In this document: positions 1-43,141 of the stretch, in pieces
Position numbering within the stretch: position 1 is the stretch's first letter
Layout: every line of letters begins with the position of its first letter
Source of the DNA: a virus
Virus record (IMG/VR): IMGVR_UViG_3300035698_026535
Span: 1 to 43,141 of that record
DNA length: 43,141 nucleotides
Reading direction: 5' to 3' (one strand)
The notes under the pieces: generated by a model
What the model saw: the letters and a program-made list of their open reading frames with translations, nothing else
The model's database searches: none
What the model was told of the DNA's origin: nothing
Made by a program: the position numbers and the translations under genes

Positions 1-89
1 AAAAACAAATGTAAAAATTCAAAATAATATCTTATATATTAATGTTGGATGAGATAACTTTCAAAACTAAAATGTTCTGATAACATCCA

Positions 90-219
90 ATATTTCAAGT
101 ACCTACGGAACGTAGGGAATTTACGCCCGTGGAGTTTAATACCTCTACATTAAATAATTTTAGATTATTTAATGTAGATACGAAGGAAGATACGATTCTT
201 CAGAATTGCATTAGTTCAC
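90..219 (+). pseudogene. Decayed TnpB 3' end with transposon right end
   Basis: From about base 100 one frame reads ERREFTPVEFNTS, almost the same as the C-terminal ERREFTPVKFNTS of the intact TnpB encoded at 3002-4240. The match continues at DNA level through a hairpin to the shared end TTAGTTCAC (211-219), after which the two copies differ. No TnpB body lies upstream, so only the last ~40 codons and the right end remain, with small deletions. It shows that this element family has been in the genome more than once. Similarity is seen directly; the decay history is inferred. Confidence 0.8.
144..178 (+). ncRNA. Right-end hairpin of TnpB element (candidate omega-RNA stem), copy 1
   Basis: Perfect 15-bp inverted repeat (144-158 with 164-178) around the 5-nt loop TTTAG. 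The same hairpin occurs in the intact element at 3050-3080. Three base pairs differ between the copies and each change is compensated on the other arm, so the structure rather than the sequence appears conserved. In TnpB systems the omega-RNA spans the tnpB 3' end and right end, which is where this stem lies; an RNA role here is inferred. Confidence 0.6.
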
Positions 220-245
220 TTTTATGACATTTAATTCTATTTTAG

Positions 246-280
246 AAAAGGATCCGTTAATCACGGTTCCTTTTCGTTTT
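246..280 (+). terminator. Probable intrinsic terminator before helicase gene
   Basis: Stem AAAAGGATCCGT (246-257) with ACGGTTCCTTTT (263-274), one T-T mismatch, 5-nt loop, followed by CGTTTT. It lies between the TnpB remnant and the helicase gene and would stop upstream transcription. Apart from this and the TnpB scar, the first 344 bases hold no gene. Confidence 0.55.
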
Positions 281-344
281 AAAAACGAGTAAAAAAAACA
301 TCCGTGAATTCTCTGTTATTGACGTGGATTAATTGGAGATAGAT

Positions 345-1778
345 ATGGATTTTAAAGAAATAGAAAAAAATCTAGAAACAACAGAACCAGAAGTAGAACA
401 GACACCTATCGATAAAGAAAACGATATAGAGGTAGAACAATTTGACATCTCTTTAGATTTACAAAGAGATCTTTTGAATTTAATTATAACAGACAGAAGT
501 TTTCTAATCAATTCTCTACGTCTTGTTAATCCAGAATATTTTAAAGATTTGGCACATAAAATAATATGTCGAACATGCCAAGAACATTTTAATGAGTATA
601 GTTCGCCAATTACAGGTGATGTTCTTATACAAGAAGTCAACAAAAAACACGGCGAAAATCGTCAACTCCCAAGAATGCTTGCTGAGATCGATATCATATC
701 AGACAGAACAGAACAAGCATATCAAAACAAAGAATATTACGAAAGAACTGTTAGCAAGTTTGCCAAAGCCCAAGCAATGAAAATGGCAATTGTAAACTCT
801 GTCGATCTTATTGATACTGGCGAATATGAAAAAATAGAAGCTAATATTAGAGAAGCTCTCTTGGTTGCACCAAATGTGTCGTTAGGTATTAATATCTTCG
901 AGAATGTCAGGGAACGATACCGAAAAATATTATCTGAAGCCGAAGGCGAGAAATTTACAACTGGGTGGTCTACTGTAGACCGAGATCTAAATGGCGGAAT
1001 GGGTCGAAAAGAAATTGGACTTATCTTCGCTAACTCAGGGGTAGGAAAATCACTTTGGTTAGCAAAAGTTGGAGTAGAAAACCTAATCAAAATGAAAAAG
1101 ATTTTATTTATTTCATGTGAAATGTCCGAAGAAAGAGTCGCAGAGCGAATCGACTCTATGCTCACTCATATTCCTATAAACGAACTAATATATAAAATAC
1201 CTGAAGTAGAATCTCGAATTGGCGAAATACAAAAATGTATTACCTCTCATATCCAAATCAAAGAATTTCCAGCAGGTGAAGCAACTATAATTGACTTTAA
1301 AGCTTATGCTAATCAACTATACAACTATACTGGTTTTCGTCCTGATTTGATATTATTAGATTATATTGACGAGGTAAGATGTTCAAACTCAAGACTGAAT
1401 ACTTATGAAGGACAATATACTACTCTAAGAGAATATAGAGCATGGATGCAAACAGAGAATATGGGCGGGTATACAGCTACTCAAGCCAATAGAACGGGCC
1501 GCGAAGTTAGTGTTATCGATGAAGGACAGATTGGTGATTCGTATGCTAAAATTAGAGTAACAGATTTGGCATGGTCTCTTAATCAATCACATGAAGAATA
1601 TGGAGTGAATCTTGCCCGTCTCTTTGCGGTCAAACACCGAGGAGGAAGAGGAAGATATTTGATTTGGGTAAAAATAGATCCCAACACTCTAAAGATGAGC
1701 GAAATTACAGAAGCTGAATATGAAAATATTTTAGGTACACATATACCAACAGATGTAGTTGGAGAAGAAAGTTTATGA
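345..1778 (+). CDS. DnaB-family replicative DNA helicase (T4 gp41-like)
   Basis: Hexameric 5'-3' helicase that unwinds the phage replication fork and works with the primase encoded at 7945-8955. The N-terminal ~150 residues form a helical DnaB-N-like region. The C-terminal RecA-fold ATPase has Walker A ANSGVGKS at about residues 229-236 and a Walker B-like LILLDYID near 335-342. The length of 477 aa is normal for gp41/DnaB. I chose the ATG at 345 because GGAGA (335-339) stands 5 nt before it; the TTG at 333 has no such site. It leads the + strand replication block that continues, after the TnpB insertion, with the ssDNA-binding protein and recombinase. Family assignment is secure; gp41 equivalence rests on motif and context. 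Confidence 0.93.
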   Translation: MDFKEIEKNLETTEPEVEQTPIDKENDIEVEQFDISLDLQRDLLNLIITDRSFLINSLRLVNPEYFKDLAHKIICRTCQEHFNEYSSPITGDVLIQEVNKKHGENRQLPRMLAEIDIISDRTEQAYQNKEYYERTVSKFAKAQAMKMAIVNSVDLIDTGEYEKIEANIREALLVAPNVSLGINIFENVRERYRKILSEAEGEKFTTGWSTVDRDLNGGMGRKEIGLIFANSGVGKSLWLAKVGVENLIKMKKILFISCEMSEERVAERIDSMLTHIPINELIYKIPEVESRIGEIQKCITSHIQIKEFPAGEATIIDFKAYANQLYNYTGFRPDLILLDYIDEVRCSNSRLNTYEGQYTTLREYRAWMQTENMGGYTATQANRTGREVSVIDEGQIGDSYAKIRVTDLAWSLNQSHEEYGVNLARLFAVKHRGGRGRYLIWVKIDPNTLKMSEITEAEYENILGTHIPTDVVGEESL

Positions 1779-1795
1779 AACGTAATAATATATGG

Positions 1796-1837
1796 AAAAA
1801 TTGATCCTTCTTTCTTTATTAATAAGTATCAATTTTT
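1796..1837 (+). terminator. Hairpin after helicase gene, possible terminator
   Basis: AAAAATTGAT (1796-1805) pairs with ATCAATTTTT (1828-1837) and the right arm runs into a T-tract. The loop is long (22 nt) and contains the self-complementary TTATTAATAA. It sits in the 78-bp gap between the helicase and the GroES-like gene and could end or attenuate helicase transcription. The A+T-rich stem makes this moderate evidence only. Confidence 0.4.
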
Positions 1838-1856
1838 TTAACAAGGAGAAATCAAT

Positions 1857-2243
1857 ATGAAAAAAATAGTTCCAATGGATCCGCAAATTCTGTGCGTGAA
1901 AATTGAACTTCAAAGTCAGGTAGGTAAATTTATTATACCAGGCCAAGACGAAAAAATTAGTGCGGTTAGAAAAGTCGTAGGAGTTAGTTCTGCCGCAGAA
2001 AAAAGAAATATTTCAGAAGGAGATATTGTAGTTACAAGAGGAATTCAATATCCACATATTCCAAAATACCTAACAGAAAACGACGAAGTACCTTTTCGCA
2101 CAGATGACACTGTTGAGATCTTAGATGTTTCTCAGATTATTGCAGTGTACAAAGAAGAAAACAAAATAGAAAAAGAAAAAAGAGCAGTATACAAACAAGA
2201 AACTACAGCGTGTCAAGAAACACGAAAAAAAAATATGAACTGA
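1857..2243 (+). CDS. GroES/gp31-like co-chaperonin (diverged)
   Basis: 128-aa protein whose first ~100 residues follow the GroES pattern: an early strand ILCVKIEL, then GKFIIPG where GroES has its mobile-loop and IIP region, a conserved-looking VRKVVGV, GDIVVTRG, and a terminal strand SQIIAVYKEE. Phage T4 encodes such a protein (gp31), which replaces GroES on the host GroEL so the major capsid protein folds; the same role is inferred here. The last ~30 residues are charged and rich in Lys/Glu, an extension not usual in GroES. Ribosome site AAGGAG precedes the ATG by 8 nt. The fold call is from pattern reading, so another small beta-barrel is possible. Confidence 0.55.
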   Translation: MKKIVPMDPQILCVKIELQSQVGKFIIPGQDEKISAVRKVVGVSSAAEKRNISEGDIVVTRGIQYPHIPKYLTENDEVPFRTDDTVEILDVSQIIAVYKEENKIEKEKRAVYKQETTACQETRKKNMN

Positions 2244-2257
2244 AAGGAGAAAGAGAA

Positions 2258-2752
2258 ATGGAAGCTATTCCACATATAGAAGTAGACATCACGATTTTTG
2301 AAGAAACATTTACTAGAAATATTAATGAAGATTTATTGGTAAGCTCCGAACATCTCGATGAATGTTTAGAAAAACAAGCTGCGCTTTACGCATACTATTC
2401 AGTAAGAATGCAACAAGCTACGACAATGCGTGACCAGGCAGAATTTGAATATAGTAAAATCATAAATGAAGCTATGCAAGTTGTAAGAGTAGAGCTTATT
2501 GATGAAAAAATTCGAGTAACTGATAAACAAGTTGAGGCTAGAGTAAAAAGTATTCCAGAAATTATATTAGCAAAACAAGAATATCTTGATGCATGCTCTA
2601 AAAGAGATCAATTATATGCCTTGGTGAGAGCATTAGAACATAAAAAAGATGCGGTACTTGCATTGGCTTACCGTAGGAGAAGCGAAATTGATGCTCTTAC
2701 AAATCACGTTGCTTATTCAAAAATTATTCCTAGATCAGGAATTGAGGAATAA
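2258..2752 (+). CDS. Conserved-type helical protein, function unknown
   Basis: 164-aa, strongly charged protein, predicted almost all alpha-helical from about residue 35, with heptad-like stretches such as LDECLEKQAALYAYY and KQEYLDACSKRDQLYALV that suggest a coiled coil. No enzyme motif is visible. The ATG at 2258 is chosen because AAGGAGA (2243-2249) lies 8 nt upstream and directly follows the stop of the GroES-like gene; an ATG at 2210 would overlap that gene. It is followed 2 nt later by the next small gene, so the three genes from 1857 probably form one transcript. Its place among replication genes suggests a DNA-metabolism accessory, but that is a guess. Confidence 0.75.
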   Translation: MEAIPHIEVDITIFEETFTRNINEDLLVSSEHLDECLEKQAALYAYYSVRMQQATTMRDQAEFEYSKIINEAMQVVRVELIDEKIRVTDKQVEARVKSIPEIILAKQEYLDACSKRDQLYALVRALEHKKDAVLALAYRRRSEIDALTNHVAYSKIIPRSGIEE

Positions 2753-2754
2753 TA

Positions 2755-3000
2755 ATGCCTAAGATTAAAATATTCAGATCAGATATTAAAAAACTACTTG
2801 ATTCTCTGCCGCCAAATTTAAAAGTTCCACTAAAAAAAGATCCTATTACTGCCATGAATACTGATCAAATAATGCAACAAATCGATGAGAAAACACCAAT
2901 TGGCAAACAGTATTATCTTCAATTAGTAGAAGTTGTATACAAAAAGAAAAAAGATAAAACATGGAAAAAATTTGGAGAAGGCGAAGGAACGATTTTGTGA
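2755..3000 (+). CDS. Small basic protein, function unknown; 3' end at TnpB insertion
   Basis: 81-aa Lys-rich protein with no motif I recognise. It starts 2 nt after the upstream stop with GAGG in the preceding codons, so translation is probably coupled. Its stop codon TGA (2998-3000) lies in GTGAAC, the sequence that forms the end of the TnpB element on the other strand (TTAGTTCAC in tnpB sense). The element therefore abuts or supplies the stop, and the gene may have been shortened by the insertion. The C-terminal residues GEGEGTIL give no sign of a conserved end. Comparison with an element-free relative would settle the original length. Confidence 0.65.
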   Translation: MPKIKIFRSDIKKLLDSLPPNLKVPLKKDPITAMNTDQIMQQIDEKTPIGKQYYLQLVEVVYKKKKDKTWKKFGEGEGTIL

Positions 3001-3001
3001 A

Positions 3002-4240
3002 CTAACACAACTCTGAAGAGTCATATCTTCCTGATTCAATGTTCATACTTGCACTAGATAATCTAAGATTATCTAGTGCAGAGGTATTAAACTTCACAGG
3101 CGTAAATTCCCTACGTTCCATAGGTAATGATTCTAACAAAATATTATAACTAGAATGGACATCTCTATCTTTAGAGTATCCACAGCGACAATTATAAATC
3201 CTATCAGACAAACTAATTTTATTTAATAAACCACATTTGTTACATAGTTGAGTACTTGGAAAATACCTATCAACAATGGATGTCTGCGGAAGTTTTTTGA
3301 TTTCCGAAATTATCCCACCCATTATTGATTGTTGTACTTGTTTGCCAAATAAACCACTGTGCCAACCTTTGATATTTTCATCTTGAATTGCAATATGCGA
3401 ATAATTATTTTTTAAATAACTAACTATTTTATTTTTAACATCTTTCTTTCTATTAGTTAATTTTTCATATATTAATCCTACTTTATTTTTTTGTTTCCTA
3501 TAATTATTACTACCTTTTATTTTTTTAGATAACTTTCGTTGTTCTTGTTTGATTTTATTTGTAATTGGAAATTTGGTTTGAAATTTTATCCCATTGGAAA
3601 GTGTTAAATCATTTTTGATTCCAAAATCAATTCCAACTACTTCTTTAGAGTTATTTTGTTTCTCCTTATCAAAATAACAAATAACATGCATATAATAACC
3701 TGATGGTTTTTTAATTAGATTGGCATTAGCAAATTCAACATTTTTAGGTATTTGTTCTAACCCTTTGACGTAAAATAAAGATTTGCATTTCTGTAATTTC
3801 AATCTATTGTTTATAAATTTATAAGTATATCCGTATTGTTTTAAAGGTATTGAATTTATTTGACATTTATATTTTAGTTTACCAATTTTATTATTTCTTT
3901 TTTTCTTGGAAGATAAAGCTTTGATTGAAGTCCAAGTTCTTTGTAATAATTCTTGTTTTATTTGACTACCAATTACTTCTAATTCTCTAAGTTCTTCTTC
4001 TTTTTCTTTATTTAATACTTTAACTTTTTTCTTTTTCGTGTTATAATTGGTCAAATCATTAAAAGAAATAATATCATTATATATCCATTTTGCTTCCAGA
4101 AACAATTTATTCAGAAAATATTTTTGTTTATTATTCAATTTGTTAGATTGAATTTTTAATTCAAATACTTTACAGACTTGACTTTCTCGTCTAAGCCTTG
4201 TTTTAATCAAAGATTCTTTAATTTGTTGATTTTTACTCAT
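3002..4240 (-). CDS. tnpB: TnpB RNA-guided nuclease (RuvC, OrfB zinc ribbon)
   Basis: RNA-guided DNA endonuclease of the IS200/IS605 family and ancestor of Cas12. The RuvC triad appears intact: Asp in VVGIDFGIKND (about residue 205), Glu in AIQDENIKGW (about 288), Asp in KDRDVHSSYNI (about 360). A zinc ribbon CNKCG...CRCGY lies between the last two. At 412 aa it is near the usual TnpB length. No ribosome site is seen; the ATG at 4240 gives a normal TnpB N terminus, with longer alternatives at 4267 and 4273. The last ~40 codons carry the right-end hairpin. Guide specificity would come from sequence beyond TTAGTTCAC, here the antisense of the 3' end of the gene at 2755-3000. Activity is inferred from intact motifs. 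Confidence 0.93.
   Translation of the reverse strand: MSKNQQIKESLIKTRLRRESQVCKVFELKIQSNKLNNKQKYFLNKLFLEAKWIYNDIISFNDLTNYNTKKKKVKVLNKEKEEELRELEVIGSQIKQELLQRTWTSIKALSSKKKRNNKIGKLKYKCQINSIPLKQYGYTYKFINNRLKLQKCKSLFYVKGLEQIPKNVEFANANLIKKPSGYYMHVICYFDKEKQNNSKEVVGIDFGIKNDLTLSNGIKFQTKFPITNKIKQEQRKLSKKIKGSNNYRKQKNKVGLIYEKLTNRKKDVKNKIVSYLKNNYSHIAIQDENIKGWHSGLFGKQVQQSIMGGIISEIKKLPQTSIVDRYFPSTQLCNKCGLLNKISLSDRIYNCRCGYSKDRDVHSSYNILLESLPMERREFTPVKFNTSALDNLRLSSASMNIESGRYDSSELC
3050..3080 (-). ncRNA. Right-end hairpin of TnpB element (candidate omega-RNA stem), copy 2
   Basis: Perfect 13-bp inverted repeat TGCACTAGATAAT (3050-3062) with ATTATCTAGTGCA (3068-3080), 5-nt loop, inside the last codons of tnpB. 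Relative to the copy at 144-178 three base pairs change from A-T or T-A to G-C or C-G with both partners altered. This is covariation over a coding region and fits an RNA scaffold function shared by TnpB systems. Confidence 0.6.
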
Positions 4241-4345
4241 TATTCTACTAGTATATATTATTGACATTATCATAATTATTAATTCAGGTTAGTTTATTTT
4301 ACCCGCGTGACAAGTAGAGATTAACAATTTTGTAAGGAGAAAAGA

Positions 4346-5092
4346 ATGGGGTTTTTAGTTACTATTAAATATCATTCTAAATTAGAAGATGGAAAATTTG
4401 GATATGATATGGAACAAGAAGAAGAACAATCATTAAAGGTGGGCAATAAAGAAGATAATATTACCCATGAAGAATTAGCTATTGCAATTCTCAAGCAGCT
4501 GTCTAGAAGAGACATACTTGTAAGTGAAGTTGAAGCCGTACAGTTTATAAAGAAAACACTTAAAGTGAAAGAATCAAAAAATGGTATAATTATTGGTCAT
4601 AAGAAATACACTTTTGATGACGTAAAAGATTTAGGATCTGTGCATATAGAAGAAATCAATCGAAACGAACCCCTACCTCCTCAACCTCAACCGAACGCTC
4701 AGCTAGAAAAAGTAAATCTTTCTCAAGTTCCTGTTTCTCAGATACCGCCAAATTCCATGCCGATTATTAAAGTAGAATTCTTTGAACCAGAACCCGCCTA
4801 CCAAAAATTTAGTCAACAATTTCAACAAATGGGACTTACAGTTGGGAAGAAATATAAGATTATAAAAGAAATAGGAATGCCTTCTATTAGTGGAGGAGTG
4901 GATGTTACAAAATATAAAATCATTAATGATACTGGCGGGACTATTGATGTTCCCGTTCAACACTTCACTGCGACATCGATGAGCGGGCAACTAGACCAAA
5001 CAAATACATCAGAAGGACCAGCTCCTGAAATACCTTTATCCTATAGCGGAAGAGATTCAGGAGGATCTGGAGGAATGATTACTTTACGCTAA
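4346..5092 (+). CDS. Unknown protein with proline-rich linker
   Basis: 248-aa protein I do not recognise. Residues 1-105 are a mixed alpha/beta region; about 110-140 is a Pro/Gln-rich linker (PLPPQPQPNAQ); then a second compact region contains GKKYKIIKEIG and KYKIINDTGGTIDVPVQHF, a pattern like the small beta-barrel domains in which a regulatory protein contacts ligand or DNA. The tail is Gly/Ser-rich (GRDSGGSGG). A strong site AAGGAGA precedes the ATG by 7 nt. It sits directly after the TnpB element and before the ssDNA-binding protein gene. No signal peptide or membrane segment. A role in replication is only suggested by position. Confidence 0.75.
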   Translation: MGFLVTIKYHSKLEDGKFGYDMEQEEEQSLKVGNKEDNITHEELAIAILKQLSRRDILVSEVEAVQFIKKTLKVKESKNGIIIGHKKYTFDDVKDLGSVHIEEINRNEPLPPQPQPNAQLEKVNLSQVPVSQIPPNSMPIIKVEFFEPEPAYQKFSQQFQQMGLTVGKKYKIIKEIGMPSISGGVDVTKYKIINDTGGTIDVPVQHFTATSMSGQLDQTNTSEGPAPEIPLSYSGRDSGGSGGMITLR

Positions 5093-5181
5093 AATAACAT
5101 GTAAAATTAATACACACAGTTATCTTTATTAGACTAATTGTATAAACATAAAAACTAAACAAAACTAAGGAGGTTTAACAA

Positions 5182-6048
5182 ATGCAAAACATAAACATTG
5201 CGGATCTTAGAGCAAAACTCAATGAACTAAAAAGTGGAAATACTAATCGAAACTTTGATTTTCTAGAGAAATTTTATAATCCACCAGATTGGAATGACAC
5301 CCTTGTCGCTCGATCAACTATTCGTCTTCTTCCTGGAAAGAAAACAGAATCAGGTGATAACGAACTCTTTTTCACAGAAACCCTATTACACAAAATCAAT
5401 GGAAAGAATTATCATTGCCCAAGAAAAACTGGACAAGGTTGTCCAGTTTGCGAGTATAATAGAGCACTCTGGGCAACCGAGAAAGTCGAGAACATTGAAA
5501 TTGCCCGTGATCTCAAAGCCAAAAAGAGATTTTACATGAATGTGATTGCTCGCGAACGAACTGTTGTAAACAAAAAAACAGGAGAAAATGAAGTTCGAAT
5601 AAATGATGGCCCGTTAATTTACAGTTGTGGAGTCAAAGTTTTTGAGAAAATTCTCAAATTCATGGTTGACGAAGAGTATGGTGATCTCACCGATCTTTAT
5701 GAAGGATACGATTTCCAAGTTAGAAAAGAGAAACAAGGAGATTGGCCAAATTATGACGATTCCAAATCATTAAAGAATCCTTCTGTTGCAGGAACCAAAG
5801 ATGAAATAGCTACTTGGACGGATAACCTTCATGATTTAAATGCGTTGATCAGGCACGAATTGTACAATGATTTGAAACACCAACTCGATATCTATCGTGG
5901 AGTTGTTGCCGATCCATTCTCGACAAAACAAGCAACAACAGTAATAGATTCTCCTGTTGTTACTGAAACTCCTTCGGTTGACGTAGCATCGTCTGGAGAA
6001 GGAGCAGATGATTTTTTCAGAGAACTGGAGAAACTGCGCCAGAAATAA
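5182..6048 (+). CDS. ssDNA-binding protein, T4 gp32-like
   Basis: Cooperative single-stranded DNA-binding protein that coats replication and recombination intermediates. Residues 1-20 are a basic leader of the kind gp32 uses for self-interaction. The OB-fold core follows, with the diagnostic zinc site H78-C79-C87-C90 in the stretch YHCPRKTGQGCPVC. The core ends near residue 220, then a Thr/Val/Ser linker leads to an acidic-hydrophobic tip GADDFFRELEKL, which in T4 recruits partner proteins. At 288 aa it is close to gp32 (301 aa). AAGGAGG stands 9 nt before the ATG, one of the best ribosome sites in the window, as expected for an abundant protein. The gene before UvsX fits a recombination-replication operon. 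Confidence 0.9.
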   Translation: MQNINIADLRAKLNELKSGNTNRNFDFLEKFYNPPDWNDTLVARSTIRLLPGKKTESGDNELFFTETLLHKINGKNYHCPRKTGQGCPVCEYNRALWATEKVENIEIARDLKAKKRFYMNVIARERTVVNKKTGENEVRINDGPLIYSCGVKVFEKILKFMVDEEYGDLTDLYEGYDFQVRKEKQGDWPNYDDSKSLKNPSVAGTKDEIATWTDNLHDLNALIRHELYNDLKHQLDIYRGVVADPFSTKQATTVIDSPVVTETPSVDVASSGEGADDFFRELEKLRQK

Positions 6049-6067
6049 TAAGCAAGATAGTTTCTTT

Positions 6068-6105
6068 CCCAAGGGTGTGTAGAGAAATATTTATGCACCC
6101 TTGGG
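6068..6105 (+). promoter_or_regulatory. Strong hairpin between gp32-like and uvsX genes
   Basis: CCCAAGGGTG (6068-6077) pairs perfectly with CACCCTTGGG (6096-6105), loop 18 nt. It is unusually G+C-rich for this genome. No T-run follows, so it is not a classic intrinsic terminator. It could stabilise the 3' end of the upstream message, be an RNA processing site, or control uvsX, whose TAGGAG ribosome site begins 10 nt later. Confidence 0.55.
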
Positions 6106-6126
6106 ATATACTTATAGGAGAACACA

Positions 6127-7269
6127 ATGGCTAAAAGAAAAAATAAAAAAGAAATTGAATCAAAAGTAAAAAACCAAGCCAACGAAGAAATTATCAGCAA
6201 AATTTGTGCTAGTATTCCTGGAGCCCAAATCATTCAACCAGAAAACGAACTTGGATATATTGGTACAGGTAACCTTGCAATAGATTTCATTTGCTCAGGA
6301 AAATTTTGGGGCGGTGGAATTCCAATGGGAAGAATTACCGAAATCTTTGGATCGTCTTCTACTGGAAAAACAGTAGTTGGAACACATATTATTCGAGGTG
6401 TTCAGAAAGCGGGTGGAGTAGGAATCCTTATTGATAGCGAATCTGCTTATTCAGCGTCATTTGGTGAGATATTAGGTCTTGATGCATCGAAATTGATTTA
6501 TTTACAACCTGAATGTCTGGAAGACTGTTTTACAAGAATCGTACAGATTGTACAACATATTAGAGACAATACATCTGATATGAGACCTATTGCAATCGTA
6601 TATGATTCAATCGCAGCTTCTCCATCACGAAGAGAGATTACAAAAGTTCAAGCTGGTGAAGATATCGGATCCTCAATGGGACACAGAGCTCTTGTTTGTT
6701 CTGATTATCTTCGTAACATTGCAAGTTTTTTAGCAAAACAAAAAGCTGCAGTTATTGTTATAAATCAAATAAGAGAAAAAATAGGAATGTTGTTTGGGAA
6801 CCCGGAAACTACAGCGGGCGGAGGCAGAAGCCTTGAGTTTTATTGCTCCCTCCGTCTTAATTGCAAAGGGAGAGGTAGAATAACCGATAAACAAAAAAGG
6901 GTATGTGGCATTGAAATGGATGTTCTCAATGTCAAAAACAGATGTTCAAAGCCATTCCGCGTCGCGAGTGGATTGGAATTATTCTTCGACCAAGGAATCA
7001 GTCCGACGTCAGGTTTAGTAAAACTTCTTGTCGAAGAAGAAAAGCTTGTCCAAGGAGGAGGATGGTACTCCATCAATGATGGCTCAGACAATCCTACCAA
7101 ATTTAGAGAAAAGAACTTTGTTCATATTTTGTTGGATAACCCTGAGTTGGTTGAAGCTCCCAGTCGTGAGGCTTTAGAAGAATATCTGGGAATTAATCGA
7201 CAATCATTGGAAGCTTCTTTGTCTGAGGATATTGAGATCGAAGAGGAAGATGGCGATATTCAAGAATAA
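6127..7269 (+). CDS. uvsX: UvsX/RecA-family recombinase
   Basis: ATP-dependent strand-exchange protein for recombination-dependent replication and repair. Walker A GSSSTGKT is at residues 75-82, the acidic EsAy region LIDSESAYS follows near 106, Walker B AIVYDSIAA near 157, and the RecA-like VINQIREK at about 211 precedes TAGGGRSLEF, the DNA-binding loop 2 region. The acidic C terminus (EDIEIEEEDGD) resembles those of UvsX and RecA. 380 aa is normal. GGAG stands 8 nt before the ATG. It is the last gene of the + strand block and is closed by the inverted repeat at 7352-7407. It should act with the gp32-like protein encoded just upstream; a UvsY-type mediator is not identified in the window. 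Confidence 0.93.
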   Translation: MAKRKNKKEIESKVKNQANEEIISKICASIPGAQIIQPENELGYIGTGNLAIDFICSGKFWGGGIPMGRITEIFGSSSTGKTVVGTHIIRGVQKAGGVGILIDSESAYSASFGEILGLDASKLIYLQPECLEDCFTRIVQIVQHIRDNTSDMRPIAIVYDSIAASPSRREITKVQAGEDIGSSMGHRALVCSDYLRNIASFLAKQKAAVIVINQIREKIGMLFGNPETTAGGGRSLEFYCSLRLNCKGRGRITDKQKRVCGIEMDVLNVKNRCSKPFRVASGLELFFDQGISPTSGLVKLLVEEEKLVQGGGWYSINDGSDNPTKFREKNFVHILLDNPELVEAPSREALEEYLGINRQSLEASLSEDIEIEEEDGDIQE

Positions 7270-7351
7270 GAGTTTTCTGAATGTGGGTAATGACTAATCC
7301 ATTGGGTAGATTACTAGAGCATAGCTCGTTTATTAATTCATACTAAACATG

Positions 7352-7407
7352 CTTTAAATAAAAATCATTAAAGCTTTCATCTAAGCTTTAATGATTTTTA
7401 TTTAAAG
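7352..7407. terminator. Bidirectional terminator, perfect 25-bp inverted repeat
   Basis: Bases 7352-7376 and 7383-7407 are exact reverse complements around the 6-nt loop TCATCT. It lies between the convergent genes uvsX (+) and the small gene ending at 7415 (-), with A-rich left and T-rich right flanks inside the arms, so it can stop transcription from both sides. Confidence 0.8.
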
Positions 7408-7414
7408 ATTCATA

Positions 7415-7690
7415 TTATTGTTCATTTTGAATAGCTGTAATTAATTTTTTTACGATTAGTATATGAGAAAATGGCTTCAACGCTTGTAATAATTCATTCT
7501 TATTGTTTTGTATAAGATCAGACAACGTCTGAGCTTTCAGAGCTGCTTGTTGTGCCAAGTTCTGGGCACATTGGGTATTAAGCTGAGGACCCAATTGTTG
7601 CTCTAGGTCAGGATTTTCTAGTAATGCAAGTAAGACATCATTATTTTTTAACGCTTCATTAAAAATTATATAATTTTCGAATGTTATCAT
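7415..7690 (-). CDS. Small Gln/Leu-rich helical protein, unknown
   Basis: 91-aa protein rich in Gln, Asn and Leu, predicted all helical (NLAQQAALKAQTLSDLIQ). No motif recognised. Its ATG overlaps the TGA stop of the gene at 7687-7896 by four bases (ATGA), so the two are translationally coupled and probably cofunctional. It ends 8 nt from the large bidirectional terminator, marking the end of a - strand operon that begins with the primase. Confidence 0.65.
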   Translation of the reverse strand: MITFENYIIFNEALKNNDVLLALLENPDLEQQLGPQLNTQCAQNLAQQAALKAQTLSDLIQNNKNELLQALKPFSHILIVKKLITAIQNEQ

Positions 7691-7896
7691 TGTGGTTTCT
7701 CGCTATTAATGAGAATTTCTTCTCCATCTATATTTTTCAATTGTTTTTCGTTGATAGGTCTAATAGAAATTCCACGCCCCTCGCCAGTTTCCACATATTC
7801 AGTAATCAATTTTTTCTGTTGAATCATCTGAATCTCTTCTTCGGTAAGACCTTCGAGATCTGGAGGAAGCATTTGATCTTCATTTAAAATTTTCAT
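7687..7896 (-). CDS. Small acidic protein, unknown
   Basis: 69-aa acidic protein (MKILNEDQMLPPDLEGLTEE at its start) without a recognised motif. The ATG at 7896 is chosen because AGGAG lies 7 nt upstream; an ATG at 7914 would extend it by six residues but lacks a ribosome site. Coupled by an ATGA overlap to the downstream gene at 7415-7690, and 48 nt after the primase stop, so all three probably share a transcript. Confidence 0.65.
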   Translation of the reverse strand: MKILNEDQMLPPDLEGLTEEEIQMIQQKKLITEYVETGEGRGISIRPINEKQLKNIDGEEILINSEKPQ

Positions 7897-7944
7897 AATT
7901 ATACTCCTAAACATTATTAGATAAAAATATATATGAATGAAATT

Positions 7945-8955
7945 TTATATTTTATTCAATTTATTTAGTATGCTTGATTTGAAATTGTACTCTTTGATAT
8001 TTGAACCAATAAAATCGCGTAAAGATTCGCCCATTTTCAAATAACATTTATTCCAATCCAAGTTCTCAATAGGTGGAAAAACGTATTTAATATCATGAAT
8101 TCCTTCGTCGCCCAGAATCTCGATATTCTTCTCCATGGCACTTCTACCAGGTTTATCATTGTCGAACCCTAGAACCATGTTTCTGGTCATTCTAAGCATG
8201 TTTATCTGTTCTATCGAGATAGACTTTCCCTGAATAGAAACCGCATTGAATCCTAAATTAATTAACGTAATAGCGTCTAGTGCGCCTTCAGTGATAATAA
8301 CATCTTGATTATCAAAATTCCAGTCTCGTGAATAAAGAACTTCTTCTTTCTTCATGTCTGTTTCTTCATCGTTTACAGAAGGATTAATGTATTTAGGTTC
8401 TTGATCATATAAAGAACGCGCAATAAAATAGATAAGCTTTCCTGATTGATTATAAAATGGAATTATCAAACGTCGATTATACTTTCCTTTATAACAGTAT
8501 CCCAACTTCCATTCAATAGGATCTATCTTTCTTCCTATTACACAGTGTTTCAAAGCTCTTCTATTGATCTCGCCTACTAAATCATCGGTAATGAATTGAA
8601 AACTCTCTGGATAGTCGATAGACTTCTTCTTTGCGATTTTCATTTGTTCTTCAACTTGTTTTTTTAGAGAGTTAATTTTAGATTCAAAATGTTTTAATGA
8701 ATCTATTTCATATATTGTTTCCAATGCTTCTCTTTTAGAACATCCATCGACTTCCATTACAAGTTTCCATAGAGATCCAGACTCGTCTGTTTTCCAGCAA
8801 TGGTAACATTGTTTTTCGGGTGAAAGAGAGAGCTTGAATTTTCTGTCATCTTTAAAGATACTATTAACAAGAAAGTCACTTTTGTATCGTTTATACGTAT
8901 CAAAAGTTAATTCTACCCATTCCTCAAGTTTGTCTATGTCTATCTTTAATGGCAT
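7945..8955 (-). CDS. DNA primase, TOPRIM type (T4 gp61/DnaG-like)
   Basis: Makes RNA primers for lagging-strand synthesis with the helicase at 345-1778. The N-terminal region has a reduced zinc-finger-like C50-x-H-C53 in QCYHCWKTDESGSLWKLV, followed by helices as in CHC2 domains; the second Cys pair is not obvious. The TOPRIM domain has the glutamate motif ITEGALDA (about 220-227) and the metal-binding DxD in GFDNDKPGRSAM (about 262-273). Length 336 aa matches gp61 (342 aa). The start at 8955 has only a weak AGAGA site. It is divergent from the radical-SAM gene at 9038, with an 82-bp shared upstream region that should hold promoters for both. Confidence 0.9.
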   Translation of the reverse strand: MPLKIDIDKLEEWVELTFDTYKRYKSDFLVNSIFKDDRKFKLSLSPEKQCYHCWKTDESGSLWKLVMEVDGCSKREALETIYEIDSLKHFESKINSLKKQVEEQMKIAKKKSIDYPESFQFITDDLVGEINRRALKHCVIGRKIDPIEWKLGYCYKGKYNRRLIIPFYNQSGKLIYFIARSLYDQEPKYINPSVNDEETDMKKEEVLYSRDWNFDNQDVIITEGALDAITLINLGFNAVSIQGKSISIEQINMLRMTRNMVLGFDNDKPGRSAMEKNIEILGDEGIHDIKYVFPPIENLDWNKCYLKMGESLRDFIGSNIKEYNFKSSILNKLNKI

Positions 8956-9037
8956 AATTTGTCTCTATGTCTACTTACTTTATATTAAAATAAGAAGTAA
9001 TGAAGTGCAAAATTAACAGTTAAAAGGAAATAATAAC

Positions 9038-9787
9038 ATGTTAGAGACTCCAAAAAATCCTAAACAAGAAGGCAGTAATGTGTGTGATGCAATTCCACAA
9101 GTTGGCCCTTGTATTCAAGGATGTTATCAATGCTTTTATAATCGACCAAATGCTTTTTACACGAATATATCAGAACCTCTTATGCCCACTCTTGAAGAAG
9201 TAGGTGATAAAATTGTCCGTGTAAACTCTGGTAATGATTCAAATTATAAAAGAAAATTTGTCATTGAATCTACTAAACATTATCCAAAAAGATTTTTTAA
9301 TACAAGTATTCCCAAATTAGACTTTCCAGATCCTGTAGTATTGACAATAAATCCTAAAGAAGAAGAATGGTTTTATTCACCAAGCCATGTAAGATCAGGA
9401 TCAATCGACAATCTAATGTTTATTCGATTAAGAGTATCTCCTAGCAACCTAAATCTTATTGATGAAGCAATTGAAGAATGGACTCAGGGAGAAATAAAAG
9501 TTCCAGTTGTATTAACTCTAATGAGATATTATGATAATGAACCAAAAGAGAATAACGATCAATTTGAATTCGGAAAACATGTATTAAATTCTTATTGGTG
9601 CCCAACTAAAAAATTCACAAAAAAGATCATAAGAAGATATAACAAAAATGAGTTAGTAACTATGTGTGGAACGCTAAAGAGTCCATATTGTCGTGATTGT
9701 AATAATTGTGAGAAATACTATTTCGAAGCTATAAAAAGAAACAAAAAAAAGAGGGTCAACTATGATTATAGAAAAAATATCGTATAG
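9038..9787 (+). CDS. Radical-SAM-like Fe-S protein, substrate unknown
   Basis: 249-aa protein with the cysteine signature C25-x3-C29-x2-C32 (GPCIQGCYQCFY), the motif that holds the SAM-cleaving [4Fe-4S] cluster in radical SAM enzymes. A second cluster, C210-x7-C218-x2-C221-x2-C224 near the C terminus, looks like an auxiliary Fe-S or zinc site. Between them are strand-like segments (VVLTINP, LMFIRLRV, VPVVLTLMRYYD) compatible with a partial TIM barrel. Ribosome site AAAGGA precedes the ATG. The 3' end overlaps the Cas4-like nuclease gene by 26 nt, so the pair is co-translated. The reaction cannot be inferred. Fe-S type is fairly clear; radical SAM membership is likely, not proven. Confidence 0.68.
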   Translation: MLETPKNPKQEGSNVCDAIPQVGPCIQGCYQCFYNRPNAFYTNISEPLMPTLEEVGDKIVRVNSGNDSNYKRKFVIESTKHYPKRFFNTSIPKLDFPDPVVLTINPKEEEWFYSPSHVRSGSIDNLMFIRLRVSPSNLNLIDEAIEEWTQGEIKVPVVLTLMRYYDNEPKENNDQFEFGKHVLNSYWCPTKKFTKKIIRRYNKNELVTMCGTLKSPYCRDCNNCEKYYFEAIKRNKKKRVNYDYRKNIV

Positions 9788-10496
9788 TAGATTAGGAGTA
9801 TTTGATCAGTGTGCATATCAATATAGATTACACTATCATGATAAAGTAAAATCTCCATTACCTGAACCGCCTTACTTCGAGTATGGTCATTATATGCATA
9901 AAATGGCAGAGCTTGTAGTAGACGAAGATCTCAGTATCTTAGAAGCAAGTAAAAAATCATTTGTTAAATATAACAAATTTGGATCAGAATATACCAAACG
10001 TGCTCCTGGTATGATTCGTAATTTTGAAGAATTTCAAAAATATATCGGAATGAGCGAGCCCATTAACGATCAAGCCGAAGTTGAATTCAACTTAGAAAGA
10101 GATGATTTCAAATTTAACGGATTCATTGATAGAGCAATTACATACGAAAACGACAGAACGATTATTGTAGATTACAAAACATCAAAATCTAGAAATGAGA
10201 TTCGACAAAAAAATATTCACACGAGCAAACAGTTGATGATGTATGCCTGGGCATATAATCAGATTATTGGCGTTCCGATTGAAAAAATATCTGCGATGCT
10301 GTTTTATTTAGAAAGCGGGCATAAACCTATTACTAAATTTACATCAGAACAAGTAGAAAATTATATGTCGTCGGCGATTAGATCAGGACAAATCATAAAA
10401 GATATGGAACCTGAAGACGCTAAAGCAAATCTTAATAAATTATGCGGATGGTGTGAATACAGAACTATTTGTAAGCCTTATTTACAATCAAAGTAA
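9762..10496 (+). CDS. PD-(D/E)XK nuclease, Cas4/RecB type with Fe-S cysteines
   Basis: 244-aa nuclease. It shows the RecB/Cas4 order: YSRLGVFDQCAYQY with C17, an early His region GHYMHKM, FNGFIDRAI carrying the first metal Asp, then the core IIVDYKTSK (Asp about 137, Lys about 139) and the QLMMYAW helix. C17 with C228, C231 and C237 (CGWCEYRTIC) make the four-Cys Fe-S site typical of Cas4 and AddB. Such phage enzymes process DNA ends in recombination or replication. The start overlaps the radical-SAM gene by 26 nt with AGAGGG just upstream. No cas genes or CRISPR array are nearby. The end overlaps the convergent amidoligase gene by 19 nt. Confidence 0.9.
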   Translation: MIIEKISYSRLGVFDQCAYQYRLHYHDKVKSPLPEPPYFEYGHYMHKMAELVVDEDLSILEASKKSFVKYNKFGSEYTKRAPGMIRNFEEFQKYIGMSEPINDQAEVEFNLERDDFKFNGFIDRAITYENDRTIIVDYKTSKSRNEIRQKNIHTSKQLMMYAWAYNQIIGVPIEKISAMLFYLESGHKPITKFTSEQVENYMSSAIRSGQIIKDMEPEDAKANLNKLCGWCEYRTICKPYLQSK

Positions 10497-11308
10497 ATAG
10501 ATTTTATCTCCAAGAACTGTTCTTTGAAATTTCGCAAAGGACAGTTCTTTTTTATTCTGCTAAAAACCCAAACAGGTAAATTATATATTTCTCGTTCTTT
10601 TCCGTCATGGGATTCCATGTCCATAAAATCCCAAAATTCAGGTATAGAGAATGGCTTAAAATCTTTTGGGTTCTCCGCGGAATACGCTGATTTATAAAAT
10701 TGAATACAAAAAACGATCCAATTAATTATATCATCGGCTTGTAATATCCCTTCCATCATCCTGAACTCTAGTGTCCCTCTTTTCTTATATCCGCGAACAT
10801 TTAGTGAATTATTCTGACTACGCGAGCAAAGACTAATTAGTTTGGTAGGTTTATGCTTGCCATTTATATTAAATTTTGTGATTAATGATTTACAATATTT
10901 ATTTACACGTCTATATTTTGGGAACATGTAGAAGATTATAGGTTCTGATTTAATCCAGTATTTTATAATTCGTGATAATTGGTAAGCATTGATATTTAGA
11001 CATTCTACATGAACATGAATTCCGCACTTTCTATTTACTGTAGCATTTCTCAATCTTAGTGCATCTACAATCTTTTTTATTTTATATAAATCAGTTTTTC
11101 TTTTAAAGACAGGACTAGCTATCTCGTATCCACAGCTCGAATCTGTTTTGCATATCCATTCTTTATTATTAACATTTTTCTGCCAGTTAGTAATTAATAC
11201 TTCATCTCGAGGTAAAGTTTGTTTTATTACAGTGTATAAAAAGTGTCTATCAGACTTTTTTGAAAACTCCAACTCAATTCCAAAATTTTTATCAAACTTA
11301 ATTGTCAT
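10478..11308 (-). CDS. Putative amidoligase (glutamine-synthetase-like COOH-NH2 ligase)
   Basis: 276 aa with the Amidoligase_2 pattern: FGIELEF at 9-15 (metal-binding Glu residues), WICKTDSSCGYEIASPVF at about 51-68, a helix, then CGIHVHVE near 94-101, and a basic segment ending GTLEFRMMEG at ~180. These enzymes are related to glutamine synthetase and glutamate-cysteine ligase and join a carboxylate to an amine using ATP. The substrate is unknown; in bacteria relatives sit with peptide or cell-wall modification genes, but no such partner is here. GAGAG lies 5 nt before the ATG. The 3' end contains the terminator of the opposing operon (10512-10553). Confidence 0.78.
   Translation of the reverse strand: MTIKFDKNFGIELEFSKKSDRHFLYTVIKQTLPRDEVLITNWQKNVNNKEWICKTDSSCGYEIASPVFKRKTDLYKIKKIVDALRLRNATVNRKCGIHVHVECLNINAYQLSRIIKYWIKSEPIIFYMFPKYRRVNKYCKSLITKFNINGKHKPTKLISLCSRSQNNSLNVRGYKKRGTLEFRMMEGILQADDIINWIVFCIQFYKSAYSAENPKDFKPFSIPEFWDFMDMESHDGKEREIYNLPVWVFSRIKKNCPLRNFKEQFLEIKSIYFDCK
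10512..10553 (+). terminator. Intrinsic terminator of the + operon, inside an opposing gene
   Basis: AAGAACTGTTCTTTG (10512-10526) pairs with CAAAGGACAGTTCTT (10535-10549) with one G-T wobble, 8-nt loop, followed by a T-run. It ends the radical-SAM/nuclease transcript 16 nt after the nuclease stop and doubles as codons of the amidoligase on the other strand. Confidence 0.75.
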
Positions 11309-11320
11309 TGTGCTCTCTCA

Positions 11321-11340
11321 ATATCTATATATGTAGATAT
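11321..11340. promoter_or_regulatory. Palindrome in divergent promoter region
   Basis: ATATCTA (11321-11327) and TAGATAT (11334-11340) form an interrupted palindrome in the 75-bp gap between the divergent amidoligase gene and the gene at 11384. It is placed like an operator, but the A+T-rich sequence makes chance occurrence plausible. Confidence 0.3.
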
Positions 11341-11383
11341 ATATATTATCAATAAATTAACAAATTATCTATATTAATATATC

Positions 11384-11878
11384 ATGAAATATTTAGAAAC
11401 AGAGCTCGATAAAATCAATCGTTTTTACAGATCTAAACTAATCAATGTTATTACGATTCCTCCAATATACAGTATTACCCCAGAACAAATACCTGTTTAT
11501 TTCTCTGGTATATTCATGGAAGCATCCGACACAGGCGTGTGGGTTATGTGTATTACTGATAACAGAAAAGGCAAAATAGACTTTTACTATCATGACAAAA
11601 TTATTAAATTAGAGGAAGCTGGTAAAATAGATCTAAACGACCTTAAATCTGATCAAAAAGACAAGATCAAAAAATCTATTAAAGCATATGAAGAAAAAAG
11701 AAAACAAGAAATAGAAACGTACAATGAAGGTTTTGAAACACCTGATATTAAAGATCCCGGCGATCAAGATGGAATAAATACGATGCTTGATAAAGTTCAA
11801 GCAATAGTTTTAAAAAATAAAAACAATCTAAAGAACACACCTGGTGACTTTTTAGAAAAAAGAAAAAAACCAGAATAA
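11384..11878 (+). CDS. Unknown acidic protein with helical C-terminal half
   Basis: 164 aa. The first ~75 residues look like a small alpha/beta domain (IPVYFSGIFMEASDTGVWVMCITD), the rest is Lys/Glu-rich helix. No motif recognised, no membrane segment. There is no Shine-Dalgarno site; TATATTAATATATC directly precedes the ATG, as for several other genes here. It ends base-to-base against the convergent gene that stops at 11879. Confidence 0.65.
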   Translation: MKYLETELDKINRFYRSKLINVITIPPIYSITPEQIPVYFSGIFMEASDTGVWVMCITDNRKGKIDFYYHDKIIKLEEAGKIDLNDLKSDQKDKIKKSIKAYEEKRKQEIETYNEGFETPDIKDPGDQDGINTMLDKVQAIVLKNKNNLKNTPGDFLEKRKKPE

Positions 11879-12388
11879 TTAAGGTTTAAGTTTGTCTAGA
11901 AGATCTAAAAAACCTAGTTTGAAATAACTATCTGTTAGAGCAACAATGATCACTAACAATATGCTTATAAGTCCCGCTGCAATGGCAGGAACAATAATTT
12001 GTTTCCAGTTAATTTTATCGCTTAGATGATTGTCTATTTTTTTTTCAGTAACTAAATTCTTGCTTGAAAGATCATTTCTGAGATTCTTTATTTCTGACAA
12101 TAACTGTAATTTTAATTCTTTTAGGTCTTCTTTATTAGCTTCTGTGATATTGCCAATTTCATTTTCTATCTGAGAAAATCTCATTTCGTAAATATCTCTC
12201 TGCTTTCCGAGAATATATTCAACACGCTCATCTATGGTTTTGAGTAAATTAGCTCGTAAATCATCAACAATAGATCTAATCTCACCTATATCTTCTATTT
12301 CATCGAAACTTTTTTCGATGAAACTAGTAAGATGATCTAGTCTTTGATAAATTTGTTCGAGATCATTCTTATTAGTTGTCTTGGCCAT
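11879..12388 (-). CDS. Coiled-coil protein with C-terminal membrane anchor
   Basis: 169 aa. Residues 1-125 are a long charged helix with heptad character (LEQIYQRLDHLTSFIEK, LKELKLQLLSEIKNLRNDL), followed by one clear membrane segment IIVPAIAAGLISILLVIIVA near 133-152 and a short basic tail. The layout is that of a tail-anchored membrane protein; in phages such proteins may act in lysis control, superinfection exclusion or membrane attachment, none of which can be chosen here. Its ribosome site AAAGGA lies inside the right-hand arm of the hairpin at 12391-12447, so translation may be controlled by RNA structure. Confidence 0.7.
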   Translation of the reverse strand: MAKTTNKNDLEQIYQRLDHLTSFIEKSFDEIEDIGEIRSIVDDLRANLLKTIDERVEYILGKQRDIYEMRFSQIENEIGNITEANKEDLKELKLQLLSEIKNLRNDLSSKNLVTEKKIDNHLSDKINWKQIIVPAIAAGLISILLVIIVALTDSYFKLGFLDLLDKLKP

Positions 12389-12390
12389 AA

Positions 12391-12447
12391 AAATAAATCC
12401 TTTATCGTTTCATGTGATTATATATGATAACGATAAAGGATTTATTT
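12391..12447 (-). promoter_or_regulatory. Perfect 19-bp hairpin that hides a ribosome site / terminator
   Basis: Bases 12391-12409 and 12429-12447 are exact reverse complements, loop 19 nt. In - strand direction it follows the gene at 12452-12784 and ends in ATTTATTTTT, so it can act as a terminator. The AAAGGA that serves the next gene (ATG at 12388) is in the 3' arm, so any read-through message would have its ribosome site paired. Confidence 0.65.
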
Positions 12448-12451
12448 TATT

Positions 12452-12784
12452 TTATTGTACAATCTCAACAAACTTTTTATCAAGATTCCAATTAATTCTG
12501 TCTGCACGTGGTATATTGAGTTCTTTAGCAATATCTTCTTGAAGCTGGGTAATATTCTTTCTAATAGCTTCTACTTGTTTGACGTTGTCCATCAATTCAC
12601 AGAATTGAGCACCAATTCCAGAATAGTAACTATTTAATGCGCTAGCATGTTGTCGAAGAATATTAGTATGCTGATCTGTAAGTTCAAATTGAAGATTATT
12701 CGTTTCTTCCTGTTCCGTTTCAACTTGTTCTTCCGTTTCAACTTGTTCTTCAGTTTCAACTTGTTCCACAAGTTCTTCTGTCAT
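12452..12784 (-). CDS. Small acidic protein with EQVETE repeats
   Basis: 110 aa. The N terminus is an acidic repeat tract (EEQVET units encoded by 18-bp repeats); residues ~35-110 are helical (LTDQHTNILRQHASALNSYY, IRKNITQLQEDIAKEL) and end NLDKKFVEIVQ. No function recognised. The ATG at 12784 has AAGGAGA 5 nt upstream; an ATG at 12850 would run through the end of the upstream zinc-ribbon gene and is rejected. Confidence 0.68.
   Translation of the reverse strand: MTEELVEQVETEEQVETEEQVETEQEETNNLQFELTDQHTNILRQHASALNSYYSGIGAQFCELMDNVKQVEAIRKNITQLQEDIAKELNIPRADRINWNLDKKFVEIVQ
12717..12770 (-). repeat. Three 18-bp tandem repeats encoding EQVETE-type units
   Basis: Units 12717-12734, 12735-12752 and 12753-12770, nearly identical (GTTTCAACTTGTTCTTCC on the + strand, with changes only in the last four bases). 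They keep the frame of the host gene and are the sort of tract that changes copy number by slippage. Confidence 0.85.
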
Positions 12785-12797
12785 TTCTTTCTCCTTA

Positions 12798-13075
12798 TTA
12801 ACTATATTGATCAAGTGTCCATTCTTCCCAATCAAACAAACAGTCGTCATTACAAAATTCTCTTATAAGATGACACTTGGGACATACTGGTTCTTTAATT
12901 ATAATTTTAGTTCCTGGTGGATAAATATTTGCAGGAAATTCTAAATTCTCTATGGCATCCTCGGAATCTTTATCTCCCTCAAAATAAGCTTTATTTCGTC
13001 ACATTCTTTACCCCCATATACATTTGGGCACATTTCTGCCTTTCCAATAATTTCATATTCTATATCATTATTCAT
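12798..13075 (-). pseudogene. Small zinc-ribbon protein gene split by a 1-nt frameshift
   Basis: The 5' part starts at an ATG (13075) behind AGAGGG and reads MNNDIEYEIIGK...GGKECDEIK, then hits a stop at 12950. Another frame is open from 12998 to a stop at 12798 and has no start codon; it reads on sensibly as AYFEGDKDSEDAIENLEF and ends with a zinc ribbon VCPKCHLIREFCNDDC followed by FDWEEW. Adding one A in ATAAAGC near 12990 would join them into a ~92-aa protein. So this is a recent frameshift, a sequencing or assembly error, or a recoding event; the sequence does not show a classic slippery site. Function unknown; CxxC...CxxxC suggests zinc binding. Confidence 0.6.
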
Positions 13076-13149
13076 AAGCTTTCCCTCTTTTATAGTGTTA
13101 TATTTCACGTCATTTACTAAAAACCTTTTAGTTAGCAACTTATTTATTA

Positions 13150-13365
13150 TTATAGTTTTTTTAAGTTCATAATTTCTGAATCAAACGTCGCGAATGATGA
13201 ATTTACATATTCAATTTGAGCTTTCTTGAATTCCTCTTGCTCGGATTCTTTGATGAGGAAGTCAAACTCTCTTCCTCTACGATCTAACAATATATTTCCC
13301 TTCATTTTTAGATAAGCTGCCATTCCTAGATCTTTAACTGTTCCTATTACTGTTTCTTCTGACAT
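13150..13365 (-). CDS. Small phage protein, DUF5659-like
   Basis: 71 aa. The pattern MAAYLKMKGNILLDRRGREFDFLI followed by a helix and FDSEIMNLKKL (split here for length: GMAAYLKMKG, then RRGREFDFLI) resembles DUF5659 small phage proteins, which have an AAYL helix, a beta hairpin and a closing helix; none has a known function. The ATG at 13365 is chosen for the AAAGGAGG site 5 nt upstream; an earlier ATG at 13407 overlaps the upstream gene. One of a run of small - strand genes with very strong ribosome sites, typical of early phage regions. Confidence 0.62.
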   Translation of the reverse strand: MSEETVIGTVKDLGMAAYLKMKGNILLDRRGREFDFLIKESEQEEFKKAQIEYVNSSFATFDSEIMNLKKL

Positions 13366-13396
13366 TCGTTCCTCCTTTCTCTTTTTCTTTCTTGGT

Positions 13397-13642
13397 TTAC
13401 ATTCCAAAATTTTGGCAAAATGGTTCGGGAAGATTTTTTAATACATTGAAAATTTCAGGAAATATGTAGTATGTTTTAGTATATTTTCCGCTATTCTTTT
13501 TTAAAAATAATACATAACAACTATCATCAATACATATTTGCGCTTTTCCACCGTGCTCATCTTCAAGAGTTGCCACAGGTTTCATTTTAGAACCACTTTC
13601 CAGTTCGATCACGATATCTGTGTTATTTTTTTTTCTATACAT
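13397..13642 (-). CDS. Small protein, unknown
   Basis: 81 aa, mixed beta pattern (DIVIELESGSKM, KAQICIDDSCYVLFLKK, KTYYIFPEIFNVL). No motif recognised. AAAGGAGA stands 7 nt before the ATG. It follows the homing endonuclease gene by 12 nt and may share its transcript. Confidence 0.62.
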   Translation of the reverse strand: MYRKKNNTDIVIELESGSKMKPVATLEDEHGGKAQICIDDSCYVLFLKKNSGKYTKTYYIFPEIFNVLKNLPEPFCQNFGM

Positions 13643-13654
13643 GTTTTCTCCTTT

Positions 13655-15460
13655 TTACTTTCTTTCTTTGTTTCGTGTATTTACTCCATATATCTTATTT
13701 CCACAATCAAATATACGTAAATAATTATTATCTGACATATTCTCTATTTCGCTCTTATTAGAATCGAAATTTTCTAATAAATCAAATAATTTATGTTTTT
13801 GAAACTTTATACGTGAATATAATTGCGTGTTTGGTAATTTGAAATACCAATAATTAGGACTTGAATAATGGCTAAAAGTCATTCCTAGTTGTTTATACAA
13901 ATTACCATTGCTATATCTTCTATCAGCATAACTAACTACACTTTTAATATTATAATTTGTAATAAAATATTTATATAATTTAGACGCACCTCCTATTACT
14001 GATACAAATCTTTTGTTACAAAAACGTATCAGTTCATATTGATATTTTTTACTGAATCTAGTTTTACCAAATGTCATAATACAAACTAATTCATTTTCAT
14101 AAAATAAGCCTAATTTTATATTACTATGGCAATATCCCTGCAAATGATTATTATTCAAAAATTCTTTTATTATCTTATTATCACTTATTTCTCTAATCTC
14201 TGTTTTTCTGCCATATATTCGTTTATTTCTACCTAATTTGTAACTAATTATGCTTTTCCATATTTCTTGTTTTATCGGATTTGTCCATTCGTTTTCAAAT
14301 ATATGTAATAAATGCACTCCTTTTTTCTCGCACATTTCAGTTTTCATTAGATGATAATTTTTATTATGCTTGGAATGCCAATATAATCCATTAAATTCTA
14401 TAGCTAACTTATAATCTGGTAGATAAATATCTAATTCATAAGGAGATATAATTTTTCTTGTATTCATTTCAATATTAGATATATTTAAAAATTTTATTAT
14501 TTCTTTTTCACCCCGAGATGATGGCCTAGTTACTATTGCTATATTATGTTTTGTTAAATAATTAGAAATAGTGCTATAACTTATGTTCAAAATATCTGCC
14601 ATATCAACTAAAGATTTTTTTTCCAAATGATGTTTATGATACATCCAGTTATAATCTCTCAGTTTCTCTAAAGATTCTTTTGACACATTGTGATGTGATA
14701 TATTTCTTCTGTTTTTTATTTTATCAATCACTGCAGGAATTTGAAACGAATTTTTTACGCCATATTTTTCTAGCAATGTCTGTTTGTATTTATATTTATA
14801 ATCTTGAGACGAAGAAAAGTGTTTGACTCCATATCTCTTTAAGCATGTTTCTTTATATATTTTTTTGACTTGTTTATTTTGAGCAGGATTTTCAACTCCA
14901 TATTTTTTCAAACATGTTTTCTTTTTTTTATCTTGAATTTTTTTGCTTTGTGAAGCATTTTCAACTCCATGTCTTTCTAAACATGTTTTCTTCATTTTAT
15001 CTTGAACATACTTTAGTTTAGTAGGATTTTCAACCCCATATTTTTTTAAATTATTGTTTTTTATTTTATTTTTTATTTTAATGGATTGTATTGGGTACTC
15101 ATGCCCGTATTTTTCTAAATTTGTTTTTTTCCTTTTTTCTTTTTGTTTTATATCATTAGCAGAACATTTCTTGGAACAATATTTTCCATATCCTTTACTA
15201 TATCCTAAAAATTTTATTTTACAAACACACTCTTGTCGCAAACATTTTTTTACATCAAATATATCATGCATAATATTATATACTCTTTCAGAAAAAAGCA
15301 CGTTTTTATCCAAATAAGAAGTATGATAAACTATAAAATTGTATTCTTTTTCATAATTAAAATTAACAAACCATGTTTTTTTAGTTCTTCTTGATAATAT
15401 CTGACCATATCGAGAAATCAAATTATCATTAATAAAAAATTTCAATAAGTTTCTATCCAT
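13655..15460 (-). CDS. Homing endonuclease, Vsr/EDxHD type, with YGVENP repeats
   Basis: 601 aa. An N-terminal cysteine-bearing region (CLRQECVCKIKF...YCSKKC, probable zinc finger) is followed by six to seven ~24-residue repeats centred on KKYGVENPxQ, a feature of large phage homing endonucleases and likely DNA-reading helices. A helix-turn-helix-like segment MADILNISYSTISNYLTKHN comes next. The nuclease domain begins at GEKEI and has SPYELDIYLPDYKLAIEFNG then YWH near 338-362, the PD-(D/E)XK/Vsr-like core, and HIFENEW. A long conserved C-terminal region follows. Its ribosome site CAGGAG is the last two codons of the actin-like gene. A full paralogue is encoded at 16502-18175, on the other side of that gene. 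Confidence 0.85.
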   Translation of the reverse strand: MDRNLLKFFINDNLISRYGQILSRRTKKTWFVNFNYEKEYNFIVYHTSYLDKNVLFSERVYNIMHDIFDVKKCLRQECVCKIKFLGYSKGYGKYCSKKCSANDIKQKEKRKKTNLEKYGHEYPIQSIKIKNKIKNNNLKKYGVENPTKLKYVQDKMKKTCLERHGVENASQSKKIQDKKKKTCLKKYGVENPAQNKQVKKIYKETCLKRYGVKHFSSSQDYKYKYKQTLLEKYGVKNSFQIPAVIDKIKNRRNISHHNVSKESLEKLRDYNWMYHKHHLEKKSLVDMADILNISYSTISNYLTKHNIAIVTRPSSRGEKEIIKFLNISNIEMNTRKIISPYELDIYLPDYKLAIEFNGLYWHSKHNKNYHLMKTEMCEKKGVHLLHIFENEWTNPIKQEIWKSIISYKLGRNKRIYGRKTEIREISDNKIIKEFLNNNHLQGYCHSNIKLGLFYENELVCIMTFGKTRFSKKYQYELIRFCNKRFVSVIGGASKLYKYFITNYNIKSVVSYADRRYSNGNLYKQLGMTFSHYSSPNYWYFKLPNTQLYSRIKFQKHKLFDLLENFDSNKSEIENMSDNNYLRIFDCGNKIYGVNTRNKERK

Positions 15461-15463
15461 TTT

Positions 15464-16471
15464 TTACTCCTGATGACTTTCACTCGCTAATAAGCAGCCT
15501 TTAGCCACTGAAAAAATATGATCTGGAGCTAATTTTACTTTTCCAATTTCAATAGGAAAATCTATTGTTTCTAATGTTTTATTGAAAAAATCTATGAAAC
15601 CTTTAGGAGAAGCTGTTCCGCCAGCTATTACAACATCAACTGGTTTGCCAGGATTGGCTTTGGTTCCAGCTTCCTCAATTCCTTGTTTGATTCCTTGAAG
15701 AGCTTTTTCAATCATAATTTGATAGTTATATGCAATTGCTCTCTCAATAGAACTTTGAGGTTCTTTAGAAAGATCAATATCTTTCTTAGCTGTATTGATA
15801 TACGCTACCGTTTCGCCAGTATGTCGAGCTGCTTCTTCGTCAACCCAATCTCCGGCCCTAGTTAAAGAAAACTCTACAACTGGAACAGCATACATTGAAT
15901 AACAACAATTAATCATACCCGCTCCAAACGAAATTGCTATACCAGTTCTATTTTCTTTTTGTAACTCAGAAAATACTAAAGCTTGTGCTTCTTTTATAGG
16001 AAAAGCTTTAATTGATTTTCCGTCTTGTTTATAATGGTCTAAAATTGATTGAATAACTTTAGTGTGATATCCAGCATTAGTTTTAGTGTTTATTGCATCG
16101 GCTGGTACAGAGTAATAAACGATAGTTCCATCTTCTGGTATTTCTCCAATCATTGATCTAATAATAACGGCAAGGATATTAAATGCTTCTTTTTCGTTCA
16201 CCGACAAGATACCATTTCTCATTGGACGTTGATATTCTTTGCCCATAGAAAGTGCTATTTCAATAGCATTTTCTCCTAAAATAAAAGCTTCATCTTCTAC
16301 TTCAACTACAGGAGCTCCAGAATTTTTAATCATGTTAAGCATAAACGAATTAGTAATTGGAATTGTAAAAAAAGCATTGATCTCTTTCTTCATTTCTAAT
16401 TTTTTATTATTTGTTCGTGCGCAAACTATGTTATATGTGCCGATATCCAGTCCAATCCTTTTTTTTCTCAT
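15464..16471 (-). CDS. Actin-like ATPase (ParM/MreB/FtsA superfamily)
   Basis: 335 aa. The actin-fold nucleotide site is complete: phosphate-1 loop RIGLDIGTYNIVCA (5-18), phosphate-2 GIAISFGAGMINCCY (177-191) and adenosine loop VVIAGGTASPKGF (280-292). Phage actin relatives polymerise for DNA or replisome positioning, or segregate prophage plasmids; here the role (filament, DNA positioning, or soluble ATPase) is unknown. No ParR-like partner is evident beside it. The ATG at 16471 has TGGAGA 6 nt upstream. It is tightly flanked by two paralogous homing endonuclease genes, 3 nt after its stop and 30 nt before its start, which suggests the gene is the conserved target of both. Confidence 0.85.
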   Translation of the reverse strand: MRKKRIGLDIGTYNIVCARTNNKKLEMKKEINAFFTIPITNSFMLNMIKNSGAPVVEVEDEAFILGENAIEIALSMGKEYQRPMRNGILSVNEKEAFNILAVIIRSMIGEIPEDGTIVYYSVPADAINTKTNAGYHTKVIQSILDHYKQDGKSIKAFPIKEAQALVFSELQKENRTGIAISFGAGMINCCYSMYAVPVVEFSLTRAGDWVDEEAARHTGETVAYINTAKKDIDLSKEPQSSIERAIAYNYQIMIEKALQGIKQGIEEAGTKANPGKPVDVVIAGGTASPKGFIDFFNKTLETIDFPIEIGKVKLAPDHIFSVAKGCLLASESHQE

Positions 16472-16501
16472 TTGTTTTCTCCATATCTCTATATTATAGC
16501 T

Positions 16502-18175
16502 ATGAATATTAAAGATAAATTTCACCAAAATTATAAAAATAAATTATTAAGTTTCGCAGAAAGCTGTCTTAAAAGAAAAAATTACGATATTTGGGAATAT
16601 ATCATTAATAGTACTCTGTTTTTACCTAAAGATTCTAAAATATCTGAAAGAATTTACTGTGTTGGAAACAATATTACAGAGCGTCTTAAATGTCAAACTG
16701 GAGAATGTAAGAATTATTGTGCTTTTTATTCTCCTTCAAGAGGGTATACTGAACATTGCTGTAATAAGTGTGCACAGCGTGATAAGAAAGTTCAGGAAAA
16801 AATAAAACAAATATGGATAAAAAAATATGGCGTAAACCATCCTAAAAAATCACAAAAAGTAAAAGACAAATATAAAAAAACATGTATGGAAAGATATGGC
16901 GTAGAAAATACAATGCAATTACAGTCTGTTAAAGAAAAAAAAATACAAACATATATAAAAAAATATGGTGTAAATCATCCTAGTAAATCTAAAATAGTCA
17001 AAAATGAATTTAAACAGACTTGTCTAAAAAAATACGGAGTTACAAACGTATTTCAATTAAAAGAAATAAAAGAAAAAATAAAACAAACAAACTTAAAAAA
17101 ATATGGAACTGATAATTGGAATAAAGCTCATATTTTACCAGAAAGTTTGCAAAAACTAAACAATAAACAATGGCTAAAAGAACAATATAGTATAAAAAAG
17201 AAAAACTGCTTGGTAATCGGAAAAGAACTTGGCATATGTCACAAAACTGTAAATAATTATCTTCATAAATATGGAATTGAAATTTTAAAACGTAATTCAT
17301 CACAATACGAAAAAGAAATAACAAATTTTATTAATATAAAAAATATTAAAACAAATATTAGAAATATTATATCACCATATGAATTAGATATTTATTTACC
17401 AGATTATAAACTAGCAATTGAATTTGATGGACTATATTGGCATCGCAATAAAAATAAAAATTATCATTTGATAAAGACACAAATGTGTGAAGAGAAAGAA
17501 ATACAACTATTACATATATTTGAAAACGAATGGAGAAATTTAATTAAACAGGACATATGGAAAAGTATAATAAATAATAAACTATACAAAAATAAACAAA
17601 TATGTGTTAAGAAAACAGAAGTTAAAGAAATTATAGATAATTCTTTGGTTAAAGAATTTTTAGACAATAATCATTTGCAAGGTTTTATTGGAAGTAATGT
17701 AAAATTGGGTTTATTTCACAAAAATGAATTAATCAGCTTGATGACATTTAGTAAAACTAGATTTAATAAAAAATATGAGTGGGAAATAATTAAATTTTGC
17801 AATAAAAAATTTCTAAATGTAGTAGGTGGTGCTAATATGCTATATAAATATTTTGTTGATAATTATAAACCTAATAGTATAATCGGCTATGCTGATCGGA
17901 GATATAGTAATGGTAACCTATACAAGCAGTTAGAATTTAAATTCAACCATAATAGCGCTCCTAATTATTGGTACTTTAGAACACAGGACATGGTTTTGCA
18001 TCCTCGTATAAAATTTCAAAAACATAAACTTAAAAATTTATTAGAGAATTTTGATTCTGACAAGAGTGAAATAAAAAATATGTTAGCAAATGGTTATTAC
18101 AGGATTTTTGATTGTGGTAATATAGTTTTCACATCGAATAATATTGATCTCTTTTGTCGATCTCTTCTTTTATAA
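16502..18175 (+). CDS. Homing endonuclease, Vsr/EDxHD type, paralogue of the one at 13655-15460
   Basis: 557 aa with the same architecture: Cys-rich N terminus (CQTGECKNYC, CCNKC), five ~24-residue KKYGVNHP-type repeats, a helix-turn-helix-like segment GKELGICHKTVNNYLHKYGI, and the nuclease core SPYELDIYLPDYKLAIEFDG followed by YWH (from about residue 291). The C-terminal region is close to that of the paralogue (ADRRYSNGNLYKQL is identical). It has no ribosome site; TATATTATAGCT directly precedes the ATG at 16502, which lies 30 nt from the divergent actin-like start. The 3' end overlaps the convergent HNH gene by 47 nt. A TTG at 16472 is rejected because it overlaps the actin gene's ribosome site. 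Confidence 0.85.
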   Translation: MNIKDKFHQNYKNKLLSFAESCLKRKNYDIWEYIINSTLFLPKDSKISERIYCVGNNITERLKCQTGECKNYCAFYSPSRGYTEHCCNKCAQRDKKVQEKIKQIWIKKYGVNHPKKSQKVKDKYKKTCMERYGVENTMQLQSVKEKKIQTYIKKYGVNHPSKSKIVKNEFKQTCLKKYGVTNVFQLKEIKEKIKQTNLKKYGTDNWNKAHILPESLQKLNNKQWLKEQYSIKKKNCLVIGKELGICHKTVNNYLHKYGIEILKRNSSQYEKEITNFINIKNIKTNIRNIISPYELDIYLPDYKLAIEFDGLYWHRNKNKNYHLIKTQMCEEKEIQLLHIFENEWRNLIKQDIWKSIINNKLYKNKQICVKKTEVKEIIDNSLVKEFLDNNHLQGFIGSNVKLGLFHKNELISLMTFSKTRFNKKYEWEIIKFCNKKFLNVVGGANMLYKYFVDNYKPNSIIGYADRRYSNGNLYKQLEFKFNHNSAPNYWYFRTQDMVLHPRIKFQKHKLKNLLENFDSDKSEIKNMLANGYYRIFDCGNIVFTSNNIDLFCRSLLL

Positions 18176-18485
18176 CTTCTATAACCTGGTTGGATATATC
18201 AATAATATCTTGTTCTTCTGGGAGTTTACGAAAGTATAAATACCAGACATATTCATAAATAGCTTGAAATGTATCTGGATCTCCCAAGTGAAATAAGTTG
18301 TGATGAAGTTTACACAAAAGAACAATGTTTTTGTTAAATGAGTGAAGTTTGTATTTGCAAAACGCAACAGGGTAAACATGATGAAATCTTTCTCCTCTTT
18401 CTGGACAACAAACGCATGCTCCTTTCTGTCTATTACGAACAAAATCCTTTACTATTTTAGGTATTAACTGTCTTTTCGTTCTCAC
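18129..18485 (-). CDS. HNH endonuclease
   Basis: 118 aa. HNH fold with CVCC near residue 24-27, the catalytic His pair in RFHHVYPVAF, NIVLLCKLHHNLFHLGD supplying the N and second H, and a second CxxH arm; the two Cys pairs suggest a structural zinc. Free-standing HNH proteins in phages are often homing endonucleases. It starts with GTG at 18485 behind TATAATATATT and has no Shine-Dalgarno site. The gene overlaps the 3' end of the convergent homing endonuclease gene by 47 nt, so two nuclease genes share DNA. A packaging-associated HNH role is possible but no terminase is nearby. Confidence 0.85.
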   Translation of the reverse strand: MRTKRQLIPKIVKDFVRNRQKGACVCCPERGERFHHVYPVAFCKYKLHSFNKNIVLLCKLHHNLFHLGDPDTFQAIYEYVWYLYFRKLPEEQDIIDISNQVIEVIKEEIDKRDQYYSM

Positions 18486-18522
18486 AATATATTATAGAAT
18501 AAAACAATTTTTATATAAATTA

Positions 18523-18768
18523 TTAAACCTTTTTTCCAAATCCATGTATAACTGGAATCTCTAACTCAAACTGTTCGTCAGGAATAAAACTGGCAGATTT
18601 TTTATTAGGGATACTTTTTATTTCAGGAACACTTTCTGTATTTCCAGTAATTTTTATTTCTCCGCCCTCAATTAAAACTTTCAAATTTAAATTTATGGTT
18701 ATTTCCCCTTTTTCGGTTGTTGTTTTAATTTTTTCTATAATTTTTTGAGTATTTTTAATTGATGGCAT
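18523..18768 (-). CDS. Small protein, unknown, at the end of the sugar operon
   Basis: 81 aa: a helix (NTQKIIEKIKTTTEKG), amphipathic strands (EITINLNLKVLIEGGEIKIT) and a tail ending IPVIHGFGKKV. No motif recognised. The ATG at 18768 is set by CGGAG in the last codons of the HAD gene, whose stop is 1 nt upstream; longer starts overlap that gene. It is the last gene of the - strand sugar transcript, but nothing in it speaks for sugar metabolism. Confidence 0.65.
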   Translation of the reverse strand: MPSIKNTQKIIEKIKTTTEKGEITINLNLKVLIEGGEIKITGNTESVPEIKSIPNKKSASFIPDEQFELEIPVIHGFGKKV

Positions 18769-18769
18769 T

Positions 18770-19144
18770 TTATTTTCTCCGTTCAACCTTCTCCATTGTT
18801 TTTTTCCAATTTCCATCGAAATGAATAGCTTCGTTTCCAATATATAAATTTAGAGGAAGTTTTTCGCAAATTAATTTATCAAAATATATCTTATTCTTAC
18901 AAAGCCATTGTTCTGTTTTTTCATGCCAAGAAATATTTCGCCCTGTATATATGACAATATAATATCCTTTATTTCTCAATTTATCAAGAGCTTCTTTAGC
19001 CCCGGGAAGAGGAATAGCATCTAATCTTACTTGAAGAAAATCCTCTCCTTTTGATTCGGCGCATATAGTTCCATCTAAATCAATTCCTATCGTCAAATTC
19101 TTTTTTTCAATAATTTCAAAATCTTTTGCATATCTTTCATTCAT
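18770..19144 (-). CDS. Small HAD-family phosphatase (capsule/nonulosonate type)
   Basis: 124 aa. Motif I DLDGT (22-26) carries the nucleophile Asp and acid-base Asp; motif II is YTGRN near 67; the lysine region is LICEKLPLNLYIGNEAIHF. The size and spacing resemble capless phosphatases linked to capsule and KDN synthesis. The usual acidic motif IV (DD) reads GNE, so one metal ligand may be changed. It lies directly after a cytidylyltransferase and a NeuB-family synthase. The same trio makes CMP-KDN in Bacteroides thetaiotaomicron (phosphatase, 9-phosphate synthase, cytidylyltransferase), so removal of a sugar phosphate is the inferred task. It overlaps the preceding gene by 8 nt. Confidence 0.72.
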   Translation of the reverse strand: MNERYAKDFEIIEKKNLTIGIDLDGTICAESKGEDFLQVRLDAIPLPGAKEALDKLRNKGYYIVIYTGRNISWHEKTEQWLCKNKIYFDKLICEKLPLNLYIGNEAIHFDGNWKKTMEKVERRK

Positions 19145-19823
19145 CCCAGTAACCTTCTGATATAAGATTAAACATAATAACTTTTATTTTAGGAAAATCT
19201 TCTATCCAATCTAGTTCTTCTCCATATTTCATCTTAAATGATCCTATGTTTCCTCCATATCTACATTTCTCTGAAATTATAATATCTTTTTTTGCTATGT
19301 AAAAAGCTCCATTTTCCTGTAAAAAAGGATAATTATCTTCATTTATATCTTGTGTCATAATTCTCTTACTATCATATAATATTTGAACAATTTTGTCGGA
19401 TGTCTGGTTTATTTTCTTCCACAAAAAACCTCTGTATTGTACAGTACTTATTATAGAATCATACTTATTCATCATAGACAAAGCTTCTTTGAGATCACAA
19501 TGAGTAACATATGGGCTTGTTGGTTGTATTAATACTAGAATATCACACGAAACATTCTCTAAAAAATGAAGTATAACACTTTCGGTTGTTGACAAATGAT
19601 CTGATAGTTTATTCGGTCTATCTAAAACACGTGCTCCATATAATAATGATGTATTCTTTATTTCTTCATCTTCTGTTGATACCCATGTTTCACTTATAAG
19701 ATTACATTTCAGCGAAGATTTAATTGGATAATAAATTAATGGATATCCATTAATATCCATTATGTTTTTTCTGGGTATTCTTTTAGAACTTCCCTTTGCT
19801 GGTATTAAAGTTACTATCTTCAT
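19137..19823 (-). CDS. CMP-nonulosonate synthetase (NeuA/PseF-type cytidylyltransferase)
   Basis: 228 aa. Transfers CMP from CTP to a nonulosonic or related keto-acid sugar. The nucleotide-binding start VTLIPAKGSSKRIPRKNI (4-21) is the family signature, ILVLIQPTSPYV and the downstream GAFYIAK are also typical. Length equals bacterial NeuA catalytic domains. Start follows the NeuB-type stop by 2 nt without an own ribosome site, implying coupling. With the NeuB-like synthase and HAD phosphatase it forms a complete synthesis-dephosphorylation-activation set. It is the closest of the five cytidylyltransferases in the window to true NeuA. Sugar specificity is not visible. Confidence 0.88.
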   Translation of the reverse strand: MKIVTLIPAKGSSKRIPRKNIMDINGYPLIYYPIKSSLKCNLISETWVSTEDEEIKNTSLLYGARVLDRPNKLSDHLSTTESVILHFLENVSCDILVLIQPTSPYVTHCDLKEALSMMNKYDSIISTVQYRGFLWKKINQTSDKIVQILYDSKRIMTQDINEDNYPFLQENGAFYIAKKDIIISEKCRYGGNIGSFKMKYGEELDWIEDFPKIKVIMFNLISEGYWDE

Positions 19824-19825
19824 AT

Positions 19826-20671
19826 TTAGCGCAAACTTTTGCGTTTATCTTCTTCGCTAGGATAAACTCTAATAACTCCATCTCCTAAAGATTCTTGTAT
19901 TTCTCTAATATCCTTGCTTAATTTAATTAATCCATGAGGTTCACAGCTACTCATTTGGTCACTTCCCCAGAAAACACGATTTAAAGTTACATGCTTTTCT
20001 ACATATTCAGCTCCTAGTACAACTGCAGTTAAAGACGGAACAATACCAAAAGCATGATCAGAATATCCAATCGTACATTCAGGATATTTTTCTTTTAAAG
20101 TAATAATGCTTTTCATATTTAATTCTTTGTTTGGAGCCGGATAAGTAGAATTACAATGTAAAATAACAACTTGCTTATTTAATTCCGGAATAACATTGAT
20201 GCAACTTTCTATTTCTTCTTCAGTGGACATTCCAGTAGAAATAATAATGTCTTTTCCAGTGGACAAACAATGTTTAGCACATTTTTCTACTAATTCTAAA
20301 TCTGTAATTTTAGCTGATGGTATTTTCAAAAACGGAACATCAGGAAAATTATTAATCATAAATTCCAAAGAATCTTGATCCCAAACAGAAACAGACCAGG
20401 CAATATCCTTTTTTCTACAATATTCATCTATTTCTTTATATTCTTCTATCTCGAATTCTATTTTTTTCTTATATTCCAGATAAGTCATTTTTCCCCACGG
20501 AGTGTCTTTTTCTTTATTTTTTTGATGCTCTGGAACACATATATCAGGATTTCTTTTTTGAAACTTTACCGCCCAGCAATCACAAAAAGAAGCAATATCA
20601 ATAATTTTTTTTGCAATATCCACATCGCCGGACGCGTTAATTCCTATTTCTGCTATTAATTTAACTTTCAT
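19826..20671 (-). CDS. NeuB-family nonulosonic acid synthase lacking the SAF domain
   Basis: 281 aa. Condenses phosphoenolpyruvate with a six-carbon amino sugar or its phosphate. TIM-barrel signatures are present: LIAEIGINASGD, AVKFQKR, KIPSAKITD, VVILHCNSTYPAP, GYSDHAFG and EKHVTLNR (metal-binding His). The chain stops at SEEDKRKSLR, where full NeuB proteins continue into the ~60-residue SAF (antifreeze-like) domain that caps the partner subunit's active site. KDN-9-phosphate-type and some other synthases have altered C termini, so this may be a natural variant. AAGGAG precedes the ATG. A second NeuB with SAF is encoded at 22039-23052. Confidence 0.88.
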   Translation of the reverse strand: MKVKLIAEIGINASGDVDIAKKIIDIASFCDCWAVKFQKRNPDICVPEHQKNKEKDTPWGKMTYLEYKKKIEFEIEEYKEIDEYCRKKDIAWSVSVWDQDSLEFMINNFPDVPFLKIPSAKITDLELVEKCAKHCLSTGKDIIISTGMSTEEEIESCINVIPELNKQVVILHCNSTYPAPNKELNMKSIITLKEKYPECTIGYSDHAFGIVPSLTAVVLGAEYVEKHVTLNRVFWGSDQMSSCEPHGLIKLSKDIREIQESLGDGVIRVYPSEEDKRKSLR

Positions 20672-20688
20672 CTATAAACTCCTTATTG

Positions 20689-21987
20689 TTACACATTCTT
20701 TCTAAAAATATCTACACTTCTCTCCCCATCAAGGCAAGATTCTAAATCATTTTCCAATATTCCCTGATTAACTATTTGAAAAGCATCTTTCGCGCACAAA
20801 ATGGTATATTCAATATCTTCAACACTGTGTGCAAAAGTTATATAGATTACATTCCCCCACAAGATTCCTCTCTTAATCATTTCCTGATAAAATACGTCTT
20901 TGGCCAAAGAATTATAACTTCCATCTTTCTGAACAAATTCAATATGGTGTCTTGGAGCTTCCCCTTGTAGACTTATTTTTATTCCTATTTCATTTGCAGC
21001 AGATATAATTCCTTCATGCAACATTGAGCCTAAATCCCAAATATGACTATAGTCTTTTTCTTTGATAATACTTATTGTGGCAATAGCTGCCGATATTGAA
21101 AGTAGTTCTCCACCAAATGTTGATGAAAAGAAACAATGATTGAACTCTTGCATGATTTCTTCTTTTCCACATACGGCAGAAATAGGGAATCCATTAGCCA
21201 TAGATTTTCCCACAGTACAAAGATCTGGAATAACTCCGTATCGCTCTTGTGCTCCACCAAGAGACCATCTAAATCCCGTAACTATCTCATCAAAAATCAA
21301 AACGGTTCCATATTTAGACGTCAGTTCTTTAACTCCTTCTAGGAATCCATCCGCTGGTTTTGTTAATGCGCATGCTTCCATTATGACAGCAGCAACACTG
21401 TGCCTCTCTAGCTTTGATTCTAAATCTTTCAAGTCATTATATTTAAAGTGATGTACAAATCTTTTTAGCGACGATGGAACTCCATGGTCTCTTTCTGTAG
21501 AGGATGCATACCAATCTCCCCATCCATGGTAACCACAACAAACAATATGTTCTCTCTTTGTATAAGACCTGGCTATTCTTACTGCCCCTAGATTAGCATC
21601 GGTTCCATTCTTAGCAAACCTAACTTGTTCGGCACATGGAACACAATCAACTACTAGTTGCGCTAAATCACTTTCTAATCTTGAAGGTAATGAAAAACAC
21701 GCCCCTTTTTCCATCTGTTTAGTAACAGCGCTATTGACTCCTGTGTCACAGTGACCTAAAATAATAGGTCCCAATGCCATCGGATAATCTAGATATCCAT
21801 TACCATCATGATCATATATATAGCTTCCTCTTCCACGTTCAATAAACTTAGGATGTACTCCATCTACAAACTGATCAGGGCATTTAGACATTGTCTGTGT
21901 ACCACGAGGAATGAGAGAGAGGGCACGTAGCCATGCTCTCTTATCTGTGTCTGATGTTTTTAGCTTCTTGTTGTATTTTACTTTCAT
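20689..21987 (-). CDS. Class III aminotransferase, glutamate-1-semialdehyde mutase-like
   Basis: 432-aa PLP enzyme. Signatures include an N-terminal DHDGNGYLDYPMALG, substrate/PLP loop FAKNGTDANLGAVRIAR, CCGYHGWGDW, the Asp of LIFDEIVTGFR, and the PLP lysine in CTVGKSMANGFP. GSA mutase relatives in glycan loci transaminate sugars or keto acids rather than make tetrapyrroles, and no tetrapyrrole gene is near. The likely job is to add an amino group to a sugar precursor or to the nonulosonate. It is the central gene of a five-gene - strand operon between the two NeuB genes. AAAGGAAATGTT precedes the ATG. Substrate unknown. Confidence 0.88.
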   Translation of the reverse strand: MKVKYNKKLKTSDTDKRAWLRALSLIPRGTQTMSKCPDQFVDGVHPKFIERGRGSYIYDHDGNGYLDYPMALGPIILGHCDTGVNSAVTKQMEKGACFSLPSRLESDLAQLVVDCVPCAEQVRFAKNGTDANLGAVRIARSYTKREHIVCCGYHGWGDWYASSTERDHGVPSSLKRFVHHFKYNDLKDLESKLERHSVAAVIMEACALTKPADGFLEGVKELTSKYGTVLIFDEIVTGFRWSLGGAQERYGVIPDLCTVGKSMANGFPISAVCGKEEIMQEFNHCFFSSTFGGELLSISAAIATISIIKEKDYSHIWDLGSMLHEGIISAANEIGIKISLQGEAPRHHIEFVQKDGSYNSLAKDVFYQEMIKRGILWGNVIYITFAHSVEDIEYTILCAKDAFQIVNQGILENDLESCLDGERSVDIFRKNV

Positions 21988-22038
21988 AACATTTCCTTTT
22001 TCTTTAATAAATTCATTTTCTATTAAAAAATAATATAC

Positions 22039-23052
22039 TTAATAAATCCACTCTCTTTTAATTAATTCATCAATATAAATATGACGTTTTGCAGTTTTTC
22101 CAATTAGTTCATGGTACTCGCTTGCATGAATATATTCCTTACCGAGATAAGGTCGTTTAGTAATTAAATCATCTTTTTCTATAATTTTTCCTTTAGAAAT
22201 ATTTCTTAAAGCCACTACAGATCTAGATGCTTTAAACATCTCCTTCTCGCATTTTTGAGTAATAATGTCTTTTATTCCTAGCATTTTTTCTGCGATTCTA
22301 ATTTGATCTGTCATTTCTTTTAATTCATGTGGTTCAAGGGCGAATTTGTGATCCGGTCCAGAAAGTTTTTTATTAATAGTAATATGTTTCTCAATGCACG
22401 TTACACCCATTCCCACCGATATAATCGGAGCCAATATTCCAATTGTATGATCCGAAAATCCTACATCTATTTTAATAGCTATGTCTCTAAGAGCTTCTTT
22501 AAGAGCAAAAATTGAATTCAAATTGATTTGATTATCAGGCGTGGGATATGAAGATACACAATGCAAAACGGTAATATCTGCTGTTGGATTTTCGTCTATT
22601 ATCCAAGACAACGTTTTAATCAAATCATGCGTTTTCATCAATCCAGTAGAAAATATAATAGGTTTTTTTGTTTGCGCGACATATCGAACAAATTCTTCAT
22701 CAGTAGATTCAAACGAAGATATTTTAAATCTTTTCATTCCAAGTTCCATAAGTTCATCCACTGCTTTCAAGTCAAAAGGCGTTGACATAAACTCAATATC
22801 ACATTGGTCGCAATATTCTTTTAATGGTTTCTGCCATTCTCGTGGTAGTTCAATTGATTTTATCAAATCTGGTATTTTTTTGTATTGATCAAAATCTGGA
22901 GTATATTTCGAATATAAAGTTTCTGACGAATATGTTTGAAACTTTGCCGCGTCTATCTTAGAATTTACACATACATCTATAAGTTGTTTTGCTTGTTGAT
23001 AATTTCTATCATGATTTGCTCCAATATCTGCAATAATAAATATATTATTCAT
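22039..23052 (-). CDS. neuB: NeuB/PseI-type nonulosonic acid synthase with SAF domain
   Basis: 337 aa, full-length. Makes a nine-carbon keto acid (neuraminate, legionaminate or pseudaminate type) from PEP and a six-carbon amino sugar. Seen: FIIADIGANHD, AAKFQTY, FKISSFE, ITVLHCVSSYPTP, VGFSDHTIG and IEKHITINKKLSGPDHKFAL with the metal His. Residues ~285-337 form the SAF domain (VALRNISKGKIIEKDDLITK, then RPYLG), which in the dimer covers the neighbouring active site. KISSFE and the lack of NeuC nearby lean toward a PseI-like enzyme, but substrate type cannot be fixed by eye. It starts 2 nt after the stop of the oxidoreductase gene. Confidence 0.92.
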   Translation of the reverse strand: MNNIFIIADIGANHDRNYQQAKQLIDVCVNSKIDAAKFQTYSSETLYSKYTPDFDQYKKIPDLIKSIELPREWQKPLKEYCDQCDIEFMSTPFDLKAVDELMELGMKRFKISSFESTDEEFVRYVAQTKKPIIFSTGLMKTHDLIKTLSWIIDENPTADITVLHCVSSYPTPDNQINLNSIFALKEALRDIAIKIDVGFSDHTIGILAPIISVGMGVTCIEKHITINKKLSGPDHKFALEPHELKEMTDQIRIAEKMLGIKDIITQKCEKEMFKASRSVVALRNISKGKIIEKDDLITKRPYLGKEYIHASEYHELIGKTAKRHIYIDELIKREWIY

Positions 23053-23053
23053 T

Positions 23054-23875
23054 TCATATTCCCATAATTAATTTATTGAATTTAATTATATCGCTATATT
23101 TTGTAGGTTGTATCTTCTTATTTATAATATAGTTTAATTGATTAAAATATGATTGGTTAAAATCGTCTGGCGTTATATCAAATTTTTTATATAAATAATC
23201 ATTATAAATAATTTCACAATATCTTTTTTTATTTTTTGAAAATAGATTTAAATCAAATTTTACTATAAAGTTATTATATTTCCAAACAGCCAAACAAAAA
23301 TCTTCACAGTCTACTGTAATATCTGATATTTTCATAGTTGTATGATTACATTCATTTGGATGATGAAAAATATTATAAATATAATCAAATTCATGGCTTA
23401 CGTCTAATATAATTCCTCCACCTAGTTTTTTGTTATAGCTATAACATTCTTTGATATTTACTTCAGGTCTCCAAGACGGAAGAAAACCATGATAGACAAC
23501 ATTAATATAAATAATTCGGTTCACTTCGAATTGTAAAAAATCTACAAAATTTTTATAAAAATTAGTAAATCTTATATTATATCCAATAAATAAATTTTTG
23601 TTTTCAAAAAATTTTTCAGCTTCGTAAATTCTCTGCAAATTAGAATCAAATGATTTTTCTACTAAAAAAGATTTAGTATTAATAAACTTAGTAGCTTCAA
23701 TAATATGATAAGCAGTGGGAGTACATATTAAAGCTAAATCATACTCTTTGTTATAATTACCATTTGATTCTGGATAATCAATAGAAATTATATCATACTT
23801 CAATCCCATTTTATCCAAAACACCGGCATGTTTTTTACCAACTGATCCATATCCACAAATACATATTTTTTTCAT
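23054..23875 (-). CDS. Gfo/Idh/MocA-family sugar oxidoreductase
   Basis: 273 aa. N-terminal Rossmann motif ICICGYGSVGKKHAGVL (GxGxxG-type), then LALICTPTAYH, FLVEKSF with the conserved EK pair, GYNIRF, and GGGIILDVSHEFDYI in the substrate half, all standard for this NAD(P)-dependent family. It is shorter than the usual 330-380 aa. Relatives in legionaminic acid and capsule loci oxidise or reduce nucleotide sugars. A decayed copy of its first ~30 codons, together with its upstream region, lies at 26829-26910. Upstream of the ATG only AAAGAG is seen. Nucleotide binding is secure, substrate is unknown. Confidence 0.87.
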   Translation of the reverse strand: MKKICICGYGSVGKKHAGVLDKMGLKYDIISIDYPESNGNYNKEYDLALICTPTAYHIIEATKFINTKSFLVEKSFDSNLQRIYEAEKFFENKNLFIGYNIRFTNFYKNFVDFLQFEVNRIIYINVVYHGFLPSWRPEVNIKECYSYNKKLGGGIILDVSHEFDYIYNIFHHPNECNHTTMKISDITVDCEDFCLAVWKYNNFIVKFDLNLFSKNKKRYCEIIYNDYLYKKFDITPDDFNQSYFNQLNYIINKKIQPTKYSDIIKFNKLIMGI

Positions 23876-23932
23876 ATTATTCTCTTTGATATATTAGAGT
23901 TATTATAGGTATTTAAAATGAAATAAAATTAG

Positions 23933-24580
23933 TTAAGTAATATATTCTATTTCCAATAAAAAGAAAGAAACAAGCGATATCGTAGGTCCTTTCAGTGAGA
24001 AAACATCTTTTTTTATTTCTTTTAAATTATTGCAAGTATCAATATATAATTTTGAGAAATTTGTTCTCCAAAGGTAATTTTTTCGCATTTCTTCATATCC
24101 GTTTTCGATATAATTTTCATACCCCCAAATATATTGTTTTGAACATCTATATATTTCTTGCATTACTTGTGATATATTTTCCGGTGCTATATGGATAAGA
24201 ACACCGGATGTAAATACCAAATCAAATTCATCATCTTTATATGGAAGATTATAAGCAGATCCCTTTTTTATTTCAATGTTTAAATGTTTAGTTCTTGTTC
24301 TTGCTTCTTGTACGGCATAATCATTTATTTCAACTCCGTAAAGATTTTTGAATCCCATCTCATGTAACAAGATTAATTGATTTCCAATATTACATCCTAC
24401 TTCTAATATTTTTATAGATCTATTTAAATTATCAAGAAATATTTTATTATATTTGGATCTAGATTGTCCATACCAATTTTTAAACTTTTCATCATATCTT
24501 TCTGCTTTACAAAAACTTTTTTTAATATAATTTCTACCAAAATTGCCTTCCCATTGATCCGTTTGAATATTTCTTGACAT
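23933..24580 (-). CDS. Methyltransferase, pseudaminic-acid-associated type (copy 1 of 3)
   Basis: 215-aa SAM-dependent methyltransferase. N terminus QTDQWEGNFGRNYI matches the entry of the pseudaminic acid biosynthesis-associated methylase family; motif I is ILEVGCNIGNQL, the ribose-binding acid lies in GVEINDYAVQ, and FTSGVLIHIAPENI is the family's hallmark post-motif. Would methylate a nonulosonate or its N-acyl group. AAGGAG lies 9 nt before the ATG. Two related copies stand at 27933-28574 and 31972-32598, on the other strand. Confidence 0.87.
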   Translation of the reverse strand: MSRNIQTDQWEGNFGRNYIKKSFCKAERYDEKFKNWYGQSRSKYNKIFLDNLNRSIKILEVGCNIGNQLILLHEMGFKNLYGVEINDYAVQEARTRTKHLNIEIKKGSAYNLPYKDDEFDLVFTSGVLIHIAPENISQVMQEIYRCSKQYIWGYENYIENGYEEMRKNYLWRTNFSKLYIDTCNNLKEIKKDVFSLKGPTISLVSFFLLEIEYIT

Positions 24581-24583
24581 TGT

Positions 24584-25705
24584 TTATAACTCCTTAATAT
24601 GAAAAATTTTTTGTTCTAAAGAATATTTTGAAAATAATAAATCAATTGTTTTGTTATAATCATATTTCTTTTTAATCATAATTTTGATTTTGTCCATCCA
24701 GTCTTCTTCTAAATATGCTTCCAATCCAACAAACAAATCCATATTACAAAAAGAAAAACTAAATATTTTAGTAAGATATTCATTCATACTCATTTGTTGC
24801 TTTTCATATGGAATTTTCATTCCCTTAACAATATTTAGTGTCGGAATATTGTAATATGCGTTTTCTCTAATCACAGTAGAATTTCCAACAACGGAAAAAT
24901 CAGCAATATTTCTCATAATAAAATCATGGTCAAAACTTTCGATAAACATTGATTCTTTTTTAAAATATGCTTTCTTCTTTGTATCGACGTATGGATTACA
25001 CGACACTAAAATATTATAATATTTTTTGAGATTCAATGTTTTTCGTATTACCATTTTTTCATAATCATCGCGCTGAGTCGTCGTATAAAAAAAAACAAGT
25101 GTTTTTTTCTCACATGACAGTTTATACTTTTCATATATTTCATCATGAGAAAAATGTATTAATTTATTTTCGATATCTCCAATTTCAAATGGCCTCACAA
25201 ATTCAATAACCCGATCCAAGTTATTAAAAGTTTTCCTATATTTATTAATAACATGATGATTATTATATATTTTAGATGGCAACCATATTTTTAATGGTAA
25301 TTTTTTAAAACTTTCATTGAAATATAAATCATTACATGATCGAAATTTATAAAAAATCATTTTCTTCATCATTTCTTCATTATATCTAAATTTTATTTTA
25401 CTTCTTTTTTCATATGCCCAAATTATTAAATCAGAATCCATAATTCTTTTTCTAGATTCTTCACTAATAAAACAACCGCGGGATGTTGTTAAAGAAATAA
25501 ATTCTATTAAACGTAACCTTTCGCAAAAATTATGATATTTTTTATTACTTTCAAAAAATTTAATCTTATTTTGTAAATAATTGTATAACTTATCAAAAAT
25601 AAAAATTTTTAGATTTATATTTTCTTTTTTTAATTTTTCATACAAATATACATATTTATATAATGTAGTATATTTTACTTGATACATAACAATTGAAATG
25701 TTCAT
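24584..25705 (-). CDS. GT-B-like glycosyltransferase of the KxRxCND family (copy 1 of 5)
   Basis: 373 aa, unknown by name. Family marks shared by five proteins in this window: N-terminal TTLYKYVYLYEKLKKENI; K-F-R-S-C-N-D near residue 140; IWLPSKIYN; RPFEIGDIENKL; a beta strand opening the C-terminal half (KKTLVFFYTTTQRDDY); and FDHDFIMRN, then VVGNSTVIREN before a hydrophobic strand. The last segment is the donor-site region of GT-B enzymes such as CDP-glycerol and surface-glycan transferases. Here it reads GNSTVIREN instead of the GGISTAIRESL of the other four, so this is the most diverged copy. No membrane segment. No ribosome site; GATATATTAT precedes the ATG. Confidence 0.6.
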   Translation of the reverse strand: MNISIVMYQVKYTTLYKYVYLYEKLKKENINLKIFIFDKLYNYLQNKIKFFESNKKYHNFCERLRLIEFISLTTSRGCFISEESRKRIMDSDLIIWAYEKRSKIKFRYNEEMMKKMIFYKFRSCNDLYFNESFKKLPLKIWLPSKIYNNHHVINKYRKTFNNLDRVIEFVRPFEIGDIENKLIHFSHDEIYEKYKLSCEKKTLVFFYTTTQRDDYEKMVIRKTLNLKKYYNILVSCNPYVDTKKKAYFKKESMFIESFDHDFIMRNIADFSVVGNSTVIRENAYYNIPTLNIVKGMKIPYEKQQMSMNEYLTKIFSFSFCNMDLFVGLEAYLEEDWMDKIKIMIKKKYDYNKTIDLLFSKYSLEQKIFHIKEL

Positions 25706-25767
25706 ATAATATATCTCGTTTTATATTGTTACTTAAAAATTACGTAAAAATTCTAATCACGAGTCAT

Positions 25768-25797
25768 GAACATGTTATTCTAAAAAAGAACATGTTC
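25768..25797. promoter_or_regulatory. Twin GAACATGTT palindromic sites
   Basis: GAACATGTTA (25768-25777) and the perfect palindrome GAACATGTTC (25788-25797) are spaced 20 bp apart, about two helical turns. This is the form of a two-site operator or binding site, in the 309-bp gene-free gap between 25705 and 26015. Binding protein unknown. Confidence 0.35.
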
Positions 25798-25844
25798 TAA
25801 TAGTATTAAAGATTAATTCATGATTATATCTATAATAACCCGAG

Positions 25845-25884
25845 ATATAAAATTAACATCTATAAATAGATGTTAATTTTATAT
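25845..25884 (-). terminator. Perfect 18-bp hairpin in the 309-bp gap
   Basis: Bases 25845-25862 and 25867-25884 are exact reverse complements with the 4-nt loop TAAA. It lies downstream of the - strand cytidylyltransferase gene that ends at 26015 and upstream of the glycosyltransferase at 25705, so it probably separates their transcripts. Confidence 0.6.
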
Positions 25885-25961
25885 TAATATTCTGAACTAT
25901 TAGTGATAAACGTATTGTTTTAGCCATGTAGATATTACCAATTTTTCATATATAATACTAT

Positions 25962-26020
25962 ATGATTGCATTATCTATATACATACGCTGATATAATTCA
26001 TTTCGTGCCGTTTATTAAAA
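25962..26020 (+). pseudogene. 5' fragment of the gene at 28593 (with its TATAAT box)
   Basis: Starts ATGATTGCATTATCTATATAC and runs parallel to the first ~58 bases of the gene at 28593 (MIALSIYTYTDIIHFAP), including the upstream TATAAT five bases from the ATG. A 2-nt deletion after codon 7 brings a stop (MIALSIYIR*). Nothing further of the gene follows; the cytidylyltransferase ending at 26015 begins instead. Confidence 0.8.
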
Positions 26021-26764
26021 ACCTATAGATTTAAAACGTCGTTTTCTTCCTTCGTCATGAACAGACGGTTGATATCTAATTTCTTTAACAATACTTTCTG
26101 AAAAATTGATATTTAAATACTTCAACATTTGTTCATCATTTTCATATATGTTTTCAATAAATTTAAGATCCTCTTCAAAGTCAACGGATAATTCAATTTT
26201 GTTATTGGTTGCTTTAGTAGTAAATCCGTATAAAGAAATCTTGCGTAATCCTTTATAATTACCAAACGTCACCGCTATATGTTCAATGTTAACTTTTTCA
26301 TTTTCATAAATAACTTTAAAAGACTTAATATCAAAAATCTCAACATCGAGACCAGAAGTCATACAATTTTTGAAGTTTGTATTGCAAAAATATCCTTCTT
26401 TAATGTCACTCTCGTAAATCTTAATCATCTCATTAATAATATTCATATTAATACATGGACAATCAGAGGTAACTCTAATTATATAGTCAATATTTAAAGC
26501 ATATTTTTTGTAAGCATTGTAATACCTATCTACCAAATTATTTTCAGATCCTCCAAAAATATGATTATAATTATTATGAGTATTTCTTTTGATCTCTCGC
26601 AACTGCGATTCTGGAACAGCTAATATTAAATTATTTATTTCTTTATTGGAATATAATTTATCTAACATAAAATTGAGAACATTAGAATTTTTGAATGGGG
26701 CAAATATTTTCTTGGGAAATCTTGAAGAATTTGATCTAGCTTGGATTATACATGCATTATTCAT
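26015..26764 (-). CDS. SpsF-type cytidylyltransferase (copy 1)
   Basis: 249 aa. N-terminal ACIIQARSNSSRFPKKI is the SpsF/CMP-sugar nucleotidyltransferase signature; NLILAVPESQ, IFGGSENNLVDRYYNA, the metal-binding IIRVTSDCPCIN and SGLDVEIFD follow, as in spore-coat and legionaminate-type enzymes. Activates an acidic sugar with CMP. The 238-aa gene product at 33463-34179 is its paralogue. Its ribosome site AAAGG lies inside a decayed fragment of another gene (26765-26910). It is adjacent to and divergent from the GPS-motif transferase gene at 26942, a pairing repeated twice more in the island. Exact sugar unknown. Confidence 0.85.
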   Translation of the reverse strand: MNNACIIQARSNSSRFPKKIFAPFKNSNVLNFMLDKLYSNKEINNLILAVPESQLREIKRNTHNNYNHIFGGSENNLVDRYYNAYKKYALNIDYIIRVTSDCPCINMNIINEMIKIYESDIKEGYFCNTNFKNCMTSGLDVEIFDIKSFKVIYENEKVNIEHIAVTFGNYKGLRKISLYGFTTKATNNKIELSVDFEEDLKFIENIYENDEQMLKYLNINFSESIVKEIRYQPSVHDEGRKRRFKSIGF

Positions 26765-26910
26765 TCTTTATACCTTTATAAATATTTTCATCAACAAGTC
26801 TTTTTTTTTCATATATATGAAAGCAGGACATACTTTAATCCCATTTTATCCAAAACATCAGCATGTTTTTTATCAATTGATCCATATCTGTAAATGCATA
26901 TTTTTTTCAT
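26765..26910 (-). pseudogene. Chimeric fragment: start of the Gfo/Idh gene joined to the middle of a cytidylyltransferase gene
   Basis: From the ATG at 26910 it reads MKKICIYRYGSIDKKHADVL then DKMGLKY, matching the start of the oxidoreductase at 23054-23875, and the bases before the ATG (TATTATTCTCTTTGATATAT on the + strand) match too. It then switches to a sequence corresponding to the VCHAFHIYERERLINEN segment of the cytidylyltransferase at 29741-30451 (here VCPAFIYMKKKRLVDEN after a 1-nt slip). Both parents share GAAGTATG exactly at the switch. Neither part can make a working protein. Confidence 0.82.
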
Positions 26911-26941
26911 ATTATTCTCTTTGATATATAATATATATATT

Positions 26942-27787
26942 ATGAGATCATTGTCCTTACTTAAAAATTCACACAAAAATGAAGCAGCTGTTTTTATAGG
27001 AACTGGTCCAAGCATAAAACAGTTTGATTTATCTAAGATTGATAGATCAAAATATAAATTATTTTCTATGAATTGGTGGTATCCATACGGTCCGCAATTT
27101 TTCGGATTTGATGTTGATTATTATATCAATGCAGATCCCAATATTTTCCCAGGTTATTTTCCAAACTTTTATAATTCTGATTACATTATAAAAAAAGGAA
27201 GAAAAAGAGACCCTCTATCCTTTTTGACTCAAAAAGAAAAAAATAGGATAATCGAAAAAAAACTTTCTAAAATAAAAAAACATTGCAGCCCAAGTGAATG
27301 GGTATTAGAACAAAACTGTAAGTCTAAAATAATTTTGATAAGACTTGATATTAAAAAAATTGTCAACCAATACAAAAAGACTAAAAGTGATATTTTCTTT
27401 GCGAAAAGAAAAGTTTCTACAAAAATAAAATTATATGAAGAAGAAAACAATGACGTATTTTTCAACGGACAAGTTATAAGCGGGTTTTTATGTTATGTAA
27501 TACCGATAATAAAATATTTGGGTTTTTCAAAAATGATTATTATGGGAATAGACGTAAGTAATACTGGGTACTTTTTTTGTGATTTATCAGATGTTTTTCG
27601 ACAATATAAAAAAAATGCTTCTCGTTCCAAACACAAAATATTTATACGCGACTTAAATAGGACAGTCAACATGTGTGGAAACGATCTTGACATATACGAA
27701 ATAAGTAATAAATTACATCAAAATTACTTGTCTGGGTCATGTCTCTTGAAAAAAAGAATGAACTTCAATGATCTAGTAAAAAAATGA
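26942..27787 (+). CDS. GPS-motif transferase, DUF115/GT42-like (copy 1 of 3)
   Basis: 281 aa. AAVFIGTGPSIKQFDLSKI at 15-33 is the nucleotide-binding opening seen in DUF115/Maf flagellin glycosyltransferases and GT42 sialyltransferases (AGNGPSL-type). YKLFSMNWWYPYGPQ and FGFDVDYYINAD follow, and IKYLGFSKMIIMGIDVSN is a later strand-turn of the same fold. The near-identical frame in the genes at 32604 and 42662 defines a family. Expected task: move a CMP-activated nonulosonate onto an acceptor, in the cytosol as there is no signal or membrane segment. There is no ribosome site; TATAAT is 9 nt before the ATG. The GT42/DUF115 relation is by motif only. Confidence 0.6.
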   Translation: MRSLSLLKNSHKNEAAVFIGTGPSIKQFDLSKIDRSKYKLFSMNWWYPYGPQFFGFDVDYYINADPNIFPGYFPNFYNSDYIIKKGRKRDPLSFLTQKEKNRIIEKKLSKIKKHCSPSEWVLEQNCKSKIILIRLDIKKIVNQYKKTKSDIFFAKRKVSTKIKLYEEENNDVFFNGQVISGFLCYVIPIIKYLGFSKMIIMGIDVSNTGYFFCDLSDVFRQYKKNASRSKHKIFIRDLNRTVNMCGNDLDIYEISNKLHQNYLSGSCLLKKRMNFNDLVKK

Positions 27788-27932
27788 TAATTTTCAATCT
27801 TAACTCAAAACATCAAAGCAAATGCCTTGTACAAATACCTGATATTGACCGATAATTCAAAAAAATAGTAACAATATTTTTTTTATCGAAAAAATAAAAC
27901 TAATCAGAAATAATTTTTTCATAATAATATAT

Positions 27933-28574
27933 ATGTATATGAAACAACAATGCCAAACAGATCTGTGGGAAGGTGAGTATGGAGACAAATACATAGAAAA
28001 TAGCTTCTGGTCCGCTGAAGAATATAACACGCTATTTGAGAAATGGATTGGTATTACCAGAATCAATCTGAATAAAATGTTTCTTGATGACCTAGACAGA
28101 TCGATTAAAATACTAGAAATTGGATGTAATGTAGCCAATCAGTTAGTATTACTTCATCAAATGGGTTTTGAAAATCTTCATGGAATTGAAATAAATGATA
28201 TAGCTGTACTAGAAGCTCAAAAAAGAACAAAAGATATGAACATGCAAATAAAAAAAGGATCAATTCTTGATTTGCCTTATCAAGATAATGAATTCGATTT
28301 AGTGTTCACTTCTGGTGTTCTAATTCATATATCACCAGAAAACATATCTCAAGCGATGCAAGAGATACATAGATGTTCCAATAAATATATTTGGGGTTAT
28401 GAAAATTATCACAAAAAATTTATTTCAACCTGTCCTAACCAAACCTGGGCAGAGGATTATTCTAAATTGTATTTAGAATCATTTAATGATCTATCTCGTG
28501 TTGTTGATGATAAAATATATACTTATAAAAAAAGAAAACTAAGAGTTATGTTTTTATTATCTAAACAACTATAA
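27933..28574 (+). CDS. Methyltransferase, pseudaminic-acid-associated type (copy 2 of 3)
   Basis: 213 aa. Same order as copy 1: QTDLWEGEYGDKYIENSFW, ILEIGCNVANQLVLLHQMGF (motif I, with Ala where the others have Gly), HGIEINDIAV, and FTSGVLIHISPENISQAMQE. More than half its residues match copy 1 in the core, so the pair is a recent duplication now on the opposite strand. Lies between a GPS-motif transferase and a GT-B-like protein. The 145-bp gap before it holds no gene that I can see. No ribosome site. Confidence 0.85.
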   Translation: MYMKQQCQTDLWEGEYGDKYIENSFWSAEEYNTLFEKWIGITRINLNKMFLDDLDRSIKILEIGCNVANQLVLLHQMGFENLHGIEINDIAVLEAQKRTKDMNMQIKKGSILDLPYQDNEFDLVFTSGVLIHISPENISQAMQEIHRCSNKYIWGYENYHKKFISTCPNQTWAEDYSKLYLESFNDLSRVVDDKIYTYKKRKLRVMFLLSKQL

Positions 28575-28592
28575 ATTCTCTATAATATATTT

Positions 28593-29717
28593 ATGATCGC
28601 GCTATCCATATACACATATACAGATATAATTCATTTTGCTCCTTTTATTAAAGAATATCCCGATAAAATACACGTTTTTGTCATACGGAAATATTTTGGG
28701 CAAAAAAGAGGTAACACAAAGAAACTTATTTATTTCTCAGATCAAGAATTCAATTATATAAGAAATTATTTCGTAAATGTTTTAGGATCAAAATTATATA
28801 AAGAATTTGATAATTTTCAAGAATGTAAAAAGTTTTGCAAACAAAACGGTTGCCAGCATTTTATGAACTCTGGAAGAGACTTTGAACAAGGAACAATCTC
28901 CAAACATCATCATTTGTTCTCAAGAGTAAACGAAGGAATTAGCGCCAATTTATCTAATAATTTTATAAAAAAAGGAATTTTTACTCCAAAAAACATGAAA
29001 ATATATTCTTATGGACCAGGATGGTATATTAAAGAATTACAAAACATGTTTCCTAGTAGTTTCTTGTCTTATTATAATAGTGTTTCTTACGTACAGGAAA
29101 AATATTTTTCAAAATCAAAATCGATCTTTCAGCATCCATTATATGATCCAAACAAATTTACTATACTAATTCCAATTCGACATATTTATATTGATTTTGA
29201 AAAATATAAAAAAATGTCTATAGATCTTCTTTCAGATCTAAGTAAATATAAAAATAAATATAATATAATTGTTAGAACAAGACCAGGAGTAACGTTTTCT
29301 CAAAGAGATCCTTATGATCAATTTTATGGCCATGTATATAAAAAATGCAAACAATATCAGTTTATCATTGACGACGTGATGTTTGCATGGCCTACCCGTC
29401 AAACAACAATGGTAAATTTATCAGATATTGTTATTTCACCAACCATATGCGGGTTGATAAATGAATCATATAATACAAATAAACCTTTCGTAACTGTATA
29501 TCCAGCGAAATATCACAAGTGGCCTAATAATACAAAGTTTCTATCTTATGAACACGCTGTAAATAACGATTTGCTATTTGATTATAATAATATAAATCTG
29601 AATAAATTAGAAGATATAAAATTTTCGAATCAACAACAAGCCATGTTACAAATATGGAAAAGTTTATATTTCAAATCTGTGCCATTAAATGAAATAATGA
29701 AAAAAATACTAAACTAG
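28593..29717 (+). CDS. GT-B-like glycan transferase, unassigned
   Basis: 374 aa, not a member of the KxRxCND family and not recognised by name. N-terminal half contains a His/Gly-rich stretch (FMNSGRDFEQGTISKHHHLF). The C-terminal half has FTILIPIRHIYIDF, YNIIVRTRPG, and NLSDIVISPTICGLINESYN then KPFVTVYP, the strand-loop-helix of a GT-B donor site. Perfect TATAAT lies 6 nt before the ATG and no ribosome site is present. A 5' fragment of this gene, box included, is found at 25962-26020. It ends 23 nt before a convergent cytidylyltransferase. Acceptor unknown. Confidence 0.55.
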   Translation: MIALSIYTYTDIIHFAPFIKEYPDKIHVFVIRKYFGQKRGNTKKLIYFSDQEFNYIRNYFVNVLGSKLYKEFDNFQECKKFCKQNGCQHFMNSGRDFEQGTISKHHHLFSRVNEGISANLSNNFIKKGIFTPKNMKIYSYGPGWYIKELQNMFPSSFLSYYNSVSYVQEKYFSKSKSIFQHPLYDPNKFTILIPIRHIYIDFEKYKKMSIDLLSDLSKYKNKYNIIVRTRPGVTFSQRDPYDQFYGHVYKKCKQYQFIIDDVMFAWPTRQTTMVNLSDIVISPTICGLINESYNTNKPFVTVYPAKYHKWPNNTKFLSYEHAVNNDLLFDYNNINLNKLEDIKFSNQQQAMLQIWKSLYFKSVPLNEIMKKILN

Positions 29718-29740
29718 AAATTAAATTATCTTTTTTTCCT

Positions 29741-30451
29741 TCATTCTGTTATTTTGGGATAACTAATATTAGATTTGATTCTTTTATTAGAATGCAGGTC
29801 TTTATAAATATTCTCAGAAATAATAAATTCTTCTTCTGTATCTATATCAATAGATTCTAATTTTGAAATTTCATACAAATATGGATCGTAAAAGTTGGTA
29901 TGTCCCCAATAGCAATTTTCATTAATAAGTCTTTCTCTCTCGTAAATATGAAAAGCATGACATACTTCGTAAATCCACGGAGATGTTTTAGTACTAATTT
30001 CTTTAGGATCTTTATTATTAATAGGATTCATATCTTGGTCGTAAAACCAATTACTGTTCTTAATCACAGCTGTCATAGATTTATAATTATTTTCAATAAA
30101 TATCGCTGCCGCTTGTTCTATGGTTTCACGTTTCAAAAGAACTAAACATGGATTAATAAACATTATATATTTATGTGATATATTTTGATGATAAGCAAAT
30201 ATTCTTGATAATGGAAGATCTGAATGCAACTCGTCATACGTGCGATGTATATGTCTAATATTTGGATAACTCTGTAACTTTAAATCAATTTCTTCTTCTC
30301 CAGATGCCAAATAACAAGAAAAATTACTTATTTTGTTTATTTTTGATAAAGCAATATCTAAAACAGAAGTATTACAGAATTTTCTTAATAATTTATTTTT
30401 ACATCTCTGACTATTTTTTCTGGCATTTATAATAATTGCTAAATCCTTCAT
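29741..30451 (-). CDS. NeuA/SpsF-like cytidylyltransferase (diverged)
   Basis: 236 aa. Opening LAIIINARKNSQRCKNKLL resembles the CTP-binding loop of NeuA/SpsF, but the usual R-x-P-x-K is R-C-K-N-K, a change at the loop. YIMFINPCLVLLKRETI corresponds to the second motif, and SIDIDTEEEFIISE to the family's terminal IDxxxD-type metal region. Likely still a CMP transferase for an acidic sugar; it could have altered specificity. Third gene of a - strand operon after the formyltransferase and deacetylase, overlapping the latter by 4 nt (ATGA) with AGGAGG just upstream. A decayed piece of it survives in the chimera at 26765-26910. Confidence 0.75.
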   Translation of the reverse strand: MKDLAIIINARKNSQRCKNKLLRKFCNTSVLDIALSKINKISNFSCYLASGEEEIDLKLQSYPNIRHIHRTYDELHSDLPLSRIFAYHQNISHKYIMFINPCLVLLKRETIEQAAAIFIENNYKSMTAVIKNSNWFYDQDMNPINNKDPKEISTKTSPWIYEVCHAFHIYERERLINENCYWGHTNFYDPYLYEISKLESIDIDTEEEFIISENIYKDLHSNKRIKSNISYPKITE

Positions 30452-31146
30452 AAAATCATCCTCCTACATATGAATGCTTCGGCATAACTTATACCTACGA
30501 AAGATCCCCAATATGAAGATTTAGCGATTGTAGCCTCGCATGATCTTGGATGATTACTTGTTTTCATTTCTTCTTTGTAACATTGCAAAGCCTTGATTTT
30601 TTTATCAACAAAATCAGAAATATCAACGAAAATATTAGGATTAAAATAGCTTTGAGAATATTCAGTGGAAGAAGAGCTTTCATATTCCAAAATCATGGTA
30701 CATTTCTCTCCTGGTTGCATCCTAAAAGCAACGTATGTACAATAAGAAACTATTTGATGATCAATATTTAAACAATCCTTAAAATGGGTAAGTACAATAT
30801 CAGGCTGAAATTTTTCTTTTATTTTTTCTATTTCTTGTGCTATCTGTAATTTACATTCTGAATCCATCTTATTGTCTGGATAATTTAGTTGTTCAATTTT
30901 ATCCAAATGAATATCAAGACCTAATATCTTATATGCTTTTACTTTATCTTTTTCTCTTCGCTCTACTGCCTCAACATACTCTTTGTTTTCTGTTTTATAT
31001 CTTGCCCCAACGCCATCGGTAAAAGTTACAATACAGATTTCATTATCTTTAGACCATTTGGCAATAGCCCCGCCATATCCTAAAGTTTCGTCATCAGAAT
31101 GCGCACTAAGACATAGAATTTTCTTTCCCTTAATTTTCAGTTTCAT
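30448..31146 (-). CDS. PIG-L/LmbE-family N-deacetylase
   Basis: 232 aa. Zinc site AHSDDE at 15-20 (family AHPDDE) with a second ligand in CLNIDHQ near residue 133; GYGGAIAKW and FTDGVGARY are also typical. Removes an acetyl group from N-acetylated sugars. Paired with a formyltransferase gene (17-nt overlap), the obvious reading is exchange of N-acetyl for N-formyl on a sugar, an arrangement seen in nonulosonate and O-antigen loci. AAGGAGA sits only 0-1 nt before the ATG, an unusually short spacing, so translation may depend on coupling. Confidence 0.9.
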   Translation of the reverse strand: MKLKIKGKKILCLSAHSDDETLGYGGAIAKWSKDNEICIVTFTDGVGARYKTENKEYVEAVERREKDKVKAYKILGLDIHLDKIEQLNYPDNKMDSECKLQIAQEIEKIKEKFQPDIVLTHFKDCLNIDHQIVSYCTYVAFRMQPGEKCTMILEYESSSSTEYSQSYFNPNIFVDISDFVDKKIKALQCYKEEMKTSNHPRSCEATIAKSSYWGSFVGISYAEAFICRRMIL

Positions 31147-31825
31147 TCTCCTTGGTAATAATTACGCTACATTTTATTTTATCATGATAATAATTTGCTT
31201 GTAACAATTCCAACTTGAATTTACCATGTTTGATGTAAGCTTTCGGATATCCTTCTGCATCTAACATCCGGATATGGTCATATAAATCTTCTAAATTATC
31301 ACAATCTTTGATTTCGCTATCCGAATGTTTTCGCCTATTAAAAACAACGCATTCTCCATGTTGTTGAACTGGTTCAATGTTTTTTTCAATTATCTCTTTT
31401 ATAATACCTGCTGATAACCTAGATGATCTAATATAAATTTCTTCTGCATTCCCTTCTAAAGACAAATCCTTTTTTATATATACTGGGCCAGCATCAAATT
31501 CTTTTACCATCTTCAAAGCAGTTAGTTGAGTACGAGTATGTCCTCTGATTATCAAATTTTGTAACGGACTGCCTCCGCGGCCATAAGGAACATCAGTCAT
31601 ATGAAAACACACGCAATTATAATTCTCTATCATTTCCGACGGAACCCAATCAGACCAATGAAGAAAAAATATAAACTCCGGATGTCCTGATACTAGACAA
31701 TGTTCCAGAGAAACTTTATTATCTGCAAACATCCATTTTCCAGGTAGCTTACATATCCAGTTATCAAACACTTGTTTATTCCAGAGTTTTATTCCGGCTA
31801 CTATATAAAAATATTCTTTTCCCAT
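31130..31825 (-). CDS. Formyltransferase of the sugar-modifying type
   Basis: 231 aa, N-terminal formyl_trans fold. FHMTDVPYGRGGSPLQNLI near 74-92 has the catalytic His75 and the loop seen in glycan-locus formyltransferases, and Asp111 in FDAGPVY completes the pair. The usual Asn two residues before the His is Cys73 here, a departure from methionyl-tRNA formyltransferase. Uses N10-formyl-tetrahydrofolate to formylate an amino sugar freed by the deacetylase encoded next. First gene of the operon 31825-29741. The C-terminal ~70 residues are a small separate domain. Substrate unknown. Confidence 0.82.
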   Translation of the reverse strand: MGKEYFYIVAGIKLWNKQVFDNWICKLPGKWMFADNKVSLEHCLVSGHPEFIFFLHWSDWVPSEMIENYNCVCFHMTDVPYGRGGSPLQNLIIRGHTRTQLTALKMVKEFDAGPVYIKKDLSLEGNAEEIYIRSSRLSAGIIKEIIEKNIEPVQQHGECVVFNRRKHSDSEIKDCDNLEDLYDHIRMLDAEGYPKAYIKHGKFKLELLQANYYHDKIKCSVIITKENETEN

Positions 31826-31971
31826 TTTGTTCTTTTAATTAAAGGTATATATAATCTTAATAAAATATTTTGATTAAAGTATACACGCAATATCTATATA
31901 ATAATAGATGAATTCAATTATAAATATCATAAATAATATTAAAAAATATGTAAAATCGAAAGGAGTACACA

Positions 31972-32598
31972 ATGAATTTTACTACACTTCAAATGAAATC
32001 TTGGCAAGGACAACATGGAAACAAATGGGTGAAAGAAGGAAATTTACGTCATTTAGAAAAAACATATCGCGGATGGATTGGCCGTACTAGATCCAAGTTG
32101 AATGAAGATTACATTGGTCATCTAAACCGTTCAAGCAGAATACTAGAGGTTGGATGTAATATTGGTAACCAATTAGATATATTACGCAAAATGGGATTCG
32201 ATAATTTATATGGAGTTGAAATCAATCATATGGCGATAAAAATAGCCCAAGAGAGATTCGCGAAAAATAGAATATTTGAAGGGTCCGCCTTTGAAATCCC
32301 ATTCGAAGACAACTACTTTGATCTTGTATATACATCTGGTGTCTTAATACATATAAACCCTAAAGACCTGGAAAAGGCATCTAAAGAAATCTACAGATGT
32401 ACTAATAAAAATATTTGGGGATTCGAATATTATCATGAAGAAAATTGTCCTGTACATTATAAAAAATTTCCAAACGGATATTTATGGTATAATAATTTTG
32501 CTAAAGTATACATGGAAAACACAGGTGCTCGTGTAATAAAAGAAGAAATATTTACAATATCAAAACCATATAAACATGTATATTTATTAGAGAAATAA
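31972..32598 (+). CDS. Methyltransferase, pseudaminic-acid-associated type (copy 3 of 3)
   Basis: 208 aa. Motif I ILEVGCNIGNQLDILRKMGF, GVEINHMAIK, and YTSGVLIHINPKDLEKA mark the family; the N terminus QMKSWQGQHGNKWV is more diverged than in the other copies. AAAGGAG stands 7 nt before the ATG, and TATAAT 5 nt before position 31908, so the message may start ~64 nt upstream. Forms a + strand pair with the GPS-motif transferase gene 6 nt downstream, repeating the methyltransferase-transferase-SpsF module of 26015-28574 in a different order. Confidence 0.87.
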   Translation: MNFTTLQMKSWQGQHGNKWVKEGNLRHLEKTYRGWIGRTRSKLNEDYIGHLNRSSRILEVGCNIGNQLDILRKMGFDNLYGVEINHMAIKIAQERFAKNRIFEGSAFEIPFEDNYFDLVYTSGVLIHINPKDLEKASKEIYRCTNKNIWGFEYYHEENCPVHYKKFPNGYLWYNNFAKVYMENTGARVIKEEIFTISKPYKHVYLLEK

Positions 32599-32603
32599 CC
32601 GTT

Positions 32604-33458
32604 GTGATTTCATTACAAAAATTAAAAAATTCACACAAAGGTAAATCTGCTGTATATCTAGGTATTGGACCTAGCATTAATTATTTTGATCTTTCAAAAA
32701 TAAATAGAGAAAAACACGTTCTTTTTTCAATGAATTATTGGTATCCGTATGGTCCGCAAATATTTGGTTTTGATGTGGATTATTATTTTAACGCAGATTC
32801 TGGATTGTTTTTCAGAAATTTTTATAATCATATAAACGCTTTTCATTTTATGAAAAATGGAAAATCTAGAAAAAGAGATCCTTTGAAATTTGTAAATACC
32901 AGTAAAAGAAAAGAAATAATAGAAAAGAAATTAAAGAATAATCTTATAAATTGTAGTCCATATGAATGGATAAAAAACAATGAAACGAGTTCGAAAATAA
33001 TACTCTTACATCGCGAATACTACAAATCATGTGAAAAAGAAATAGAAAAAAAGAAACAACTTTTTTATGGAAAAATTTTTGATGACCAAAAGAGTAAAAT
33101 TTTATACAAAGAAGACAAAAATATAGTTACATTTAATTCTCATAGCTTTAGTTCTGGATTTACTTCATATATTACATCTTTGGTTCAATATCTTGGGTTT
33201 AAAGAATTAATAATAATGGGAATTGACTGCAGCAATTTAGGATATTTCTTTTTCGATTTAAACGAAAATATCAAACGCGAAAAAATACCTAAAAATTTTA
33301 CTTTGAAAAAATATCCTTTTAAACGAGCCGCGATAGAAATGCAAATCAAATCTAAGCTATTAGAAAATATGAAAATCTATGAAATAGATCCTGGAAATTA
33401 TCCATACTATTTTAACTCTAAAATATTTCCAAGAATAAAATTTGACAATATTTGCTAA
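32604..33458 (+). CDS. GPS-motif transferase, DUF115/GT42-like (copy 2 of 3)
   Basis: 284 aa, GTG start. SAVYLGIGPSINYFDLSKI at 15-33, then HVLFSMNYWYPYGPQIFGFD and LVQYLGFKELIIMGIDCSN, as in the copy at 26942. The middle (GKSRKRDPLKF ... NCSPYEWI) is also shared. Ends 4 nt before the convergent SpsF-type gene, so a CMP-sugar maker and its presumed transferase are neighbours again. No membrane segment or signal peptide. No clear ribosome site. Confidence 0.6.
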   Translation: MISLQKLKNSHKGKSAVYLGIGPSINYFDLSKINREKHVLFSMNYWYPYGPQIFGFDVDYYFNADSGLFFRNFYNHINAFHFMKNGKSRKRDPLKFVNTSKRKEIIEKKLKNNLINCSPYEWIKNNETSSKIILLHREYYKSCEKEIEKKKQLFYGKIFDDQKSKILYKEDKNIVTFNSHSFSSGFTSYITSLVQYLGFKELIIMGIDCSNLGYFFFDLNENIKREKIPKNFTLKKYPFKRAAIEMQIKSKLLENMKIYEIDPGNYPYYFNSKIFPRIKFDNIC

Positions 33459-33462
33459 AAGT

Positions 33463-34179
33463 TTATATCCATTCTTGATTCAAATTAGATATACTAAAAT
33501 CTTCACAGTTCACATTTAAATACTCTAAAAATTGATTATCGTCATGATAAACTTGATTTAAAAAATGTAAATCATCAATACTATCAATTGAAAAATTCAT
33601 TCTAGATTTTTTAGTATCAATATTGTTGAAAAGTATTTTATATAAATCAATTTCACTTTTCAATAAACTATCTCTGAATGCATGCGCTATATGTTCTTTA
33701 TATATTTTTTCTTTTAATGATAATATTTTATTAAATGAATCAATATCAAAAAGCTCTATATCCAAACCTGACGGAAGACATAAATCAAAATGCGTATTAC
33801 ACAAATATCCTTTTTTAATATCTTTTTCATAAACATCAATCATTTTGTTCAAGATTTCCATGTTTATACACGGACAATCTGCAGTTATTCGTATAATATA
33901 ATCAATATCAGGACAAAAAGATTTATATGCTTGATAATACCTTTGAATCAAATTATTCTCCGATCCTCCAAAAATGAAGTCATAATTATTTTTCAACTTG
34001 TTGCGTATTTCTTCTTTCTGGTTCGCAGGAACCGCAAGTATCAAATTATCAACTTGATTATTCTGGTGAATTTTATCTAACATTAAATTCAAAATATCTG
34101 AATTCTTAAATGAAGTAAATATTTTCCTAGGAAACCGGGTAGAACTCAACCTAGCTTGAATTATACATGCATTGGTCAT
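33463..34179 (-). CDS. SpsF-type cytidylyltransferase (copy 2)
   Basis: 238 aa. ACIIQARLSSTRFPRKIF, NLILAVPANQ, FIFGGSENNLIQRYYQA, IIRITADCPCINM and SGLDIELFDIDSF follow copy 1 closely; the C-terminal ~20 residues differ. Canonical R-x-P-x-K is intact. AAGGAG is 10 nt before the ATG. The duplicate pair suggests two related CMP-sugars or dosage. The upstream 89 bp are shared with the divergent sulfotransferase gene. Confidence 0.86.
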   Translation of the reverse strand: MTNACIIQARLSSTRFPRKIFTSFKNSDILNLMLDKIHQNNQVDNLILAVPANQKEEIRNKLKNNYDFIFGGSENNLIQRYYQAYKSFCPDIDYIIRITADCPCINMEILNKMIDVYEKDIKKGYLCNTHFDLCLPSGLDIELFDIDSFNKILSLKEKIYKEHIAHAFRDSLLKSEIDLYKILFNNIDTKKSRMNFSIDSIDDLHFLNQVYHDDNQFLEYLNVNCEDFSISNLNQEWI

Positions 34180-34239
34180 ATCGAAAATACTCCTTAAAAA
34201 TTACAAATATATCCAAACATCACTATATATATAATTGCA

Positions 34240-34272
34240 ATGAAAATAATAAAAAACAAAACAAAAAAATGA
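34240..34272 (+). other. Possible 10-codon leader peptide before the sulfotransferase
   Basis: TATAAT is followed after 4 nt by ATGAAAATAATAAAAAAC..., an open frame of 10 codons (MKIIKNKTKK) whose TGA overlaps the sulfotransferase ATG at 34269 (ATGA). This could give coupled translation of a gene that otherwise has no ribosome site. Chance is not excluded. Confidence 0.3.
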
Positions 34273-35171
34273 CGCAAAACACAAAAGAAGTAATGCCCGC
34301 CTGTTGGATACTCGCAAATCCGAGAACTGGATCTACATTTCTTAGATACTTACTTGAAAACCTACATAATAACTATCAACCTGGGAATTTTAATGAAAAA
34401 TTCTTGTTGAAGAAATTTTTTAGAAACATATATGGATTATGTTCTGCAGAAATTTTATCCAAAATGTGTGCGTCCAAAGACAAATGTTTTAACGAGTTCA
34501 TTCAACTTCGCCGAACAGCAAATTTCAACCTACATTATTCTTCTAAAGAAATAAATAAAATGAGTGATATGATAAATTCATATGCAAAAAACAACAGTTG
34601 TTTTCCTAAAAATTCTAAAGTCATGCGTTCTCAATTTATCAGATGGGGTTTTCGTGACATAAACTCAAAAATTATTGAAAAAACTTTTCCCGATATAAAA
34701 TATATCTATCTGATTAGAAAAAATTTCTATGATATTGTTGTGTCTGACTATATGGCACATGAAATGAATAAGTGGACTATTCAAAATAAATCAAATTTCA
34801 ACAAAATTTGTAATATGAAAATAAAATTTAATCAAATAAAGGCCTTAAACGTGTTTGATAATCTTTATTACGAATGTATAGAAAACAACTGGACTAATTA
34901 TTTGGAAGGAAAAGAAGAGAAATATATAAAAATAAACTTTAAAGAACTAACTACAGACACCAAAAATACTGTCAAGAAAATATTCGAATTTTTAAAGCTC
35001 GGTCTTTGTCCTAGTAATAAAGAAATTGATAATTTGATAAATAGTTATCCAAATTATATAAATAGAAAAGCTAAACCAGTAGAAACAATAGAATTCAAAA
35101 AACAAATTAAAGAATTAATAAAAACAAAAAGAACAAAACAATTTGATATAATAGAACAAAAGATACTATAA
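34269..35171 (+). CDS. PAPS-dependent sulfotransferase (Stf0-like)
   Basis: 300 aa. The 5'-phosphosulfate loop is WILANPRTGSTFLRYLLE (13-30) with the PRTGST signature; the 3'-phosphate motif is YIYLIRKNFYDIVVSDYMAH with Arg150 and Ser159, spaced as in Stf0-type enzymes. Moves sulfate from PAPS onto a sugar hydroxyl, adding a negative charge to the glycan. Rare in phages. Start at 34269 is preferred: residues before it (to 34167) are low-complexity and overlap the divergent gene. Followed by a KxRxCND transferase gene, 10 nt away. The host must supply PAPS; no sulfate activation gene is here. Confidence 0.82.
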   Translation: MTQNTKEVMPACWILANPRTGSTFLRYLLENLHNNYQPGNFNEKFLLKKFFRNIYGLCSAEILSKMCASKDKCFNEFIQLRRTANFNLHYSSKEINKMSDMINSYAKNNSCFPKNSKVMRSQFIRWGFRDINSKIIEKTFPDIKYIYLIRKNFYDIVVSDYMAHEMNKWTIQNKSNFNKICNMKIKFNQIKALNVFDNLYYECIENNWTNYLEGKEEKYIKINFKELTTDTKNTVKKIFEFLKLGLCPSNKEIDNLINSYPNYINRKAKPVETIEFKKQIKELIKTKRTKQFDIIEQKIL

Positions 35172-35181
35172 TGGTAATAAT

Positions 35182-36342
35182 ATGAATTATTGTATACTAC
35201 AAAGTCAGTTGAAATTGAATACTTTATTCAAATATATAAAATTGAATAATATTCTAAAAAACAATAATATAAATTTAAAAATATTTATATTAAGAGAATC
35301 AAGTTTGATACAATTACGAAATTTTCTGAAAAAATATAAAAATGAAGATGCATATAAAGATTATTGCAATCAAATATCTAAATTGCAAATTGATATTCTT
35401 AGTAAAAAGAATGAAAATCATATCATTAAATCTGATCTGGTTTTTTGGGCATGTGATTTTTCAATGTCTAGAATTAATATGCCAGGATATTTTTCCAAAG
35501 AAAAACTTCATCTAGGATCTAAGGCATTATCAAAAAAATATATATTTTTTAAATCAAGAACATGCAATGATATATTCTTCCAAGGAGATCCTACAAAATT
35601 ATCAAAAATGTTTAGAGAAATATGGATTCCTTCGCCAATATATATAAAAAACAATTGTTTATCTAGAGAATTTCCAATAGCAAATAAAGATAATATTAAA
35701 TATATAAGCCCATTTGAATTAGAAGATGAAAAAAACGTGTATGTAAAGACAAGTCATCAATATTTATATAACAAATATAATTTAGATAAAAATAAAAAAA
35801 ACATACTTTTATTCGCCGCTACACGGCCTAATATTCATAATGATAAAAGATGGAGCGAAAAGTTAATATTCAATAATATAGTACAACAAATCAAAAATCA
35901 ATACAATGTACTAATTTTTCATAAACCATATGAATTGAAAAATTCAGAAAAATATCATATGACTAACGACATAAAAATAATAGATCATATAGATCGTAAT
36001 CATTTATTAACCAATAACATGATAGCGTGCATAATAGGTGGTGCCTCTACGGCCATACGAGAGTCCCTAGTGCATTCTATTCCAGTTCTTAATATACACC
36101 CATATTGGATTAGAAGAGTGAGCAGACACAATGACCTAGAAATTATGTTGCATGAAAGATATGGGCCAAAAGTACATATTGATAGTCAGTTTCAAGGAAT
36201 TAACGTAGACGTCAAGAAAAAAGAAAATTGGATCGAAATAATTGAAAAATTATGTGCTGAAAAATATGATTTTTCAACTAAGAAAAAAATATGGTTTTCA
36301 AACAAAAATCTGTACACGGAAATAGTTAATATTAAATATTAG
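35182..36342 (+). CDS. GT-B-like glycosyltransferase of the KxRxCND family (copy 2 of 5)
   Basis: 386 aa. Family marks: KSRTCNDIFF near 131-140, IWIPSPIYI, YISPFELEDEKN, KKNILLFAATRPN, IKIIDHIDRNHLLTNNM and CIIGGASTAIRESL before IPVLNIHP. Only copy of the family on the + strand, next to the sulfotransferase. It meets the next copy convergently with a 4-nt overlap (36339-36342), so two paralogues lie tail to tail. TATAAT is 9 nt before the ATG, no ribosome site. Confidence 0.6.
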   Translation: MNYCILQSQLKLNTLFKYIKLNNILKNNNINLKIFILRESSLIQLRNFLKKYKNEDAYKDYCNQISKLQIDILSKKNENHIIKSDLVFWACDFSMSRINMPGYFSKEKLHLGSKALSKKYIFFKSRTCNDIFFQGDPTKLSKMFREIWIPSPIYIKNNCLSREFPIANKDNIKYISPFELEDEKNVYVKTSHQYLYNKYNLDKNKKNILLFAATRPNIHNDKRWSEKLIFNNIVQQIKNQYNVLIFHKPYELKNSEKYHMTNDIKIIDHIDRNHLLTNNMIACIIGGASTAIRESLVHSIPVLNIHPYWIRRVSRHNDLEIMLHERYGPKVHIDSQFQGINVDVKKKENWIEIIEKLCAEKYDFSTKKKIWFSNKNLYTEIVNIKY

Positions 36343-37523
36343 TTGACATTCAATATTAACATCAACTTATCTTGAAGAAGTATATCTCCAAACCACATTT
36401 TTCTTTTATTATTAAAATCGAATTTTTTATCATTGATGACACGTAAACTTTTCGCCAACAATTTATTATTCATTCCAATCTCTAATCCTTCAAACTGATC
36501 TGTGTGTTTTATATTTTTGCCGCCAAAGCACCAGCGAAAATAATTGCTCATTGTTTTATCTTCTTTGATGTTTTCGAAATAAGGAAGTTGATCTTTATTT
36601 TTATGTAAACTTAAAACAGGGATCTTATAAACTAACGATTCTCTAGTTGCAGTAGATATTCCACCAATTACACATGATATCATATTTCTGAAAATAAAAT
36701 CATAATCAAATGCGTCGATTTTTTTCATGTTACCATACCCTTTGAATTTTCTTTTATAAATACCCACAGGGTTAGGAGCAAACAATAAATTATAATTTTT
36801 TTTGATATTTTTATCTTTCATCAAAAAATCAAGATATTTATTATCTTGCTCGTCGGTCAAATAATAAGCTAATATTTTCTTTTTTTTATCAATTGAGTAT
36901 TTATTGAAAATATAATCTTTGCTTAAACTCAAAAATTTATTTTCAATATCCCCAATTTGTAACGGGGAAACATAATCAACATTAGAAAAAAGACTATCAC
37001 CTAAATTACCTATTCGTTTTGGTTCACCAGATTTTGGATGAGCATTATATGTTCTTGTATTTTCAAAAATAGTAGATGGAACTAATAATAATTTTGATAA
37101 AAACTTTTGATTAGGATACACATGATAACAAAAATCATTACACGATCTCAACTTGAGATAAATCGTTTTACCCGCAATGTTTTTATCATTTGGTAATATA
37201 TGATTTGCTTTACCATTGAATCTTTTATCAGCAGAACATAAAATCAAGTCAGATTCGTTCATTTCTTTAGTGAAGAAAGAGTTTTTCAAATGCTTTTCAT
37301 AATTAAAAGGAAACAATTTTAAACTATTAGTGATAATTTCACAATATTTAGAATATATAGGATTTTTACTAAATATATTAATGATATCATTAAATTCTTT
37401 GTAAAAGAGAGAAGAAACAAATATATTAAGTTCTATATTTCTTTTTTTCAAAAAATTATTTAATAATAAAAATTTGTAAATATGAGATAATTTGATATGA
37501 TAAACTATGAGTAATATTTTCAT
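36339..37523 (-). CDS. GT-B-like glycosyltransferase of the KxRxCND family (copy 3 of 5)
   Basis: 394 aa. Marks: YLKLRSCNDFCYH, LLVPSTIFE, YVSPLQIGDIENKF, KKILAYYLTDEQDN, IDAFDYDFIFRNM, CVIGGISTATRESL and the closing FNNKRKMWFGDILL. Its last ~30 codons are nearly the same in DNA as those of copy 4 just upstream (both contain AACCACATTTTTCTTTTATT on the + strand), so the two arose by tandem duplication. Start ATG overlaps the upstream stop by ATGA; AAGG lies 8 nt before it. Confidence 0.6.
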   Translation of the reverse strand: MKILLIVYHIKLSHIYKFLLLNNFLKKRNIELNIFVSSLFYKEFNDIINIFSKNPIYSKYCEIITNSLKLFPFNYEKHLKNSFFTKEMNESDLILCSADKRFNGKANHILPNDKNIAGKTIYLKLRSCNDFCYHVYPNQKFLSKLLLVPSTIFENTRTYNAHPKSGEPKRIGNLGDSLFSNVDYVSPLQIGDIENKFLSLSKDYIFNKYSIDKKKKILAYYLTDEQDNKYLDFLMKDKNIKKNYNLLFAPNPVGIYKRKFKGYGNMKKIDAFDYDFIFRNMISCVIGGISTATRESLVYKIPVLSLHKNKDQLPYFENIKEDKTMSNYFRWCFGGKNIKHTDQFEGLEIGMNNKLLAKSLRVINDKKFDFNNKRKMWFGDILLQDKLMLILNVN

Positions 37524-38698
37524 TTTAATAACCTTATTTTATTTTCTAGAGATATTTCGCTAAACCACATTTTTCTTTTATTATTAAAATTATATTTTTT
37601 TCCTTCTATTGAACCTAAAACATCAACCCATTGTTTTCCTTGTCCAATTTCTATTCCTTCGAATTGATCCGAGTGTTTTATATCTTTTCCGAATCTATTT
37701 TTCAAATGATTATTTAAAGTAATTGATTTATTTTTTATTACAGGGAGTAAATCTCTTCCATGGTCAATAGAAATAACTGGTATTTCATGAATTAGAGATT
37801 CTCGTATTGCTGTTGAAATTCCTCCAATTATACAATAAACCATATTATTTACTATAAATTCATAGTCCATAAAGTCAATAATTTTAGCTTTTACCTGTCT
37901 ATGCTTTTTTGATATTACCTTTTGTATATTTTCATTAAATACGTGAAATTGTTTTGATACTACTAAAATATTATAATTATTCGAAACATCTTTATTAGAC
38001 ATTATTTCTTTAAAAGTTGATAAACATTTACTATCTCGATTACTTGTAAAATAATAAATTATGGTTTTTTTGTTTTTACTTAGATTATATTTTTTAAAAA
38101 TATGATCTTTAGATAAATTTAAATATGGATTTTTAATTGAACATGTTTCTAAAGGAGAAACATACTGAACAATATCTTTATTATAAATACCATTTCCTAT
38201 TCTTCCATACACTTTTCCTTTCTTCGATTGATTAGTGGATTGATATATTTGCATATTACAATAAGAGTTAGACGGAAGCCAGATATATTTTGGATTATAT
38301 CTTATGTGTGGATGATGATAAAAATCATTACACGCACGTAATTTCGCTATTATAGTTTTATTTACTATTTTTTTTATTGGTGGAACTTCACATTTTTCCA
38401 TTGCGTTATGGTCTACGCAAAAAATAATATAATCAGAATCTGTTTTTACGATTATATTATTTTTATTATCACATATAATAAGTGAATCAATAAAATTACG
38501 AATAATTAAAAAATATTCTATATAAGCATTATCATTTAATAATTCTAATTTGTTTAAAACATTTTCTATCTGATCATATGATCTTCTTGGAATAAATATT
38601 TTTATAGAAACTCCATTTCTTTTTAAATTTTCCTTAAGAAGAATATATCTATAAATAGTTGTCAATTTAATGTCTTGAATTATTAGAGATACAATCAT
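37520..38698 (-). CDS. GT-B-like glycosyltransferase of the KxRxCND family (copy 4 of 5)
   Basis: 392 aa. Marks: IAKLRACNDFYHHP, IWLPSNSYC, YVSPLETCSIKNPY, KKTIIYYFTSNRD, IIDFMDYEFIVNNM, CIIGGISTAIRESL, DQFEGIEIG, and FNNKRKMWFSEISL. DQFEGIEIG is also in copies 3 and 5 (DQFEGLEIG, SQFEGLEVE) and is probably part of the acceptor or donor pocket. Co-translated with copy 3. Starts 3 nt after the stop of the GNAT gene, with AGG in TGCCGTATAAAA-type upstream sequence only weakly resembling a ribosome site. Confidence 0.6.
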   Translation of the reverse strand: MIVSLIIQDIKLTTIYRYILLKENLKRNGVSIKIFIPRRSYDQIENVLNKLELLNDNAYIEYFLIIRNFIDSLIICDNKNNIIVKTDSDYIIFCVDHNAMEKCEVPPIKKIVNKTIIAKLRACNDFYHHPHIRYNPKYIWLPSNSYCNMQIYQSTNQSKKGKVYGRIGNGIYNKDIVQYVSPLETCSIKNPYLNLSKDHIFKKYNLSKNKKTIIYYFTSNRDSKCLSTFKEIMSNKDVSNNYNILVVSKQFHVFNENIQKVISKKHRQVKAKIIDFMDYEFIVNNMVYCIIGGISTAIRESLIHEIPVISIDHGRDLLPVIKNKSITLNNHLKNRFGKDIKHSDQFEGIEIGQGKQWVDVLGSIEGKKYNFNNKRKMWFSEISLENKIRLLK

Positions 38699-38701
38699 TT
38701 T

Positions 38702-39259
38702 TTATACCTGCCGTATTTTAGGAACAACAACTTTTTCATAATCTTGTCTCAACATTCCAACCATATAACTGTCATAATATTTGTTTTCATAAAAATATGT
38801 ATCTTTTAATAATCCTTCGTCATTAAATCCGATATGTTTAAATATTTCATAACGCACTTTATTGATAGTATATATTTCGCCCCATATTTTATGTAAATTC
38901 AAAATTTCAAAACCATAATAACAAAGAAGTCTTAGTGCTTCAGAGCCATATCCTCCATCAAGATATTTTGAATCGCCAATGTAAATTGAAAATTCTCCTT
39001 TCCGATTTATCCAATCAATATAACATAATCCACAAACTCCAATAATTTTTCCTGGCTGAGAAACTGGAACAATAGCAAACATTTCTGTACTTGTATCATT
39101 CATTACCTTTGATTTAAACCATCTTTCTTGATGACATAAATTTAATAGGTGATATTCTCTAACAACCTTTCTAAGTTCGGGTTCGTTACGCCATTTTTTC
39201 AATTGTTCTAACATGTTTTGTTCTATAGCAACTAATCCCGCTTTCTTTCCTTCAATCAT
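38702..39259 (-). CDS. GNAT N-acetyltransferase (RimJ/PseH-like)
   Basis: 185 aa. Acetyl-CoA fold with WRNEPELRKVV at the start, GVCGLCYIDWINRKGEFSIYIG, the pyrophosphate loop region YLDGGYGSEALRLLCYYGF and LHKIWGEIYTIN, ending in a GF-D strand (HIGFNDEGLLKDTYFYE). PseH and related enzymes acetylate the 4-amino group of the sugar that becomes pseudaminic or legionaminic acid; this gene is inferred to do so or to acetylate the finished sugar. AAGGAG 7 nt before the ATG. It lies between two KxRxCND transferase genes in one - strand operon. Confidence 0.85.
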   Translation of the reverse strand: MIEGKKAGLVAIEQNMLEQLKKWRNEPELRKVVREYHLLNLCHQERWFKSKVMNDTSTEMFAIVPVSQPGKIIGVCGLCYIDWINRKGEFSIYIGDSKYLDGGYGSEALRLLCYYGFEILNLHKIWGEIYTINKVRYEIFKHIGFNDEGLLKDTYFYENKYYDSYMVGMLRQDYEKVVVPKIRQV

Positions 39260-39282
39260 GGTTATCTCCTTGGTATTATTAT

Positions 39283-40452
39283 CTACTGGTTGAATAGAAT
39301 ATTGTTTTTAATTTTATCTATCAAAATAGCGTCGCCAACCCATAATTTTCTTTTTGATATATATTTGAACTTGTTTTTACTAATCTCGTCTAAATGTTTA
39401 ATCCAATTACTTTCTAATTCAACTTCTAATCCTTCAAATTGCGATTTGTTTGCTAATTTGGATTCTGGAAAAGATTTCTTTAATCCACTGTCTATAGTCT
39501 TGATTTTTCTCTTTTTAGGAGATTTTTTATTATAAAGAACAGTGTTTTTGATACTTAGTATAGGAATTTCAAATACTAACGACTCTCTGTTTCCCGTAGA
39601 TATACCTCCTAAAATACAATTTACCTCATTTCTCATTATAAAATCATAATCAATATAATCTATTATTTTTATATCCTTATACAATGAAATATGATCATCG
39701 GAGGTATAGAAAGAATAAGGTTTTTGAACAAAAAGAACATTATAATATTTTGTAATTTCTTTTGAGATTAACTTGTCTATCATTTTTTTCTCACCCTCTT
39801 CTTCTTTGTAAATATGTTCTCGGCTAAGAAAATACACAATTGTTTTTTTATTTTGATCTAAATTATATTTTTCACGAATATAATTTAGATCAAGGCTAAT
39901 ATATGGATTAGAAATATCACAAATCTCAAAAGGTGAAACATAGTCAACTATCTTGTCGAATGATTTCCCAAACGTTTCCGTAAATCTTTTGATGTTATAA
40001 TGATGCATGTATTGACTAGTCGGAATCCAAAATCCGTATGGTAAATGAGATATAGTTTTACTCCAAATAATATCATTACATAATCTTATCTTTATAAATA
40101 TTGTTTTTTTAAAAAAATCTTTACGAGGAAGGATTGGTAATTTTATACTTTCTAATGACCAAAAAATAAAATCAGAATCCATTATGCCATTCTTCATAAT
40201 AGACTCAAATAATTTTTGACTTTTAAATTTGCCAGGGCATGAGATAAAATTTGTTTCTTTTATTTTATTACAAAAATTAGTGTATCGTGGATTTTTCTGA
40301 AAGGTACGGGCTAACTCCATTATGTTTTCGTAACTAAAAGAAGGCATATAAATCCTTAGTTTTATTCCAAGACTTTGAAGTTGTTCCTGCAAAATTATAT
40401 ATTTATATAACACAGTTAATCGTACTCGTAACGTCGCTATAGATAAAATCAT
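39283..40452 (-). CDS. GT-B-like glycosyltransferase of the KxRxCND family (copy 5 of 5)
   Basis: 389 aa. Marks: FIKIRLCNDIIWSK, FWIPTSQYM, YVSPFEICDISNPY, KKTIVYFLSREH, IIDYIDYDFIMRN, CILGGISTGNRESLV and KRKLWVGDAILID. First of the family in the - strand operon 42613-36339, directly after the GPS-motif protein gene (2-nt gap). No own ribosome site, so coupling is likely. Confidence 0.6.
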   Translation of the reverse strand: MILSIATLRVRLTVLYKYIILQEQLQSLGIKLRIYMPSFSYENIMELARTFQKNPRYTNFCNKIKETNFISCPGKFKSQKLFESIMKNGIMDSDFIFWSLESIKLPILPRKDFFKKTIFIKIRLCNDIIWSKTISHLPYGFWIPTSQYMHHYNIKRFTETFGKSFDKIVDYVSPFEICDISNPYISLDLNYIREKYNLDQNKKTIVYFLSREHIYKEEEGEKKMIDKLISKEITKYYNVLFVQKPYSFYTSDDHISLYKDIKIIDYIDYDFIMRNEVNCILGGISTGNRESLVFEIPILSIKNTVLYNKKSPKKRKIKTIDSGLKKSFPESKLANKSQFEGLEVELESNWIKHLDEISKNKFKYISKRKLWVGDAILIDKIKNNILFNQ

Positions 40453-40454
40453 AA

Positions 40455-41405
40455 TTAATTAATCAATCTTTTTATTTCAGGACTTAATGGAAATTTTTGC
40501 AATGATATATTTGTTGTCATATTTTCACTAATAACCTCTTCTCCTAAATTATAAAATTTAGTATCAGGTTTCAAATAATTCAAAATATAATCCCAAAAAA
40601 CAACATACTGACACCTGAATAGATCGTATCCCCTTGTTCCCCTAGGTTTTTTTCCAATTTCAAATGAATGTTTTGCTAATCCATTTTCTTTTAATCCGTC
40701 AATGCCAACAAAGAAAATTTCTTTAACTCCTAAAGTAAGTGCTAATATTATTTCTCTTGGAGTCGTACCAATTTTAGATCGATATTTACTATACATATAG
40801 TGACATTGATGTGGAAACTTAGAATTAAATTCTAAGTTATCGTTTGCTATACTTTCAAATACGCATGCTATCTGATGTCTTTCACAATAGCTATGTAATT
40901 TTTCGTTTTTAGTACTAAGGTTTACCTCATCACCTAACACGGCGAGATCTACATTTTTTTTTGATAATTTAGGATGAAGAAAAAAATGATTGCAGGTCCA
41001 AATATAATCTGTCTTTATATTCTCCCATTTTACACAATTAGTACTGGGACCTCCTCCAACAATAAGTACTGAACTATCTTTAAATTTATCTAATAAACCA
41101 GTATGAGTGTAAAATATCTCCTTGTTCTTCACAAGAACAAGGCTTTCAAACTTTTTTTTCATCTTTTTTTTAAAATAAGAATCAGCACGTGACTCAAAAC
41201 ATTTTCCAGAAGTAGGATAATATTGTAAATATATATCCGAATCAATACCGAAACATTTTTTTGAAAAAAAGTCATACCAAACATTATATTCCGGATCTTT
41301 TTTTATTTTATTTTTATAAACATTAATTGCTTTGCGAACAAATTTATTAGAAGAAATAATTTTTCCGTTCAAATAAACAAGCAAACAATTATTCCATCTA
41401 ATCAT
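40455..41405 (-). CDS. GPS-motif transferase, DUF115/GT42-like, second type
   Basis: 316 aa. An N-terminal ~110-residue region of unknown kind precedes SVLIVGGGPSTNCVKWENIK (112-131), then YIWTCNHFFLHPKLSKKNVD and LAVLGDEVNLS. GTTPREIILALTLGVKEIFF and VGIDG are the later DUF115-like strand motif. It differs from the three copies of the first type by the N-terminal extension. Start is set by AAAGGA 9 nt before the ATG at 41405; the ATG at 41474 would overlap the cytidylyltransferase gene by 77 nt. It overlaps that gene by 8 nt, so CMP-sugar synthesis and transfer are directly coupled. No membrane segment. Confidence 0.65.
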   Translation of the reverse strand: MIRWNNCLLVYLNGKIISSNKFVRKAINVYKNKIKKDPEYNVWYDFFSKKCFGIDSDIYLQYYPTSGKCFESRADSYFKKKMKKKFESLVLVKNKEIFYTHTGLLDKFKDSSVLIVGGGPSTNCVKWENIKTDYIWTCNHFFLHPKLSKKNVDLAVLGDEVNLSTKNEKLHSYCERHQIACVFESIANDNLEFNSKFPHQCHYMYSKYRSKIGTTPREIILALTLGVKEIFFVGIDGLKENGLAKHSFEIGKKPRGTRGYDLFRCQYVVFWDYILNYLKPDTKFYNLGEEVISENMTTNISLQKFPLSPEIKRLIN

Positions 41406-42114
41406 TATTCCCAATCCTTTGTTTATATATTTTTTCATATAATTCGAATTGCCACAGCTCGTCAATATCTCCAAATTCCGAATTATCCATTATAAAAAAA
41501 GCTGGATCTAAAGTTTTAGCAAATGATCCCATATACACGTCTTTTTCTATATCAGAACATCTACCAGCATATAATGTGTGAGCAGCTTCATATAACGGTT
41601 CTATAAGTTTTGTTTCCAACGTTGAAACATAACGTGCGTCACCTAAAAATTTAGAAACCAAATTTCCATTTTTATTGAAAAAGAAAGTTTTTTTCTCAAG
41701 AACAGCAAATAATCCATGAGGAACACTAAAAAATTCACTAATAAAATTGTCAATTGTTTTAGGCGTAATCAAAGGATTACATATATTAAGTCTGATATAA
41801 TATTCTTGATCAAATTTATCCCACCAATCATAAACTTCGTGCAGCGTTATAGGTTCGCTTATAGAGCTCTCAGACCTCAAAAAAACTTTAAAACCATGTT
41901 GTTTGGTTTTTTCAATTAATTCTTCATCTATTACTTGAACTATAATATTTTCATGAGGGATATTCTTTATTTTTTTTAAATTTTCAAGAGCTATATCAAA
42001 CAATGTAGAATTGGCAAAATTCCTTATTATTTTTCTTGGCAATCTCGTTGAATTTATTCTTGCAGGAACAACAAAAAGAGTGTTTTCCGCTGTTTTATTG
42101 GACCAAGTTTTCAT
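41398..42114 (-). CDS. NeuA-like cytidylyltransferase
   Basis: 238 aa. FVVPARINSTRLPRKIIRNF is the CTP-binding loop with the full R-x-P-x-K; NIIVQVIDEELIE, YYIRLNICNPLITPKTI and the terminal FGDIDELWQFELYE (metal-binding Asp) follow. Activates an acidic sugar with CMP. Overlaps the GNAT gene upstream by 20 nt and the transferase gene downstream by 8 nt, making an acetylate-activate-transfer set of three co-translated genes. Confidence 0.87.
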   Translation of the reverse strand: MKTWSNKTAENTLFVVPARINSTRLPRKIIRNFANSTLFDIALENLKKIKNIPHENIIVQVIDEELIEKTKQHGFKVFLRSESSISEPITLHEVYDWWDKFDQEYYIRLNICNPLITPKTIDNFISEFFSVPHGLFAVLEKKTFFFNKNGNLVSKFLGDARYVSTLETKLIEPLYEAAHTLYAGRCSDIEKDVYMGSFAKTLDPAFFIMDNSEFGDIDELWQFELYEKIYKQRIGNND

Positions 42115-42613
42115 AAAACATTCCCATCCTTATAACATCAATATATTTTTTATTTAAATAAAAAGATTCTTTTAATATCCTTTCTACTTTAAATCCTATT
42201 TTTTCATATACATGTATAGCGGCTTTATTTTCTGCAACTACTCCTAAATTTATTTTTCTAATTTTCAAATCATCGAAACAGTATTGGCACAAAGCTTTTC
42301 CAGATATAGTAGCGAGCCCTTGTCCCCAACTCTCTTTTTGTATAAGCCATCCAATTGTTATAGCATTGTCTAATTGGTCATAACAAGATAATCGTAAGTT
42401 TCCTACATGATTATTGTCTTTATATAATCCATATACACAATTAGGATAATCGTTATTAGCTTTATCTAAAAAACATTGAAGATCTTTGAATGTATATTTT
42501 TTTCTACCAGCATAAAGATATTTGCATGTTTCGAAATCATTAATAAAACTCAAATATGAATCAGTAACATTTTTTAAAATTTCTAAATAAGTATTTTTAG
42601 TAATTTTTATCAT
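42095..42613 (-). CDS. GNAT N-acetyltransferase
   Basis: 172 aa. Typical order: CVYGLYKDNNHVGNLRLSCY, ITIGWLIQKESWGQGLATIS with the acetyl-CoA loop Q-x-x-G-x-A/G, KINLGVVAENKAAIHVYEKI and GFKVERILKESFYLN. The RimJ/RimL-like C terminus suits small-molecule amine acetylation. First gene of the last - strand operon. The 48-bp gap to the divergent gene at 42662 must hold both promoters. Substrate inferred to be an amino sugar. Confidence 0.86.
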   Translation of the reverse strand: MIKITKNTYLEILKNVTDSYLSFINDFETCKYLYAGRKKYTFKDLQCFLDKANNDYPNCVYGLYKDNNHVGNLRLSCYDQLDNAITIGWLIQKESWGQGLATISGKALCQYCFDDLKIRKINLGVVAENKAAIHVYEKIGFKVERILKESFYLNKKYIDVIRMGMFYENLVQ

Positions 42614-42661
42614 TATTCTACTTTAATATTGTTATATATAATATAGAATATAAAATATAAA

Positions 42662-43141
42662 ATGATTAATTTAAAAGAACTAAAAAACTCATGCTTGAAC
42701 AAATCAGCAATATTTATTGGATTAGGAACTAGTATTAATCAATTCGATTTATCAAAAATTGATAGATCAAAATATAAACTTTTTTCAATGAATTATTGGT
42801 ATCCATATGGACCTCAAAAATATGATTTTGATGTTGATTATTATATTTCTGGGGATTATACAAATGTATTTGAAAAAGATTATTTCTCTTCTTGGAAGAG
42901 AAATAATCTCAAATGTTTTAATAACACAAAATTTCGCATTAAAAACAATGAAAATTTTATTAATAATAAATTATCTAATTATAATAACTGCTCTCCAATT
43001 GAATGGATCCTAGACTACGAGTCATATAAACGTACAAAAATAATTTTAATTAGACCAGAATCATTATTTTTACAAAATTATCTTAAGACTGAAAAAGCTC
43101 CAACGAAACGTAGAAAAGCTATAAAAAGAATATCTCTTATA
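42662..43141 (+). CDS. GPS-motif transferase, DUF115/GT42-like (copy 3 of 3), cut by the window end
   Basis: First 160 codons of a gene that runs off the window. KSAIFIGLGTSINQFDLSKI at 14-33 (Gly-Thr-Ser instead of Gly-Pro-Ser), then YKLFSMNYWYPYGPQ and FDVDYYISGDYTN, and NCSPIEWILDYES, follow copies 1 and 2. The open frame begins at ATG 42662 and has no stop before 43141. No ribosome site; a TATAAT stands ~19 nt upstream. It is divergent from the GNAT-cytidylyltransferase-transferase operon. Confidence 0.68.
   Translation, partial: MINLKELKNSCLNKSAIFIGLGTSINQFDLSKIDRSKYKLFSMNYWYPYGPQKYDFDVDYYISGDYTNVFEKDYFSSWKRNNLKCFNNTKFRIKNNENFINNKLSNYNNCSPIEWILDYESYKRTKIILIRPESLFLQNYLKTEKAPTKRRKAIKRISLI

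Follow-up and report, generated by a model that had tools for sequence, protein, structure and literature searches.

We analysed a window of 43,141 nucleotides, the whole of the viral record IMGVR_UViG_3300035698_026535, in which a first-pass annotation had noted two TnpB right ends. The right end of copy B is intact, but that of copy A is not, as it carries a 10-nt deletion after position 183. Copy B has the following features.

2997-4331, minus strand: copy B, a candidate complete TnpB-only IS605-like element, from its left end (LE) after TTAC (4335-4332) to the end of its right end (RE), TAGTTCAC
3002-4240, minus strand: tnpB, 412 aa, with ATG at 4240 in a reading frame open from 4273
2997-3127, minus strand: predicted omega-RNA scaffold, whose sequence takes in the final 41 codons of tnpB; score with covariance model R1, 122.4 bits
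3110-3124, minus strand: stem 1 (CCTATG-GAA-CGTAGG), helices 1 and 2
3116-3118 with 2999-3001, minus strand: pseudoknot of loop GAA with TTC, supported by covariation (139/149)
3030-3100, minus strand: stem 2, CCTG (3097-3100) with CAGG (3030-3033), enclosing stem 3; helix 3
3050-3080, minus strand: the hairpin first reported, which forms the distal end of stem 3 and lies in tnpB coding sequence; helix 7
3005-3026, minus strand: terminal hairpin adjoining the guide; helices 8 and 9
2977-2996, minus strand: putative guide AAAATCGTTCCTTCGCCTTC, in the flanking phage gene, positioned after TTCAC as in known TnpB systems and of presumed length

The right-end boundary of copy B is clear. We infer the left boundary, with insertion after TTAC, from the joined flanks and from related mini-elements. 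Joining the flanks restores gene 2755, which then ends GTIL-TAA immediately upstream of the gene 4346 ribosome site (TAAGGAGAAAAGAATG), and TTAC is kept at the left end in 14-18 of 18 related mini-elements. The predicted empty site is thus GGAACGATTTT directly followed by GTAAGGAG. Searches with the neighbouring genes (helicase, UvsX-like, 248 aa and 180 aa) returned no usable empty-site or related phage, and no LE hairpin was recognised in copy B. The window record has no PF01797 match for a Y1 transposase gene, tnpA, and the element is TnpB-only; Y1 TnpA is present in the relatives G001, G013 and G018.

The protein matches Pfam OrfB_IS605 (1.8e-16) and the Cas12f1-like TNB domain (2.4e-9). 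Its AlphaFold model (pLDDT 86) resembles ISDra2 TnpB (8exa, Z 23.2) and ISFba1 TnpB (8iaz, Z 23.1), and fold comparison together with Pfam identifies a WED-REC-RuvC-TNB fold. The tail past about residue 380 has pLDDT below 50. D205 and D360 are kept in 42/42 aligned TnpB proteins. The canonical RuvC-II Glu is Gln286, with an acid at 288, in all 42 as well; this motif (Q-D-E-N-I-K-G-W in the clade) formed part of the search pattern that gathered the relatives. The loss of the Glu, the window without a transposase and the existence of phage-encoded TldRs (PMC13418256) would fit a nuclease-dead or repurposed TnpB, a TldR-like RNA-guided repressor whose omega-RNA serves regulation. We consider this improbable, given the retained D205, D360 and acid at 288, the ordinary mobile elements with TnpA in which relatives sit, and a guide identical to the flank, which is the pattern of a mobile element and not of a regulator. 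In addition, Nety et al. 2023 (PMC10278001), who surveyed TnpBs and built covariance models of their omega-RNAs, found in vitro activity for a TnpB from a clade whose RuvC-II site is rearranged; the survey also describes clades with a moved RuvC-II acid. Judging from the sequence, nuclease activity of the phage TnpB is likely.

Copy A lies at the start of the window and has no tnpB; only 27 aa of the C-terminus match as a remnant.

99-219, plus strand: copy A, a predicted solo omega-RNA scaffold without tnpB (R1, 83.1 bits); the 10-nt deletion after 183 breaks stems 2 and 3a
146-176, plus strand: the reported hairpin, with pairs extending to 144-178
190-211, plus strand: terminal hairpin, 9/10 pairs kept
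220-239, plus strand: would-be guide TTTTATGACATTTAATTCTA, by position only

Hairpins had been claimed at 144-178 and 3050-3080, and both were found there. The two copies have a 31-nt stem-loop in common (146-176 on the plus strand in copy A, 3050-3080 on the minus strand in copy B). As originally described, three base pairs differ between copies A and B and each difference is two-sided (A-T to G-C, T-A to C-G and A-T to G-C). One more pair is changed on one side, from T.G in copy A to C-G in copy B. The description of the hairpins as perfect in both copies holds only with a 5-nt loop in copy A, and it omitted the outer pair of the 144-178 version, C145-G177, which is C.A in copy B and therefore uncompensated. 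The stem is also protein-coding in the intact element, as had been proposed, and encodes SALDNLRLSSA of TnpB in copy B.

We compared these differences with two null models. When seven transitions were scattered at random in the 14-pair stem, the probability was 0.038 for keeping all 14 pairs and 0.0035 for at least three two-sided changes with all pairs kept. A null matched for base identity gave P = 0.40, which reflects how few of the pairs in the stem are G-C. Taking three stems of the two copies jointly (31 pairs, 14 differing positions), 30 pairs were kept (P = 0.0006). The two copies alone are thus weak evidence and no more than suggest covariation, with P from 0.003 to 0.4 by choice of null. 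The base-matched value, from two copies only, would suit a chance resemblance or a side effect of constraint on the coding sequence, an explanation to which we give almost no credence. The copy B hairpin is much stabler than sequences that encode its peptide with other synonymous codons (z -4.8, 0/500), the same test gave P < 0.05 in 6/12 copies, and structure persists where no tnpB is coded. The dinucleotide-shuffle z for the region enclosing the copy B hairpin was -6.8. Chance is already refuted by the covariation of helices and pseudoknot in relatives, and it is these relatives, not the two copies, that give the structure its decisive support.

The first-pass annotation had placed the stem in an omega-RNA at the tnpB 3' end and suggested a covariance model from more copies. 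We built such a model, R1, from 15 relatives, with copies A and B among its seeds, so that the scores of both come from sequences used in building it. R1 matches the 3' ends of almost all related tnpB genes, whether viral, bacterial or archaeal (100 loci, most outside the building set). Across 104 distinct right ends, two-sided changes were found in 38 of 40 modelled pairs and 87.5% of cells were paired, counts that are flattered by having been taken on alignments fitted to R1. Covariation was 0.474, compared with 0.136 when shuffled and < 0.10 when slid. In an alignment-free fold test of 74 sequences the mean z was -2.3 when the inner region was folded and -2.8 with the full scaffold. A search of Rfam found no family at the gathering threshold. 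An exact conserved 16-mer had two matches in viral contigs, both by chance, in unrelated genes.

Two-sided changes occur in every pair of helices 1 and 2 (stem 1; 98% and 95% paired) and of helices 8 and 9 (terminal hairpin; 95% and 87%), and in 4/4 pairs of helix 3 (stem 2; 92%). For helix 7, the reported hairpin, 85% of cells were paired; uncompensated changes in more copies would count against this stem, and we instead observed two-sided changes in 8/8 modelled pairs. The three pseudoknot pairs between the first loop and the terminal TTC form in 139/149 sequences, in three covarying types (GAA/UUC, GAG/CUC and GAC/GUC); copies A and B alike have GAA/TTC. The model matches and the covariation thus support the earlier placement of the stem.

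IS200/IS605 transposases are known to read subterminal hairpins as ssDNA, and relatives encode Y1 TnpA. The hairpins might accordingly act as ssDNA, either recognised by a transposase or serving as a palindrome in replication. The paired changes would then come from template switching that copies arm onto arm, which can perfect a palindrome without selection. We regard this as very unlikely. TnpA reads one subterminal hairpin, whereas the covariation found here extends over several helices and a pseudoknot that joins distant segments; local palindrome correction cannot yield the long-range stem 2 or the pseudoknot; and G-U pairs are frequent.

The scaffold region overlaps the tnpB 3' end and ends at the element right end (in copy B, codons 372-412, ending TTCAC). 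The sequence past the right end differs in every copy examined, tnpB-linked and solo. The guide position after TTAGTTCAC, proposed earlier, agrees with the known TnpB layout and with the pseudoknot. The copy B guide begins AAAATCGTTCC and has one match within the window, the copy A guide has no other match there, and no self-targets for either guide were found in the window.

The closest comparison is the ISDra2 omega-RNA (reRNA) of Deinococcus radiodurans (PMC10097598, PMC8612924), which was solved by cryo-EM with its pseudoknot (PMC10097598). Both RNAs overlap the tnpB 3' end in a region encoding a disordered TnpB C-terminus, and both have a stem 1 with a GAA/UUC-type pseudoknot, a 4-bp stem 2, a stem 3 with a flexible distal hairpin, where the reported hairpin falls, and a terminal hairpin before the guide. 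They differ in that copy B lies in a phage, that the target-adjacent motif appears to be TTAC here and is TTGAT in ISDra2, that the RuvC-II motif is different, and that the pseudoknot here also takes CUC and GUC types. The TnpBs of Nety et al. likewise have an omega-RNA from the tnpB mRNA 3' end with a conserved terminal hairpin; across their 11 Typical TnpBs conservation was limited to the 3' hairpin (PMC10278001), whereas every stem and the pseudoknot are alignable within the single clade studied here. This kind of guide RNA is already known, and the phage copy is an additional member.

Based on structure, covariation, homology and the right-end boundaries, we put the probability at about 0.9 that an omega-RNA scaffold for an RNA-guided TnpB nuclease is encoded at each of the two right ends, with copy B an intact element and copy A a tnpB-less solo unit. 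The RNA would fold into stem 1 with its loop-to-3'-end pseudoknot, the 4-bp stem 2, the long stem 3, whose distal hairpin is the one reported, and the terminal hairpin, with the guide immediately after it. In copy B the RNA would sit in codons for the predicted disordered tail, where amino acids can drift without loss of the RNA shape. Its expression and processing, and the cleavage and homing that it would direct, we infer from sequence. TnpB would trim the RNA from its own mRNA, and the following 16-20 nt (AAAATCGTTCCTTCG...) would serve as guide. Guided TnpB may then cut element-free phage genomes at the TTAC-flanked empty site (predicted target TTAC-AAAATCGTTCCTTCGC), which would favour retention of the element and its spread among co-infecting phages. 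The reported stem is the most variable of the stems. It is not the functional core, because its ISDra2 counterpart, stem 3b, is disordered and its deletion raised editing activity (PMC10097598). As that counterpart is dispensable, selection on the reported hairpin is not explained by cleavage alone.

Copy A would have been left by an earlier insertion, with its outer hairpins and pseudoknot remaining. Alternatively, copy A could still function as an independent guide RNA gene on which the TnpB of copy B draws in trans, since despite the loss of tnpB it retains stem 1, the pseudoknot and both the reported and the terminal hairpin, and other solo units preserve the entire fold (88.6% of cells paired). 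We find this doubtful. The 10-nt deletion removes the 3' strand of the inner stems, one pair of the terminal hairpin is broken, the minimum-energy fold rearranges stem 1, and no promoter better than chance lies upstream. No LE was identified within the only 98 upstream bases in the record. Given the damage to stems 2 and 3a, copy A is probably a decaying relic.

Solo units without tnpB that keep the shape also occur in other phages and in archaea. One Asgard archaeal genome has at least 33; no two of them share a guide, and some have a TATA box of their own. The 16-mer guides differed in 40/40 solo copies. Among phage solo units, only L196 has a promoter clearly above shuffles (TTGACA-17-TATACT), L192, L197 and L198 are borderline and the others are not above shuffles, so we make no general promoter claim for them. 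Non-autonomous IS200/IS605 derivatives are known as PATEs or MITEs. Together with the 'ghost' Spu-1 elements, which lack the Fanzor ORF (PMC10432273), they are alike in having element ends without a protein gene; unlike them, the solo units here keep the full covarying omega-RNA fold and individual guides. We tentatively propose, at somewhat less than even odds, that the solo units found in phages and, in large numbers, in Asgard archaea are working stand-alone guide genes. They would be IS605-derived elements of about 200 bp (left-end hairpin, own promoter, omega-RNA and guide) that borrow TnpB, and probably TnpA, from elsewhere, so that one TnpB would have many guides within a genome.

These results show that two-copy covariation spotted by eye in raw phage DNA marked a genuine RNA fold. 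The covarying pseudoknot supports, by evolution alone, what one cryo-EM structure showed. The analysis also provides testable boundaries, a target-adjacent motif and guides for a phage TnpB whose clade has its RuvC-II acid displaced. If the solo units do act in trans, parasitic mini-elements could multiply programme one TnpB.

The window, a 43-kb IMG/VR virus record, encodes gp32-like, RecA/UvsX-like, DnaB-like helicase and primase proteins, together with a single intact tnpB, read from the minus strand (ORF 3002-4273; start probably at 4240). It contains two tnpB right ends, which are 78% alike across 120 bases:

99-219 (+), copy A, right end without the gene
Candidate element 2997-4331 (-), copy B, right end at the end of tnpB

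The first-pass annotation had reported a compensated hairpin in each, and both positions were confirmed (146-176 (+) and 3050-3080 (-)). Three pairs indeed differ on both sides, but one further pair differs on one side only, and one outer pair of the longer hairpin seen in copy A (144-178) does not form in copy B. When the seven transitions were placed at random, the probability of three two-sided changes without loss of any pair was P = 0.0035; a null matched for bases changed gave P = 0.40. Across stem 1, the reported hairpin and the terminal hairpin, 30 of 31 pairs were kept versus 26.1 expected (P = 0.0006). The evidence from copies A and B alone is weak.

Profile searches yielded 62 viral and 80 cellular related TnpB loci. 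Common to the right ends of these loci are stem 1, a stem 2 (CCTGT/ACAGG) that encloses stem 3, a variable hairpin at the far end of stem 3 where the reported one sits, and then GGAAG, a terminal hairpin and TAGTTCAC. A covariance model from more copies, the check originally proposed, was built from 15 related right ends and recovered the structure at almost every one of 100 loci, with 107 matches in total. In the model alignment, 87.5% of cells pair, compared with 61% when shuffled and 32-47% when slid; two-sided changes occurred in 38 of 40 pairs, and the helix matching the reported hairpin showed them in each of its eight modelled pairs. These counts come from an alignment fitted to the model itself, so a separate fold test was run without the model. 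The region between the stem-2 strands had a mean z of -2.3 against dinucleotide shuffles (74 sequences). Copy B folded better than 500 synonymous-codon versions (z -4.8); among the 12 copies tested in this way, the relatives L024, L025, L089, L100 and L147 also reached P below 0.05, and six others did not.

The structure solved for the ISDra2 omega-RNA has a pseudoknot between the terminal UUC and a loop of stem 1; beyond stem 1 come a stem 2 of 4 bp, stem 3a, stem 3b (disordered), stem 4 and then the guide (PMC10097598). All three pairs of this type formed in 139 of 149 distinct sequences, with loop GAA or GGA facing UUC, GGG or GAG facing CUC, and GAC facing GUC. This pairing ties the RNA to the right cleavage end of the element and fixes its identity. 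Together with the model matches and covariation, it upholds the proposed omega-RNA interpretation: judged from sequence, the hairpins belong to a TnpB omega-RNA, an RNA of known type found here in a new phage setting. Within it, the reported hairpin is the counterpart of the distal portion of stem 3. In ISDra2, removal of stem 3b increased editing in human cells (PMC10097598); stability, the natural host or transposition may be what keeps the hairpin paired.

The AlphaFold model of the TnpB (mean pLDDT 86) matched ISDra2 TnpB (Z 23.2) and ISFba1 TnpB (Z 23.1). Residues after ~380, encoded by the RNA region, had pLDDT < 50, resembling ISDra2, whose TnpB can do without its disordered tail (PMC10097598). 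D205 and D360 were invariant in 42 aligned proteins. The canonical RuvC-II Glu was Gln286 in 42/42, and residue 288 was acidic (Glu or Asp) in 42/42, although this motif formed part of some search patterns that gave these proteins. In the window TnpB (3002-4240 (-)) the motif reads QDENIKGW, the acid having moved two residues on (286-288). A survey found activity for one TnpB whose RuvC-II site is rearranged (PMC10278001); it may or may not be of the type seen here.

When the copy B flanks are joined (2996 to 4332), they reconstitute a gene with the ending GTIL-TAA, immediately followed by the next gene's TAAGGAGAAAAGAATG; in the occupied site, the first of these two genes instead stops at a TGA supplied by the right end. 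Read on the element strand, TTAC precedes the predicted left end, and TTAC is also conserved at the left end of 14-18 of 18 related archaeal mini-elements. The left inner end (AAAATTGTT) resembles the right flank (AAAATCGTT; positions 2996-3001 and 4331-4321), leaving some ambiguity in the left boundary. A Y1 transposase adjoins tnpB in close relatives; none was found in the window, making copy B a TnpB-only element. Its predicted guide is the flank AAAATCGTTCCTTCG, which would direct cutting to the empty site. In plasmids, TnpB has been shown to drive the retention and gene drive of elements of this sort (PMC11870625); we infer that both may apply to copy B. Elsewhere in the window, 13655-15460 (-) encodes a 601-aa protein that carries DUF7487 repeats and weakly matches an MTES_1575-type nuclease, possibly another selfish endonuclease.

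Copy A retains a tnpB remnant of only 27 residues. It still has stem 1, the reported hairpin, the pseudoknot and, in the terminal hairpin, 9 of 10 pairs, but a 10-nt deletion has cost stems 2 and 3a their 3' strand. No promoter above chance was found before it. Copy A is best read as a putative decaying solo unit, an omega-RNA without tnpB. We scanned 41 whole virus records with the model and P0001 (11 of them also with Pfam PF07282) and found omega-RNAs without an adjoining TnpB, including these five among others:

G018:26203-26334, solo omega-RNA, 110 bits, higher than the tnpB-linked copy of the same record
G012:26731-26857, solo omega-RNA
G041:6205-6297, solo omega-RNA
G024:116165-116294, solo omega-RNA
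Thermus phage phiLo 15760-15854, solo omega-RNA

In the fetched phage loci, solo units with a well-kept fold and no TnpB directly upstream lie at these positions:

L192:2704-2835, solo unit
L193:2666-2795, solo unit
L196:2206-2298 (-), solo unit, directly preceded by a near-consensus sigma-70 promoter (TTGACA-17-TATACT)
L197:2261-2355 (-), solo unit
L203:3732-3858, solo unit

The solo set, taken with copies A and B, pairs at 88.6% of cells, on a par with the tnpB-linked set, in matches found by the model and thus biased toward good folds.

The Asgard archaeon genome G045 (source of L085) had 76 model matches versus 42 TnpB domains, with at least 33 tnpB-less copies (L204-L236). The TnpB zinc-finger ORF was absent in 33/33 of those fetched, and the guides of fetched copies were all different (40/40). 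A left-end hairpin motif was present in 14 tnpB-less copies, and most of these have a TATA box ~32 bases upstream of the RNA. In 18 copies there was a tnpB fragment with an internal deletion. G045 yielded a single Y1 transposase. Across the Asgard copies and six further archaeal ones (41 model matches in all), two-sided changes occurred in 17 pairs. The Asgard tnpB-less copies look like small non-autonomous elements retaining a putatively usable guide RNA. The less ordinary part of these findings is that structured omega-RNAs recur without tnpB.
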